DNA of 48,215 nucleotides from Microbacteriaceae bacterium 3FA27C10 (GTDB taxonomy: Bacteria; Actinomycetota; Actinomycetes; Actinomycetales; Microbacteriaceae). Positions 1 through 48,215 of the stretch are shown here, one piece after another; position 1 is the first letter of the stretch, and each line of letters opens with the position of its first letter. The translations under genes and the position numbers were made by a program. The notes under the pieces are model-generated. The model did not search any database, was not told the DNA's origin, and worked only from the letters and a program-made list of their open reading frames with translations. The stretch spans positions 1 through 48,215 of the forward strand of contig SCNI01000030.1 in assembly GCA_005502775.1 (NCBI GenBank). Reading direction: 5' to 3'.

Positions 1-36
1 AGACGGGGGTTCAGGATGCGTGGGTAGCATTCGGGT

Positions 37-1644
37 ATGAGTGGGGGACGGGCGGAGTCGCTGGTGCGGCGCACCGCGGCGGGAGCCGTGCGCGGGGCGC
101 GTGAGGGAGACGTGCTCAGCTGGAAGGGCATCCCGTTCGCCGCGGCGCCGGTGCGCGACCGCCGCTTCCGCCGGCCGATCGCGCCGGCGCCGTGGCCGGA
201 GCTCCGCGACGCGAGCGGATACGGTCCGATGGCGCCGCAGCGCATCCTGAAGTCGATGGAGGTCGATCCGGCCATCGGCCTCAGCGAGGACTGCCTCACC
301 GTCAACGTGTGGGCCCCGCTCGGAGCCGCTGCGGCCGCGGCCGCAGGCCGGCCCAAGCCCGTGATGGTGTGGATCCATGGTGGCGGCTACTTCCAGGGCT
401 CAACCGGCCAGCGCTTCTACGACGCCCGCCACCTCGCCGCGAACGGCGACGTCGTCGTGGTCACGGTGAACTACCGCCTCGGCGCGCTCGGCTTCGTCGA
501 CTTCTCGAGCTTCTCGCCGAGCACCGGCGACTCGAGCTTCGGGCACGGCTTCGACTCCAACGTGGGCCTGCGCGACCAGATCTTCGCCCTCGAGTGGGTG
601 CGCGACAACATCCGTGCCTTCGGCGGCGACCCCGGCGACGTCACGCTGTTCGGCGAGTCGGCGGGCGGTGCCTGCGTGATCGCGCTCATGGCCTCGCCGC
701 TCACCTCCGGACTGTTCCACCGGGCCATCGCCCAGAGTGCCCCCGTCACCTCGATATACGGACAGGAGCGCGCCGCCACGGTCGCCGCCCGCTTCCTCGA
801 CATCGTCGGAATCGCGCCCGGGCAGGCCCAGAAGCTGCGCGACCTCGACCCCTTCGACCTCGTCGACGCGGGCGCCGAGCTGATCCACGAGGTGTCGTCG
901 CAGGTGCCGGGCACGCTCGCCATGGCGCCGGTGCAGGGCGACGACGTGCTGCCCGACTACCCGCTGACCGTCTTCCGCGAGGGCCGCGCGCCCGCCATCC
1001 CGCTCATCATCGGCACCAACCACGACGAGTCGTCGTTCTTCAAGCTGATGCGCTCGCCGCTGCTGCCCATCACCACCGAGTCGGTGGAGCGGATGTTCGT
1101 GGAGATCGCCAACGACCGCCCCGAGTTCGAGGGAGCGGGCGAGCGCATCACCGGCGCCTACCCGGGCTACCCGCGGCGCCGCGCGCCCGCCGAGATCTCG
1201 CGCGACGCGGGGTTCCGGATGCCGTCGATCTGGCTGGCCGAGGCCCACAGCCGTTTCGCGCCCACCTGGATGTACCGCTTCGACCACGCCACTCCGCTGC
1301 TGCGAGTGACCGGGATCGGCGCCACCCACGCGGCCGAGCTCGCCTACGTCTTCGGCTCCTTCGCGCCGTGGGGTCGCGACCTCGTGTTCCGCCTCGGCGG
1401 CCGGGCCGAGGCGGAACAGGTGTCCCGGCGCATGCAGGCGCGCTGGCTGGCCTTCGCGCACGGGCGTGCGCCCGACGTTCCTGCTCCGGAGGCGAGCGAG
1501 GCCGGCTCAGCCGCCGTGGAATGGCCGGTCTACGACGAGTCGAACCGCAGCACCCTCATCATCGACCGCGACGACGCCGTGGTGCTCGACCCCGACGCGG
1601 AGATCCGCGAGGCCTGGGGCCCTGAGATCCTCGCCTTCCGCTAG
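37..1644 (+). CDS. Type B carboxylesterase/lipase family protein
   Basis: A 535-residue alpha/beta hydrolase of the carboxylesterase type B family, which hydrolyses carboxylic esters; the natural substrate cannot be read from sequence. The oxyanion-hole motif HGGGYF is at residues 114-119, the EDCL motif near 84, the nucleophile elbow GESAGG with Ser208, the acid residue Glu331 in GTNHDES and the catalytic His431 in ATHAAEL, so the triad is complete. No signal peptide is visible, so the enzyme is probably cytosolic. The ATG at 37 lies 6 nt after a TAGCAT -10 element at 25-30, which points to a leaderless transcript. Length is typical for the family. A perfect 18-bp palindrome follows the stop codon directly. 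Confidence 0.9.
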   Translation: MSGGRAESLVRRTAAGAVRGAREGDVLSWKGIPFAAAPVRDRRFRRPIAPAPWPELRDASGYGPMAPQRILKSMEVDPAIGLSEDCLTVNVWAPLGAAAAAAAGRPKPVMVWIHGGGYFQGSTGQRFYDARHLAANGDVVVVTVNYRLGALGFVDFSSFSPSTGDSSFGHGFDSNVGLRDQIFALEWVRDNIRAFGGDPGDVTLFGESAGGACVIALMASPLTSGLFHRAIAQSAPVTSIYGQERAATVAARFLDIVGIAPGQAQKLRDLDPFDLVDAGAELIHEVSSQVPGTLAMAPVQGDDVLPDYPLTVFREGRAPAIPLIIGTNHDESSFFKLMRSPLLPITTESVERMFVEIANDRPEFEGAGERITGAYPGYPRRRAPAEISRDAGFRMPSIWLAEAHSRFAPTWMYRFDHATPLLRVTGIGATHAAELAYVFGSFAPWGRDLVFRLGGRAEAEQVSRRMQARWLAFAHGRAPDVPAPEASEAGSAAVEWPVYDESNRSTLIIDRDDAVVLDPDAEIREAWGPEILAFR

Positions 1645-1646
1645 GG

Positions 1647-1664
1647 GTACTGCCCGGGCAGTAC
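1647..1664. promoter_or_regulatory. Perfect 18-bp palindrome, possible repressor operator
   Basis: GTACTGCCCGGGCAGTAC is self-complementary over all 18 bases and begins two bases after the carboxylesterase stop codon. With no loop, it looks like a dimeric-repressor operator (TetR-type operators often have this form) rather than a terminator. No TetR gene lies in the window, so the assignment is an inference. Confidence 0.35.
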
Positions 1665-1669
1665 AGCTA

Positions 1670-1742
1670 GGGCGGGTCTGACGATTCGGCGGGCGCCGCG
1701 GCGCGCCCGGATGGCGCGCTCGTGGCGTCGTCAGACACGCCC
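1670..1742. terminator. Long hairpin between carboxylesterase and TRIC-type gene
   Basis: The arms at 1670-1684 and 1728-1742 are complementary over 15 bp with one mismatch, and the loop contains a second GC-rich inverted repeat (CGGGCG/CGCCCG). There is no T tract. It may act as a terminator or be an extragenic palindromic repeat. Confidence 0.4.
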
Positions 1743-1782
1743 TGGTTCCCGCCGGGGAGCAGCGCCATGCGAAGATCGGTGC

Positions 1783-2460
1783 ATGGTGGCCGAGCAGTTC
1801 GAGATCCCGATGTGGCTCGATCTCGCGGCGACCGCGCTCGGCAGCGTCCAGGGCGCCATGTTCGCGGCCCAGTTCAAGGACAAGCGGCTCGACCTGCTCG
1901 GCGTCGGCCTCATCGGCGTGGTCAACGGCTTCGGCGGTGGTGTCATCCGCGACCTGCTGCTCAACCAGGTGCCGGCCGCGCTGCAGTCGAACTGGTACAT
2001 CCCCGTGGCCATCGCCGCCGCGCTCGTCGGCATGCTGCTCGAGCGCCTGTTCTCGCGCCTGAACGTCGTGATCACCGTGCTCGACGCGGTGAGCCTCGGG
2101 CTGTTCTGCGCCATCGGGGCGAGCAAGGCGCTGTCGATGGGCTTGCCCGTGGTGCCGTCGATCTTCGTCGGCATCGTCGCGGCCGTCGGCGGCGGCATGC
2201 TGCGCGACATCCTGCTCGGGATGCCGATCGGCGTCATGCACGTCGGCTCGCTCTACGCGGTGGCGGCCGGGGTGGGCGCGGTGTTCCTGGTGGGCGCCGT
2301 CGCGTCGGGGGCGAACATCACGGTGGCCGGGGTGATCTGCGTGATCGCGACCGCCGTCATCCGTCTGCTGGCCGTGCGCTTCGGCTGGAGCTTGCCCGAG
2401 CAGCGCACCATCAGCACCCTCCGCCGCCTGCGTCGGCAGCGTTCCGGCACGGCCGAATGA
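1783..2460 (+). CDS. TRIC (trimeric intracellular cation channel)/UPF0126 family membrane protein
   Basis: A 225-residue polytopic membrane protein with the two internal repeats of the UPF0126/TRIC family. Each repeat carries a glycine-rich signature followed by a charged pair: GGGVIRDLLL in the first half and GGGMLRDILLG in the second. About seven hydrophobic segments are visible. Eukaryotic and prokaryotic TRIC proteins are potassium-permeable channels; the physiological role of bacterial members is poorly defined. The ATG at 1783 is preferred because it starts just before the first hydrophobic repeat; an in-frame upstream start at 1711 would add an Arg-rich extension that is probably not translated. 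The next gene starts 185 bp downstream. Confidence 0.8.
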   Translation: MVAEQFEIPMWLDLAATALGSVQGAMFAAQFKDKRLDLLGVGLIGVVNGFGGGVIRDLLLNQVPAALQSNWYIPVAIAAALVGMLLERLFSRLNVVITVLDAVSLGLFCAIGASKALSMGLPVVPSIFVGIVAAVGGGMLRDILLGMPIGVMHVGSLYAVAAGVGAVFLVGAVASGANITVAGVICVIATAVIRLLAVRFGWSLPEQRTISTLRRLRRQRSGTAE

Positions 2461-2645
2461 ACGTTTGCGGGCCCCGCCCCGTTGACCCCAAGTAGAGGCC
2501 GCCGACGCTCTCGGAGTCGCCTTCGGCAGTCACAGCCGGTTCATAGGCGGCTCGAAGAGGCCGGATGGCCGCGCTCGCTAGCGTCGAAACCGTCGGCGCC
2601 CAGCGCGCGACCGAGACCATCACCACGACACGACAGGGAACTGCC

Positions 2646-3134
2646 ATGACAACTCGCCAGAAGAAGCTCGCCCTCGCCACGATGACCGGTGTCTCCCTCT
2701 CCGTCGCCCTCGCGGGCTGCGCCACCACCAGCGGGAGCACCGCCGCCGACGCGGAGACGGCACCGACAGTCTCCTCGACGGCCGCAGCGAGCCCGTCGGC
2801 CTCGTCGAGCGCCTCGGCGGCGGCCGGCAGCTCGTCGAGCACCTACAAGGACGGCGAGTACTCGGCCCAGGGCCAGTACATCTCACCCAACGGCCAGGAG
2901 ACCATCGACGTCTCCCTCACCCTCGCCGGCGACATCATCACCGCCGTCACGGTGACGCCCGACGCCACCAACCCCACCGCCGTCTCCTACCAGACGCAGT
3001 TCGCCGACGGCATCGCCGCGGTCGTGGTGGGCAAGGACATCGACGAGATCTCCGTGTCGCGCGTGGCCGGTTCGAGCCTCACGAGCGGCGGCTTCAACCA
3101 GGCCGTCGACGCCATCAAAGCGGATGCCTCCTAG
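2646..3134 (+). CDS. FMN-binding domain lipoprotein
   Basis: A 162-residue secreted lipoprotein. A basic N-terminus and hydrophobic segment lead to the lipobox LAGC with lipidated Cys25, followed by a Ser/Ala-rich linker (about 26-62) and one FMN_bind domain (about 66-160). In this family ApbE attaches FMN to a Ser/Thr in a [S/T]GA[S/T] motif; the corresponding stretch here reads VAGSSLTSGGFN, so the acceptor would be a serine or the following threonine, and GSS replaces the usual GAT. The ATG at 2646 has an AGGGAA-like ribosome site. It overlaps apbE by 11 nt, and a membrane flavoreductase gene follows, so the protein probably accepts electrons outside the membrane. Confidence 0.87.
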   Translation: MTTRQKKLALATMTGVSLSVALAGCATTSGSTAADAETAPTVSSTAAASPSASSSASAAAGSSSSTYKDGEYSAQGQYISPNGQETIDVSLTLAGDIITAVTVTPDATNPTAVSYQTQFADGIAAVVVGKDIDEISVSRVAGSSLTSGGFNQAVDAIKADAS

Positions 3135-4098
3135 GGCTTCCGCGACCGCCATCGCTCCCGTGACCGCGACCCCGTCGGCCGGGGCCGCGCCCGGACTGGG
3201 GTCCGCGCCCGCCCGCCTCGACTTCGAGGCCATCGGCACGAGTTGGCAGATCGAGACCCCGGCCGAGCTCGGCGACGCGGTGCGCGGGGTGGTCGCCCGG
3301 CGCATCGAGGACTTCGACGCCGTCTATTCGCGGTTCCGCGCCGACTCCCTCGTCACGGCGATCGCCTCGGCGCCCGTGGGCGGCTCCTTCACCTTCCCGC
3401 CCGACTCCGCTCACCTCTTCGACCTCTACGACCGACTGGTGACGGCCACGGGCGGGGCGGTCGACCCCTTGGTGGGCCGCGAGCTCGAGCTGCTCGGCTA
3501 CGACCGCGACTACAGCCTGCGACCGGTCGCGGCCGCCGAACGCGGGGGAGCGGGGCCGGATGCCGGGGGCCGCGCATCCTGGGTCGCCGACATCCGCCGC
3601 GAGGGTCTCACCCTCTCCACCACCCGCCCCGCCGTCATCGACGTCGGGGCCGCCGGCAAGGGCTACCTCGTCGATCTCGTGGCCGGTGTGCTGCGCGAGC
3701 ACGGGATCTCCGAGTTCGTGGTCGACGCGAGCGGCGATCTGCGGCACGAAGGGCCGGAGGCGATCCGGGTCGGCCTCGAGCATCCGCTGGCCGCCGGACA
3801 GGCGATCGGCGTGGCCGAGCTGCGCGGAGCCTCGCTGTGCGCCTCGGCGAGCAACCGGCGCGCCTGGGGTGACGGGCTCCACCACATCCTCGACGCGCGC
3901 ACCGGCAACCCGGCGCGCGAGGTGATCGCGACCTGGGTGGTGGCAGCCGACACGGCGCTCGCCGACGGGCTCGCGACCGCGCTCTTCTTCACCGGCGCCC
4001 ACCGCCTCGCCGACACATTCCATTTCAGCTATGTACGCATGTATGCCGACGGGCGAGCCGAGATCTCGCGCGACTTCCCAGGAGAACTCTTCACATGA
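3124..4098 (+). CDS. apbE: FAD:protein FMN transferase (ApbE family)
   Basis: A 324-residue ApbE-type flavin transferase, which moves FMN from FAD onto Ser/Thr of a target protein using Mg2+. Family motifs occur in order: FDAVYSRFR near the start, VDPLVGRELELLGYD, the VIDVGAAGKGYLVD nucleotide-binding stretch, VVDASGDLRH, and the C-terminal HHILDARTGNPA followed by AADTALADGLATALFF, which holds the metal-binding region. DARTG replaces the commoner DPRTG. I see no convincing Sec, Tat or lipoprotein signal, so its location relative to its exported target is unclear. It starts inside the FMN-binding gene (11-nt overlap) and its stop overlaps the next start as ATGA, so the three genes are translationally coupled. 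Confidence 0.88.
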   Translation: MPPRASATAIAPVTATPSAGAAPGLGSAPARLDFEAIGTSWQIETPAELGDAVRGVVARRIEDFDAVYSRFRADSLVTAIASAPVGGSFTFPPDSAHLFDLYDRLVTATGGAVDPLVGRELELLGYDRDYSLRPVAAAERGGAGPDAGGRASWVADIRREGLTLSTTRPAVIDVGAAGKGYLVDLVAGVLREHGISEFVVDASGDLRHEGPEAIRVGLEHPLAAGQAIGVAELRGASLCASASNRRAWGDGLHHILDARTGNPAREVIATWVVAADTALADGLATALFFTGAHRLADTFHFSYVRMYADGRAEISRDFPGELFT

Positions 4099-5621
4099 TC
4101 GCTCGAATCGACACCCTGCTCGGGCGTGTCACGATGTATCGCTTGATGGCGCTGGTGCTCGGGGCGCTCGCCGTGGTCGCCCTGATCGCCGGCGCCGTCG
4201 GGCAGCTGTTCTACACGCCGCTGCAACTCGGGCTGAGCCTGGTGGTGGCGATCGCGGCCACGATGGTGTCCAGCTGGGTGTTCGCGCTGGCGTTCCGCGC
4301 GCGGGCGCATCTCGAGTCGTCGCTCATCACGGGGCTGCTGGTGTTCTTCGTGTTCCTGCCCACCGCGTCCCCGCAGGGGTTGCTGCTGCTCGCGCTCTCG
4401 GGCGTCGTGGCGTCGGCGTCGAAGTTCGTTCTGGCCGTCCGCGGTCGGCACGTGCTCAACCCGGTGGCGGCGGCAGCGGTGATCATGACCGTCACCACGC
4501 TGAACCTCTCGGGCTGGTGGGTGGCGAACCCCGCGATGCTGCCCTTCGTGGCGGTGGGAGCGCTGCTCGTGCTGTACCGCACCCGGCGCCTCGCACTCGG
4601 CCTCACCTTCGTGGTGATCTCGGCGGCCATCGTCACCGTGCGCCTGGTGGCCCTCGGGCAGCCCGTGCTCGACTCGCTCTGGCTCGCGCTCGGGTCGTTC
4701 CCGATCGTGTTCCTGGCCGGATTCATGCTGAGCGAGCCGCTCACCCTGCCGCCGAGGCGCTGGCAGCAGCTCGCGGTGGCGGCGATCGTGGCGGTGCTGT
4801 TCTCGGTGCCGTTCTCCTTCGGGTCGGTGTACTCCACGCCCGAGATCGCGCTCGTGGTGGGCAACATCGTGGCCTTCGCCTTCGGGCAGCGGCGGAGCAT
4901 CCGGCTTCGCTATCTCGGCACCCGCTCGCTCACGCCTTCGAGCGCCGCCTTCGACTTCGAGCCGGCGGCGCCGCTGCGGTTCCGGGCCGGGCAGTACCTC
5001 GAGCTGACGGTGCCGCACCGCGGGGTGGACTCGCGCGGGTCGCGGCGCATGTTCAGCATCGCGTCGCCACCCGCCGATGCGGCGCCGGCGGGTGCGCAGC
5101 TGGTGAGCGTGGGCATCAAGCTCTCGCAGCCCTCGAGTTCGTTCAAGAAGGCGCTCGTGTCTCTCGAGCCGGGCGCGGTGGTGCGGTCCACCTGGGTGGG
5201 CGGCGACTTCCTGCTGCCGTCCGATCCCACCGTTCCTCTCGTGCTGGCGGCCGGCGGCATCGGCATCACCCCCTTCGTCAGCCAGCTCGCCGAGCGCTCG
5301 CGCGGCGGCAGCCGTCCGTCGGATGTCGTGCTCGTCTACTCGGTGTCGGCCCCCGACGAACTCGCCTACGCCCCCGAACTCTCGGCAGCCGGCATCCGGG
5401 TGCTCGTCGCCGCCCCGGCCCTGCCGCCGTCGTTGCCCGAGAACTGGGAGTACCTGGGCCCCGGCCGGCTCACGGCGGAGGCGCTCGGTGCGGCCATCGG
5501 CGACCTCGCCTCGCGTCGCGCCTACGTCTCGGGCCCTCCCGGCTTCGTCGACCACGTCGCCACCCAACTCCGCCGCGCCGGCGCCCATCGCATCCGCACC
5601 GACCACTTCTCGGGCTACTAG
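4095..5621 (+). CDS. NqrB/RnfD-like membrane domain fused to ferredoxin-NADP reductase-like domain
   Basis: A 508-residue two-part protein. Residues 1 to about 270 form roughly nine membrane segments resembling NqrB/RnfD: GRHVLNPVAAA matches the family GKHxxNPAA motif, and FMLSEPLTLPP matches the FMxTDPxTxP motif. No SGAT flavinylation motif is visible in the membrane part. Residues about 280-508 are a ferredoxin-reductase module with FAD-binding RRMFSIAS (Phe320-Ser321), NAD(P)-binding GGIGITPF (387-394) and a late SGPPGF motif. The likely role is to oxidise cytosolic NAD(P)H and carry electrons through the membrane to the flavinylated lipoprotein encoded two genes upstream. It overlaps apbE by 4 nt and is convergent with the photolyase gene. 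Confidence 0.85.
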   Translation: MIARIDTLLGRVTMYRLMALVLGALAVVALIAGAVGQLFYTPLQLGLSLVVAIAATMVSSWVFALAFRARAHLESSLITGLLVFFVFLPTASPQGLLLLALSGVVASASKFVLAVRGRHVLNPVAAAAVIMTVTTLNLSGWWVANPAMLPFVAVGALLVLYRTRRLALGLTFVVISAAIVTVRLVALGQPVLDSLWLALGSFPIVFLAGFMLSEPLTLPPRRWQQLAVAAIVAVLFSVPFSFGSVYSTPEIALVVGNIVAFAFGQRRSIRLRYLGTRSLTPSSAAFDFEPAAPLRFRAGQYLELTVPHRGVDSRGSRRMFSIASPPADAAPAGAQLVSVGIKLSQPSSSFKKALVSLEPGAVVRSTWVGGDFLLPSDPTVPLVLAAGGIGITPFVSQLAERSRGGSRPSDVVLVYSVSAPDELAYAPELSAAGIRVLVAAPALPPSLPENWEYLGPGRLTAEALGAAIGDLASRRAYVSGPPGFVDHVATQLRRAGAHRIRTDHFSGY

Positions 5622-5646
5622 CTCCCCCCGCGGGGGGCGGGGGGAG
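5622..5646. terminator. GC-rich hairpin between convergent genes
   Basis: CTCCCCCC at 5622-5629 pairs with GGGGGGAG at 5639-5646 immediately after the flavoreductase stop. The photolyase gene ends on the other strand at 5662, so the hairpin may terminate both. No T tract. Confidence 0.45.
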
Positions 5647-5661
5647 GGAGGGGGAGCCGGG

Positions 5662-7065
5662 TCAGCGGATGGTCGCGTAGGCGTCTAGGGCAGCGCGGCG
5701 GGACTCGGCGAGGTCGACGATGGGCGCGGGGTAGGCCTCCGTGCCGAATTCGGGCACCCAGCGGCGGATGTAGGCGGCATGCGGGTCGAACTTCGACGCC
5801 TGCAGCTCGGGGTTGAACACCCGGAAGTACGGCGCCGCATCCGGCCCCGACCCCGCCACCCACTGCCAGTTGAGCGCGTTGGAGGCGGGGTCGGCGTCGA
5901 CCAGCGTGTCCCAGAACCACCCCTCGCCCACCCGCCAGTGCACGCGCAGATTCTTCACCAGGAACGACGCCACGACCATCCGCACCCGGTTGTGCATCAC
6001 CCCGGTGTGCCAGAGTTCACGCATGCCGGCGTCGACGAGCGGGATACCGGTGCGCCCCTGCTTCCAGGCCTCGAGCTCGGCCTCGCCCGGCGTCGCCCAC
6101 GGGAAGCCGTCGAACTCGGAGCGCATGTTCTCCGTGGTGATCGACGGCAGATGGAACAGCAGGTGGTAGGCGAACTCGCGCCACACCAGCTGGCGCAGGA
6201 AGGCGGATGCGCCTTCCGCGTCACCCCGATGCCCCGCCCGGTGCCGGTCGACGGCGTGCCACACCTCGAAGGGGCTGATCTCGCCGAAGCGCAGATGCGG
6301 AGAGAGGCCGCTCGTGCCGTCCTCGGCGGGGAAGTCGTGCTCCTCGGGGTAGGCGCCGATGCCGCTGCGCAGGAAGGACTCGAGCCGGCGGTGCGCGCCC
6401 GCCGAGCCGGGCTCCCAGCGCTCGCGGAGCCCCGCGGCCCAGTCGGGGCGCGTGGGCAGCAGCCCCCAGCTGTCGAGCTCGTCGCTCGGCACGCGCCGGT
6501 GGTGGAGCGGGGCGCCCGAACCCGCGCCGGCCGCGGTCCCCGAGTCTGAACCGGGCACGGGCAGCGGATGCCGCGGCTCCGGCCGCCCGAGAACCGCCCG
6601 GTGGAACGGCGTGAACACCTTGTACCACCCGCCCTGGCCGGTCTGCACGGTCCAGGGCTCGGCGAGCACCGAGCCCTGGAAGCTCGCGACCTCCACGCCC
6701 TCCGTCCGCAGCGACGACTTGAGCGCCGTGTCGATGGCCCGCTCGGCCTCGCCGTAGCGGCGGTTCCAGAGCACCGCGGCGGCATCCGTCTCACCGACCA
6801 GCTCGCGCACCACGCGCTCCGCGGGACCGCGTCGCAGCGTCAGTGCGAGCCCGATCTCGCGCAGCTCGGCAGCCAGCGCCGTCAGGCTTCCGTGCAGCCA
6901 CCACCGTGACGCGCCGCCGAGCGGTCGCACACCTTCGCTCTCCTCGTCGAGCACGTACAGGCACACGATCGGTCCGCCCCGCCCCGCAGCCGCGTGCAGC
7001 GCCGGGTTGTCGCGCACCCGCAGGTCGTCGCGCAACCACACCAGGGTCGTACCGAAGTCACTCAC
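5662..7065 (-). CDS. phr: Deoxyribodipyrimidine photolyase (class I cryptochrome/photolyase family)
   Basis: A 467-residue photolyase, which repairs UV-induced cyclobutane pyrimidine dimers by light-driven electron transfer from FADH-. The N-terminal alpha/beta antenna domain opens with TTLVWLRDDLRVRDNPAL. The FAD-binding domain carries SGLSPHLRFGEISP, the QLVWREFAYHLL region, GIPLVDAGMRELWHTGVMHNRVRM and the highly conserved ALNWQWVAGSGPDAAPYFRVFNP block. Length is typical. The GTG at 7065 starts four residues before the conserved core; a TTG at 7077 in the same frame is the alternative. A MarR gene lies upstream in the same orientation, separated by a palindromic repeat, so phr probably has its own promoter. 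Confidence 0.92.
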   Translation of the reverse strand: MSDFGTTLVWLRDDLRVRDNPALHAAAGRGGPIVCLYVLDEESEGVRPLGGASRWWLHGSLTALAAELREIGLALTLRRGPAERVVRELVGETDAAAVLWNRRYGEAERAIDTALKSSLRTEGVEVASFQGSVLAEPWTVQTGQGGWYKVFTPFHRAVLGRPEPRHPLPVPGSDSGTAAGAGSGAPLHHRRVPSDELDSWGLLPTRPDWAAGLRERWEPGSAGAHRRLESFLRSGIGAYPEEHDFPAEDGTSGLSPHLRFGEISPFEVWHAVDRHRAGHRGDAEGASAFLRQLVWREFAYHLLFHLPSITTENMRSEFDGFPWATPGEAELEAWKQGRTGIPLVDAGMRELWHTGVMHNRVRMVVASFLVKNLRVHWRVGEGWFWDTLVDADPASNALNWQWVAGSGPDAAPYFRVFNPELQASKFDPHAAYIRRWVPEFGTEAYPAPIVDLAESRRAALDAYATIR

Positions 7066-7127
7066 CCTCTCAGTCAACCCCGCCGCGGGCGTCTCCGCGC
7101 CCCTCCTGTCCCTCCTGCCCCTCCCGC

Positions 7128-7184
7128 AGCCTCGTCACTTTCGGCTCGAAACAGCGCCCGTTTTCAGCCGAAAGCGACGAGGCT
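7128..7184. repeat. 57-bp palindromic intergenic element
   Basis: Arms at 7128-7146 and 7166-7184 are complementary over 19 bp with one mismatch, and GAAA/TTTT extends the pairing towards the loop. It lies between the MarR gene and photolyase on the minus strand. It could terminate marR transcription or be a dispersed palindromic repeat. Confidence 0.55.
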
Positions 7185-7223
7185 ACGAAGCGAGCAGAGG
7201 CGGAGGCGGGCATGGCGCGACCC

Positions 7224-7667
7224 TCACTTGGCGGCGACGCCGACACGGAGCTTGTCGCAGAGGCGGGCGAGCTCGTCGAGCTCGTCCGGGGACAGGCATC
7301 CGCTCATGTGCGCGGTGATGGACTCGGCGTGGATGACCGCGGCCTGCCGGTACACCGTCACGCCGTGCGAGGTGAGCGCCACGAGGGTACCGCGGCCGTC
7401 GCTCGGGTCGTCGTGCTTCTCGAGGATGCCGCGCCCCACCAGGCGATCGACCAGCCGGCTGATCGAGGGCTGGGTGAGGAGCACCTTCTCGCCGAGATCG
7501 CGGATGCGCAGGGTCTTGCGCGGCTGGATGAAGAGGTTGAACAACACGTCGTACTCGTTGAGCGAGACGATGTCGGTGGGGAACTCGGAGGCGAGTTGAC
7601 GCATCACGGTGACCTGGGCGCGGAACAGCGATTCCCAGGCGGCGACGGGCGAAACATCCGGTGCCAT
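7224..7667 (-). CDS. MarR family transcriptional regulator
   Basis: A 147-residue MarR-type regulator. The winged helix-turn-helix runs from LRIRDLGEKVLLTQPSISRL through the recognition helix RLVDRLVGRGILEK to the wing DPSDGRGTLVALT. The flanking N- and C-terminal helices are those of the MarR dimerisation region. Members repress or activate small regulons and usually respond to phenolic or other small aromatic ligands. The ATG at 7667 is chosen because GGAG lies 5 nt upstream; an in-frame ATG further out would add 12-16 residues. It is 120 bp downstream of the amidohydrolase gene in the same direction, so the two may share a transcript and the amidohydrolase could be a target. Confidence 0.86.
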   Translation of the reverse strand: MAPDVSPVAAWESLFRAQVTVMRQLASEFPTDIVSLNEYDVLFNLFIQPRKTLRIRDLGEKVLLTQPSISRLVDRLVGRGILEKHDDPSDGRGTLVALTSHGVTVYRQAAVIHAESITAHMSGCLSPDELDELARLCDKLRVGVAAK

Positions 7668-7787
7668 CTCAACTCCAGACACTCGAGGAATGGTGGAATT
7701 CATTCTGGCACGCACCCGTTCGCGGGGTGCCGTCCGGCGGCGGATGCGCCCCGCACCGTCGCTGCGGGTTCCCGCGGCGAATCGCGC

Positions 7788-9404
7788 TCAGCCGCCGTGC
7801 ACCTTCTCGCCCGCGAGGTAGGTCGCCACCACTGCCAGACCCGGCAACTCCTCGGCCGTCACGGCCGTCGGGTCGCCCGAGAGCACCACGAGATCGGCGA
7901 ACTTGCCCGCCTCGAGGCTGCCCACCTCGTGCTCGGAGAACAGCTGCCACGCTGCATCGAGGGTCTGCGCCCGCAGCGCCTGCTCGATGGTGACACCCTC
8001 CGCGCCGGGCAGGTGGCGCCCGGAGCGGGTGGTGCGCGTCATCGCCACCGCCATGTTGCACAGCGGCTCGGCCGGCGTCACGGTGCCGTCGTTGTGGAAC
8101 GACACGCGCAGCCCGGCATCGAGCGCGGCCCGCGCGTTCGCCCACGGCCCGCCGTGTTCGGGCCCGAAGAGCTCGTCGACGAGCACGTCGCCCCAGTAGT
8201 AGACGTGGTCGATCAGGATGCTCACGGTCACCCCCAGCGCCGCCGCCCGCGCGAACTGGGTCGGCGTCATGGCCCCGACGTGCTCCATCCGCAGCCGGTG
8301 GTCTGCCCGCGGGTGCCGCTCGAGCAGTGCCTCCCAGGTGTCGAGCACCCGGTCGACCGCGAGGTCGCCGTGCACGTGGCAGGCGAGCTGCCAGCCCTCG
8401 GGGAAGTAGCGCTCCACCACCTCGTCGAGCTCGTCGCGCGTGTAGTTGGCCGAGCCGTGCGAGCCGGGCTCGACCCCGATCGACCGCGTGCCCTCGGTGT
8501 CGAGATAGGGGAAAGAGAGCAGGATGTTGCCCACCCACGGCGAGCCGTCGGCCCAGGTCTTGACGCCCACCTGCCGGATGCTCGCATCGCCGTTCTGCAG
8601 CGGCACCGAGGCGTGCTTTCCCGGCCCCGACATCTCGTAGAGCCGCAACCGGGCGCTCGGCCCGCCCGCGGCCCGCAGGGCGTCGAGCGCGGGCTGCTTC
8701 TGGGCATCCCAGCTCATGTCGCTCACCGTGGTGATGCCCACGGCGTTGAGTCCGCTCAGATAGGTGGTGAGCAGGGTCGGCATCTCGTGCGCGGCGGCCC
8801 CGAGCGCGGAGCCCGCCATGGCGAAGAGCGTGCCCACCTCGAAACCCTTGCCGGTGAGCTCCCCGGCGTCGTCGTGCTCCCAGTGCGAGCCCGCCGGGTC
8901 GGGCGTGCTCTTGTCGACCCCGGAAGCGCGGGCGGCGGCCGAGTTGAAGTACACGACGTGACCGGAGTTGTGGAGGATCACGATCGGCGTCGCGCCGCCG
9001 ATCGCGTCGAGCGAGTGGATGTCGGGCTCGGGCACGCCGGTCTGCAGGAGGTTGTCCCACCCGTTGAAGAAGGCACCCTCCGGATGCGCGGCCACGCCGG
9101 CGCGGATGGCCTCCATCACCTCGGCGCCGGTCTCGATCGTCACGGGCCGGATGTCGATCATGTAGCGGCTGAGCAGCACAGCGGTGTCGCTCGGGTGGCC
9201 GTGGGCTTCGATGAAGCCGGGTAGCAGTGCGTTCTCTCCGAGATCGACCACCTCGAGGCCGGTGCCCGCCGTGACGGCGGTCCGCACGGCGGCCTCGTCG
9301 CCGACGGCCGCGATCCGCCCGTCTCGCACGAGCAGCGCCTCGGCTCGGGGCCGTGAATCATCGATCGTGATGACGGTTCCGAGAAAGAGGGTTTCGCTTC
9401 TCAT
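7788..9404 (-). CDS. YtcJ-like amidohydrolase family protein
   Basis: A 538-residue metal-dependent amidohydrolase of the YtcJ/N-substituted formamide deformylase-like subfamily. Motifs include the N-terminal composite-domain start DDSRPRAEALLVRDGRI, the metal-binding HxH in GFIEAHGHPSD, CHVHGDLAVD (further metal ligand), RMEHVGAMTP and FHNDGTVTPAEPL near the C-terminus, ending in GKFADLVVLSGDP. Substrates in this subfamily are seldom known, so specificity is not assigned. No signal peptide is present. The ATG at 9404 begins directly at the conserved domain; an upstream in-frame extension has no family similarity that I can see. A 14-bp palindrome lies 15 bp upstream of the start. Confidence 0.85.
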   Translation of the reverse strand: MRSETLFLGTVITIDDSRPRAEALLVRDGRIAAVGDEAAVRTAVTAGTGLEVVDLGENALLPGFIEAHGHPSDTAVLLSRYMIDIRPVTIETGAEVMEAIRAGVAAHPEGAFFNGWDNLLQTGVPEPDIHSLDAIGGATPIVILHNSGHVVYFNSAAARASGVDKSTPDPAGSHWEHDDAGELTGKGFEVGTLFAMAGSALGAAAHEMPTLLTTYLSGLNAVGITTVSDMSWDAQKQPALDALRAAGGPSARLRLYEMSGPGKHASVPLQNGDASIRQVGVKTWADGSPWVGNILLSFPYLDTEGTRSIGVEPGSHGSANYTRDELDEVVERYFPEGWQLACHVHGDLAVDRVLDTWEALLERHPRADHRLRMEHVGAMTPTQFARAAALGVTVSILIDHVYYWGDVLVDELFGPEHGGPWANARAALDAGLRVSFHNDGTVTPAEPLCNMAVAMTRTTRSGRHLPGAEGVTIEQALRAQTLDAAWQLFSEHEVGSLEAGKFADLVVLSGDPTAVTAEELPGLAVVATYLAGEKVHGG

Positions 9405-9418
9405 GCGGCCACTGTATT

Positions 9419-9432
9419 GCTTCGGCCGAAGC
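9419..9432. promoter_or_regulatory. 14-bp palindrome upstream of amidohydrolase gene
   Basis: GCTTCGGCCGAAGC is perfectly self-complementary and lies 15 bp upstream of the amidohydrolase start codon. The position suits an operator overlapping a promoter or initiation region. The nearby MarR protein is the obvious candidate ligand-responsive regulator, but this is inference. Confidence 0.35.
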
Positions 9433-9448
9433 GCTGGGTTAAATGATT

Positions 9449-9482
9449 GAGGGCCCGTCGTAGAGGCTAACGACGGGCCCTC
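9449..9482 (-). terminator. Strong 13-bp stem hairpin upstream of amidohydrolase gene
   Basis: The arms at 9449-9461 and 9470-9482 pair perfectly over 13 bp around an 8-nt loop, and the minus-strand read continues into AATCATTT, a weak T-rich tail. No gene lies between it and the divergent regulator at 9775, so it could shield the amidohydrolase from upstream transcription or act as a 5' leader attenuator. Positions 9405-9774 hold no gene I can support apart from these sites and the promoter at 9686. Confidence 0.5.
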
Positions 9483-9685
9483 TCCCTTGCACCAAGAGTG
9501 TCCTGCAATCACATTCCGCCGAAGCTGCCACAGCAAACAACTTCGGCTCTTCGAATATATAACGGTCAGGTAACGGTGCGCTAGTTACCGAATCGTTATT
9601 TTCCTGGGAATTCACTGTGCGCCCTGTAAGGGGGGCATAAGTGCCCAGTGTTCGTGCGGATCTGCGCGAATCTGTGTTGAAGTTC

Positions 9686-9731
9686 TTGCTTTCTGTTTGT
9701 TTCGCGTCTAGTGTCACGTAAACGCAGAAAC
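9686..9731 (+). promoter_or_regulatory. Promoter and probable operator of the fructose operon
   Basis: TTGCTT (9686-9691) and TAGTGT (9709-9714) are separated by 17 bp, giving a plausible sigma-70-type promoter 60 bp before the regulator gene. The -10 is flanked by an imperfect inverted repeat, GTTTCGCGT (9699-9707) and ACGCAGAAAC (9722-9731), which could be the autoregulatory site of the DeoR-type repressor. Confidence 0.45.
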
Positions 9732-9774
9732 GCGCAGATTCAAAGCCGAGTCCTCCAGAAGGGTCACTGTCGAC

Positions 9775-10560
9775 ATGTACGCCGTCGAACGCCACGAACG
9801 CATCGGTGAAGCCGTCGTCTCCCACGGCCGGGTGACCGTCGCCGATCTCGCCGAGTCGCTGGGCGTCACCCCCGAGACCGTGCGTCGCGACCTGGACGTG
9901 CTCGAACGCCAAGGGGTGCTGCGCCGCGTGCACGGCGGAGCGGTGGCGCACACCAAGACGAGCCTCGTCGAGTCGAGCGTCGCCGACCGCAGCGACCGGG
10001 CCCGCGAGGCCAAGCTGGCCATCGCCGACGCGGCTATGGGGCTTCTGGGCGAGGGCTTCCGCGGCTCGATCCTGCTCGACGCCGGCACCACCACCGGCGC
10101 CCTGGCGGAGCGGCTCGCCGACTGGCGCTCGGCCGACGGCTCGCAGCTCACCGTCATCACGAACTCGGTGCCGATCGCGGCCCTCCTGCACCTGAACCCC
10201 TCCATCGACCTGCAGCTGCTCGGCGGCTCGGTGCGCGGCGTCACCAGTGCCGCCGTCGGAGCCTTCACCCTCGACCAGCTCGCCCACCTGCGCCCCGACA
10301 TCGCCTTCGTCGGAGCCAACGGCATCAGCGCCGAGTTCGGTCTCAGCACGCCCGACGAACGCGAGGCCTCGGTCAAGGCGGCCATCGTGCGCGCCGCGCG
10401 CCGCTCGGTGGCACTGATCGACTCCAGCAAGCTCGGCGACGAGACGCTGCACCGCTTCGCCGAACTGCGCGAGCTCGACACCCTCATCACCGACCGCGAC
10501 CCGGCCGGCACGCTCTCCGCGGCTCTCGACGCCCTCGACGTGGAGGTGGTGGTCGCGTGA
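9775..10560 (+). CDS. DeoR/GlpR family regulator of the fructose operon
   Basis: A 261-residue DeoR-family protein. The N-terminal helix-turn-helix spans about residues 17-52 (VTVADLAESLGVTPETVRRD, then LERQGVLRRVHGGA), and the C-terminal sugar-phosphate sensor domain carries the family motifs DAGTTTGALAERL, TVITNSVPIA, LLGGSVRG and IAFVGANGIS. Such proteins usually repress and are relieved by a phosphosugar. Here fructose 1-phosphate is the likely effector, because the gene overlaps the 1-phosphofructokinase gene by 4 nt (GTGA) and heads the PTS operon. An inverted repeat at 9699-9731 is a candidate operator. Confidence 0.88.
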   Translation: MYAVERHERIGEAVVSHGRVTVADLAESLGVTPETVRRDLDVLERQGVLRRVHGGAVAHTKTSLVESSVADRSDRAREAKLAIADAAMGLLGEGFRGSILLDAGTTTGALAERLADWRSADGSQLTVITNSVPIAALLHLNPSIDLQLLGGSVRGVTSAAVGAFTLDQLAHLRPDIAFVGANGISAEFGLSTPDEREASVKAAIVRAARRSVALIDSSKLGDETLHRFAELRELDTLITDRDPAGTLSAALDALDVEVVVA

Positions 10561-11561
10561 TCGTCACCGTCACGGTCAACCCCTCGTTCGACCGCACCAT
10601 CGACCTCGCCGCCCCGCTCGCACGCGGGCAGGTGCAGCGCGCCACGAGCTCCACCCAGCAGCCGGGAGGCAAGGGCGTGAACGTCTCGCGCGCCCTGCAC
10701 GCGGCCGGATGCGCGACTCTCGCCATCCTGCCCGCCGCCCCCGGCGACCCCATGGTCGCGGCCCTGGCCGCCGAGGGCATCCCGGTGCAGACGGTGCCGG
10801 TGCGGGCGCGCATCCGCTCGAACACCACGGTCACCGAACCCGACGGCACGACCACCAAGTTCAACGAGCCGGGTGAGCCGCTCGACGCGGCCGATCAGGA
10901 TGCCCTGGTCGCGCTGGTCGTCACACACGCGGCCGCCGCGAGCTGGGTGGTGCTCGCGGGCTCGCTGCCTCCGGGAGTGCCGGACGACTTCTACGCGCGG
11001 CTCGTGGCCGGCATCCGCGACTCGGCCGCCCGCGCGGGCCGGCCCGCGCCCGGCATCGCCGTCGACACCTCCGGTGCGCCCCTCGTCGCCCTCGTGGCAT
11101 CGGGGGAGCCCGTCGACCTCGTGAAGCCGAACGGCGAGGAGCTGCTCGAACTCGCGGCCGGTCTCGGCCTGCCCGTGCCCGAGACCGACCCGGACGCCTT
11201 CGAGGCGGATCGGGAACTCGTGGCCGACGTGGCCGAGCGACTCGTCTCGCCGAGCCTCGGCGCCGCCCTGGTCACGCTCGGCGCTCGCGGCGCCCTGCTC
11301 GTCTCGGCCGACGACATCCTCTCGGCCGACGCCCCGGTCATCGTCGCGCGCAGCACGGTCGGCGCGGGCGACTGCTCGCTCGCCGGCTACCTGCTGGCGG
11401 CCGATCGCGGCGACGACGGATCGGCGCGACTCGCGCAGGCCGTCGCCCACGGCGCCGCCGCCGCCTCCCTGCCCGGATCCACCGTGCCCACCCTCGACCT
11501 CACCCACCCCGACGACATCGTCGTCAGCCACCGTCCGCGCATCGCCGCCGGCCGGAGATAA
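10557..11561 (+). CDS. fruK: 1-phosphofructokinase
   Basis: A 334-residue PfkB-family sugar kinase that converts fructose 1-phosphate, the product of PTS import, to fructose 1,6-bisphosphate. It carries the substrate-binding signature PGGKGVNVSRAL near residue 37, LAGSLPPGVPDDFYARL in the middle, DLVKPNGEEL, and the C-terminal PfkB signature STVGAGDCSLAGYLLA with the catalytic Asp retained; Cys stands where Ser is usual after GAGD. The GTG start overlaps the regulator stop, and the EIIABC gene follows 18 bp later. 6-phosphofructokinase (PfkB) or tagatose kinase activity is less likely given the EIIABC neighbour. Confidence 0.93.
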   Translation: MIVTVTVNPSFDRTIDLAAPLARGQVQRATSSTQQPGGKGVNVSRALHAAGCATLAILPAAPGDPMVAALAAEGIPVQTVPVRARIRSNTTVTEPDGTTTKFNEPGEPLDAADQDALVALVVTHAAAASWVVLAGSLPPGVPDDFYARLVAGIRDSAARAGRPAPGIAVDTSGAPLVALVASGEPVDLVKPNGEELLELAAGLGLPVPETDPDAFEADRELVADVAERLVSPSLGAALVTLGARGALLVSADDILSADAPVIVARSTVGAGDCSLAGYLLAADRGDDGSARLAQAVAHGAAAASLPGSTVPTLDLTHPDDIVVSHRPRIAAGRR

Positions 11562-11579
11562 CGAAGGAGTTACCGAACC

Positions 11580-13718
11580 ATGTCCTCTCTCATCACCACC
11601 GAACTGGTCGTGCTCGACCAGGATCTCGGCGCCGAGAAATCGGGCGTCATCCGCGCGCTCGCCGCCCTCGTGGTCGCCGCCGGCCGCGCCACCGACACCG
11701 AGGCGCTCTACGCCGCCGCCTGGGACCGCGAGAGCAAGACCGACACCGGCATCCCCGGCGGTCTCGCCATCCCGCACTGCCGCTCGGCCGCCGTGCTCGA
11801 GCCGACCCTCGCGATGGCCCGCCCGCGGCCTGCGGTCGACTTCGGCGCCGCCGACGGCCCGGCCGACCTCGTCTTCTTCATCGCCGCGCCCGACGGCGCC
11901 GACCAGGAGCACCTGGTGCTGCTGTCGACGCTCGCGCGCTCGCTCATCAAGCCCGAGTTCGTGGCGGCCCTGCGCGAGGCGCCCGACGCCGAGGCGATCG
12001 TGGCGCTCGTGGAGGGCGCTCTCGCGGGCGTTCCCGGCGCGTCCGCCGCCGCCGCTACTGCGCCTGTCGCCTCGGCGGAGCCCGTCGTCGCCGTCGCTCC
12101 GAAGCCGCTTCTCGTGGCCGTCACAGCCTGCCCCACCGGCATCGCGCACACCTACATGGCTGCCGACTCGCTCGTGGCCGCCGCCGAGCGCGCCGGCGTC
12201 GAGCTCCAGGTCGAGACGCAGGGCTCCTCGGGCGCGCAGCCGCTCGACCCGGCCATCATCGCCCGCGCGGCGGCCGTGGTGTTCGCGGTCGACGTCGACG
12301 TGCGCGACAAGGCCCGCTTCGCCGGCAAGCCCGTCATCCAGGCGCCCGTCAAGCGCGGCATCGACGAACCGGATGCGATGATCGCCGAGGCGCTCGCCGC
12401 CGCCGCCGACCCGCACGCCCGTCGTGTCGCGGGCGACGCGGGCGACGCGAGCGGAGCATCCGCCGCGGCCGCCGACTCGGGTTCGGGCGAGCACATCGGT
12501 GTCAAGCTCAAGCGCTACCTGCTCACGGGCGTCAGCTACATGATCCCCTTCGTCGCAGGCGGCGGTCTGCTCATCGCCCTCGGCTTCCTGCTCGCGGGCT
12601 ACCAGATCAACGCGAACGCCACCGACATCGTGCTGCACAACTCGCTCTGGAACCTGCCCGACGGCGGACTCGGCACCTATCTCGGCGCGGTGTCCTTCGT
12701 CATCGGGGCCGCCTCCATGGGCTTCCTCGTGCCGGCGCTCGCCGGCTACATCGCCTACGCCATCGCCGACCGGCCGGGCATCGCGGTGGGCTTCACCGCC
12801 GGTGCCGTCGCCCTCGTCATGAACGCCGGCTTCCTCGGCGGCCTCGTGGGCGGTCTGCTCGCCGGCTTCATCGCCTGGGCGATCGGGCGACTGCGCGTGC
12901 CCCGCGTCATCCGCGGCCTGATGCCCGTCGTCATCATCCCGCTGTTCGGCTCGATCTTCGCCTCGGGCCTCATGCTGCTCGTGCTCGGCGGCCCGATCGC
13001 GCTGCTCATGACCGGCCTCAACGACTGGCTCTCGTCGCTCACGGGTGCGTCGGCGGTGCTGCTCGGCATCATCCTCGGCGCCATGATGGCCGTCGACCTC
13101 GGTGGCCCCATCAACAAGGTCGCCTACGCCTTCGCGGTCGCGGGCCTCGCCGCGGGAACCGTCGACAACCAGGTGCCGTGGCAGATCATGGCCGCCGTGA
13201 TGGCCGCCGGAATGGTGCCGCCGCTGGCCCTCGCCCTCGCCACGGTGATCGACCGCCGGCTGTTCAGTGCGGCCGAGCGCGAGAACGGCAAGGCGGCGTG
13301 GTTCCTCGGAGCGGCGTTCATCTCCGAGGGGGCCATCCCGTTCGCGGCGGCCGACCCGCTGCGCGTCATCCCGGCCGGCATCGTGGGCAGTGCGCTCACC
13401 GGCGCGATCGTGATGGGCACCGGCGTCACTTCGCAGGCCCCGCACGGCGGCATCTTCGTGTTCTTCGCCATCGGCAACATCGGCATGTTCCTCGTGGCCA
13501 TCGCCGCGGGCATGGTGGTGAGCGCCGGCCTCGTCGTGCTGCTGAAGCGCTACGTGCGCCGTCGCCCGGTCGTCGGCGCCGAAACGGGAGCAGCGGATGC
13601 CGTTCCCGCGTCGGTGACGGCCGTCGCGCCCGTCGCCGGTTCCGTCGCCGTCCCGGCCGCGGTGCCGGCGGGCGCAACCGCTGCACCGCAGCGCGTCCCG
13701 GTGGGCGCCAAGCACTGA
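11580..13718 (+). CDS. fruA: PTS fructose transporter subunit IIABC
   Basis: A 712-residue fused fructose permease of the phosphotransferase system, which imports fructose as fructose 1-phosphate. EIIA is at about residues 1-150 with phosphorylated His66 in GGLAIPHCRS. An Ala-rich linker leads to EIIB at about 178-280, with phosphocysteine Cys184 in TACPTGIAHTYMAADSL. A second Ala/Asp/Gly-rich linker precedes the membrane EIIC domain at about 310-660, which starts with the cytosolic-to-membrane stretch IPFVAGGGLLIALGFLLAG and includes the ISEGAIPFAAADP motif. The A-B-C order is one of the known fructose-permease arrangements. AAGGAG lies just upstream of the ATG. HPr is encoded next, beyond a hairpin. 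Confidence 0.94.
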   Translation: MSSLITTELVVLDQDLGAEKSGVIRALAALVVAAGRATDTEALYAAAWDRESKTDTGIPGGLAIPHCRSAAVLEPTLAMARPRPAVDFGAADGPADLVFFIAAPDGADQEHLVLLSTLARSLIKPEFVAALREAPDAEAIVALVEGALAGVPGASAAAATAPVASAEPVVAVAPKPLLVAVTACPTGIAHTYMAADSLVAAAERAGVELQVETQGSSGAQPLDPAIIARAAAVVFAVDVDVRDKARFAGKPVIQAPVKRGIDEPDAMIAEALAAAADPHARRVAGDAGDASGASAAAADSGSGEHIGVKLKRYLLTGVSYMIPFVAGGGLLIALGFLLAGYQINANATDIVLHNSLWNLPDGGLGTYLGAVSFVIGAASMGFLVPALAGYIAYAIADRPGIAVGFTAGAVALVMNAGFLGGLVGGLLAGFIAWAIGRLRVPRVIRGLMPVVIIPLFGSIFASGLMLLVLGGPIALLMTGLNDWLSSLTGASAVLLGIILGAMMAVDLGGPINKVAYAFAVAGLAAGTVDNQVPWQIMAAVMAAGMVPPLALALATVIDRRLFSAAERENGKAAWFLGAAFISEGAIPFAAADPLRVIPAGIVGSALTGAIVMGTGVTSQAPHGGIFVFFAIGNIGMFLVAIAAGMVVSAGLVVLLKRYVRRRPVVGAETGAADAVPASVTAVAPVAGSVAVPAAVPAGATAAPQRVPVGAKH

Positions 13719-13727
13719 CCCTCCTCA

Positions 13728-13763
13728 CGCCGGCCCCGCGACATCTCTGCTGCGGGGCCGGCG
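13728..13763 (+). terminator. Intercistronic hairpin between fruA and ptsH
   Basis: A 12-bp perfect stem (13728-13739 with 13752-13763) around a 12-nt loop, with no T tract. Its place between fruA and ptsH suggests partial termination or a processing/stabilising stem that would set HPr expression apart from the permease. Confidence 0.45.
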
Positions 13764-13797
13764 TCGCACACTGCTCCACCCCGAAAGGAACCATCCC

Positions 13798-14067
13798 ATG
13801 ACCGAACGAACCGCCACCATCGCCAGCCGTGTCGGCCTGCACGCGCGGCCCGCCTCGCTCTTCATCGAGGCCGTCAAGAAGCAACCGATGCGCGTCACCA
13901 TCTCGAAGGCGGGCAGCGCACCGCTCGACGCCGCGAGCATCCTGTCGATCATGAGCCTCGGCGCCGCCAACGGCGACGTCGTCACCCTCGCCGCCGAGGG
14001 GGAGGGTGCGGATGCCGCACTCGCCGAGCTCGTGGCCCTGCTCGAGACCGACCTCGACGCCGAGTAA
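13798..14067 (+). CDS. ptsH: Phosphocarrier protein HPr
   Basis: An 89-residue HPr, the small phosphoryl carrier between Enzyme I and the sugar-specific EIIA domains. The active-site motif GLHARPAS contains phosphorylated His15. The second conserved region, AASILSIMSLGA, puts Ser47 at the position of the regulatory Ser46 of Gram-positive HPr; whether a HPr kinase exists cannot be judged here. A GAAAGGAAC ribosome site precedes the ATG. It is the last gene of the fructose cluster and is closed by a strong hairpin. No ptsI is present in the window, so Enzyme I must be encoded elsewhere. Confidence 0.95.
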   Translation: MTERTATIASRVGLHARPASLFIEAVKKQPMRVTISKAGSAPLDAASILSIMSLGAANGDVVTLAAEGEGADAALAELVALLETDLDAE

Positions 14068-14078
14068 CCCCCGGAAAG

Positions 14079-14117
14079 CAGAACGCCGCCCGCTCCGTGA
14101 GGAGGGGCGGCGTTCTG
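14079..14117. terminator. Terminator hairpin after ptsH
   Basis: CAGAACGCCGCCC (14079-14091) pairs with GGGCGGCGTTCTG (14105-14117) over 13 bp, and CTCC/GGAG extends pairing in the loop. It lies between ptsH and the convergent regulator gene, so it can serve both strands. Confidence 0.7.
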
Positions 14118-14182
14118 GCGTGGTCAGGGCGGCGCCGGGTCGCCCCGGAGCGCCGTCTCCGGCTACGGCCGAGAACTGCGGC

Positions 14183-14878
14183 TCAGAAGAGATCGGGCGA
14201 GGGCGTCGAGGTGTGGCGCACCGAGACGTCGGCGTGGCGGTCGAAGCGGTAGCCCGCGCCGCGCACGGTGCGCACGATGTCCTCGTAGTCGCCGAGCTTC
14301 GAGCGCAGGCGGCGCACGTGCACGTCGATGGTGCGCTCGTTCGGAGCCTCCTCGTCGCCGGCGCTCCACAGCGCCGTGATGAGTTCGGCGCGCTCGATGG
14401 TGCGGCCCTCGCGCAGCACGAGGTACTGCAGCAGCTCGAACTCCTTGTAGGTGAGGTTCGCGGCCGTGTTGTCGAGCAGCACCCGCTTGCGGGAGAGGTC
14501 GACGACGACGCCGTCGCGGGCGCGGTCCTGCGCATCCGGAACCTGGCGGTGCTTGGCGAGCGCCGCCGGGTCCTGCAGTGCGAGGCGCACCACGTCGACG
14601 TCGCGGCCGCCGGCCCCGCGGGGCGCGAGGGCCACGGCGGCATAGGTGCCGGAGGAGGGCGCGATCTCGGCGGCGAGGGCCTTCAGCGCCTCGACGATGC
14701 GGCCGAGGTCGGTGCCGTCAGCGGCGGCCTTCTCCTCGTCGATTCCGACGTAGAGAACGAAGCCGCGGGCTTCGACGCCCTCGGGAACAGCGCGGATGTG
14801 AGGAGCCGCGGCGACATCGTCGGCGCGGGGGAGGGGGGTGACATTGGTGGGGCGGGAATCGAGGTGGGCGATCGACAT
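14183..14878 (-). CDS. Winged-helix (OmpR/PhoB-type DNA-binding) regulator without receiver domain
   Basis: A 231-residue protein whose C-terminal half (about 125-222) is an OmpR/PhoB-type winged helix: VVDLSRKRVLLDN, LTYKEFELLQYLVLREGRTI, the recognition region ERTIDVHVRRLRSKL, and the wing IVRTVRGAGYRFD. The N-terminal half lacks the Asp/Lys signature of a response-regulator receiver domain and has no fold I recognise, and no sensor kinase gene is nearby, so phosphorelay control is unlikely. AAGGA lies 6 nt before the ATG. Upstream on the same strand are a leaderless Cys-containing reading frame and a 171-nt leader with small hairpins, suggesting translation-linked control. The regulated genes are unknown. 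Confidence 0.8.
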   Translation of the reverse strand: MSIAHLDSRPTNVTPLPRADDVAAAPHIRAVPEGVEARGFVLYVGIDEEKAAADGTDLGRIVEALKALAAEIAPSSGTYAAVALAPRGAGGRDVDVVRLALQDPAALAKHRQVPDAQDRARDGVVVDLSRKRVLLDNTAANLTYKEFELLQYLVLREGRTIERAELITALWSAGDEEAPNERTIDVHVRRLRSKLGDYEDIVRTVRGAGYRFDRHADVSVRHTSTPSPDLF

Positions 14879-14884
14879 GAGAAG

Positions 14885-15049
14885 TCCTTGAGGCAGCTAC
14901 CCGCGAAGAGGCGGGACAGAGAAGTGTCAGGCTGCGGACTGGAATGGGAGTCCGGGGCAGTATCGGAAGAATCCGATGCTGAGCGCCGTCACCGTTCGAT
15001 CAGCGGGATGAGGCTGACGCGGGAAGGGGCGCTCGACGAAGATCGTCGT
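14885..15049 (-). promoter_or_regulatory. Leader region with candidate attenuator hairpins
   Basis: Between the small cysteine-ended reading frame and the winged-helix regulator gene lie two short inverted repeats: ATCGGA/TCCGAT at 14962-14967 and 14972-14977, and CCCGC/GCGGG at 14900-14904 and 14911-14915. The second stem is 10 nt upstream of the AAGGA ribosome site (14885-14889). This layout suits control in which ribosome position on the leader reading frame changes access to the start of the regulator gene. No experimental support. Confidence 0.35.
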
Positions 15050-15151
15050 TTAGCGGCACATTCGACAACACATGACGACGCTGCCGGCCATCATCATGCC
15101 GGCATCCCCAGGGGCCCCAAAGGAGGTCGCGGAGTGCACGTTGTCAGTCAT
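15050..15151 (-). CDS. Leaderless 33-residue Cys-ended leader peptide
   Basis: An ATG at 15151 opens 33 codons ending MCCRMCR-stop, with three Cys codons among the last six sense codons and an MMM run in the middle (residues 19-21). The A of the ATG coincides with the predicted transcription start of the promoter at 15159-15188, so it would be translated from a leaderless mRNA. It lies 171 nt upstream of, and on the same strand as, the winged-helix regulator gene. Cysteine-responsive attenuation by polycysteine leaderless short reading frames is described in mycobacteria; the analogy here is inference. The peptide itself is too short and hydrophilic/mixed to suggest another function. Confidence 0.55.
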   Translation of the reverse strand: MTDNVHSATSFGAPGDAGMMMAGSVVMCCRMCR

Positions 15152-15158
15152 ACGCAGA

Positions 15159-15188
15159 AGCTAACCCGATGCGGGCGGTCGTTGTCAA
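15159..15188 (-). promoter_or_regulatory. Consensus-like promoter of the leader peptide and regulator gene
   Basis: On the minus strand TTGACA (15183-15188) is followed after 18 bp by TTAGCT (15159-15164), and 7 nt later by the ATG at 15151. The -35 is a perfect consensus. The spacing puts the transcription start on or beside the A of the start codon. Confidence 0.6.
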
Positions 15189-15289
15189 GGCTCGTGGCGC
15201 GATTCGCGGTGTCGGATGGGCGCATCCGGCCGGCCGAGCGCGTGCGACGACGATCGGGTGTGAACGAAGCTCCGGTATAGGTTCGAAGC

Positions 15290-16789
15290 ATGCCCGACAG
15301 TTCCGCACCAGCGTCCGCATCCGCTCCCGCTCCCGGCACAGCGATCCACGGGCGGGCACGGTGGCAGGCCTTCGCCGTGTGCGTGGCTGTGGCGGCGCTC
15401 ACCATCCTCGACCTCTCCAAGGTCAACGTGGGCCTGCCGTCGATCGAGAAGTCGCTCGGCGCGGGCCCCACCGAGCTGCAGGTGATCGTGGCGGGCTACG
15501 CCCTCGCCTTCGGGCTCGCCCTCGTGCCGTCGGGGCGGCTCGGCGACCTCTACTCGCGCAAGGCGATGTTCATCATCGGGCTCAGCGCCTTCACCGTGGC
15601 GAGCGCCCTCTGCGCGATCGCGCCGAGCATCCAGCTGCTGCTCGTGGCGCGCATCCTGCAGGGCGTCGCGGCCGGCGTGCAGATGCCGCAGGTGCTCGGG
15701 CTCGTGCAGCAGCTGTTCCAGGGTGAGGAGCGCGGGCGTGCCTTCGGGCTCTTCGGCGCCACCATCGGGGTGGCCACCGCGATCGGTCCGACGCTCGGCG
15801 GACTGCTCATCGCGATCGGCGGGCCGAGCGACGGCTGGCGGCTGCTGTTCTGGATGAACGTGCCCCTCGGCATCCTGGCCCTGATCTTCGCCCTCCGGCT
15901 GCTGCCCAAGAGCCAGCCGCACTCCGCCGGGGCCCGCGACTTGGACCTCGTGGGGATCCTGCTGCTGGGTGCGAGTGTCTTCACTTTCATGCTGCCGTTC
16001 GTGCTCACCACCGGAGGGCCGGACGACAGCCCCTGGCGCTGGCTGTCGCTGGCCGGATGCGCGGTGGCGGTCGTGCTGTTCATCGCGTGGGAGAGGCGCT
16101 ACGTGGCCATCGGCAAGTCACCGGCCATCCGGTTCGAGCTGTTCCGGCTGGGGTCGTATCGCAACGGGCTGCTGCTCGCCACGGCGTACTTCGCGGCGCT
16201 GCCGGCGGTGTTCCTGCTCACGACGCTGTTCCTGCAGCAGGGGCTCGGCTTCGAGCCGGTGTTCGCGGGCATGGTGAGCATCCCGTTCGCGCTGACCTCG
16301 GCGGTGACTGCGCTCATCGGCGGGCGCCTGGTGGGGCGGTACGGGCGCTCGCTCGTGGTGCTGGGGCTGGTGATCGTGATCGTGGGCCTCGTGCTCGTTC
16401 TGCTCGCCGCGGTGCTGCCGCCGGCGGAGGACTCGATCTGGCTCATGGCCGGGGCAATGGCCGTGGCGGGGGCCGGTGGCGGGCTCGTGATCTCGCCGAA
16501 CCAGACGTTGACGCTCGCCGAGATCCCGCCGACCCAGGGCGGGACGGCCGGGTCGATGGCGCAGGTGGGGCAGCGGGTCGGCACGGCGATGGGGGTGGCC
16601 GCGGCCTCGTCGCTCTTCTTCGCGACCCTCTACCGGGAGGGACCGGGCTCGGGCGACACCGTGATGGTCTACCACGACGGCTTCCGCAGCGGTTTCTTCG
16701 TGGCACTGGGCCTGCTCGCCGTCGCCCTCGTCATCGGCCTCCTCGACCTGCGCCGCCGCCGCACGTCCGCCCCCGGCGCTCCGGCCTGA
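15290..16789 (+). CDS. MFS transporter, DHA2-type (14-segment drug:H+ antiporter-like)
   Basis: A 499-residue major facilitator with about fourteen hydrophobic segments, matching the DHA2 drug exporter group. Motif A is seen as GRLGDLYSRKAM after the second segment, and the exporter-type motif C as GPTLGGLLIAIGGP in the fifth. The protein ends in a short basic tail. Substrate cannot be predicted. The ATG at 15290 follows a TATAGG element (15276-15281) by 8 nt, so the mRNA is probably leaderless. It is divergent from the leader peptide/regulator unit with about 100 bp between the promoters; that the regulator controls this exporter is possible but unsupported. Confidence 0.87.
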   Translation: MPDSSAPASASAPAPGTAIHGRARWQAFAVCVAVAALTILDLSKVNVGLPSIEKSLGAGPTELQVIVAGYALAFGLALVPSGRLGDLYSRKAMFIIGLSAFTVASALCAIAPSIQLLLVARILQGVAAGVQMPQVLGLVQQLFQGEERGRAFGLFGATIGVATAIGPTLGGLLIAIGGPSDGWRLLFWMNVPLGILALIFALRLLPKSQPHSAGARDLDLVGILLLGASVFTFMLPFVLTTGGPDDSPWRWLSLAGCAVAVVLFIAWERRYVAIGKSPAIRFELFRLGSYRNGLLLATAYFAALPAVFLLTTLFLQQGLGFEPVFAGMVSIPFALTSAVTALIGGRLVGRYGRSLVVLGLVIVIVGLVLVLLAAVLPPAEDSIWLMAGAMAVAGAGGGLVISPNQTLTLAEIPPTQGGTAGSMAQVGQRVGTAMGVAAASSLFFATLYREGPGSGDTVMVYHDGFRSGFFVALGLLAVALVIGLLDLRRRRTSAPGAPA

Positions 16790-16871
16790 TCCGTCGCTGC
16801 TCAGCTCGCTCGCACCCCGGTAGCCCCACTCAGGCACTGCGCGAGACGGGAAAGAGCGGCGGCGCACCAGA

Positions 16872-17504
16872 CTAGACCGTGCCGTAGAGGCGGTCGCCGG
16901 CGTCGCCGAGGCCGGGGACGATGTAGCCCTTCTCGTTGAGGCGTTCGTCGAGGGCGCCGAGCACCAGGGTGACGTCGCGGCCCTCGGTGGCCTTCTCGAG
17001 GGCCGCGACGCCTTCGGGGGCTCCGAGCAGGCAGATGGCCGTGACATCCTGAGCCCCGCGCTTGAAGAGGAACTCGATGGCGGCGCTCAGCGAGCCGCCG
17101 GTGGCGAGCATCGGGTCGAGCACGAAGCACTGGCGGTCGGAGAGGTCGTCGGGCAGGCGCTCGGCGTAGGTGGTGGGCTCGAGGGTCTCCTCGTTGCGAA
17201 CCATGCCGAGGAAGCCGACCTCGGCGCTGGGCACGAGCTTCACCATGCCCTCGAGCATGCCGAGTCCTGCCCGGAGGATGGGCACGACGAGCGGGCGCGG
17301 CGCGCTGATCGTGACGCCCGTGGTCTCGGCGACCGGGGTCTGGATGGTGATGGGCTCGACCCGCACGTTGCGGGTGGCCTCGTAGGCGAGCAGCGTCACG
17401 AGCTCTTCCGCGAGGGAGCGGAACGTGGGCGACGGGGTGTTCACGTCGCGCAGAACGGTCAGCTTGTGCGTGATGAGCGGGTGGTCGGCAACGTGAACTC
17501 GCAT
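16872..17504 (-). CDS. upp: Uracil phosphoribosyltransferase
   Basis: A 210-residue UPRTase that makes UMP from uracil and PRPP in pyrimidine salvage. The PRPP-binding loop DPMLATGGS is near residue 130, the family opening is [16 protein letters not shown], followed by [18 protein letters not shown], and the uracil-binding end is [17 protein letters not shown]. Full length. The ATG at 17504 follows a TAGATT -10 element (17511-17516) by 6 nt, so a leaderless transcript is expected. It is divergent from tadA. Confidence 0.96.
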
Positions 17505-17619
17505 ACGGTCAATCTACTGGACTCGGGCCCCTGCGAGCAGGACGATAGAGGCTGTCGTTGCAAGCGCCGGGCCCCCTGCGCCCACTCCTGCCCGCTCGCA
17601 CCGAGAGAGGACCGCACTC

Positions 17620-18132
17620 GTGCTCGAACAGCAGCCGTTCGCTTTGCCCGCCCCCGGCATCCTGTCGGGCTGGATGCGACAAGCGATCGACGAGGCGAGA
17701 GCCGCGCTCGAGACCGACGACGTGCCCGTGGGCGCCATCGTGGTCGACCGTGACGGCGAGGTCATCGGCGTCGGCCGCAACGAGCGCGAGCTGCGGCAGG
17801 ATCCCACCGCCCACGCGGAGGTCGTGGCGCTGCGGCAGGCCGCCTGGAAGCGCGACGACTGGCACCTGACGGATGCGACGCTCGTGGTGACCCTGGAACC
17901 GTGCCTGATGTGCGCGGGGGCCATTCTCTCGTCGCGCGTTCCCCGCGTGGTGTTCGGGGCCTGGGACGAGAAGGCGGGCGCTGCCGGATCGGTCTACGAC
18001 GTGCTGCGCGACCGGCGCCTCAATCACCGCGTGGAGGTGGTGGCGGGCATCGAGTCCGAGGCCTGCAGCGAGCTCCTCACGCGGTTCTTCCGCGACGAGC
18101 GCTCCGGCCGCCTGGGCGGCTTCCTGGCCTAG
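17620..18132 (+). CDS. tadA: tRNA-specific adenosine deaminase
   Basis: A 170-residue zinc-dependent deaminase that converts A34 to inosine in the tRNA-Arg anticodon. The zinc site is complete: His65 and the proton-shuttle Glu67 in PTAHAEVVAL, and Cys95/Cys98 in TLEPCLMCAG. The substrate-binding stretch FGAWDEKAGAAGSVYD follows. The GTG at 17620 has a good AGAGAGGA ribosome site. The neighbouring cytosine/guanine deaminases share the fold, but the FGAxDxKxGAxGS motif favours TadA. Its stop codon overlaps the stop of the convergent CDF gene within CTAG. Confidence 0.93.
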   Translation: MLEQQPFALPAPGILSGWMRQAIDEARAALETDDVPVGAIVVDRDGEVIGVGRNERELRQDPTAHAEVVALRQAAWKRDDWHLTDATLVVTLEPCLMCAGAILSSRVPRVVFGAWDEKAGAAGSVYDVLRDRRLNHRVEVVAGIESEACSELLTRFFRDERSGRLGGFLA

Positions 18133-19091
18133 TCGGTGCTCTTGATGACGATGGCCGAGGTGTCGGTCTCGACGTCGAGGGGCGGCAGGTAGACGTCGGG
18201 CTCGATGTAGATGACGCGCGCGATCGGCACGGCCGTGCGGATGGCGACCTCGACCTCGTTGATGGTGCGGGCGACGTCCCGCAGCTCGGAGTCGGGGGCG
18301 AGCGCGATCTTGGCGGCCACCAGGAGTTCGTCGGGGCCGAGGTAGAGCGACTTCATGTGGATGAGGCGGTCGACCTTGGGCGTGCCCTCGATGGCGTTCT
18401 GGATGGCGGTGGCGTCGGCATCCGTCGCCCCCTCGCCCACCAGGAGGCTCTTGGTCTCGATGCCGAGCACGATCGCCACGAGCACGAGCAGGGCGCCGAT
18501 GAACAGGGTTCCGATGCCGTCCCAGATGGCGTCGCCGGTGATCACCGAGAGCACCACGCCGAGGAAGGCGAAGGCGAGGCCGAGCAGGGCCGCGGTGTCT
18601 TCGAGCAGCACCACGGGCAGCTCCGGGGCCTTCGCGCGGCGCACGAACTGCACCCAGCTCTGCTTGCCGCGGGTGTGGTTCGACTCGGCGATGGCCGTGC
18701 GCAGCGAGAAGCCCTCGAGCGCCATGGCGATGACGAGCACGAGGATCGGCAGCCAGGCGTTCTCGAGCGGATGCGGGTTCGTGACCTTCTCGATGCCCTC
18801 GTAGATGGAGAACACGCCACCCACCGAGAACAGGATGATCGACACGACGAAGGCGTAGACGTAGCGCTCGCGGCCGTAGCCGAAGGGGTGCTCCTTGTCG
18901 GCCTTGCGACGCGACTGACGGCCGCCGAGGAGCAGCAGCAGCTGGTTGCCCGAATCGGCGAGCGAGTGCACACCCTCCGCGAGCATCGACGAGGAGCCCG
19001 AGAAGAAGAAGGCGACGAACTTCGTGACCGCGATGCCGAGGTTGGCGCCCAGTGCCGCGAGAATCGCCTTGCTGCCGCCTGATGTGCTCAC
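18129..19091 (-). CDS. Cation diffusion facilitator family transporter
   Basis: A 320-residue CDF protein that exports divalent cations (Zn, Fe, Mn or Co) in exchange for protons. Six membrane segments occupy about residues 10-225. The metal-site residues are HSLADSGN in the second segment and GDAIWDGIGT in the fifth. A cytosolic C-terminal domain of about 100 residues follows. The loop before the fourth segment contains RAKAPELPVVLLEDTAALLG, typical of the subgroup often annotated as Fe/Zn-nickel-independent CDFs. The GTG start has a GAAGAGGA ribosome site. Metal specificity is not assigned. Confidence 0.9.
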   Translation of the reverse strand: MSTSGGSKAILAALGANLGIAVTKFVAFFFSGSSSMLAEGVHSLADSGNQLLLLLGGRQSRRKADKEHPFGYGRERYVYAFVVSIILFSVGGVFSIYEGIEKVTNPHPLENAWLPILVLVIAMALEGFSLRTAIAESNHTRGKQSWVQFVRRAKAPELPVVLLEDTAALLGLAFAFLGVVLSVITGDAIWDGIGTLFIGALLVLVAIVLGIETKSLLVGEGATDADATAIQNAIEGTPKVDRLIHMKSLYLGPDELLVAAKIALAPDSELRDVARTINEVEVAIRTAVPIARVIYIEPDVYLPPLDVETDTSAIVIKSTD

Positions 19092-19141
19092 GTTTCGATC
19101 CTCTTCCCGGTTGTCTGCACCGCCAATCCTAGGATGGACGG

Positions 19142-20011
19142 GTGAACGACACAGCCACCACCGCCCTGCCGCACCCGCCGACCAGCCTCCCTTCGATCGC
19201 GCTGCTCGGCGCCGGGTCGATGGGGCGCGCCATCCTGGCCGGGCTGCTCGCGCCGGCGGTTCAGGTGCAGGGCGGCATCCGGGTGACGAACCGCTCGGCC
19301 GCCAAGGCGGAGGAGTTCGCGGGAACCCCCGGCGTGACCGCGTTCGCCACCGACGACGACCCCGAGGCCAACCGCCGCGCCGTGACCGGGGCCGCCATCG
19401 TGCTCGTGGCGGTGAAGCCGGCGATGGTGCCCGCGCTGCTCGACGAGATCGCCGGCGCGCTCGAGCCCGGCGCCGTCGTGGTGAGCGTGGCTGCCGGCGT
19501 CACGGTGGCGACCTTCGAGGCGCACGTGCCCGAGACCGTCTCGGTGCTGCGCTCGATGCCCAACACCCCCGCGCTCGTGGGCCGCGCCGTCACGGGCCTC
19601 TCGGCCGGAACGCGCTCGAGCGAGGCCGATCTCGCGCTCGTGCGCTCGCTGTTCGAGACGGTGGGGACGGTGGTCGAGGTTCCGGAATCACAGCTCGATG
19701 CTCTCAGCACCATCTCCGGGTCCGGCCCGGCCTACGTCTATCTGTTGATCGAAGCCATGACGGCCGCGGCCGTGGAGAAGGGGTTCACCGCCGAGCAGGC
19801 GGCCGCCCTCGTGAACGGCACCTTCGCGGGCGCGACCGAACTGCTCGTGGCCTCCGGCCGCACCCCGACCGAGCTGCGCATCCAGGTCACGAGCCCCAAA
19901 GGCACCACCGAGCGCGCGCTCGCCGTGCTGCAGGACGCCGATCTCCCCGCCCTCTTCACCCGGGCCACGGATGCCGCCCTCGCGAGGGCCCGCGAGCTCG
20001 CCGCCGGCTGA
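19142..20011 (+). CDS. proC: Pyrroline-5-carboxylate reductase
   Basis: A 289-residue enzyme that reduces 1-pyrroline-5-carboxylate to proline with NAD(P)H, the last step of proline synthesis. The Rossmann motif LLGAGSMGRAILAGLL is near residue 21, VKPAMVPALLDEI follows, MPNTPALVGRAVTGL lies mid-protein, and the signature around the active site is TISGSGPAYVYLLIEAM, ending in LRIQVTSPKGTTERAL. The GTG at 19142 lies 6 nt after TAGGAT (19130-19135), consistent with a leaderless mRNA. Confidence 0.95.
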   Translation: MNDTATTALPHPPTSLPSIALLGAGSMGRAILAGLLAPAVQVQGGIRVTNRSAAKAEEFAGTPGVTAFATDDDPEANRRAVTGAAIVLVAVKPAMVPALLDEIAGALEPGAVVVSVAAGVTVATFEAHVPETVSVLRSMPNTPALVGRAVTGLSAGTRSSEADLALVRSLFETVGTVVEVPESQLDALSTISGSGPAYVYLLIEAMTAAAVEKGFTAEQAAALVNGTFAGATELLVASGRTPTELRIQVTSPKGTTERALAVLQDADLPALFTRATDAALARARELAAG

Positions 20012-20035
20012 CCCGGCGAACTGGCGGACCCGGCC

Positions 20036-21118
20036 TCAGGCCTGCGGCGTCGACGCCAGCACGAGCGAGTCGTAGTCGTCGTAGAGCTGCTGCACCTCGG
20101 CTTCGAGCGCCGTCAGGCTGACGTCGTCGGCGGCGAGCTGAGCGGAGCGCGTGGCGAGGTCGGCGTCGCGGGTGCCGAAGTCGGCGAGGGTGCGCGCGAG
20201 GTAGTCGCCGTAGGGCTCCTGCGCGTCGTCGGCCGTGTAGCTGCGTGCACGCTGCTCGGGCGAGAGCGCGTTGTACTGGGCCGCGTTCTGGTCGTAGGCG
20301 GTGCGGTCGGCGGCCAGCTGAGCGCGGTCGGCGTCGATCTGGGCGGCCGAGTCGGCGTAGGCCTGCTGCGCGGCCGAGAGGGCGTCGGACTTCGCGAGGT
20401 ACTCGGAGTCGAGCCCGCTCCAGAGCGCCCGGTCGGCGGCCTCGAGCGCCACCACGGCCTGCCGGTCGGTGAAGTACGGCGCGTAGTAGCTCTCCAGCTC
20501 GGGGCCGAGGTCACCCACCTGGCTGCCCAGGTAGGCGAACTCCTCGGTGGGGCGGGCATCGGGAGAGCCGCCGGTGGAGCCGGCGAGCTGGTCCTGCAGG
20601 GGGTCGTCGGCCGGCACCTGCGCCCATCGCGCATCGAGCAGGGCGTTCAGCGGGTCGAAGGTCTGGGCCGGGAGGGCCGCATAGGCGGCGTGCAGGAACT
20701 CGTGCGCGGCCGCGACGGCCACCTGGTCGGCGAGTCGCGCATCCGCGGGCTGGAAGACGGCGATGCGGCCCGCCGTGCCCTCCATGCCGTAGAAGCAGCC
20801 GACCGTCGAGCCGCCACTGTCGCTCGAGGTGGTCTCGCAGGCCTTGCTGAAGGCCTGGTCGGAGAGCAGTTCGGGCCGGGTGGAGACGAACAGCGCACGG
20901 CCCTGCTCGGTGAAGCCGATGCGGTCGGCCACCTGCGTGAGGGCGGGAGACATCGAGTAGCCCACGAGTGCGGTGAGTGAGGGCAGGAAGGTGATGCCCA
21001 GCGTGACGGCGGCCGCGAGCGCGAGCACGATGCCGAACAGGGTCACGCGGCCGGCGGAGGTGGGCCGACGGGGGCGCTTGGGCGCGCTGGGCCACGCGGC
21101 GTCTTCGAAGAGCGTCAC
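20036..21118 (-). CDS. Membrane-anchored protein with HExxH motif and C-terminal coiled coil
   Basis: A 360-residue protein I cannot place in a named family. A short basic N-terminus precedes one membrane segment (about 25-53), so most of the protein should be outside the cytoplasm. Two Cys (94 and 108) may form a disulfide. Residues 139-143 read HEFLH, the HExxH zinc-peptidase motif, and a Glu pair in PTEEFAYLG about 50 residues later could supply the third ligand, as in gluzincins. Residues 250-355 are Ala/Asp/Gln-rich helical sequence likely to form a coiled coil. The GTG at 21118 lies 6 nt after CATAAT (21125-21130), a leaderless signal; an in-frame TTG at 21145 is the alternative start. 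Peptidase activity is inference from the motif. Confidence 0.6.
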   Translation of the reverse strand: MTLFEDAAWPSAPKRPRRPTSAGRVTLFGIVLALAAAVTLGITFLPSLTALVGYSMSPALTQVADRIGFTEQGRALFVSTRPELLSDQAFSKACETTSSDSGGSTVGCFYGMEGTAGRIAVFQPADARLADQVAVAAAHEFLHAAYAALPAQTFDPLNALLDARWAQVPADDPLQDQLAGSTGGSPDARPTEEFAYLGSQVGDLGPELESYYAPYFTDRQAVVALEAADRALWSGLDSEYLAKSDALSAAQQAYADSAAQIDADRAQLAADRTAYDQNAAQYNALSPEQRARSYTADDAQEPYGDYLARTLADFGTRDADLATRSAQLAADDVSLTALEAEVQQLYDDYDSLVLASTPQA

Positions 21119-21211
21119 AGGCCGATTATGACAGTCGTCGGACAACGGATGCCGTCCCGCGGGCTGCCACCGTGCGCCGCCGGGGCGGCGGCGCAGCAGC
21201 GCACCAACGGA

Positions 21212-21880
21212 TCAGCCCAGCGCCGCGAAGGTCTCGATGTCGGAGGACTTGCCCGAGACGATGATCAGGTCGTGGTTAGACACGACCGTCGACTCGGTCG
21301 CATAGGTGAACGGCTTGCCGGGGCTCTTCACGCCCACGACCGTCACGTGGTACTTCGAGCGAACGCCCGACTCGGTGAGGTTGAGCCCGCGGATGGGCTT
21401 GGGCGGATACATCTTCACGAGCGCGAAGTCGTCGTCGAACTCGATGAAGTCGAGCATGCGACCCGACACCAGGTGGGCCACCCGCTCGCCGGCCTCGGCC
21501 TCGGGGTAGATCACGTGGTTCGCGCCGATCCGCTCGAGGATCTTGCCGTGCGAGCGCGAGATGGCCTTCGCCCAGATCTGCGGCACCTTGAGGTCGACGA
21601 GGTTCGCGGTGATGAGCACCGAGGCCTCGATCGAGGACCCCACGGCCACCACCGCGATCTGGAACTCCGACGCCCCGATCTGCCGCAGCGCCTCGATGTT
21701 CTTCGCATCCGCCTGCACGGTGTGGGTCACCCGCTCCGACCACTTCTGCACGAGCGCCTCGTCGGAGTCGATCGCGAGCACCTCGCGGCCCAGCCGGTCG
21801 AGTTCGCCCGCCGTGGCGGCGCCGAAGCGGCCGAGACCGATGACGAGCACGGGGGCGTCGTGTTTGATGCGGTCAACCAA
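21212..21880 (-). CDS. TrkA-type potassium uptake regulatory subunit
   Basis: A 222-residue RCK protein: an N-terminal Rossmann domain with VLVIGLGRFGAATAGEL and the acidic end of strand 2 (AIDSDE), then a TrkA_C domain (about 135-220). It forms the cytosolic gating ring of the Trk/Ktr potassium channel and binds nucleotides; TrkA_C domains of related proteins also bind c-di-AMP. The start is a TTG at 21880 with an AGAGAGG ribosome site, and it overlaps the trkH end by 8 nt, so the two are translationally coupled. Length and pairing resemble KtrA. Confidence 0.9.
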   Translation of the reverse strand: MVDRIKHDAPVLVIGLGRFGAATAGELDRLGREVLAIDSDEALVQKWSERVTHTVQADAKNIEALRQIGASEFQIAVVAVGSSIEASVLITANLVDLKVPQIWAKAISRSHGKILERIGANHVIYPEAEAGERVAHLVSGRMLDFIEFDDDFALVKMYPPKPIRGLNLTESGVRSKYHVTVVGVKSPGKPFTYATESTVVSNHDLIIVSGKSSDIETFAALG

Positions 21881-23357
21881 CGATGGGCCTCTCTTCCGGG
21901 CGCTTGTAGAGCTGCTGCCGCTGGCTCGACGCCAGTGCCGCAGCCAGAGTCACAGTACCAACGCGGCCCATGAACATGGTGGCGGCCATGATGTAGACGC
22001 CCGCATCCGGCAGCGAAGCCGTGAGACCGGTGGTGAGGCCCGAGGTGGCGAACGCCGAGATCACGTCGAACAGCACGAAATCCAGCGGCGCCTTCGAGAT
22101 CTGCAGGATCAGGATGCTCGACACGGCCACCGTCGTCGCCCCCCAGAGGACCACGGAGACACCCAGTCGCAGCACGTCGCCCGGGATGCGCCGGCTGAAC
22201 GCCTCCATGTCCTGGTTGCCGCGCGCCTCGGCGAACGCGGCGAGGAACAGCACCGCGAGGGTGGTGACCTTGATGCCGCCCGCCGTCGACGCCGAACCGC
22301 CGCCGATGAACATGAGCATGTCGGTGACGAGCAGGCTCGAGCCGTTGAGGTCGGGGATGCTGATGGTCGAGAAGCCCCCGGATCGCGTCATCACCGAGAG
22401 GAAGAAGCTCTGGAACACGGTGTCGCCGGCGCCGAGCGAGCCGAAGGTCTTCGGGTTGTCGAACTCCAGCACGATGTAGAGCACGGCGCCCGCCACGATC
22501 AGGATGGCGCTCGTGAGCAGCGTGAGCTTCACGTGCACCGACCAGCGCTGCCGGTTCTCGGGCCGCTTGCCCTTCTTGCGCCGGCGCCAGGCGCCGAGGC
22601 TGCGCGAGAGCGTGTAGATGATGGGGAACCCGATGCTGCCGAGGAACACCCCCACCATCAGGATGCCGAGAAAGAAGTAGTCGTTCGCGAACGGCGCGAG
22701 TCCCTCCGCGTTGGGCGAGAAGCCCGTGTTCGTGAACGCCATCGCCGAGTAGTAGAAGGAGTTCCACACGGCCTCGCCCACCGGGATGCCGTCGAGCAGC
22801 ATCCGGGGGAACAGCAGCGCCGCGAGCACCACCTCGATCACCAGGGCACTGATGGCGACGGTGGCGAGCAGCGAGCCGATCTCGCCGAGGCGCACGGCTT
22901 GTCCCTCGGCGACCGGGCCGTGGTGCATCCGCAGCGGGTTGGTGTCGCTCGCGGCGATCAGGCGCGCCCGAAGGCCCAGGCGGCGGGAGATGACCAGACC
23001 CAGGATGCTCGCGAGGGTCAGCACGCCGAGGGCGCCGATCTGAACGCCCACGTAGACGACGATGTGCCCGAACACCGACCAGTGCGTGGCCATGTCGACG
23101 GTGGCGAGCCCGGTGACGCAGATGACGGAGACGGCGGTGAAGAGCGCGTCGGCGAGGGCGGTGGCGCGACCGGAGGCACTCGTGATCGGCAGCGAGAACA
23201 GCACCGTGAAGATGAGGATGAGAGCGGCGAAGATGAGGATCGCGAAGCGGGACGGCGAGCGCTCGGAGAACTCGCGCATCGCATCGCGCAGTCGCCCGAA
23301 CCCGGTGCGGCTGCGGTGCAGGGGGTTGCGGCTGATCGGAGTGCTGCGGACGCTCAT
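21873..23357 (-). CDS. TrkH/KtrB-type potassium transporter
   Basis: A 494-residue membrane transporter with four pore-loop repeats whose selectivity-filter sequences are visible: VTGLATVD, FTNTGFSP, MTRSGGFSTI and FATSGLTTGLT. The GGGSASTAGGIKVTTL stretch before the last repeat is typical of TrkH/KtrB. It conducts K+ inward and is gated by the TrkA-type partner encoded directly downstream. A GAGGAA ribosome site precedes the ATG. Confidence 0.94.
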   Translation of the reverse strand: MSVRSTPISRNPLHRSRTGFGRLRDAMREFSERSPSRFAILIFAALILIFTVLFSLPITSASGRATALADALFTAVSVICVTGLATVDMATHWSVFGHIVVYVGVQIGALGVLTLASILGLVISRRLGLRARLIAASDTNPLRMHHGPVAEGQAVRLGEIGSLLATVAISALVIEVVLAALLFPRMLLDGIPVGEAVWNSFYYSAMAFTNTGFSPNAEGLAPFANDYFFLGILMVGVFLGSIGFPIIYTLSRSLGAWRRRKKGKRPENRQRWSVHVKLTLLTSAILIVAGAVLYIVLEFDNPKTFGSLGAGDTVFQSFFLSVMTRSGGFSTISIPDLNGSSLLVTDMLMFIGGGSASTAGGIKVTTLAVLFLAAFAEARGNQDMEAFSRRIPGDVLRLGVSVVLWGATTVAVSSILILQISKAPLDFVLFDVISAFATSGLTTGLTASLPDAGVYIMAATMFMGRVGTVTLAAALASSQRQQLYKRPEERPIVG

Positions 23358-23461
23358 CCGGTTCCTCGCCTCGGCTCAGCGGCCCGGCCGCCCCTGTGTG
23401 AACGGTGCAATGCTATCGGGCAGGGGCGCGGATGCGCGGGCGCACCACTAGCCTGTAACGC

Positions 23462-23932
23462 ATGGCCGACATCTTCTCCGTGATCGCTGACCCCACCCGG
23501 CGTCAGTTGCTCTCGTTGCTGCTGGAGCGCTACGTGTCGGAGGATGCCCCGAGCGCCTCCGGGGCGGGTGACGGCGAGTTCAGTGTGTCGGAGCTCGTGT
23601 CGCAGCTCGAGCTGAGCCAGCCCACGGTGTCGAAGCACTTGAAGGTGCTGCGGGATTCGGGGCTCGTGGTGGTGCGCGAAGAGGGGCAGCACCGCTACTA
23701 CAAGATCGACGTCTCGCCCCTGGAAGACGTCGAGGACTGGATCATCCCCTTCCTCTCCGCCGATTTCGACACGGCGGCCGAGGACGAGCTGTGGGAGAAC
23801 GCCTCCGACGCCGTGAAGTCGGCGGCGGCGACCTTCGGCCAGAACGTGGGCCGCCGGGCGGCGGCCACCTCGCACGCGGTGAAGTCCGTGGCCGACGACC
23901 TCGTCTCCAAGCTGCGCCGCGGCGAGCACTGA
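23462..23932 (+). CDS. ArsR-family winged-helix regulator
   Basis: A 156-residue protein with an ArsR-type winged helix at about residues 5-80: IADPTRRQLLSLLL, FSVSELVSQLELSQPTVSKHLKVL, and the wing VVREEGQHRYYKID. No paired Cys or His metal sites typical of metal-sensing members are visible, so a non-metal signal is likely. The C-terminal third (about 85-156) is an Ala-rich helical extension that is unusual for the family and could be a dimerisation arm. The ATG lies 7 nt after TAGCCT (23449-23454), consistent with a leaderless mRNA. It is divergent from trkH. Confidence 0.82.
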   Translation: MADIFSVIADPTRRQLLSLLLERYVSEDAPSASGAGDGEFSVSELVSQLELSQPTVSKHLKVLRDSGLVVVREEGQHRYYKIDVSPLEDVEDWIIPFLSADFDTAAEDELWENASDAVKSAAATFGQNVGRRAAATSHAVKSVADDLVSKLRRGEH

Positions 23933-23950
23933 GCGGCCGTCGCCGCTTTC

Positions 23951-23980
23951 TTGCTGCGTGCATCCGCGAAGCCCTATAGT
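23951..23980 (+). promoter_or_regulatory. Promoter of the excisionase-type HTH gene
   Basis: TTGCTG (23951-23956) and TATAGT (23975-23980) are separated by 18 bp, with the ATG 6 nt after the -10. This predicts a leaderless transcript. Confidence 0.6.
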
Positions 23981-23986
23981 TTCGCC

Positions 23987-24205
23987 ATGGCTGCCGATCT
24001 GAGTGACGTGCGCTTTCTGACCGTCGCGGAGGTGGCGGAGATGATGCGCGTCTCGAAGATGACGGTGTACCGGCTCGTCCACGCGGGCGAATTGCCGGCC
24101 ATCCGCTTCGGCCGTTCGTTCCGGGTTCCGGAGTCGGCGGTGGCCGACGCCGCGCAGAATCACATCGCCGATGCGCCTGACGGGCACATCGCCGATTCCG
24201 CCTAG
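23987..24205 (+). CDS. Helix-turn-helix protein, excisionase/BldC-like DNA-binding domain
   Basis: A 72-residue protein that is almost entirely one MerR/excisionase-like helix-turn-helix: FLTVAEVAEMMRVSKMTVYR, then LVHAGELPAIRFGRSFRVPESAV. A short tail repeats the phrase HIADAPDGHIADSA. Actinobacteria commonly carry this gene next to the bS22 ribosomal protein gene, as here. The fold is shared with phage excisionases and developmental regulators such as BldC, but nothing suggests a phage context. The start is set by the TATAGT element 6 nt upstream. Confidence 0.85.
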   Translation: MAADLSDVRFLTVAEVAEMMRVSKMTVYRLVHAGELPAIRFGRSFRVPESAVADAAQNHIADAPDGHIADSA

Positions 24206-24215
24206 CGCGGACTGG

Positions 24216-24265
24216 TACACTTCTGCGAGGCTCTTTTGCCCCTGACCGCCGATTCGGTGCGGTCA
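24216..24265 (+). promoter_or_regulatory. -10 element and 5' leader hairpin of the bS22 gene
   Basis: TACACT at 24216-24221 resembles a strong -10. Downstream, TGACCGC (24243-24249) and GCGGTCA (24259-24265) form a 7-bp stem in the predicted 5' leader, 22 nt before the GTG of the ribosomal protein gene. Confidence 0.4.
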
Positions 24266-24287
24266 ATCCAATACGTGTGAGGTTTGT

Positions 24288-24386
24288 GTGGGTTCTGTAA
24301 TCAAGAAGCGTCGCAAGCGCATGGCGAAGAAGAAGCACCGCAAGCTGCTTCGCAAGACTCGCCACCAGCGTCGCAACAAGAAGTAG
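24288..24386 (+). CDS. Small ribosomal protein bS22 (AURKAIP1/COX24-domain peptide)
   Basis: A 32-residue, extremely basic peptide (MGSVIKKRRKRMAKKKHRK and onward), about 60 percent Lys/Arg, with the AURKAIP1/COX24 motif RMAKKKHRKLLRKTRHQRR. This is the tiny actinobacterial ribosomal protein found in mycobacterial small subunits and named bS22. The GTG at 24288 follows GAGG. It is preceded by a leader hairpin and closed by a textbook terminator, so it is a single-gene, highly expressed unit. Confidence 0.9.
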   Translation: MGSVIKKRRKRMAKKKHRKLLRKTRHQRRNKK

Positions 24387-24422
24387 CGCGGGGCCTTCGG
24401 GCTCGCACGCTGCGCGAGCAGG

Positions 24423-24453
24423 GCGTCAGGCTTCGGCCTGGCGCTTTTTGCTT
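24423..24453 (+). terminator. Rho-independent terminator after the bS22 gene
   Basis: A 9-bp stem (24423-24431 with 24436-24444) closed by a TTCG tetraloop is followed by TTTTTGCTTT. It is the clearest intrinsic terminator in the window. Confidence 0.9.
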
Positions 24454-24473
24454 TAAGGACGTGTGATGGAGTC

Positions 24474-24788
24474 ATGAGGATGCCCGGCACGGAGTACTGC
24501 GCCACTCTCGTCGTGCGTGACGCCGTCTCGAAGGTCGATGCGCTGGCGATCATCGCGCTGGCCCTGGACCGAGGTGTCTCGGATGCCCGTGGCGTGCATC
24601 CGTACATCGCCCTCGAGGGCGGCGCGCGGCTGGAGATCGAGATCCCCAAGTTCGGCGAGCCGCCGCCGCTGGCCCTGGACGTGTACTCGCCGCTCAGCCA
24701 CGCGCACGCGGCGATGAACGCGCTGGCTGTTCTCGGGGCGCTGGAGACGGCCACGGCGTGGACCGTGAAGCCCGACTTCGTGCTCTAG
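24474..24788 (+). CDS. Hypothetical protein, about 100 residues
   Basis: I do not recognise this 104-residue protein. It has no membrane segment, signal peptide or metal motif. The alternation of short strands and helices (ATLVVRD, KVDALAIIALALDRG, ARLEIEIPKFG, AHAAMNALAVLGALE) suggests a small alpha/beta fold. Codon use matches the neighbours, which supports a real gene. An ATG two codons further in (24480) has better spacing to a GGAG and may be the true start. Confidence 0.6.
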   Translation: MRMPGTEYCATLVVRDAVSKVDALAIIALALDRGVSDARGVHPYIALEGGARLEIEIPKFGEPPPLALDVYSPLSHAHAAMNALAVLGALETATAWTVKPDFVL

Positions 24789-24844
24789 GCCGAACTTCGT
24801 TCTCCGAGCCGACTTCGTTCCCTGAGCCTCGTTAGGCTTGGGGC

Positions 24845-25105
24845 GTGGCATCCGTCTCTCTCACGCTCATCGGCAAGCCTGGCTGTCATCTCTGCGATGA
24901 CGCCAGGGACGTCGTGAACGGAGTGCTCGCCGAGCTGCCTGAGATCGAGGCATCGGTCACAGAGCTGTCCATCCTCGACGACCCGGCGCTGCTCGACGAG
25001 TTCGCCGAGGAGATCCCCGTGCTGAAGATCGACGGGCGCGTGCACACCATCTGGCGGGTCGAGCCGGCCCGTCTCCGAACCGCCCTGTTGGAGGCATCCG
25101 CATGA
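24845..25105 (+). CDS. Glutaredoxin-family (DUF836-like) thiol protein
   Basis: An 86-residue thioredoxin-fold protein with the active-site CxxC as GKPGCHLCDDA and the cis-Pro in EEIPVLKIDGRVH. It resembles short glutaredoxin-like proteins common in actinobacteria, presumably reducing disulfides in the cytosol. The GTG lies 6 nt after TAGGCT (24833-24838), a leaderless signal. Just upstream are two tandem copies of a near-identical segment (CGAACTTCGTTCTCCGAGC then CGACTTCGTTCCCTGAGC). Its stop overlaps the next start as ATGA. Confidence 0.85.
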   Translation: MASVSLTLIGKPGCHLCDDARDVVNGVLAELPEIEASVTELSILDDPALLDEFAEEIPVLKIDGRVHTIWRVEPARLRTALLEASA

Positions 25106-25401
25106 TCCGTCACGTCGTCGCTTGGAAGGTCACGGCCGAAGACGCCGAGCAGAAGGAGGCCGATGTCGCCACCATCGTGCGCCTGCTCTCGGCCCTGCCC
25201 GCAGTCATCCCGTCGATCTCGACACTCACGGTCGGCGGCAACATGGCCTACTTCGACGCGAACTGGGACGTCGTGCTGGTGGCCGACTACGAGACCCTCG
25301 CCGACCTCGACGCGTACCAGACGCATCCGGAGCACCTGGCCGCGGGGCCGCAGATCAAGGCCCTCGTCTCGGCTCGGGCCTCGGTCGACTTCGAATTCTG
25401 A
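25102..25401 (+). CDS. Dabb family (stress-responsive alpha/beta barrel) protein
   Basis: A 99-residue Dabb-domain protein that opens with MIRHVVAWKV and continues through VGGNMAYFDANWDVVLVADYETLADLDAYQTHPEH, the dimeric alpha/beta-barrel pattern. The biochemical role of most bacterial members is unknown. It overlaps the glutaredoxin gene by 4 nt, so it is co-translated with it. Confidence 0.85.
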   Translation: MIRHVVAWKVTAEDAEQKEADVATIVRLLSALPAVIPSISTLTVGGNMAYFDANWDVVLVADYETLADLDAYQTHPEHLAAGPQIKALVSARASVDFEF

Positions 25402-25420
25402 TCGAGGCGCGGGCACCGGG

Positions 25421-25981
25421 GTGCCGGGTGCGAGAGTGCCTGAGCTGCTGACCGAGCGCCTCGTGCTGCGGCGGTGGCGGCCGGAGGATCGCGCGCCCTT
25501 CGCGGCGATGAACGCGGATGCGGCGGTGATGGAGTTCCTCCCCGCGCCGCTCTCGCGCGCGCAGAGCGACGCCCTGGCGGAGCGCGCGGACGGCCTCTTC
25601 GACGCGCTCGGCTACGGGCTGTGGGCGCTGGAGCTGCGCGCGACGGGCGAGTTCGTGGGATTCACGGGGCTGGCTCCGATGCCGGAGGGCGTGCCGGGCG
25701 CCGGGGGAGTCGAGGTGGGCTGGCGCTTGGCGCAGCCGTTCTGGGGGCGGGGTCTCGCGACGGAGGCCGCCCGGGCCGCCCTGCGGTTCGGGTTCGAGAA
25801 CGCCGGGCTGAGCGAAGTGAACTCGATCACCGCCGTGATCAACGTGCGCTCGCGGGCCGTGATGGAACGGATCGGGATGCGCGAGGCCGATCGCTTCGAG
25901 CATCCGCGGGTGCCGGAGGGCTCTCCGCTGCGGCCTCACGTGCGGTACACGGTGCGAGAGGTCGAAAAAAGCTGCAAATAA
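25421..25981 (+). CDS. GNAT family N-acetyltransferase (RimJ/RimL-like)
   Basis: A GNAT acetyltransferase of about 186 residues. It starts with the RimJ-like phrase LLTERLVLRRWRPEDRAPFAAMN and includes the acetyl-CoA-binding motif FWGRGLATEAARAAL and the C-terminal NVRSRAVMERIGM. The acceptor substrate is unknown. Start choice is uncertain: GTG at 25421 or at 25436; both precede the conserved region. The last codons and the stop lie inside an 80-bp palindrome shared with the convergent aspS. Confidence 0.85.
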   Translation: MPGARVPELLTERLVLRRWRPEDRAPFAAMNADAAVMEFLPAPLSRAQSDALAERADGLFDALGYGLWALELRATGEFVGFTGLAPMPEGVPGAGGVEVGWRLAQPFWGRGLATEAARAALRFGFENAGLSEVNSITAVINVRSRAVMERIGMREADRFEHPRVPEGSPLRPHVRYTVREVEKSCK

Positions 25982-26038
25982 CGAGGACCGACCCCGTATA
26001 TGGCGTCGGTCCTCGTGAATTGCAGCCTTTTTCGACCT
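25959..26038. terminator. 80-bp imperfect palindrome spanning two convergent gene ends
   Basis: Nested pairs run from AGGTCGAAAAA/TTTTTCGACCT through GCTGCAA/TTGCAGC to a perfect 12-bp core (ACGAGGACCGAC with GTCGGTCCTCGT). The A and T tracts make it a good intrinsic terminator on both strands. It contains the GNAT stop codon (25979-25981) and reaches the last base pairs of aspS. Confidence 0.8.
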
Positions 26039-27356
26039 ACGGGGTGAGGCGGGTCGGGCCGCGGAAGAGGTAGACGACCTCGCGGAGGTTGGTCTGGTGC
26101 AGCATCAGCATCAGCACGCGGGACAGGCCCATGCCGAAGCCGCCGTGCGGCGGCACGCCGTAGCGGAAGAAGTCGAGGTAGAAGTCGAGCTCCTCGGGGT
26201 CGAGGCCCTTCTCCTTGGCCTGCTCGATCAGCACCTCCACGCGGTGTTCGCGCTGCGCGCCGGTGGAGATCTCGACGCCGTTGTAGATGAGGTCGTAGCT
26301 GTTCGTGAGGCCCGCGTCGCCCTCGTGGCGCATGTGGTAGAACGGCCGGATGCTCGAGGCGTAGTCGGTGAGGAACACGAAGTCGTGCCCGTAGGTCTCC
26401 TTGACGTAGGCCGCGATCTGGCGCTCGCCCTCCGGGTCCATGTCGTCGTCTTCGCGCGGCACGACGTAGCCGCGGTCGGCCACGATCTGCTTCGCCTCGG
26501 CGAGCGGGATGCGCGGGAAGGGCTGCGTGGGAACCTCGATGTCGACGTCGAAGAGCGCCTTGATCTCCTCGCCGTGCTTCTCCTTCACCGCGCGGAGGCC
26601 GGCGACCATCAGCTCTTCGTGCAGCTGCATGACGTCTTCGTGCGAGTCGATCCACGAGATCTCGGCGTCGACGCTCGTGAACTCGGTCGCGTGCCGCGAG
26701 GTGAACGAGGGGTCGGCGCGGAACGCGGGTCCCACCTCGAACACCTTGCCGAAACCGGCCGGCTGCGCCATCTGCTTGAAGAACTGCGGGCTCTGCGAGA
26801 GGTAGGCCTTGGTGTCGAAATACTCCACCTCGAACAGCTCGGCACGCGACTCGCTCGCCGACGCCATGAGCTTCGGAGTGTGGATCTCGATGAAGTCATG
26901 CTCGACCCAGTAGGTGCGCCAGGCGTGCTCGAGCGTGGTCTGCACGCGGAAGACGAGGTTCTGCTCGGGGCGCCGCAGGTCGAGGAAACGCCAGTCCATG
27001 CGCTTGTCGATGCCCGAGTCGGCCGCGATCGGCGTCTCGGGGATGGCCGCCGTCTCGACGACGAGAGTCGCGAGCTTGACCTCGATGCCACCGAGCTTGA
27101 CGCGTTCGTCGTGCTTGAGCTCACCGGTGACGGTGACGAACGAGCCCTGCGCGAGGCTCGAGATCGTCTCGGCGACGGCCTCGGTCTCCTCCGTGCGCGG
27201 GTTCACCAGCTGCACGGCGCCCGACTCGTCGCGCAGCACGACGAACTGCACCTTCTTCTGGTCGCGAACCGTATCGACCCAGCCTGACACCGTGACGGGT
27301 CCGTCTTCGAGGGCGGCGAGGTTCTTGACGAGGGTGCGGGAGCTGCGTGCGGTCAC
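26037..27356 (-). CDS. aspS: Aspartyl-tRNA synthetase, archaeal/short type (probably non-discriminating Asp/Asn)
   Basis: A 439-residue class II synthetase. The N-terminal OB domain reads TVSGWVDTVRDQKKVQFVVLRD, motif 2 is FEVGPAFRADPSFTSRHATE, and motif 3 is GGFGMGLSRVLMLML. It is about 150 residues shorter than typical bacterial AspRS because it lacks the GAD insertion, and so belongs to the archaeal-like type. Such enzymes are often non-discriminating, charging tRNA-Asn with Asp for repair by GatCAB; specificity is inferred. The GTG at 27356 lies 8 nt after TAGACT (27365-27370). Translation further upstream is open but has no synthetase similarity and was rejected. Confidence 0.92.
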   Translation of the reverse strand: MTARSSRTLVKNLAALEDGPVTVSGWVDTVRDQKKVQFVVLRDESGAVQLVNPRTEETEAVAETISSLAQGSFVTVTGELKHDERVKLGGIEVKLATLVVETAAIPETPIAADSGIDKRMDWRFLDLRRPEQNLVFRVQTTLEHAWRTYWVEHDFIEIHTPKLMASASESRAELFEVEYFDTKAYLSQSPQFFKQMAQPAGFGKVFEVGPAFRADPSFTSRHATEFTSVDAEISWIDSHEDVMQLHEELMVAGLRAVKEKHGEEIKALFDVDIEVPTQPFPRIPLAEAKQIVADRGYVVPREDDDMDPEGERQIAAYVKETYGHDFVFLTDYASSIRPFYHMRHEGDAGLTNSYDLIYNGVEISTGAQREHRVEVLIEQAKEKGLDPEELDFYLDFFRYGVPPHGGFGMGLSRVLMLMLHQTNLREVVYLFRGPTRLTP

Positions 27357-27421
27357 GGGAGAACAGTCTACCCGCGGGCCGCCGCCTGGAATGCGGCCCG
27401 CGGGCGGTCTGGGTCGGGCCG

Positions 27422-27547
27422 TCAGGCGCGGTAGGTGGTGCGGCTGCCGTAGCCGTCGCTGCGGGTCATGGTGATGGCCGAGACGACGCCGAGGGTGGCG
27501 ACGGCGGCGACGACGACGAGGAAGACGATGAGGGCGATGAGAGTCAT
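27422..27547 (-). CDS. Small single-span membrane peptide, 41 residues
   Basis: An ATG at 27547 with a good AGAAAGG ribosome site 7 nt upstream opens 41 codons: a hydrophobic helix at residues 3-25 (LIALIVFLVVVAAVATLGVV) and a polar tail with SDGYGSRTTYR. It would be a single-pass membrane peptide with a short exposed tail. No family is recognised. It sits upstream of aspS on the same strand but leaves 65 bp, and aspS has its own promoter. The rest of 27548-27686 is intergenic, with no gene that I can support. Confidence 0.55.
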   Translation of the reverse strand: MTLIALIVFLVVVAAVATLGVVSAITMTRSDGYGSRTTYRA

Positions 27548-27686
27548 GGGGAAACCTTTCTGCCTCTATTCCACCTCCGACAACTATCAAGCACAAGCGC
27601 ATAGTTCTTAACGCCTCATGTAGCAGAGCTACAGCATCCGGAGCTCTCGGCGTTCTCGCGGCAAGAGCGCTCGTAGACTGGATGCC

Positions 27687-28331
27687 GTGCCCGCCAGCCA
27701 GATCCACCTCGTCCGTCACGGCGAGGTCTTCAACCCCGACGAAGTGCTCTACGGGCGCCTCGAGAACTTCGGCCTCTCCGAGCTCGGCCATCGCATGGCC
27801 CGGGCGGCCGCCGACGACCTGATCGCGCGCAAACGCCCGGTCTCGGCCCTCTACACCTCGCCGTTGCAGCGCGCCCGCGAGTCGGGCGAGCCCATCTCGC
27901 AGGGCTTCGAGCTCGCACCGCGCATCGAGCCGCGCATCATCGAGCCCACCAACGCCTTCGAGGGCCGACGGATGCGCGGCCCCGGCGGTGCGCTCCGCGA
28001 CCCGCGGATGTGGCGCTTCCTCTGGAACCCGCTGCGCCCGGCCTGGGGCGAGCCGTTCAAACAGGTCTCGGCCCGCATGCTCGCCGCGATGACGGATGCG
28101 CACGCCTCGGTCGACTCGGGCGACGTCGTGATGGTCAGCCATCAGCTCCCGATCTGGATGGCGCACCTCACCATCGTGGGCAAGAAGCTCCCGCACGACC
28201 CCCGCAAGCGCCGCTGCGCCCTCTCGAGCATCACGAGCTTCGAGTTGCGCGACGGCCGCTTCGTGGAGGTCGGCTACACCGACCCCGGCGCCCCGCTCGC
28301 GGCCTCCGCCATCGACGTGGGGGCGGTGTGA
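27687..28331 (+). CDS. Histidine phosphatase family protein
   Basis: A 214-residue phosphoglycerate-mutase-like phosphatase. The catalytic RHG motif is at residues 10-12 (IHLVRHGEVFNP), YTSPLQRARESGEPIS gives the second Arg, and VVMVSHQLPIW carries the second catalytic His. The family includes phosphatases of many metabolites, so substrate is not assigned. The GTG lies 7 nt after TAGACT (27674-27679). Its stop overlaps the start of the ResA-like gene (GTGA), so it heads the cytochrome c maturation operon. Confidence 0.87.
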   Translation: MPASQIHLVRHGEVFNPDEVLYGRLENFGLSELGHRMARAAADDLIARKRPVSALYTSPLQRARESGEPISQGFELAPRIEPRIIEPTNAFEGRRMRGPGGALRDPRMWRFLWNPLRPAWGEPFKQVSARMLAAMTDAHASVDSGDVVMVSHQLPIWMAHLTIVGKKLPHDPRKRRCALSSITSFELRDGRFVEVGYTDPGAPLAASAIDVGAV

Positions 28332-28939
28332 GGCCGGGCGCGGGTGCGCGCGGGATGCGCGTGGCCGTTGCCGCGACCCTGGCCGCTGCAGCCCTGCTGC
28401 TCGCCGGCTGCTCGAACGACCCGCTCGCCGCGCAGTACCTGGCGGGCGACAACAAGAGTTACATCGCCGGCGACGGCTCGGTCACCGAGATCGCCGCCGC
28501 CGACCGTGGCGCCGCCGTGAGCTTCGCCGGCACCGACGAGACCGGCAACCCGGTGTCCTCCAGCGACTACGCCGGTCAGGTGCTGGTGCTGAACTTCTGG
28601 TACGCCGGATGCGCGCCGTGCCGTGCCGAGGCCCCGTCGCTGCAGGCCCTCAACGCGCAGTACGACGGCCAGGGCGCCTCTTTCCTCGGCGTGAACGTGC
28701 GCGACCAGGCCTCCACCGCCGTCTCTTTCGACGACACCTTCGGCATCACCTACCCCTCCATCATCGACACCGACGGCGCCCTGCAGCTCGCCTTCTCGGG
28801 CACGGTGGCGCCGAACGCGGTGCCGACCACGCTGGTGATCGACAAGCAGGGTCGTGTTGCGGCGCGCATCCTGGGCCAGCTGCAGGACAAGTCGATCCTC
28901 GACACGCTCATCAAGTCCAACCTCGCCGAAGCGAGCTGA
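28328..28939 (+). CDS. TlpA/ResA-like thiol-disulfide oxidoreductase lipoprotein
   Basis: A 203-residue secreted thioredoxin-fold lipoprotein. After a short Gly/Arg-rich start comes a hydrophobic signal ending in the lipobox LLAGC (Cys28). The thioredoxin domain has the active site GCAPC (Cys95, Cys98) in LVLNFWYAGCAPCRAEAPSL and the cis-Pro in NAVPTTLVID. In System II it keeps the CxxCH haem-binding cysteines of apocytochrome c reduced. The GTG at 28328 overlaps the upstream stop; an ATG at 28355 also gives a complete signal peptide. Confidence 0.9.
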   Translation: MRPGAGARGMRVAVAATLAAAALLLAGCSNDPLAAQYLAGDNKSYIAGDGSVTEIAAADRGAAVSFAGTDETGNPVSSSDYAGQVLVLNFWYAGCAPCRAEAPSLQALNAQYDGQGASFLGVNVRDQASTAVSFDDTFGITYPSIIDTDGALQLAFSGTVAPNAVPTTLVIDKQGRVAARILGQLQDKSILDTLIKSNLAEAS

Positions 28940-28943
28940 CCCC

Positions 28944-29729
28944 GTGGGCAATCCCTTCGCCGAGATCGTGCTCAGCGGCCAGCTGCTGCTCGCGATTCCC
29001 ATCGCCCTGCTCGCCGGGCTCGTGTCGTTCGCCTCGCCGTGCGTGCTGCCGCTCGTTCCGGGCTACCTCGCCTACGTCGGCGGCATCTCGGATGCCGGCC
29101 GCGCCCGATCCGGAACCGGGGCCGACAGCGAGGCTGCGGCGAAGAAGGCCGGCCGGCGGCGGATGCTCCTCGGCATCGGCCTGTTCATCCTCGGCTTCTC
29201 GGTCGTCTTCCTCGCCTACTCGGCCGCGTTCGGTGCGCTCGGCACCTGGTTGATCGTCTGGCAGGACGGCATCACGCGCGTCATGGGCGGGGTCGTGATC
29301 ATCCTCGGCCTCGTGTTCATCGGGCAGTTCAGCTTCCTGCAGCGCACCTTCAAGCCCTCGTGGCGGCCGGCCACCGGTCTCGCCGGAGCGCCCATCCTCG
29401 GCATCGTGTTCGGCCTCGGCTGGACCCCGTGCATCGGCCCCACCCTCTCGGCCATCCAGGTGCTCAGCCTCACCAGCGGCTCGGCCTGGAGCGGGGTGCT
29501 GCTCGGCCTCTTCTACTGCATCGGCCTCGGGCTGCCGTTCCTGCTGGTGGCGCTCGGGCTCAACTGGGTGACGAGCTCGGTGTCGTTCCTGAAGCGCCAC
29601 ATCCGTACCATCAACATCGCCGGAGGCGCCGTGCTCGTGGCCATCGGCATCCTCATGGTCTCGGGTCTCTGGACCATCTGGATCTACGAAATCCAGGCGG
29701 TGATCAACGGCTTTGTCGCGCCCATCTGA
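28944..29729 (+). CDS. ccdA: Cytochrome c biogenesis protein CcdA (DsbD-like transmembrane)
   Basis: A 261-residue membrane protein with six or seven hydrophobic segments that carries electrons from cytosolic thioredoxin to the ResA-like protein. The paired redox cysteines are in SFASPCVLPLVPGYL and GLGWTPCIGPTLSAIQ, the hallmark of the family. An Ala/Lys-rich cytosolic loop separates the first two segments. The GTG at 28944 is 4 bp after the upstream stop. The resB start overlaps its end by 17 nt. Confidence 0.93.
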   Translation: MGNPFAEIVLSGQLLLAIPIALLAGLVSFASPCVLPLVPGYLAYVGGISDAGRARSGTGADSEAAAKKAGRRRMLLGIGLFILGFSVVFLAYSAAFGALGTWLIVWQDGITRVMGGVVIILGLVFIGQFSFLQRTFKPSWRPATGLAGAPILGIVFGLGWTPCIGPTLSAIQVLSLTSGSAWSGVLLGLFYCIGLGLPFLLVALGLNWVTSSVSFLKRHIRTINIAGGAVLVAIGILMVSGLWTIWIYEIQAVINGFVAPI

Positions 29730-31473
29730 TCACTTCGACTCGGCGGAGCCCGCCGAGAGCCCCACCAAGGACTCCGACGGCTCCGACGTCACGCTGCCCA
29801 AGCTCGGCCTCGTCGGCTGGCTGCGCTGGTTCTGGCGGCAGCTCACGAGCATGCGCACGGCGCTGTTCCTCCTGCTGCTGCTCGCCCTCGCCGCCGTGCC
29901 GGGCTCGCTCGTGCCGCAGCGCGCGGCCGACCCGAACGGCGTCACCCAGTACTTCGTCGACAACCCCGACCTCGCGCCGTTCCTCGACAAGCTGCAGCTG
30001 TTCAACGTCTACACCTCGGTGTGGTTCTCGGCCATCTACCTGCTGCTGTTCGTCTCGCTCATCGGATGCGTGGTCCCGCGAACCAAGCACCACTTCGACG
30101 CCCTGCGTGCCAAGCCGCCGCGCACCCCGGCGCGGCTGTCGCGGCTCGCGGGCTTCACCACCCGGGAGGTGCCGGCGCCCGCTGCCGGGTCCGAGGCATC
30201 CGTCACCGCCGCCTCGGTGGTGGAGTCGGCGCGCGGCCTGCTCAAACGCCAGCGCTACCGCACCGTGGTGTTCGCCGGCGCCGACCGCCGCACCGGGCGC
30301 GAGATCGTGTCGGTCTCGGCCGAGCGCGGCTACATGCGCGAGACCGGCAACCTGGTGTTCCACTCGGCGCTCGTCGGCATCCTCATCACCGTCGGCGTGG
30401 GTGGCGGCTTCGGCTACCAGGGTCAGCGCGTGGTGGTGGAGGGGCAGACCTTCGTGAACACGCTGCTCGCCTACGACTCGTTCAACCCCGGGCGCTTCTT
30501 CAGCGACAGCCAGCTCTCGCCCTACAAGATCACGCTCGATTCCTTCTCGGCCAGCTACGAGACGCAGTCGCTCAAGGCCTTCGGCCAGCCCACCGACTAC
30601 ACGGCCGCGGTCACCACGGTCGACGCCTCGGGCAACACGGCGCAGAACGACATCAAGGTGAACTCCCCGCTGCAGATCGGCGGCACCGACGTCTACCTGC
30701 TCGGCAACGGCTACGCGCCCACCATCACGGTGCGGAACCCGGCGGGCGACGTGGTGTTCACCGACTCGGTGCCCTTCCTGCCGCAGGATGCCGCGCTCAC
30801 CTCGCTCGGCGTGGTGAAGGTTCCGGACGGGCTGTCCACTCAGGTGGGCCTCATCGGCTTCTTCTACCCCACCCAGGCGCAGGCCGACACCGGGGTCTAC
30901 TACTCCTCGTTCCCCGACCTGCAGTACCCGGTGCTGACGCTCAACGTCTACGACGGCGACCTCGGCCTCGACGGCGGAGTGCCGGCATCCGTGTACTCGC
31001 TCAACACCGACACGATGACGCAGCTCACCGGCGGGTCGACGGGAGTCAAGTCGCTCGAGCTCAAGCCCGGCGAGACGGTCGACCTGCCGAACGGGCTCGG
31101 CACGGTGTCGCTCGACGGCGTGAAGCGCTTCGCGTCGCTCGACGTGCACCACGACCCCACCCAGGGCTGGGTGCTGGTGTTCGCCATCCTGGTGCTGGCC
31201 GGGCTGCTGACCTCGCTGTTCATCCCGCGCCGTCGCGTGTGGGTTAAGGCCACGGAGCGCGCCGACGGATCGGTCCACGTGGAGTACGCCGGGCTGGCGC
31301 GCGGCGACGACCCGCGGCTCGTCGAGGCCGTCACGGCGCTCGCCGACCGGCACGCCGCCGGGTTCCCCGATCCGGCCGCCGGAGGCTCGGCAGACCTCTC
31401 CACAGACGAGGCTGCGGCGGAGGATTCCGCACAGCCTGAACCCGGCTCTTCCCCTCCCGATTCCAAGGCTTAG
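29713..31473 (+). CDS. resB: Cytochrome c biogenesis protein ResB
   Basis: A 586-residue System II haem-handling protein. Three membrane segments in the first third (the first preceded by LRWFWRQLTSMRTALFLLLLLA, typical ResB) are followed by a large extracytosolic domain (about 250-475) and a last segment near 485-505 (WVLVFAILVLAGLLTSLFIPRRRVW). With CcsA it forms the haem export and ligation complex. The TTG at 29713 is the only start that keeps the conserved N-terminus; it lies within the ccdA gene. The first three bases of its stop codon also begin a -10-like TAGGCT for the next gene. Confidence 0.9.
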   Translation: MSRPSDHFDSAEPAESPTKDSDGSDVTLPKLGLVGWLRWFWRQLTSMRTALFLLLLLALAAVPGSLVPQRAADPNGVTQYFVDNPDLAPFLDKLQLFNVYTSVWFSAIYLLLFVSLIGCVVPRTKHHFDALRAKPPRTPARLSRLAGFTTREVPAPAAGSEASVTAASVVESARGLLKRQRYRTVVFAGADRRTGREIVSVSAERGYMRETGNLVFHSALVGILITVGVGGGFGYQGQRVVVEGQTFVNTLLAYDSFNPGRFFSDSQLSPYKITLDSFSASYETQSLKAFGQPTDYTAAVTTVDASGNTAQNDIKVNSPLQIGGTDVYLLGNGYAPTITVRNPAGDVVFTDSVPFLPQDAALTSLGVVKVPDGLSTQVGLIGFFYPTQAQADTGVYYSSFPDLQYPVLTLNVYDGDLGLDGGVPASVYSLNTDTMTQLTGGSTGVKSLELKPGETVDLPNGLGTVSLDGVKRFASLDVHHDPTQGWVLVFAILVLAGLLTSLFIPRRRVWVKATERADGSVHVEYAGLARGDDPRLVEAVTALADRHAAGFPDPAAGGSADLSTDEAAAEDSAQPEPGSSPPDSKA

Positions 31474-31482
31474 GCTCTACCT

Positions 31483-32580
31483 GTGACGCAAACCCTCGAC
31501 GAGATCTCGATCATCCTCATCTACTCGGCCATGGCCGTGTACGCGCTCGCGTTCGTCGCGTTCGCGCTCGATCTCGCCCGTCGCTCGTCGACGGTGAAGA
31601 AGGCGATCGAGGCGGATGCGGGGGCTGACGCCGCCGTCGACGGCGGCGTCGTCGTCGCCGAGGAGACCGCCGAGCCGGCCACGGTGGGGGCCTCGGTCGC
31701 CGCTTCCGGCGCCGCTGCGGGCGGTTCGGCCGCGCGCGGGGCGGCCGCGACGGGTGCTGCTCCGGCGGGGTCGGGCGACTCGGGCCTCGTCTCGCTCGCG
31801 GGCGTCGACTCCACGGGCAAGCGCTCGCTCTGGCTGCGGCTCGGCGTCGCCTTCACCATCCTCGCCTGGGTCATCCAGCTCGCCGGCGTCATCCTCCGCG
31901 GAATCGCGGCCTCGCGGGTGCCGTGGGCGAACATGTACGAGTTCTCCATCACGGGCACGCTGCTGATCGTCGCCGTGTTCCTCGTGTTGCTGTTGCGCGA
32001 AGACCTGCGCTTCCTCGGCACCTTCGTGACGGGGCTCGTGCTCATCCTGCTCGGCGTCTCGACGGTGAACTACTACGTGAGCGTCGCGCCGCTGCCGCCC
32101 GCACTGCAGTCTGCCTGGCTCGTGATCCACGTGATGGTGGCCATCCTCGGCACCGCGTTCTTCGCGCTCGGCGGCGCGCTGTCGATCGTGCAACTCCTGC
32201 AGACCCGCGGCGACGGGCTCGCCCGGGTGGCCTCGGCCCTGCGCCTGCGCTTCCTGCAGACACTGCCCGACTCCGAGACCCTCGAGCGACTCGCCTACCG
32301 AGTGAACATCGTCGGCTTCGTGCTCTGGACCTTCACGCTCATCGCCGGCGCCGTCTGGGCCGAGCGGGCGTGGGGCCGGTACTGGGGCTGGGACACCAAA
32401 GAGGTCTGGACCTTCATCATCTGGGTCATCTACGCCGGCTACATCCACGCTCGCGCCACGCGGGGCTGGCGTGGTTCGCGCTCGGCCTGGCTCGCCGTGG
32501 TGGGCTTCTCGGCGGTGCTCTTCAACTTCGGCGTGGTGAACGTGTTCTTCAAGGGCCTGCACGCGTACTCCGGGCTCTGA
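31483..32580 (+). CDS. Cytochrome c biogenesis protein CcsA/CcsB (haem lyase, ResC type)
   Basis: A 365-residue membrane protein with about eight segments that delivers haem to apocytochrome c. The tryptophan-rich haem motif is seen as WAERAWGRYWGWDTKEVWTF, followed by WVIYAGYIHARATRGWRG. Conserved His residues occur in LVIHVMVAILG and YIHARA. Between the first membrane segment and the rest there is an Ala/Gly/Val-rich low-complexity insert (about residues 45-105). The GTG is 6 nt after TAGGCT (31471-31476), so the gene may also be transcribed independently of resB. The 215 bp downstream to menC hold nothing I recognise. Confidence 0.92.
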   Translation: MTQTLDEISIILIYSAMAVYALAFVAFALDLARRSSTVKKAIEADAGADAAVDGGVVVAEETAEPATVGASVAASGAAAGGSAARGAAATGAAPAGSGDSGLVSLAGVDSTGKRSLWLRLGVAFTILAWVIQLAGVILRGIAASRVPWANMYEFSITGTLLIVAVFLVLLLREDLRFLGTFVTGLVLILLGVSTVNYYVSVAPLPPALQSAWLVIHVMVAILGTAFFALGGALSIVQLLQTRGDGLARVASALRLRFLQTLPDSETLERLAYRVNIVGFVLWTFTLIAGAVWAERAWGRYWGWDTKEVWTFIIWVIYAGYIHARATRGWRGSRSAWLAVVGFSAVLFNFGVVNVFFKGLHAYSGL

Positions 32581-32795
32581 GCCCGGGCTGTGCTGGCCCG
32601 GCCCCGGGCTCGGCCTGCTGTGGGGTGGTTCGGCCCGCGGCCGCCTCTGGCGGCTTGGGTGTCTGGAATCGACGGAGGCGTGGGCTTCTGACGGCTTGAG
32701 AGTCCGTCGGTACTGGTTTGGCGGCTGATGCTCCGTCGTTTCGGTCGGTCGGGGCGGGCGGGCGCGGCACCCGGTCTTGGAGTTCGCGGGGGATG

Positions 32796-33797
32796 CTAGC
32801 TCTGGGGTGTGGCGAGGAGCGTCCAGCAGCGGGTGATGCGGGCGTGCCACCAGGCGGTGCGTTCGGGTGAGGCCCCGAAGCGGTCGAGCAGCGCAGTGTC
32901 AGGCTCCGGCCGGCTCGCCGGGATGCTGCCGCCGCGCGGCACGAGGCTCGCACCGGCCGGCACGACATCGCCGGTGAACAGGTCGACCGTGGCGAGCCCA
33001 CAGTCGTAGTCGAGCTCGGGCAGGGCGGCAGCGAGGTGCGCGCCCATCGCGATGCCGACGGAGCTCTCCAGGGCCGACGACACCACGGCGGGCAGCCCGG
33101 CCTCGGCCACCACGGCGAGAGCGCGCCGGATGCCGCCGAGCGGCTGGGCCTTCACGATCACGAGGTCGGCGGCGCCGGCCCGGGCCACCGCGAGCGGATC
33201 CTCCGCCTTGCGCACGCTCTCGTCGGCGGCGATCGGCACGCCCAGGTAGGCCGTGCGTTCGCGGATCTCGGCGAGCTCCGGCACGGTGGCGCACGGCTGC
33301 TCGAGGTATTCGAGGTCGAACTCCACCAGGCGGTGCACGGCGTGCTCGGCCTCGTCGACGTTCCAGCCGCCGTTGGCGTCGAGCCGGATGCGCCCCTCGG
33401 GACCGAGGATGCGGCGGGTCTCGCGCACCCGGGTCACGTCGTCCTCGAGGGTCTGGCCGGTCTCGGCCACCTTCACCTTGACCGTGCGGCAGCCGTCGTA
33501 GTGGGCGAGCACGCCGGCGACCTCGGTGGCGGCGACCGCGGGGAGGGTCGCGTTCACCGGGATCCGCGTCCGCAGAAGCGGGGGCGTCGGAGCCCAGCCG
33601 AACTCGATCGCGGCGGCGAGCCAGGAAGCGGCTTCCGCATCCGCGTATTCGGGGAAGGGGGAGAACTCCGTCCAGCCCTCCGGGCCCTCGAAGAGCGCCA
33701 GCTCGCGTACGGTCTGGCCGCGGAAGCGGGTGTGCAAGGGGATGGCCACCACGCGCAGGCGGTGGAGCAACTCGTCGAGCGGGGGCAGGTCGGTCAT
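32796..33797 (-). CDS. menC: o-Succinylbenzoate synthase
   Basis: A 333-residue enolase-superfamily enzyme that dehydrates SHCHC to o-succinylbenzoate in menaquinone synthesis. The catalytic Lys pair is in VKVKVAETG, the metal ligands are Asp in RLDANGGWN, Glu in YLEQPC and Asp in IAADESVRK, and the second Lys is in VIVKAQPLGG. The ATG at 33797 begins the conserved domain; a CAGACT -10-like element lies 8 nt upstream. It is divergent from menB, with 158 bp between them that contain a diverged direct repeat of about 25 bp (33816-33878). Confidence 0.93.
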   Translation of the reverse strand: MTDLPPLDELLHRLRVVAIPLHTRFRGQTVRELALFEGPEGWTEFSPFPEYADAEAASWLAAAIEFGWAPTPPLLRTRIPVNATLPAVAATEVAGVLAHYDGCRTVKVKVAETGQTLEDDVTRVRETRRILGPEGRIRLDANGGWNVDEAEHAVHRLVEFDLEYLEQPCATVPELAEIRERTAYLGVPIAADESVRKAEDPLAVARAGAADLVIVKAQPLGGIRRALAVVAEAGLPAVVSSALESSVGIAMGAHLAAALPELDYDCGLATVDLFTGDVVPAGASLVPRGGSIPASRPEPDTALLDRFGASPERTAWWHARITRCWTLLATPQS

Positions 33798-33955
33798 GGC
33801 TCCACAGTCTGGCACTCTCCCGCGGGCCGGCGCTCTTCCGCGGTCTGGAGCTCTCCGGCGGGCCGCCACTTCTCCACAAGCGCGCCCAGAGCGCGGGTTC
33901 TCCCCAGATGCGGCCACCCGGCTGCCGCGGAGGGGCGAGCGAATAGGCTTGCCGT

Positions 33956-34873
33956 ATGAGTGAACGCACCACGGTCTCCGACATCTTCGACCCGGCAGAA
34001 TGGGTCGTCGCGCCCGGTTCCGAGGGCTTCACCGACATCACCTACCACCTCGATGTGGCCGGGCGGGTGGCGCGCATCGCCTTCGACCGGCCCGAGGTGC
34101 GCAACGCCTTCCGTCCGAAGACGGTCGACGAGCTCTACGCGGCGCTCGACGACGCGCGGCAGAACCCGAAGGTGGGCGTGGTGCTGCTCACGGGCAACGG
34201 GCCGAGCCCGCGCGACGGCGGCTGGGCGTTCTGCAGCGGGGGCGACCAGCGCATCCGGGGCCGCGACGGCTACAAGTACTCGGCAGAGGAGACGGCGAAG
34301 GGCATCGACCCGGCGCGGGCGGGGAGGCTGCACATCCTCGAGGTGCAACGGCTGATCCGGTTCATGTCGAAGGTCGTGATCGCCGTGGTGCCGGGCTGGG
34401 CGGCCGGCGGCGGGCATTCTCTGCACGTGGTGTGCGACCTCACCATCGCGAGCGCGGAGCACGGCCGGTTCAAGCAGACCGACGCCGACGTCGGCTCCTT
34501 CGACGGCGGTTACGGCAGCGCCTACTTCGCCCGGCAGGTGGGGCAGAAGTTCGCGCGCGAGGTGTTCTTCCTCGCCGAGGAGTACAGCGCGCAGCGGGCC
34601 TACGAGATGGGCGCCGTGAACCGCGTGGTGCCGCACGCCGAGCTCGAGGCCGAGGCGCTGCGCTGGGCACGCACCATCATGGGCAAGTCACCCACTGCGG
34701 TGCGGATGCTGAAATACGCCTTTAACGCGGTCGACGACGGCATGGTGGGCCAGCAGGTCTTCGCGGGAGAGGCCACCCGCCTCGCCTATGCGAGCGACGA
34801 AGCGGTGGAGGGGCGCGACTCGTTCCTCGAGAAGCGGGATCCGGACTGGTCCGCCTTCCCGTACCACTACTGA
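33956..34873 (+). CDS. menB: 1,4-Dihydroxy-2-naphthoyl-CoA synthase
   Basis: A 305-residue crotonase-fold enzyme that cyclises o-succinylbenzoyl-CoA. Motifs are ITYHLDVAGRVARIAFDRPEVRNAFRP, the oxyanion region GWAFCSGGDQRIRG, VIAVVPGWAAGGGHSLHVVCDLT, the active-site DVGSFDGGYGSAYFARQVGQ and the C-terminal EGRDSFLEKRDPDWS. The ATG is 6 nt after TAGGCT (33944-33949), so a leaderless mRNA is likely. menE follows after 118 bp. Confidence 0.97.
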   Translation: MSERTTVSDIFDPAEWVVAPGSEGFTDITYHLDVAGRVARIAFDRPEVRNAFRPKTVDELYAALDDARQNPKVGVVLLTGNGPSPRDGGWAFCSGGDQRIRGRDGYKYSAEETAKGIDPARAGRLHILEVQRLIRFMSKVVIAVVPGWAAGGGHSLHVVCDLTIASAEHGRFKQTDADVGSFDGGYGSAYFARQVGQKFAREVFFLAEEYSAQRAYEMGAVNRVVPHAELEAEALRWARTIMGKSPTAVRMLKYAFNAVDDGMVGQQVFAGEATRLAYASDEAVEGRDSFLEKRDPDWSAFPYHY

Positions 34874-34991
34874 TGGCCGGCATGCCCGGCCGGTCGCGGC
34901 CGGCGGTGACCGCCGGGTGCGAGGGAGCCGGGCGGGCCTGGCTGACGGCAGGCGTCGAGCGTGCGCAGCCTCGTGCGGCGCAGGTGCGCTC

Positions 34992-36191
34992 ATGACCCGG
35001 CGGCTGGAGATCATCGACGGGAGCGACCCGGCTGGGGTGGAGGCGGCGCTGCGCACGGCGCTCGCGAACGACGGCCCCGCCATCCTGCCCCGAGACCGCG
35101 CGGCCGTGGTGGCGGCGCTGCTCCAGCGCGAGCAGGCGCTCGGCGACCCGTCGGTGGTGCACGACGCCCCGCTGCCGCGGGAGGTGTCACGGGCGGTGGC
35201 GCTCGTCATCGAGACCTCGGGTTCCTCGGGGGTGCCGAAGCGGGTGGCGTTGAGCGCCGACGCGCTGCTGGCCTCGGCCGCGGCCTCCGAGGTCGCGCTC
35301 GGCGGCCCCGGCCAGTGGCTGCTCGCCCTGCCCACGCACTACATCGCGGGCGTGCAGGTTCTCGTGCGGTCCATCGCGGCCGGCACCCGACCCGTTCTGC
35401 AGCCCGCGGGGCACTTCTCGGCCCAGGTCTTCGCCGAGGCGGCAGCCGGGCTCGATGCGCCCCTCCGTTACACCTCGCTCGTGCCGGCCCAGCTGGCGCG
35501 GGTCGTGGCGGCGGCGCAGGCCGACCCGGGCATCCGTCGCGCCGCGGCCCGCTTCGACGGCATCCTCGTCGGCGGCCAGGCACTCCCGGCGCCGTTGCAC
35601 CACGAGGCACAGGAGCTCGGTCTCACCGTGGTGCGCACCTACGGCTCGAGCGAGACGGCGGGAGGTTGCGTCTACGACGGCCGCCCGATCGGCCGCACCC
35701 TGGCCCGCGTGAACGAGGGCGAGATCGAACTCTCGGGCCCGACGCTCGCGGAAGGCTACCTCGGCGACGAAGAGCTCACGGCCCGCAAGTTCCGCGCCGA
35801 GCACGGCGTGCGCTGGTATCGAACCGACGACGGTGGCACCGTGCTCGACGGCATCGTGAGCATCACCGGGCGGCTCGACAACGTCATCATCTCCGGCGGC
35901 GTGAAGGTGTCGCTCGACCGTGTCGAGCGCATCGTGCAGTCGCAGTTCGGTTTCGAGCAGGCCGTGGTGGTCGGCCGGCCGAGCGAGGAGTGGGGCCAGG
36001 TGAGCGTGGTGGTGACCGACGGCGAGGTGCCCGGCTCAGCGCTCGAGCGCATCCGCTCGGCCGTCGTCGACCAGGCCGGCCGCGCCGCGTCCCCCGCCGA
36101 GATCGTGCGGATGGAGCGGCTGCCCCGGCTCTCCTCCGGCAAACCCGACCGCCTGGCCATCGCCAGCTGGCTCCAAGCAGTCGCTGGCTAG
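34992..36191 (+). CDS. menE: o-Succinylbenzoate-CoA ligase (AMP-binding)
   Basis: A 399-residue acyl-CoA synthetase that activates o-succinylbenzoate. The P-loop is IETSGSSGVPKRVALS, the A5-type motif is RTYGSSETAGGCVYDG, the A8 hinge is ITGRLDNVIISGGVKVSL, and the catalytic Lys is in LPRLSSGKPDRL. It is shorter than most acyl-CoA ligases, as is common for actinobacterial MenE. The ATG at 34992 starts the conserved N-terminus; earlier in-frame codons have no family similarity. The TAG of its stop codon is the first half of the menA -10 element. Confidence 0.93.
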   Translation: MTRRLEIIDGSDPAGVEAALRTALANDGPAILPRDRAAVVAALLQREQALGDPSVVHDAPLPREVSRAVALVIETSGSSGVPKRVALSADALLASAAASEVALGGPGQWLLALPTHYIAGVQVLVRSIAAGTRPVLQPAGHFSAQVFAEAAAGLDAPLRYTSLVPAQLARVVAAAQADPGIRRAAARFDGILVGGQALPAPLHHEAQELGLTVVRTYGSSETAGGCVYDGRPIGRTLARVNEGEIELSGPTLAEGYLGDEELTARKFRAEHGVRWYRTDDGGTVLDGIVSITGRLDNVIISGGVKVSLDRVERIVQSQFGFEQAVVVGRPSEEWGQVSVVVTDGEVPGSALERIRSAVVDQAGRAASPAEIVRMERLPRLSSGKPDRLAIASWLQAVAG

Positions 36192-36202
36192 AATCAGCCC
36201 CG

Positions 36203-37159
36203 ATGTCCAAAACGAAGAAGCGCCCCTCGGGCCACCCCGCTCGCGTCACCGCGGGCCCTCGCACGCCGGCGCGCAAGACCGGCCCCCGCTCGGCCGCCGG
36301 AGCCTGGATCGCCGGCGCCCGCCTGCGCACCCTCCCCCTCGGCATCGCGGCCGTCGCTCTCGGCACGGGCGCCGCGAAGGCCGACGTGCTGAACGTCTCG
36401 AAGGGGCTCGTGCTGCTGTGCCTCGTGGTGGCGGTGGCACTGCAGATCGGCGTCAACTACGCCAACGACTACTCCGACGGCATCCGTGGCACCGACGACT
36501 TCCGGGTCGGCCCCCCGCGTCTCACCGGCTCGGGTCTCGTGCCGGCGCGGCGCGTGCTCATCGCCGCCCTGGTGTTCTTCGCCATCGCCGCGGCCGCCGG
36601 TCTCGCCATCACGGTCATCACGGGCCAGTACTGGCTCATCGCGGTGGGCGTGGCGGCGATCGCCGCCGGGTGGTTCTACACCGGCGGCAAGCATCCCTAC
36701 GGCTACTACGCGCTCGGCGAGCTGTTCGTCTTCGTGTTCTTCGGGCTCGTGGCCACGGCGGGAACCGAGTTCGTGCTCGCCGGCGAGGTGACCACCGAGG
36801 GCTGGCTGGCCGGGGTGGCCACCGGCGCCATCTCGTGCGCCGTGCTCATGTCGAACAACATCCGCGACATCCCGCAGGACAAGCTGGCCAAGAAGCGCAC
36901 ACTCGCGGTGCTGATCGGCCCCATGGCCTCGCGCATCGTGTACGTGCTCTGGATCGTCGTGGCCTACGTCATCCTGGCGTTCTTCACCCTGCTCTACGCC
37001 AAGGCGCTGCTGGTGTTCTTCACGCTGCTCGTCACCCTGCCGGCCATCCTGATCATGCTCACAGCCAAGAAGCCGCGCGAATACATCATCGTGCTGCAGC
37101 TCACCAGCCTGTTCGCGCTGCTCTACGGCATCGGACTCGCCCTGGCGCTCGCCTACTGA
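36203..37159 (+). CDS. menA: 1,4-Dihydroxy-2-naphthoate polyprenyltransferase
   Basis: A 318-residue UbiA-family prenyltransferase with eight or nine membrane segments that attaches the isoprenoid tail to DHNA. The first Asp-rich motif is VNYANDYSDGIRGTDDFR and the second is NNIRDIPQDKLAKKRTLAV. A basic N-terminal region (about 35 residues) precedes the first segment. The ATG at 36203 is 8 nt after TAGAAT (36189-36194), whose TAG is the menE stop codon, so menA probably has its own leaderless promoter as well as read-through from menE. Confidence 0.95.
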   Translation: MSKTKKRPSGHPARVTAGPRTPARKTGPRSAAGAWIAGARLRTLPLGIAAVALGTGAAKADVLNVSKGLVLLCLVVAVALQIGVNYANDYSDGIRGTDDFRVGPPRLTGSGLVPARRVLIAALVFFAIAAAAGLAITVITGQYWLIAVGVAAIAAGWFYTGGKHPYGYYALGELFVFVFFGLVATAGTEFVLAGEVTTEGWLAGVATGAISCAVLMSNNIRDIPQDKLAKKRTLAVLIGPMASRIVYVLWIVVAYVILAFFTLLYAKALLVFFTLLVTLPAILIMLTAKKPREYIIVLQLTSLFALLYGIGLALALAY

Positions 37160-37211
37160 GCCGCAGCACCGGACCGGTCAGCACCGGCCCGGCCAGCGCC
37201 GAGCGGTCCAG

Positions 37212-37270
37212 CACCGGCCCGCCCGCGCATCCGGGCCCGTCCGGGCGGCGGATGCGCGGGCCGGCCGGTG
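37212..37270. terminator. 22-bp stem bidirectional terminator between menA and lpd
   Basis: Arms at 37212-37233 and 37249-37270 pair over 22 bp with one mismatch around a 15-nt loop. The arm contains the GCGCATCC/GGATGCGC motif. It sits between convergent genes; there is no T tract. Confidence 0.7.
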
Positions 37271-37271
37271 A

Positions 37272-38672
37272 TCAGAAGTTGATCATGTGGCCGGTGAGAC
37301 CGTGGAAGCCCTCCTGCAGCGCCTCGCTCAGCGTGGGGTGCGTGTGCACGTTGCGCGCGAGCTCGGTGGCCGTGAGGTCCCACTTCTGCGCCAGCGTGAG
37401 CTCGGGCAGCAGCTCCGAGACGTCGGGGCCGATGAGGTGGGCGCCGAGCAGTTCCCCGTACTGCGTGTCGGCGATGATCTTGACGAAGCCGGTCGGGTCG
37501 CCGAGTCCGTGGGCCTTGCCGTTGGCCTGGAACGGGAACGAGACCACCTTGATGTCGTGGCCCTCGTCGCGCGCCTGCTGCTCGGTGAGCCCGAACGAGG
37601 CGACCTGCGGCTGGCAGAAGGTGGCGCGCGGCATCATGCGGTAGTCGCCGAGCGCCTGCGTCTCGGCGCCCGCGATCGTCTCGGCGGCCACGACGCCCTG
37701 GGCCTCGGCCACGTGCGCGAGCTGCAGCTTCGCGGTGACGTCGCCGATGGCGTAGACGTGGGGGACGTTCGTGCGCATGAAGTCGTCGATGGCGATCGCA
37801 CCGCGCTCGGTGAGGGCCACGCCGGTCTTGTCGAGGCCGTAGCCCTCCACGCGCGGCGCGAAGCCGATCGACATGAGCACCTTGCCGGCCTCGATCGAGC
37901 CGGGGGTTCCGTCTTTGGCGGTGTAGGTCACGGTCACCGAGGAGCCGTTGTCGACGACGGTCTCGACCTTGGTGGAGGTGAGGATGTCGATCCCGAGCTT
38001 CTTGTACTGCTTCGCGATCTCCTTCGAGACGTCGGCATCCTCGTTGGGGAGCGCGCGGTCGAGGAACTCGATGATGGTGACGTCGACCCCGTAGTTCTTC
38101 AGAACGTAGGCGAACTCCATGCCGATGGCGCCCGCGCCCACGATCACCATCGAGGAGGGCAGCTCTCGGGTCATGATCTGCGTCTCGTAGGTCACGACGT
38201 TGTCGCTGAGCTGCACGCCCGGGAGAAGGCGCACGGTGGAGCCGGTGGCGATGATGACGTCGTCGAAGGTGACCGTCTCGGACCCGCCCGCGGTGAGCGC
38301 GACCTCGATGGTGCGCGCATCCGTGAAGCTGCCGAGGCCGTCGAACTCGGTGATCTTGTTCTTCTTCATCAGGAAGTGCACGCCCTTGACGCGTCCGTCG
38401 GCCACCGAACGGCTGCGGTCGAAAGCCACCCCGAAGTCGAAGCTGACCTCGCCCGACATGCCGAACAGGCCGGCCTGATGGGTGAAGATGTGGGCGAGCT
38501 CGGCGTTGCGCAGCAGGGCCTTCGAAGGGATGCAGCCCACGTTCAGGCACACCCCGCCCCAGTACTGCTTCTCGATGATCGCCACGCTCTTGCCCAGCTG
38601 GGCGGCGCGGATGGCGGCGACATAGCCGCCCGGGCCGGCGCCGAGCACGACGACGTCGAAGTGTGCGGACAT
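37272..38672 (-). CDS. lpdA: Dihydrolipoyl dehydrogenase
   Basis: A 466-residue flavoprotein disulfide reductase (E3) that reoxidises dihydrolipoamide in 2-oxoacid dehydrogenase and glycine-cleavage complexes. FAD-binding [10 protein letters not shown] is at residues 11-20, the redox disulfide is Cys42/Cys47 in [16 protein letters not shown], the NAD-binding [10 protein letters not shown] is mid-protein, the second FAD motif is [16 protein letters not shown], and the catalytic His is in [18 protein letters not shown] precedes the ATG. It has no E1 or E2 gene nearby and seems to be a stand-alone unit inserted among men genes. Confidence 0.95.
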
Positions 38673-38708
38673 GGTGGTCTCCCTAACAGTCGGTTGGGTG
38701 GAGATGGA

Positions 38709-39035
38709 TTACTTCTCGGTGGCGGCGGTCGCGCCGCCGGAGACGTCGGCTGCGGCGGCGTCGACCGCCGAGTCCTCGACGTCCTCGTCTTCCGACGTCG
38801 TCGCGGACTTCGGTCGGCGGGCCTCGTGGCGGTTCTCGCGCGCCTGGTAGAGCGTCTTCGACGCTTCTTCGCGGGGCTTGCGCAAGAAGATGATCGAGAG
38901 GCTCAGCGAGACCAGCGCTGCGATCACGGCGGCGAGCCACGGCGTGATCTGCAGCAGGAGCAGGACCGCGAGCACGACGGCGAACAACCCCAATCGGATG
39001 AGGGTGTAAACGAGCCAGGTGCGTCCGGGTTTCAC
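38709..39035 (-). CDS. DUF4229 domain small membrane protein
   Basis: A 108-residue protein with two membrane segments (about 8-28 and 33-51, ending IIFLRKPREEASKTLYQARE) and an acidic, Ala/Thr-rich cytosolic tail. The pattern matches DUF4229, a family of unknown function common in actinobacteria near menaquinone genes. The GTG at 39035 is 7 nt after TAGACT (39043-39048), a leaderless signal. Confidence 0.8.
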   Translation of the reverse strand: MKPGRTWLVYTLIRLGLFAVVLAVLLLLQITPWLAAVIAALVSLSLSIIFLRKPREEASKTLYQARENRHEARRPKSATTSEDEDVEDSAVDAAAADVSGGATAATEK

Positions 39036-39080
39036 GGTATCGAGTCTATGACTCGTTGGCTGACCGCCTGCCGGAAGCGG

Positions 39081-39126
39081 CGCATCCGATGACGGTCTCG
39101 TCGCGCATCCGATGCCCGTCTCGGGA
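39081..39126. repeat. Tandem pair of 23-bp imperfect repeats
   Basis: Two adjacent copies of GCGCATCCGATGnCnGTCTCG occur between the divergent DUF4229 and PLDc_N genes. They contain the window-wide GCATCC motif. No function can be assigned. Confidence 0.4.
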
Positions 39127-39211
39127 GTCGCCTCGTGGCCCGTGATCGCGGTCAGGTCACGGTCGGTGAACCCGCAGTCGGCTCCCCGGATGCCGGGGGT
39201 ACAGTTACTGC

Positions 39212-39565
39212 ATGGCTCGCGTACTCCTGGCCCTCGTCATCGTTGTCGTGGCGTTCACCGTGTACGCGCTCGTGGACTGTCTCATGCTGCAGAAGGCCCG
39301 GGTGCGTGCCCTTCCGCGCGCGGCCTGGTTCTTCATCGTGCTGCTGTTCCCGGTCATCGGCGGTCTGCTCTGGTTCTTCATCGGGCGCGGTCGGCCCGTC
39401 GCATCCGCGCCCCGGCGCCGGGTGATGGGCCCCGACGACGACCCCGACTTCCTCGGCAGCGTGCGGCCCGTGCGCGACCCCGACGAGGACGAGCGCATCC
39501 GCGAGCTCGAGAAGCGCCTGGCCGAGACCGACGACGACGCGGATCCGGGCAGAACCGACCGGTGA
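39212..39565 (+). CDS. PLDc_N (phospholipase D N-terminal-like) membrane protein
   Basis: A 117-residue protein with two membrane segments (about 3-22 and 38-58) that form the PLDc_N pattern ALVDCLMLQKARVRALPRAAWFF and LLFPVIGGLLWFFIGRGR. A charged, Asp/Arg-rich tail follows (DDDPDF, DEDERIRELEKRL). No phospholipase catalytic HKD motif is present, so no enzymatic activity is expected. The ATG is 6 nt after TACAGT (39200-39205). The menD GTG overlaps its stop (GTGA). Confidence 0.8.
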   Translation: MARVLLALVIVVVAFTVYALVDCLMLQKARVRALPRAAWFFIVLLFPVIGGLLWFFIGRGRPVASAPRRRVMGPDDDPDFLGSVRPVRDPDEDERIRELEKRLAETDDDADPGRTDR

Positions 39566-41574
39566 GTGCTGAGCGCCCGGCGCCGTCGAGCCCTGCCGCG
39601 ACGTTCGCCTCCCGGCTGGTGCGCGCGTTCGCCGCGCTCGGCGTGCGGCACGCCGTCGTGTCGCCCGGATCGCGTTCGCAGGCACTCGCGCTGGCGCTGG
39701 CCGAACTCGAGCGCGAGGGGCTGCTCGCCGTGCACGTGCGCATCGACGAGCGGGTGGCGGCGTTCACCGCGCTCGGCATCGCCCGGGAGAGCGGGGTGCC
39801 CGCCCTCGTGGTGACCACGTCGGGCACGGCGGTCGCGAACCTGCTTCCCGCGGTGGTGGAGGCCTCGCACTCGGGGGTGCCGATGCTCGTGCTGAGCGCC
39901 GATCGTCCGGCGCGCCTGCGTGGAACGGGTTCCAACCAGACCACATGGCAGCCCGGCATGTTCGGGCGCTTCGCGCGGACCGCGCTCGACGTGGCGGCAC
40001 CGGAGCCGGGCGCGATGCCGGATGCGCGGGCGCTCGCGGCGTACGCGTTCGCGGCGGCGTCGGGGGTGGCTGGTGACTCCCTGCCCGGCCTCTCCCGGTT
40101 CCACCACCTGGCCGAGGTCGCGCATGATGCTGACTTCGGCGCTCTGGGCGACACTTCGCGCGACCTCGGTGCTGCCGCGGGTGGGGTCGCGGCTCGCGCG
40201 GGCGCGGGGCCGGGGCCGGTGCAGCTGAACCTGCAGTTCGTGGAGCCCTTGTCCGGGGCGGTGGAGGAAGAGGGGCCGGACGCGCCTGACGCGGGCTCCG
40301 CATCCGAGCCGCACCATCCTGCCGAGCCGCACCATCCCCGTGAGGTCGCACTAGGTGCGGAGTTCGCCGTGGCGGTCGACACTTCGAGCGACCTCGCCGC
40401 GCGTAGGGGCACGCACGTGGAGGGGCGGGCGGCCACGCATCCGGAGGCGCGGCCGCGCACGCTGCACCTCGCGCAGGGGCCGCGCACGGTCGTGATCGCG
40501 GGCGCCGACGCCGGTGAGGCGGCCAATGCCTTCGCCCTCGCGGCCGGGTGGCCGCTGTTCGCCGAGGTGTCGAGCGGTGCGCATTTCGGCCCGAACCTCG
40601 TGGTCGCCTACCGCACCTTGCTCGACCACCCCGATTTCGGCGGCCGCGTGGAGCGGGTGGTGCTGTTCGGGCATCCGACCCTCAGCCGGCAGGTGCCGGC
40701 GCTCGTGGGGCGCGACGACGTCGAGCTCGTGGTGGTGCGGGGCGCGGGCGAGCCGGTGGTGCCGCATCCGGATGCCGTGGTCGTCGACGCGGTCACCGCC
40801 GATCCCGAAGACCGTTCCGACCGCGCCGCCCGCGCGTGGACGGGCCAGTGGGTGTTCGCGAGCCGCGAGCTGCTGGACGATTCCGTCGCTGCGGACGAGG
40901 TGGCGCCCCCGCTGCAGACGCGCGGCGGCACCGACGACCTGGCGGGCGCCCGTGACTTCGCGCGCAGCGAGCTCGCCGCCCTGCGCGCGCCCGTCACGCG
41001 CCGGGCGCTCGCGCTCGCCGTGTGGCGGGCGACCTGGCCGCACGACCGGCTCGTGCTCGGGGCGTCTCGGCTCATCCGCGAGCTGGATGCGGTGGCGCCG
41101 GGCAAGAAGATCCCCGTGCACGCGAACCGCGGTCTCGCGGGCATCGACGGCACCGTGGCCACGGCGACCGGCATCGCGCTCGCGAGCCAGGGTGCATCTC
41201 AGGCAGGCCCTGCCGAACGGACGGATGCGGCGCCCGCCCGCGCCGGCACCACCCGCGTTCTGCTCGGCGACGTGACGCTGCTGCACGACGTGGGCGCCCT
41301 GCTCTTCGGCACCGGCGAGACGCGGCCTCGGCTGCAGCTCGTGGTGGGCAACGACGGCGGAGGCACCATCTTCGACGGCCTCGAAGTGGCCTCGACGGCC
41401 GACCCGGAGGCCTTCGACCGGGTGATGTTCACGCCGCACGCGGTATCGCTCGCCGCGCTCGCCACCGCCTACGGCTGGGAGCACCGCCGGGTGGCCGGCC
41501 GCGGCGACCTCGACTCGGCGCTGGCCTCGCCGCCGGCCGGCCCGAGCATCCTCGAAGTCCCCCTCGACCGCTGA
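39562..41574 (+). CDS. menD: 2-Succinyl-5-enolpyruvyl-6-hydroxy-3-cyclohexene-1-carboxylate synthase
   Basis: A ThDP-dependent enzyme that joins 2-oxoglutarate to isochorismate, the first committed step of menaquinone synthesis. The N-terminal motifs are AVVSPGSRSQALALAL and RIDERVAAFTALGIA (catalytic Glu), then SGTAVANLLPAVVEAS and GSNQTTWQPGMFG. The ThDP-binding C-terminal domain has LLGDVTLLHDVGALLFG and VVGNDGGGTIFDGLE. At 670 residues it is about 90-110 longer than usual. The excess lies around residues 175-305, where two copies of a palindromic 55-nt element are translated in the same frame. The GTG start overlaps the upstream stop by 4 nt. Confidence 0.93.
   Translation: MSAERPAPSSPAATFASRLVRAFAALGVRHAVVSPGSRSQALALALAELEREGLLAVHVRIDERVAAFTALGIARESGVPALVVTTSGTAVANLLPAVVEASHSGVPMLVLSADRPARLRGTGSNQTTWQPGMFGRFARTALDVAAPEPGAMPDARALAAYAFAAASGVAGDSLPGLSRFHHLAEVAHDADFGALGDTSRDLGAAAGGVAARAGAGPGPVQLNLQFVEPLSGAVEEEGPDAPDAGSASEPHHPAEPHHPREVALGAEFAVAVDTSSDLAARRGTHVEGRAATHPEARPRTLHLAQGPRTVVIAGADAGEAANAFALAAGWPLFAEVSSGAHFGPNLVVAYRTLLDHPDFGGRVERVVLFGHPTLSRQVPALVGRDDVELVVVRGAGEPVVPHPDAVVVDAVTADPEDRSDRAARAWTGQWVFASRELLDDSVAADEVAPPLQTRGGTDDLAGARDFARSELAALRAPVTRRALALAVWRATWPHDRLVLGASRLIRELDAVAPGKKIPVHANRGLAGIDGTVATATGIALASQGASQAGPAERTDAAPARAGTTRVLLGDVTLLHDVGALLFGTGETRPRLQLVVGNDGGGTIFDGLEVASTADPEAFDRVMFTPHAVSLAALATAYGWEHRRVAGRGDLDSALASPPAGPSILEVPLDR
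40112..40169. repeat. Palindromic element copy 1 inside menD
   Basis: CCGAGGTCGCGC (40112-40123) and GCGCGACCTCGG (40158-40169) are perfect 12-bp inverted ends. The 55-nt unit 40114-40168 aligns without gaps to 40342-40396 at roughly three-quarters identity. It encodes EVAHDADFGALGDTSRDL. Confidence 0.6.
40342..40396. repeat. Palindromic element copy 2 inside menD
   Basis: GAGGTCGC (40342-40349) and GCGACCTC (40388-40395) are the inverted ends. The unit has the same 55-nt length as copy 1, shares the internal GACACTTCG and is read in the same frame, giving EVALGAEFAVAVDTSSDL. Confidence 0.6.
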
Positions 41575-41643
41575 CGCCCACCGGGAAGTCACTCCGACGT
41601 CCCGAACGACGCGGATGCACATCGCCGTGGCGTCTCGACGTCG

Positions 41644-42468
41644 CTATCCGGCCGGCTCCGGGAGCACGGCGGGGGCCTGGCCGATCACGGACTCGCCGAT
41701 GACGGTCACGCCGTCGGACTCGTAGACCGGGAAGCGGTCGTGCAGGCGGTTCTGCTCCTCCACCCACGCGACGGCGTCGCTCGGGTTGTCGAACGTCGGC
41801 ATGTCGGGCGACTCGAGCGGCGACTGCATGTCGGTCTTGTAGGCGTAACCGCGCTTGCCGTTCGAGGCATACACCGGAACCAGGTCGGGTTCGGCGATGA
41901 GGCGCCCGTCGACGTCGATCTTCTCGGCGCCGAAGGTCTGGCCGTTGGCATTGACGCCCCACTGTGTCTCGAGATAGGTGATGTAGGCGACGGTGAGCGT
42001 CCAGCGCGCATCCGGACCGGTCTCGACGGTGAAGCCGCGATCGGCGGGGATGGACATCGTGGGGTGATGGAAGCCGGCGGGATATTCTCCGCTCGTCATC
42101 GGCGACGTGCAGCTGGTGCTGGATCCGTTCTCCAACCGGAAATCCCCCGGAGTCACGCAGGTGAACCGGTACTCGATGGCGTTCGCTCCGGCCGGTGGCT
42201 CGCCGAGTTCGAGGGTGCCGGTGCCGGTGAACGTGCCCGAAAAGCTCGTAGGGAGCTCGACGACGATCGGCGTGCCCGGGGGCCGCGGTCCGTGTGCGAT
42301 CTGCGCCGTGGCCGCGCCGGCACCGCCCAGAAGCACGACGGCGCCGAGGAATCCGGCGCCGAGGCGCCAGCGCCGCCGGCGGCGCGCCAGACGATGGGTG
42401 GCCACCTCGTCGACGAGGGCCGCGCGGAAGGCCTCGGCGAAGACGGGGTCGATCGTGATGTCGTTCAT
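41644..42468 (-). CDS. Membrane-anchored partner of an ECF sigma factor, possible anti-sigma factor
   Basis: A 274-residue protein of no named family. Residues 1-35 are cytosolic and end in a cluster of Arg (LARRRRRWR), a membrane segment spans about 36-57, and the rest is extracytosolic with two or three Cys (FTCVTPG, SSTSCTSP). The cytosolic part is much shorter than a usual anti-sigma domain and lacks the zinc HxxxCxxC motif, so a role as anti-sigma factor rests on context: it overlaps the sigma gene by 4 nt (ATGA) and has a strong GAAGGAGGA ribosome site. It could instead be an envelope protein controlled by that sigma factor. Confidence 0.6.
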   Translation of the reverse strand: MNDITIDPVFAEAFRAALVDEVATHRLARRRRRWRLGAGFLGAVVLLGGAGAATAQIAHGPRPPGTPIVVELPTSFSGTFTGTGTLELGEPPAGANAIEYRFTCVTPGDFRLENGSSTSCTSPMTSGEYPAGFHHPTMSIPADRGFTVETGPDARWTLTVAYITYLETQWGVNANGQTFGAEKIDVDGRLIAEPDLVPVYASNGKRGYAYKTDMQSPLESPDMPTFDNPSDAVAWVEEQNRLHDRFPVYESDGVTVIGESVIGQAPAVLPEPAG

Positions 42469-43118
42469 GCGCGTCCTCCTTCGGATGCGAGGGTGTCGTC
42501 GTGGAGAGCGGTGGGGGCGCTCGCGGGTTCGTCGGGCGCGGTGGGTTCCGGCGGCCCGGACGCCTCGCCCGGGCGATCGAGCAGCACCCGCAGCCGTGCC
42601 CGCAGCCGCGACAGCCGCGTGCGGGCGGTCCCGGGAGAAAGGTGCAGAGCCTCCGCCGCCTCTGCTGGCGAATACCCCTCGAGCAGCACCAGCACGACGA
42701 GCCCGCGGTCGGTGTGGTCGAGCTGCCGCAGGGCGGTCTGCAGCTCGGGAGGGAGCGCATCCGTTCTCTCCAGCGCCTCCTGCTCGGCGGAAGGGTGGTC
42801 GTCTGCCCGCGGCAGGCGGCCGAGGAGGCTGCGGTAGCGGCGGGTGGTGCGGCGGGTGTTGAGCGCCGCGTTCGTGGTGGCGACGAGCAGCCAGGGGAGC
42901 GCCGATCCGTCGACCAGGCGAACGGATTCGCGTCGCCGCCAGAGCTCGAGGAAGGCGGTGCCCGTCACGTCTTCGGCGTCGTGCCGGTCGAGCAGCTGGC
43001 GGTAGGCGTGCCGGAACACGCGGTTCTTGTGCCGGTCGAAGAGCAGGCCGAAGGCCTCACTGTCGCCCGTCACCCCTCGCGACCAGAGTTCGGCTTCGCC
43101 GGGCTCGATGCTGTCCAT
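42465..43118 (-). CDS. ECF-type RNA polymerase sigma factor
   Basis: A 217-residue extracytoplasmic-function sigma factor. Region 2 covers about residues 20-100 ([20 protein letters not shown], then [19 protein letters not shown], then [17 protein letters not shown]), and region 4 covers about 125-180 ([19 protein letters not shown], then [22 protein letters not shown]). A 40-residue Pro/Ala-rich tail follows. It is translationally coupled to the membrane protein gene downstream. A TACAGT element ends only 2 nt before the ATG, so the true promoter position is uncertain. Target genes are unknown. Confidence 0.9.
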
Positions 43119-43257
43119 GCACTGTATTGTCCGGGACCCCGGCGAACGTTACAGACACGTGTCGTCCACTTCTCCACAGGGTGCCTTACCCGGCTCCGGA
43201 CGCGCAGTGTCTGTGGAGAGGGCCGGGATGTCGGCCACGCGAACTAGGCTCGTTCCC

Positions 43258-45486
<2,229 letters not shown>

Positions 45487-45511
45487 CGCGCCGCCTGGCT
45501 GCGCTGCGAGG

Positions 45512-45543
45512 CTGAGCCGCTGAGCCGCTGAGCCGCTGAGCCG
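45512..45543. repeat. Four perfect tandem copies of an 8-bp unit
   Basis: CTGAGCCG is repeated four times without interruption just after recQ. It is non-coding; slippage could vary the copy number. Apart from this repeat and the hairpin at 45628 I see nothing in 45487-45711. Confidence 0.6.
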
Positions 45544-45627
45544 CCGTGCCGAGCACGATCCGTCGGACGATGCAGGACGCTGAGGATGCTCGTGGTCGAG
45601 GGACTGCCACCCGCAGGGGATCACAAA

Positions 45628-45674
45628 GGAAACGCCTGTTCTCAGGGGTCGGACTCCAGAGAACAGGCGTTTCC
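45628..45674. terminator. 16-bp perfect stem between convergent recQ and DUF305 gene
   Basis: GGAAACGCCTGTTCTC (45628-45643) pairs without mismatch with GAGAACAGGCGTTTCC (45659-45674) around a 15-nt loop. It serves as a likely bidirectional terminator; no T tract. Confidence 0.7.
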
Positions 45675-45711
45675 CCGGTAGACGGTGCGTCGGGCGAGCG
45701 CGGACGCGGTT

Positions 45712-46497
45712 CTAGGCCGCCCGAGCCGCCAGCAGGGTGCGCATGTACTCGATCTCGCCGGTCTGTGCGAAGGCCATCGACTTCGCCAGCGCCACCACGT
45801 CGGGGTTCGTGCTGCGCGCGATGACGGCCTCGGCCATCTCCACGCCGCCGAGGTGATGGGCGATCATCAGCTGCAGGAACAGGCGCTCCGCCTCCACACC
45901 AGTGAGGGTCGAGAGTCTCGTGATGTCGGCGGCCGAGGCCATGCCGGGCATGGGTCCGCCCGGAACCATCGGCGCCGCCGTCGCACCGCCATGCTCGTGC
46001 CCCGAGCCTGTGCCGTCGAGCGTGGGCTGCAGCATCCACGTCATGGCCGGTTGGGTCGAGGCCTGGGGCAGGCCCCAGAGATTGAGCCAGGCGTACATCT
46101 GCCCAGACTGCTGCGACTGGGAGGTCGCGATGTCGTAGGCGAGGCGCCGGATGTCGGGGTCGTCGGTCTGCGTGCGGATGATCATCGCCATCTGAACGGC
46201 TTGATCGTGGTGCTGCTGCATGTCGCGAGCGAATCCGGCCTCGGCGCTGGTGTCGGATGGCGTAGCGGTGCGCGGGGCGGCGAGCCAGCCGCCGGCGAAC
46301 GCGACGATCGCAATCAGCACCGCACCGAGCACGGCAGCGACGGCGATGCGCCCTCGGGGACGCCGGGATGCATCCCGCTCGCCCGCTGCGGCGCCGGACT
46401 CGCGTGCCTTCCCCGCGGGACGGCGTCCGCGGTCGTCGGCCGGTTCGACGCGGCCTTCCGCGCCGGCCGCCCCCACGTCGTCGGGCTTCTCGGTCAC
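45712..46497 (-). CDS. DUF305 domain membrane-anchored protein
   Basis: A 261-residue protein: an acidic/basic N-terminal region of about 50 residues, one membrane segment (about 51-73, RIAVAAVLGAVLIAIVAFAGGWLA), and an extracytosolic DUF305 region with two ferritin-like helical repeats. Each repeat carries a His/Met motif: FARDMQQHHDQAVQMAMII and FLQLMIAHHLGGVEMAEAVI. Some DUF305 proteins bind copper, and the HH..M pattern fits metal binding, but that is inferred here. The GTG at 46497 overlaps the upstream gene's stop by 4 nt (GTGA). Confidence 0.87.
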   Translation of the reverse strand: MTEKPDDVGAAGAEGRVEPADDRGRRPAGKARESGAAAGERDASRRPRGRIAVAAVLGAVLIAIVAFAGGWLAAPRTATPSDTSAEAGFARDMQQHHDQAVQMAMIIRTQTDDPDIRRLAYDIATSQSQQSGQMYAWLNLWGLPQASTQPAMTWMLQPTLDGTGSGHEHGGATAAPMVPGGPMPGMASAADITRLSTLTGVEAERLFLQLMIAHHLGGVEMAEAVIARSTNPDVVALAKSMAFAQTGEIEYMRTLLAARAA

Positions 46498-47210
46498 GCG
46501 ACCTTGCCGGGCCCGTCCACCCCGCCGGTGCAGGGTGCACCGGGCTCGGGAGCGCTGGCCGACTTCCAGAACTTCGTCACGAACTCGCCGAGCCGGGGGT
46601 CGTCGACACCGGTGAGGAAGACCTGGTTGCCCCAGGCCGACGCCACCACGGGCGATCCGAGATTCGGGAAGGGGGAGAGCACGACGTAGGTGTTCGGGAG
46701 CTGCGACTGCAGGCTCGCGACGCCCGCGGCATCCACGAGGGTGGGGTCGTAGGTCACCCAGACGGCCCCGTGCTCGAGGTCGTGCACCGCGTTCTCGTTG
46801 GGCACGGGCTCCGAGTACACGCCGCAGTTCAGCCACACGGGGTTGTGGTCGCCACCGGCCGGCGGTGTCATGGTGTAGTCGACCGTTCCGGAGACGTGGT
46901 TCGCGGTGAGGCCCGGGTAGGTCTTGAGGTCGCTGATGGCGATCGATGCCGGGTCGACCTTCGGCGTCGTGTTCGACACGATGAAGACGGCCAGCAGCGC
47001 GATCACGGCGGCGCCGGCGACGCCTCCCGAGATCCACCCGATCAGGCGGTTGCGGCGCTGGCGCTTCTGCTGGGCCACCATGGCGGCGACCTTCGCGGCG
47101 CGCCGGGCGTCGCGTTCCTCCTTCACGGTGAGTTTCTTCGCTTGATCCTTCGCCTTCGGCGGAAGGGGCGACGGGCTGGAGGAGTCGGAACGCGGAGACA
47201 CGGCTCTCAT
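46494..47210 (-). CDS. DUF3105 domain membrane-anchored protein
   Basis: A 238-residue protein with a Lys/Arg/Ala-rich cytosolic start (KAKDQAKKLTVKEERDARRA), one membrane segment (about 62-84) and an extracytosolic DUF3105 domain with the family motifs DHNPVWLNCGVY, NENAVHDLEHGAVWVTY and NLGSPVVASAWG. His and Cys in those motifs are plausible metal ligands. Function is unknown; the family often sits beside DUF305 in actinobacteria, and here the two overlap. The ATG at 47210 is chosen, with a GTG at 47201 as an alternative. Confidence 0.85.
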   Translation of the reverse strand: MRAVSPRSDSSSPSPLPPKAKDQAKKLTVKEERDARRAAKVAAMVAQQKRQRRNRLIGWISGGVAGAAVIALLAVFIVSNTTPKVDPASIAISDLKTYPGLTANHVSGTVDYTMTPPAGGDHNPVWLNCGVYSEPVPNENAVHDLEHGAVWVTYDPTLVDAAGVASLQSQLPNTYVVLSPFPNLGSPVVASAWGNQVFLTGVDDPRLGEFVTKFWKSASAPEPGAPCTGGVDGPGKVA

Positions 47211-47337
47211 TTCACGAGTCGGCGGGCACAAGGAGTTGAAGCTACAACTATTCCCAGGATGCCTGGAAGATCCATGAGTGTGCAACGACCGCGCGTCCAT
47301 AGCCGCGCGGGAATGCATCCCGTGTGAGGATCAGGGG

Positions 47338-48048
47338 ATGTTCAAGTCGGTCGCCAAAGGAGTCGTGCGCCCGGTCGCGCGCGTGCTCTACCGCCCGACG
47401 GTCACGGGCCGGGAGAACGTGCCCCGAACCGGCCCGGTGCTCTTCGCGAGCAACCACCTGAGCTTCATCGACAGCGTCGCGATCACCCTGATGGCCCCGC
47501 GCGACGTGCGCTTTCTCGCCAAGGCCGAGTACTTCACGGGCGACGGGATGCGCGGCCGCGTCTCGAAGACCTTCTTCGACGCGATCGGCGCCATCCCGGT
47601 CGACCGGGAGAGCAACACCGCGGCGCAGGACTCCCTCGAACGCGGCCGCGAGGTGCTCGAGGAGGGCGGCGCCTTCGCCATCTACCCCGAAGGCACCCGT
47701 TCGCGGGACGGCAGGCTGTACAAGGGCCGCACGGGTGTGGCCTGGCTCGGCCTCACCGTGGGCTGCCCGATCGTGCCCGTGGCGCTGACCGGCACGCAGG
47801 AACTGCTGCCCGTGGATGCGCGGGTGCCGCGCATCCGGCCCGTCACCATCCAGTTCGGCGAGCCCATCGACGCCGCCGCCTACGGTGAGGCCTCGTCGGC
47901 GCGCGCCCGCCGCAAGCTCACCGACGACGTGATGGCCGAGATCGGCCGGATGTCGGGCCAGGAGCTGGCCGGCGCCTACAACGAACCCCCGCCGGCCAAT
48001 GTGGTCGAGCGCGTGCGCCGCGCCCTCCACCGCAACGACCCCCTCTGA
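47338..48048 (+). CDS. 1-Acyl-sn-glycerol-3-phosphate acyltransferase (PlsC family)
   Basis: A 236-residue acyltransferase of phospholipid synthesis. The catalytic HX4D motif is FASNHLSFIDSVAI, the glycerol-phosphate-binding motif is IYPEGTRSRDGRLYKGRTG, and VALTGTQELLP follows. Length and motif order match actinobacterial PlsC homologues; acyl and head-group specificity cannot be read. GAGGATCAGGGG precedes the ATG at 47338. Confidence 0.9.
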   Translation: MFKSVAKGVVRPVARVLYRPTVTGRENVPRTGPVLFASNHLSFIDSVAITLMAPRDVRFLAKAEYFTGDGMRGRVSKTFFDAIGAIPVDRESNTAAQDSLERGREVLEEGGAFAIYPEGTRSRDGRLYKGRTGVAWLGLTVGCPIVPVALTGTQELLPVDARVPRIRPVTIQFGEPIDAAAYGEASSARARRKLTDDVMAEIGRMSGQELAGAYNEPPPANVVERVRRALHRNDPL

Positions 48049-48084
48049 GGCAACTCCCGGCGTTCGCCCTGACCGGCTTCACAC

Positions 48085-48180
48085 AAGAACAAGGACTTTC
48101 GGGCCGACACGCGGTCTGACGGCACCTCAGGCTCGGCGAGTCCGGCCAGAACTCCTCGTTCTTGGAGGTTCTCCTTGTTT
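48085..48180. repeat. Imperfect inverted repeat at the window end
   Basis: AAGAACAAGGACTTTCGGGC (from 48085) is largely complementary to the stretch at 48142-48163, and a diverged copy of the second arm (GGTTCTCCTTGTTTTTGG) follows directly. The remaining 48049-48215 holds no gene I can support. Confidence 0.4.
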
Positions 48181-48215
48181 TTGGCGGGGGCAGGGGCGGG
48201 GAGTGGGGCTACCAG

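Follow-up and report, generated by a model that had tools for sequence, protein, structure and literature searches.

The window analyzed here is a 48,215-nt stretch of contig SCNI01000030.1 from Microbacteriaceae bacterium 3FA27C10, and the locus of interest, a short cysteine-ended leader frame followed by the gene of a winged-helix regulator, lies on its minus strand (Table 1). The initial annotation of this DNA had proposed that a TTGACA box and a TTAGCT box place a transcription start on the A of the ATG at 15151, and the elements behind that proposal were read directly in the sequence: the two boxes are separated by an 18-nt spacer, and 7 nt then lead to the A of the ATG. The leader frame encodes MTDNVHSATSFGAPGDAGMMMAGSVVMCCRMCR, its stop codon occupies 15052-15050 (minus strand), and the regulator ATG at 14878 follows the leader stop after 171 nt.

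On the plus strand, positions 9775-14067 hold genes named by eye as a DeoR-type regulator, a phosphofructokinase-like kinase, a fructose PTS enzyme and an HPr-like protein, and these converge on the regulator. A divergent MFS transporter (15290-16789) stands between the leader and a uracil phosphoribosyltransferase-like gene (16872-17504). In the distant relatives L119 and L121-L123 the end of a upp-like gene was seen, by eye, upstream of the leader on the same strand.

Table 1. Features of the leader-regulator locus in window coordinates
Feature	Positions	Strand	Basis or remark
-35 box, TTGACA	15183..15188	minus	direct reading; box conservation among loci
-10 box, TTAGCT	15159..15164	minus	-13 to -8 relative to the ATG; column counts; rejected by strict scan
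Leader ORF, 33 codons plus stop	15050..15151	minus	predicted transcription start is the A of its ATG
Hairpin within leader ORF, GCCGGC-ATGATGATG-GCCGGC, with the MMM codons as loop	15083..15103	minus	sequence
Tail TGT TGT CGA ATG TGC CGC (C C R M C R)	15053..15070	minus	column and GC3 counts
Post-stop hairpin, arms GAGCGCC (15034-15028) and GGCGCTC (14987-14981)	14981..15034	minus	folds
Shine-Dalgarno-like AAGGA of regulator	14885..14889	minus	direct reading; -11 to -7 of the ATG
Receiver-less winged-helix regulator, 231 aa, no Cys or internal Met	14183..14878	minus	domain, composition, model

Conservation of the leader upstream of the regulator

Regulator loci were drawn from the genomes of 60 relatives (30 loci) and from named genomes (the best 80 of 377 loci), some of them duplicated, and their upstream regions were scanned for a short open reading frame with at least two cysteines among the last ten codons, nothing else being demanded. 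The leader frame had been described as ending in MCCRMCR ahead of a receiver-less OmpR-type regulator; this is confirmed, and a counterpart was found in 109 of the 110 loci (80 of these being the best 80 of 377), the single miss being a locus cut by a contig edge (L061). The closest named relatives of the locus belong to Herbiconiux (Microbacteriaceae), and the genera with leader-regulator loci include Herbiconiux, Agreia, Subtercola, Cryobacterium and Agromyces, and further Frigoribacterium, Salinibacterium, Glaciihabitans and Leifsonia. When the upstream regions of the regulator orthologues are compared, the frame and the cysteine codons are kept, and this widely in the family. Loss of the frame and its cysteine codons in close relatives would have refuted the proposal; both are retained, and the observation is stronger than first claimed.

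For the statistics given below, 99 unique loci were used, leaving out L061, nine identical duplicates and L036, in which no ATG start was found and a GTG frame with the tail MCACRMCCCC stands instead. The choice of frame in this set required CGN-ATG or AAA-ATG near the stop together with cysteine near the end, so that the methionine of the tail is partly built in, while the occurrence of CGA rather than another CGN codon is not.

A set of 51 more divergent loci, comprising 11 lower-identity orthologues and 40 loci of family genomes in which the regulator is not accompanied by the exact motif, was judged by reading. A clear Met/Cys-rich short frame is present in 40 of the 51; four are ambiguous (L119, L120, L125 and L219), and seven (L124, L210, L213, L220, L225, L235 and L237) have no leader or a Cys-less one. 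Family genomes lacking the motif numbered 54, and G160, G173, G174 and G182, which hold the regulator, remained outside the leader reading. The regulator itself is present in 147 of 150 Microbacteriaceae genomes searched (E 1e-30). Five genomes of 1.3-1.8 Mb (G025, G104, G129, G067 and G167) have kept the regulator with no leader seen (loci L124, L210, L220, L235 and L237, respectively), and other small genomes retain leader and regulator. Cys-richer variants of the leader occur in L126 and L127, ending in ..MCMCMCMCR and ..MCACRMCCCC.

The sequence TGYTGYCGNATGTG has a single occurrence in its own genome, and the pattern TGYCGAATGTGYN{3,6}TRR matches once in each of 16 genomes of the genus, with no match for the reversed control. 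Second copies of the motif were considered as further leaders and rejected: among 18 loci fetched, six are the regulator leaders themselves, 11 have 9 to 71 codons from motif to stop versus six in leaders, and the copy in L186, where the frame does stop at once, yet lies antisense within a 396-aa ORF. An RRMCA pattern applied class-wide was likewise set aside, as among 26 of the 29 loci only L279 stops directly after it, with an uninformative downstream region. Searches of the leader peptide against NCBIfam and Pfam gave no match, and an Rfam search with E up to 1 gave no family. The median pN/pS of the leader is 0.62 (2511 pairs, 74 leaders), which is weak evidence since the synonymous sites are themselves biased.

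Start geometry, tail codons and leader RNA

Allowing one mismatch at most, a TTGACA-like box was found 34-40 nt upstream of the ATG in 91 of the 99 unique loci, compared to 47 of 4909 other same-strand ATGs of those loci, and when a -10-like box is required in addition (a simple test) the counts become 65/99 leader starts and 4/4909 other ATGs. The best -35 match begins 35 to 40 nt ahead of the ATG in the 99 loci, at 37 nt in 55 of them and at 36 nt in 36, and TTGACA is exact in 80. Leader starts were picked by their best -35 match, which favours the 91/99, and the P values, which ignore kinship, have been left out. A strict sigma-70 scan of 14850-15300 returned no promoter because TTAGCT lacks A at position 2. 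As a matter of sequence, the geometry supports a transcript that would start at the leader AUG, short of proof in the absence of 5'-end data. A palindrome, TGCAAG..TTGCA, crosses the -10 region in six of the 99 loci, seen in loci such as L024, L026, L065, L071, L077 and L114, and is possibly an operator.

The fourth codon from the stop (-4) is CGA in all 99 loci, and in the regulator genes CGA accounts for 3.3% of arginine codons, against 11.4% in a rough control set. Cysteine is found at codon -5 in 99/99 (TGT in 81, TGC in 18) and at -6 and -5 together in 85 (TGT in 81 and TGC in four at -6), giving contiguous cysteine codons close to the stop; among 556 control cysteine codons, TGT accounts for 11.9%. 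In the 74 leaders of 33 codons, GC3 at C-C-R is.09,.23 and.00, and its median over the remaining 30 codons is.92. Low values also occur at codon 2 (ACT,.11) and codon 16 (.35), so that the bias extends beyond the tail, and the flanking-ORF control set contains some false frames. Codon choice in the tail looks to be under selection, and the rare synonyms thus cluster at the presumed ribosome-timing site, though they occur elsewhere too.

In the first 120 nt past the leader ORF, structure exceeds that of shuffled sequences (mean z -2.17, 49/99 below -2), and the regulator start gives a mean z of +0.86 by the same measure. The leader is C-rich (41% C, C/G 1.68, 99 loci), and that of the window has a z of -4.22, with none of 200 shuffles as stable. 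Its post-stop hairpin appears in both the MFE and the centroid folds, and in L008-L010 and L019 the arms read GAGCACC/GGTGCTC; the RNAalifold consensus favours a pairing other than GAGCGCC/GGCGCTC, and a perfect 7-nt inverted repeat starting 5-45 nt past the stop was found in 33/99 loci. Within the frame, 74 of the 75 leaders carrying ATGATGATG form at least three pairs in one of two registers, and GAC/TCG replaces GGC/CCG at the MMM hairpin in five of the 75, possibly through one event. Given its position in a hairpin loop and this compensatory change, the importance of the MMM run may lie in its RNA and not in its being read as methionine.

For the way in which such a leader might switch expression, both Rho-dependent termination and a masked ribosome site are retained, since the leader tail and the sequence of the leader downstream of it are not more complementary than in shuffles (mean z +0.24, 2/99 below -2), 14850-15300 holds no intrinsic terminator in the form of a T run behind a G+C-rich hairpin, and no Rfam family is recognized; the RNA switch is in either case an inference. 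TTTTT is present in four of the 99 leaders. Stretches of CATCAT type, complementary to the MMM codons, lie near the ribosome site, within the last 60 nt before the regulator, in 41/99 loci (for example L062 and L101) and mid-leader in 5/99. Their pairing with the MMM codons was rejected as more than a lead, as CATCAT also occurs in MMM-less loci such as L071, L082, L097 and L114.

Regulator composition and the tail upstream of metN

In Pfam the regulator matches only the Trans_reg_C winged helix (PF00486, 77.8 bits), and no receiver domain family matches it. Its AlphaFold model has a mean pLDDT of 78.7, with the winged helix well predicted, and its best solved relatives, by sequence and by fold, are the GlnR DNA-binding domains 8hml and 8hig at 44-47% identity; the N-terminal region is unmatched among the PDB matches listed by either search. 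Across the 99 loci (mean length 244 aa, with starts assigned by a simple rule), cysteine is absent from the regulator in 99 and internal methionine in 98. None of 18 other OmpR-type proteins, mostly from one family (f44) and each trimmed to about 230 aa, is free of both; their mean is 3.9. The flanking ORFs contain 0.70% Cys and 1.65% Met, and only 4/252 lack both.

At the divergent loci, 33 of the 51 regulators have neither Cys nor internal Met, and in the other 18 there are one to three such residues. The regulators of the seven divergent loci without a usable leader are Cys-free, one of them with a Met, and the sulfur-free composition is therefore not strictly tied to the leader. Two distant relatives from family f38 (L252 and L253) contain, as read, neither Cys nor internal Met, and a third (L251) has an internal Met. 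L252 and L253 are preceded by a Cys-ended, leaderless-looking leader of a distinct type with a GTG start, VPRLLLTQRRAVDLMRVASQLCR, which we take to be a sulfur-linked actinobacterial type. No match to PF01507 (PAPS/APS reductase) was obtained in the window's own genome, consistent with a reliance on reduced sulfur.

In the part of PMC8079986 available to us, RNA-seq of S. lividans TK24 places a leaderless leader, MSTTSDRTPATEATTTPGARCMCRRMCAF (metL), ahead of metNIQ, reported as being without a typical intrinsic terminator. A related pattern with one mismatch matches 14 of 121 genomes of the Streptomyces-like genus centred on G239. In five loci of that genus that were read, such leaders precede a MetN-like ATPase, one leader being identical to the published metL, and CGA precedes the last ATG in 5/5 although the pattern left CGA free. 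Class-wide, TGYCGAATGTGYN{3,6}TRR matches 90 of 394 genomes; the reversed control matches 18, so that part of the 90 is chance. Outside the family 20 loci were read; of these, 13 in the G239 genus and L377, L380 and L382 from three further genera have a short frame with a TGY-CGA-ATG-TGY tail and a MetN-like frame downstream, judged by eye from an overlapping frame in L365, L367, L370 and L375. The leader start of L380 is ambiguous, L371-L373 represent a repeated non-leader match, and L381 was uninformative. The downstream proteins of L311, L376, L377, L380 and L382 have MetN as best match (357-378 bits, under the NCBI cut-off), with a NIL domain in 5/5. A search for MetN in the window's own genome gave 104 ABC-type matches, the best of them 202.8 bits versus 357-378 bits for those five, and a MetN of that genome was accordingly rejected.

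Proposed mechanism, alternatives and known systems

Conservation of the leader, its leaderless geometry, the biased codons, the sulfur-free regulator and the occurrence of the same tail before metN are observed, and we consider it likely that they reflect a leader acting in cis, which would respond to the supply of cysteine (perhaps methionine) and thereby adjust how much of a sulfur-starvation regulator is made. Translation itself, the amino acid sensed, the sign of the response, the RNA switch and the target genes are inferred, there being no expression or ribosome data. In the proposed sequence of events, a ribosome would start on the 5' AUG of a leaderless transcript, translate the 33 codons, and near their end reach UGU UGU CGA AUG UGC, where the cysteine codons are mostly of the rarer form and flank a rare CGA. 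With ample supply it would run to the stop and depart, and with charged tRNA-Cys (perhaps tRNA-Met) scarce it would stall at the tail. The stalled ribosome could reach toward the structured C-rich leader and so decide if the regulator is made, through a block of Rho-dependent termination or through unmasking of the ribosome site. When sulfur amino acids are short, the level of the regulator would be expected to rise, and the regulator to turn on sulfur scavenging; having no Cys, and no Met besides its start, it could still be made during that shortage.

The initial annotation had suggested that such a design would put a transcription factor under cysteine or sulfur-status control. That suggestion is supported, on the evidence of the DNA alone, by the near-constant lack of Cys and internal Met in the regulator and by the same tail before methionine importers, with cysteine sensing remaining an inference without expression data. 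We are evenly divided over a fuller version, a family-wide circuit in which the charging of Cys (perhaps Met) tRNA would be read through a slow Cys-Cys-CGA-Met-Cys stretch, with CGA, presumably decoded by an inosine tRNA, as a fixed timer codon, and would set the level of a GlnR-like regulator from which evolution has removed the sulfur amino acids, its synthesis thus remaining possible at the very time when these are exhausted.

Some of these observations admit other explanations. The conserved stretch (CGAATGTG) could act as DNA or RNA, for instance as an operator, a hairpin or a protein site, with the open frame incidental, and the near-invariance of CGA-ATG-TG at the nucleotide level, the compensatory change in the MMM hairpin and the structured leader would all be in keeping with this. 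We nevertheless regard it as unlikely, given that the frame, the start distance and the stop are kept while the third positions of the Cys codons and the last codon vary, and that C-R-M-C stands in frame in the leaderless metL leader as well. Sensing of copper, another metal or redox state by a Met/Cys-rich nascent peptide, with the regulator governing metal or oxidative stress, appears somewhat less likely still. The most conserved part of this peptide is its last seven residues, which would still be inside the ribosome tunnel; nor would such sensing agree with the biased synonymous codon choice at the tail, the methionine importers that follow the same tail, or the lack of both sulfur amino acids in the regulator. 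What it has in its favor is the Met- and Cys-rich peptide, two leaders that finish in MCMCMCMCR and MCACRMCCCC, and a report elsewhere, available to us in part, of copper sensing by a nascent exported protein (PMC9973294).

We give least credence to a general translation-stress leader of the whiB7 type, answering any ribosome slowing or antibiotic. It has a model in whiB7, itself a transcription factor under a stall-sensing leader ORF according to the portion of PMC13236596 at hand, but it does not sit well with conserved cysteine codons, rare synonyms at C-C-R, a sulfur-free product, and the recurrence of the tail before metN.

If the cysteine-sensing leader is as proposed, it would name a sensor and a probable purpose for a regulator that otherwise matches only a generic domain, and a leader peptide would here set the level of a transcription factor by the supply of sulfur amino acids. 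The composition test, in which a protein is without the very amino acids whose shortage it signals, could then be used to find similar regulators, and the invariant CGA makes codon choice in a leader peptide directly testable.

Leader peptides of this kind are known, among them the Cys leaders before cys operons, metL, the cysS attenuator already known in Rhodobacterales, and whiB7. A literature search gave no report of the present leader-regulator pair, with most subscription journals outside its scope. In its DNA-binding part the regulator resembles GlnR in having a winged helix, and differs from the GlnR comparison in having no recognizable receiver and an unmatched N-terminal region; it shares the winged helix with OmpR/PhoB-type proteins and lacks their N-terminal receiver. 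Rv0485 of the mycobacterial comparison is presumably a regulator gene. Figure 7B of Shell 2015, a source available only in part, has a uORF at Rv0485, a possible precedent for the leader-regulator arrangement.

The remaining comparisons also rest on partial texts of the sources named. The polycysteine attenuators of mycobacteria (Canestrari 2020, as cited in PMC9031893, PMC9094748 and PMC13236596, with PMC4633059 earlier) are alike in having a short ORF with Cys codons near its end and, as is predicted for the window, a leaderless start and control in cis through the speed of the ribosome at those codons; the genes that follow them are cysteine-metabolic or hypothetical, whereas the leader of the window precedes a regulator gene. 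The Cys-run leaders of cys/cbs operons in Mycobacterium, P. acnes and B. longum (PMC1262725) likewise place Cys codons near the stop and have no conserved terminator, Rho having been proposed, but they precede biosynthetic operons and carry Cys runs rather than C-C-R(CGA)-M-C. With whiB7 (PMC13236596) the present locus would share a transcription factor under ribosome stalling on a leader ORF, and it differs in regulator class and in signal. The metL leader is similar in its short ORF, with an R-M-C-A-F end after Cys/Arg, its leaderless start, in the window a prediction, and the terminator-less leader, and it has the C-R(CGA)-M-C tail next to the stop in common with the leader of the window. 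It lacks the GMMMP hairpin, and a profile of 87 distinct leaders did not detect metL significantly, so that there is no whole-peptide similarity by profile and common descent is not shown; we claim only a shared tail and setting, with a transporter operon downstream of metL and a regulator downstream of the leader described here.
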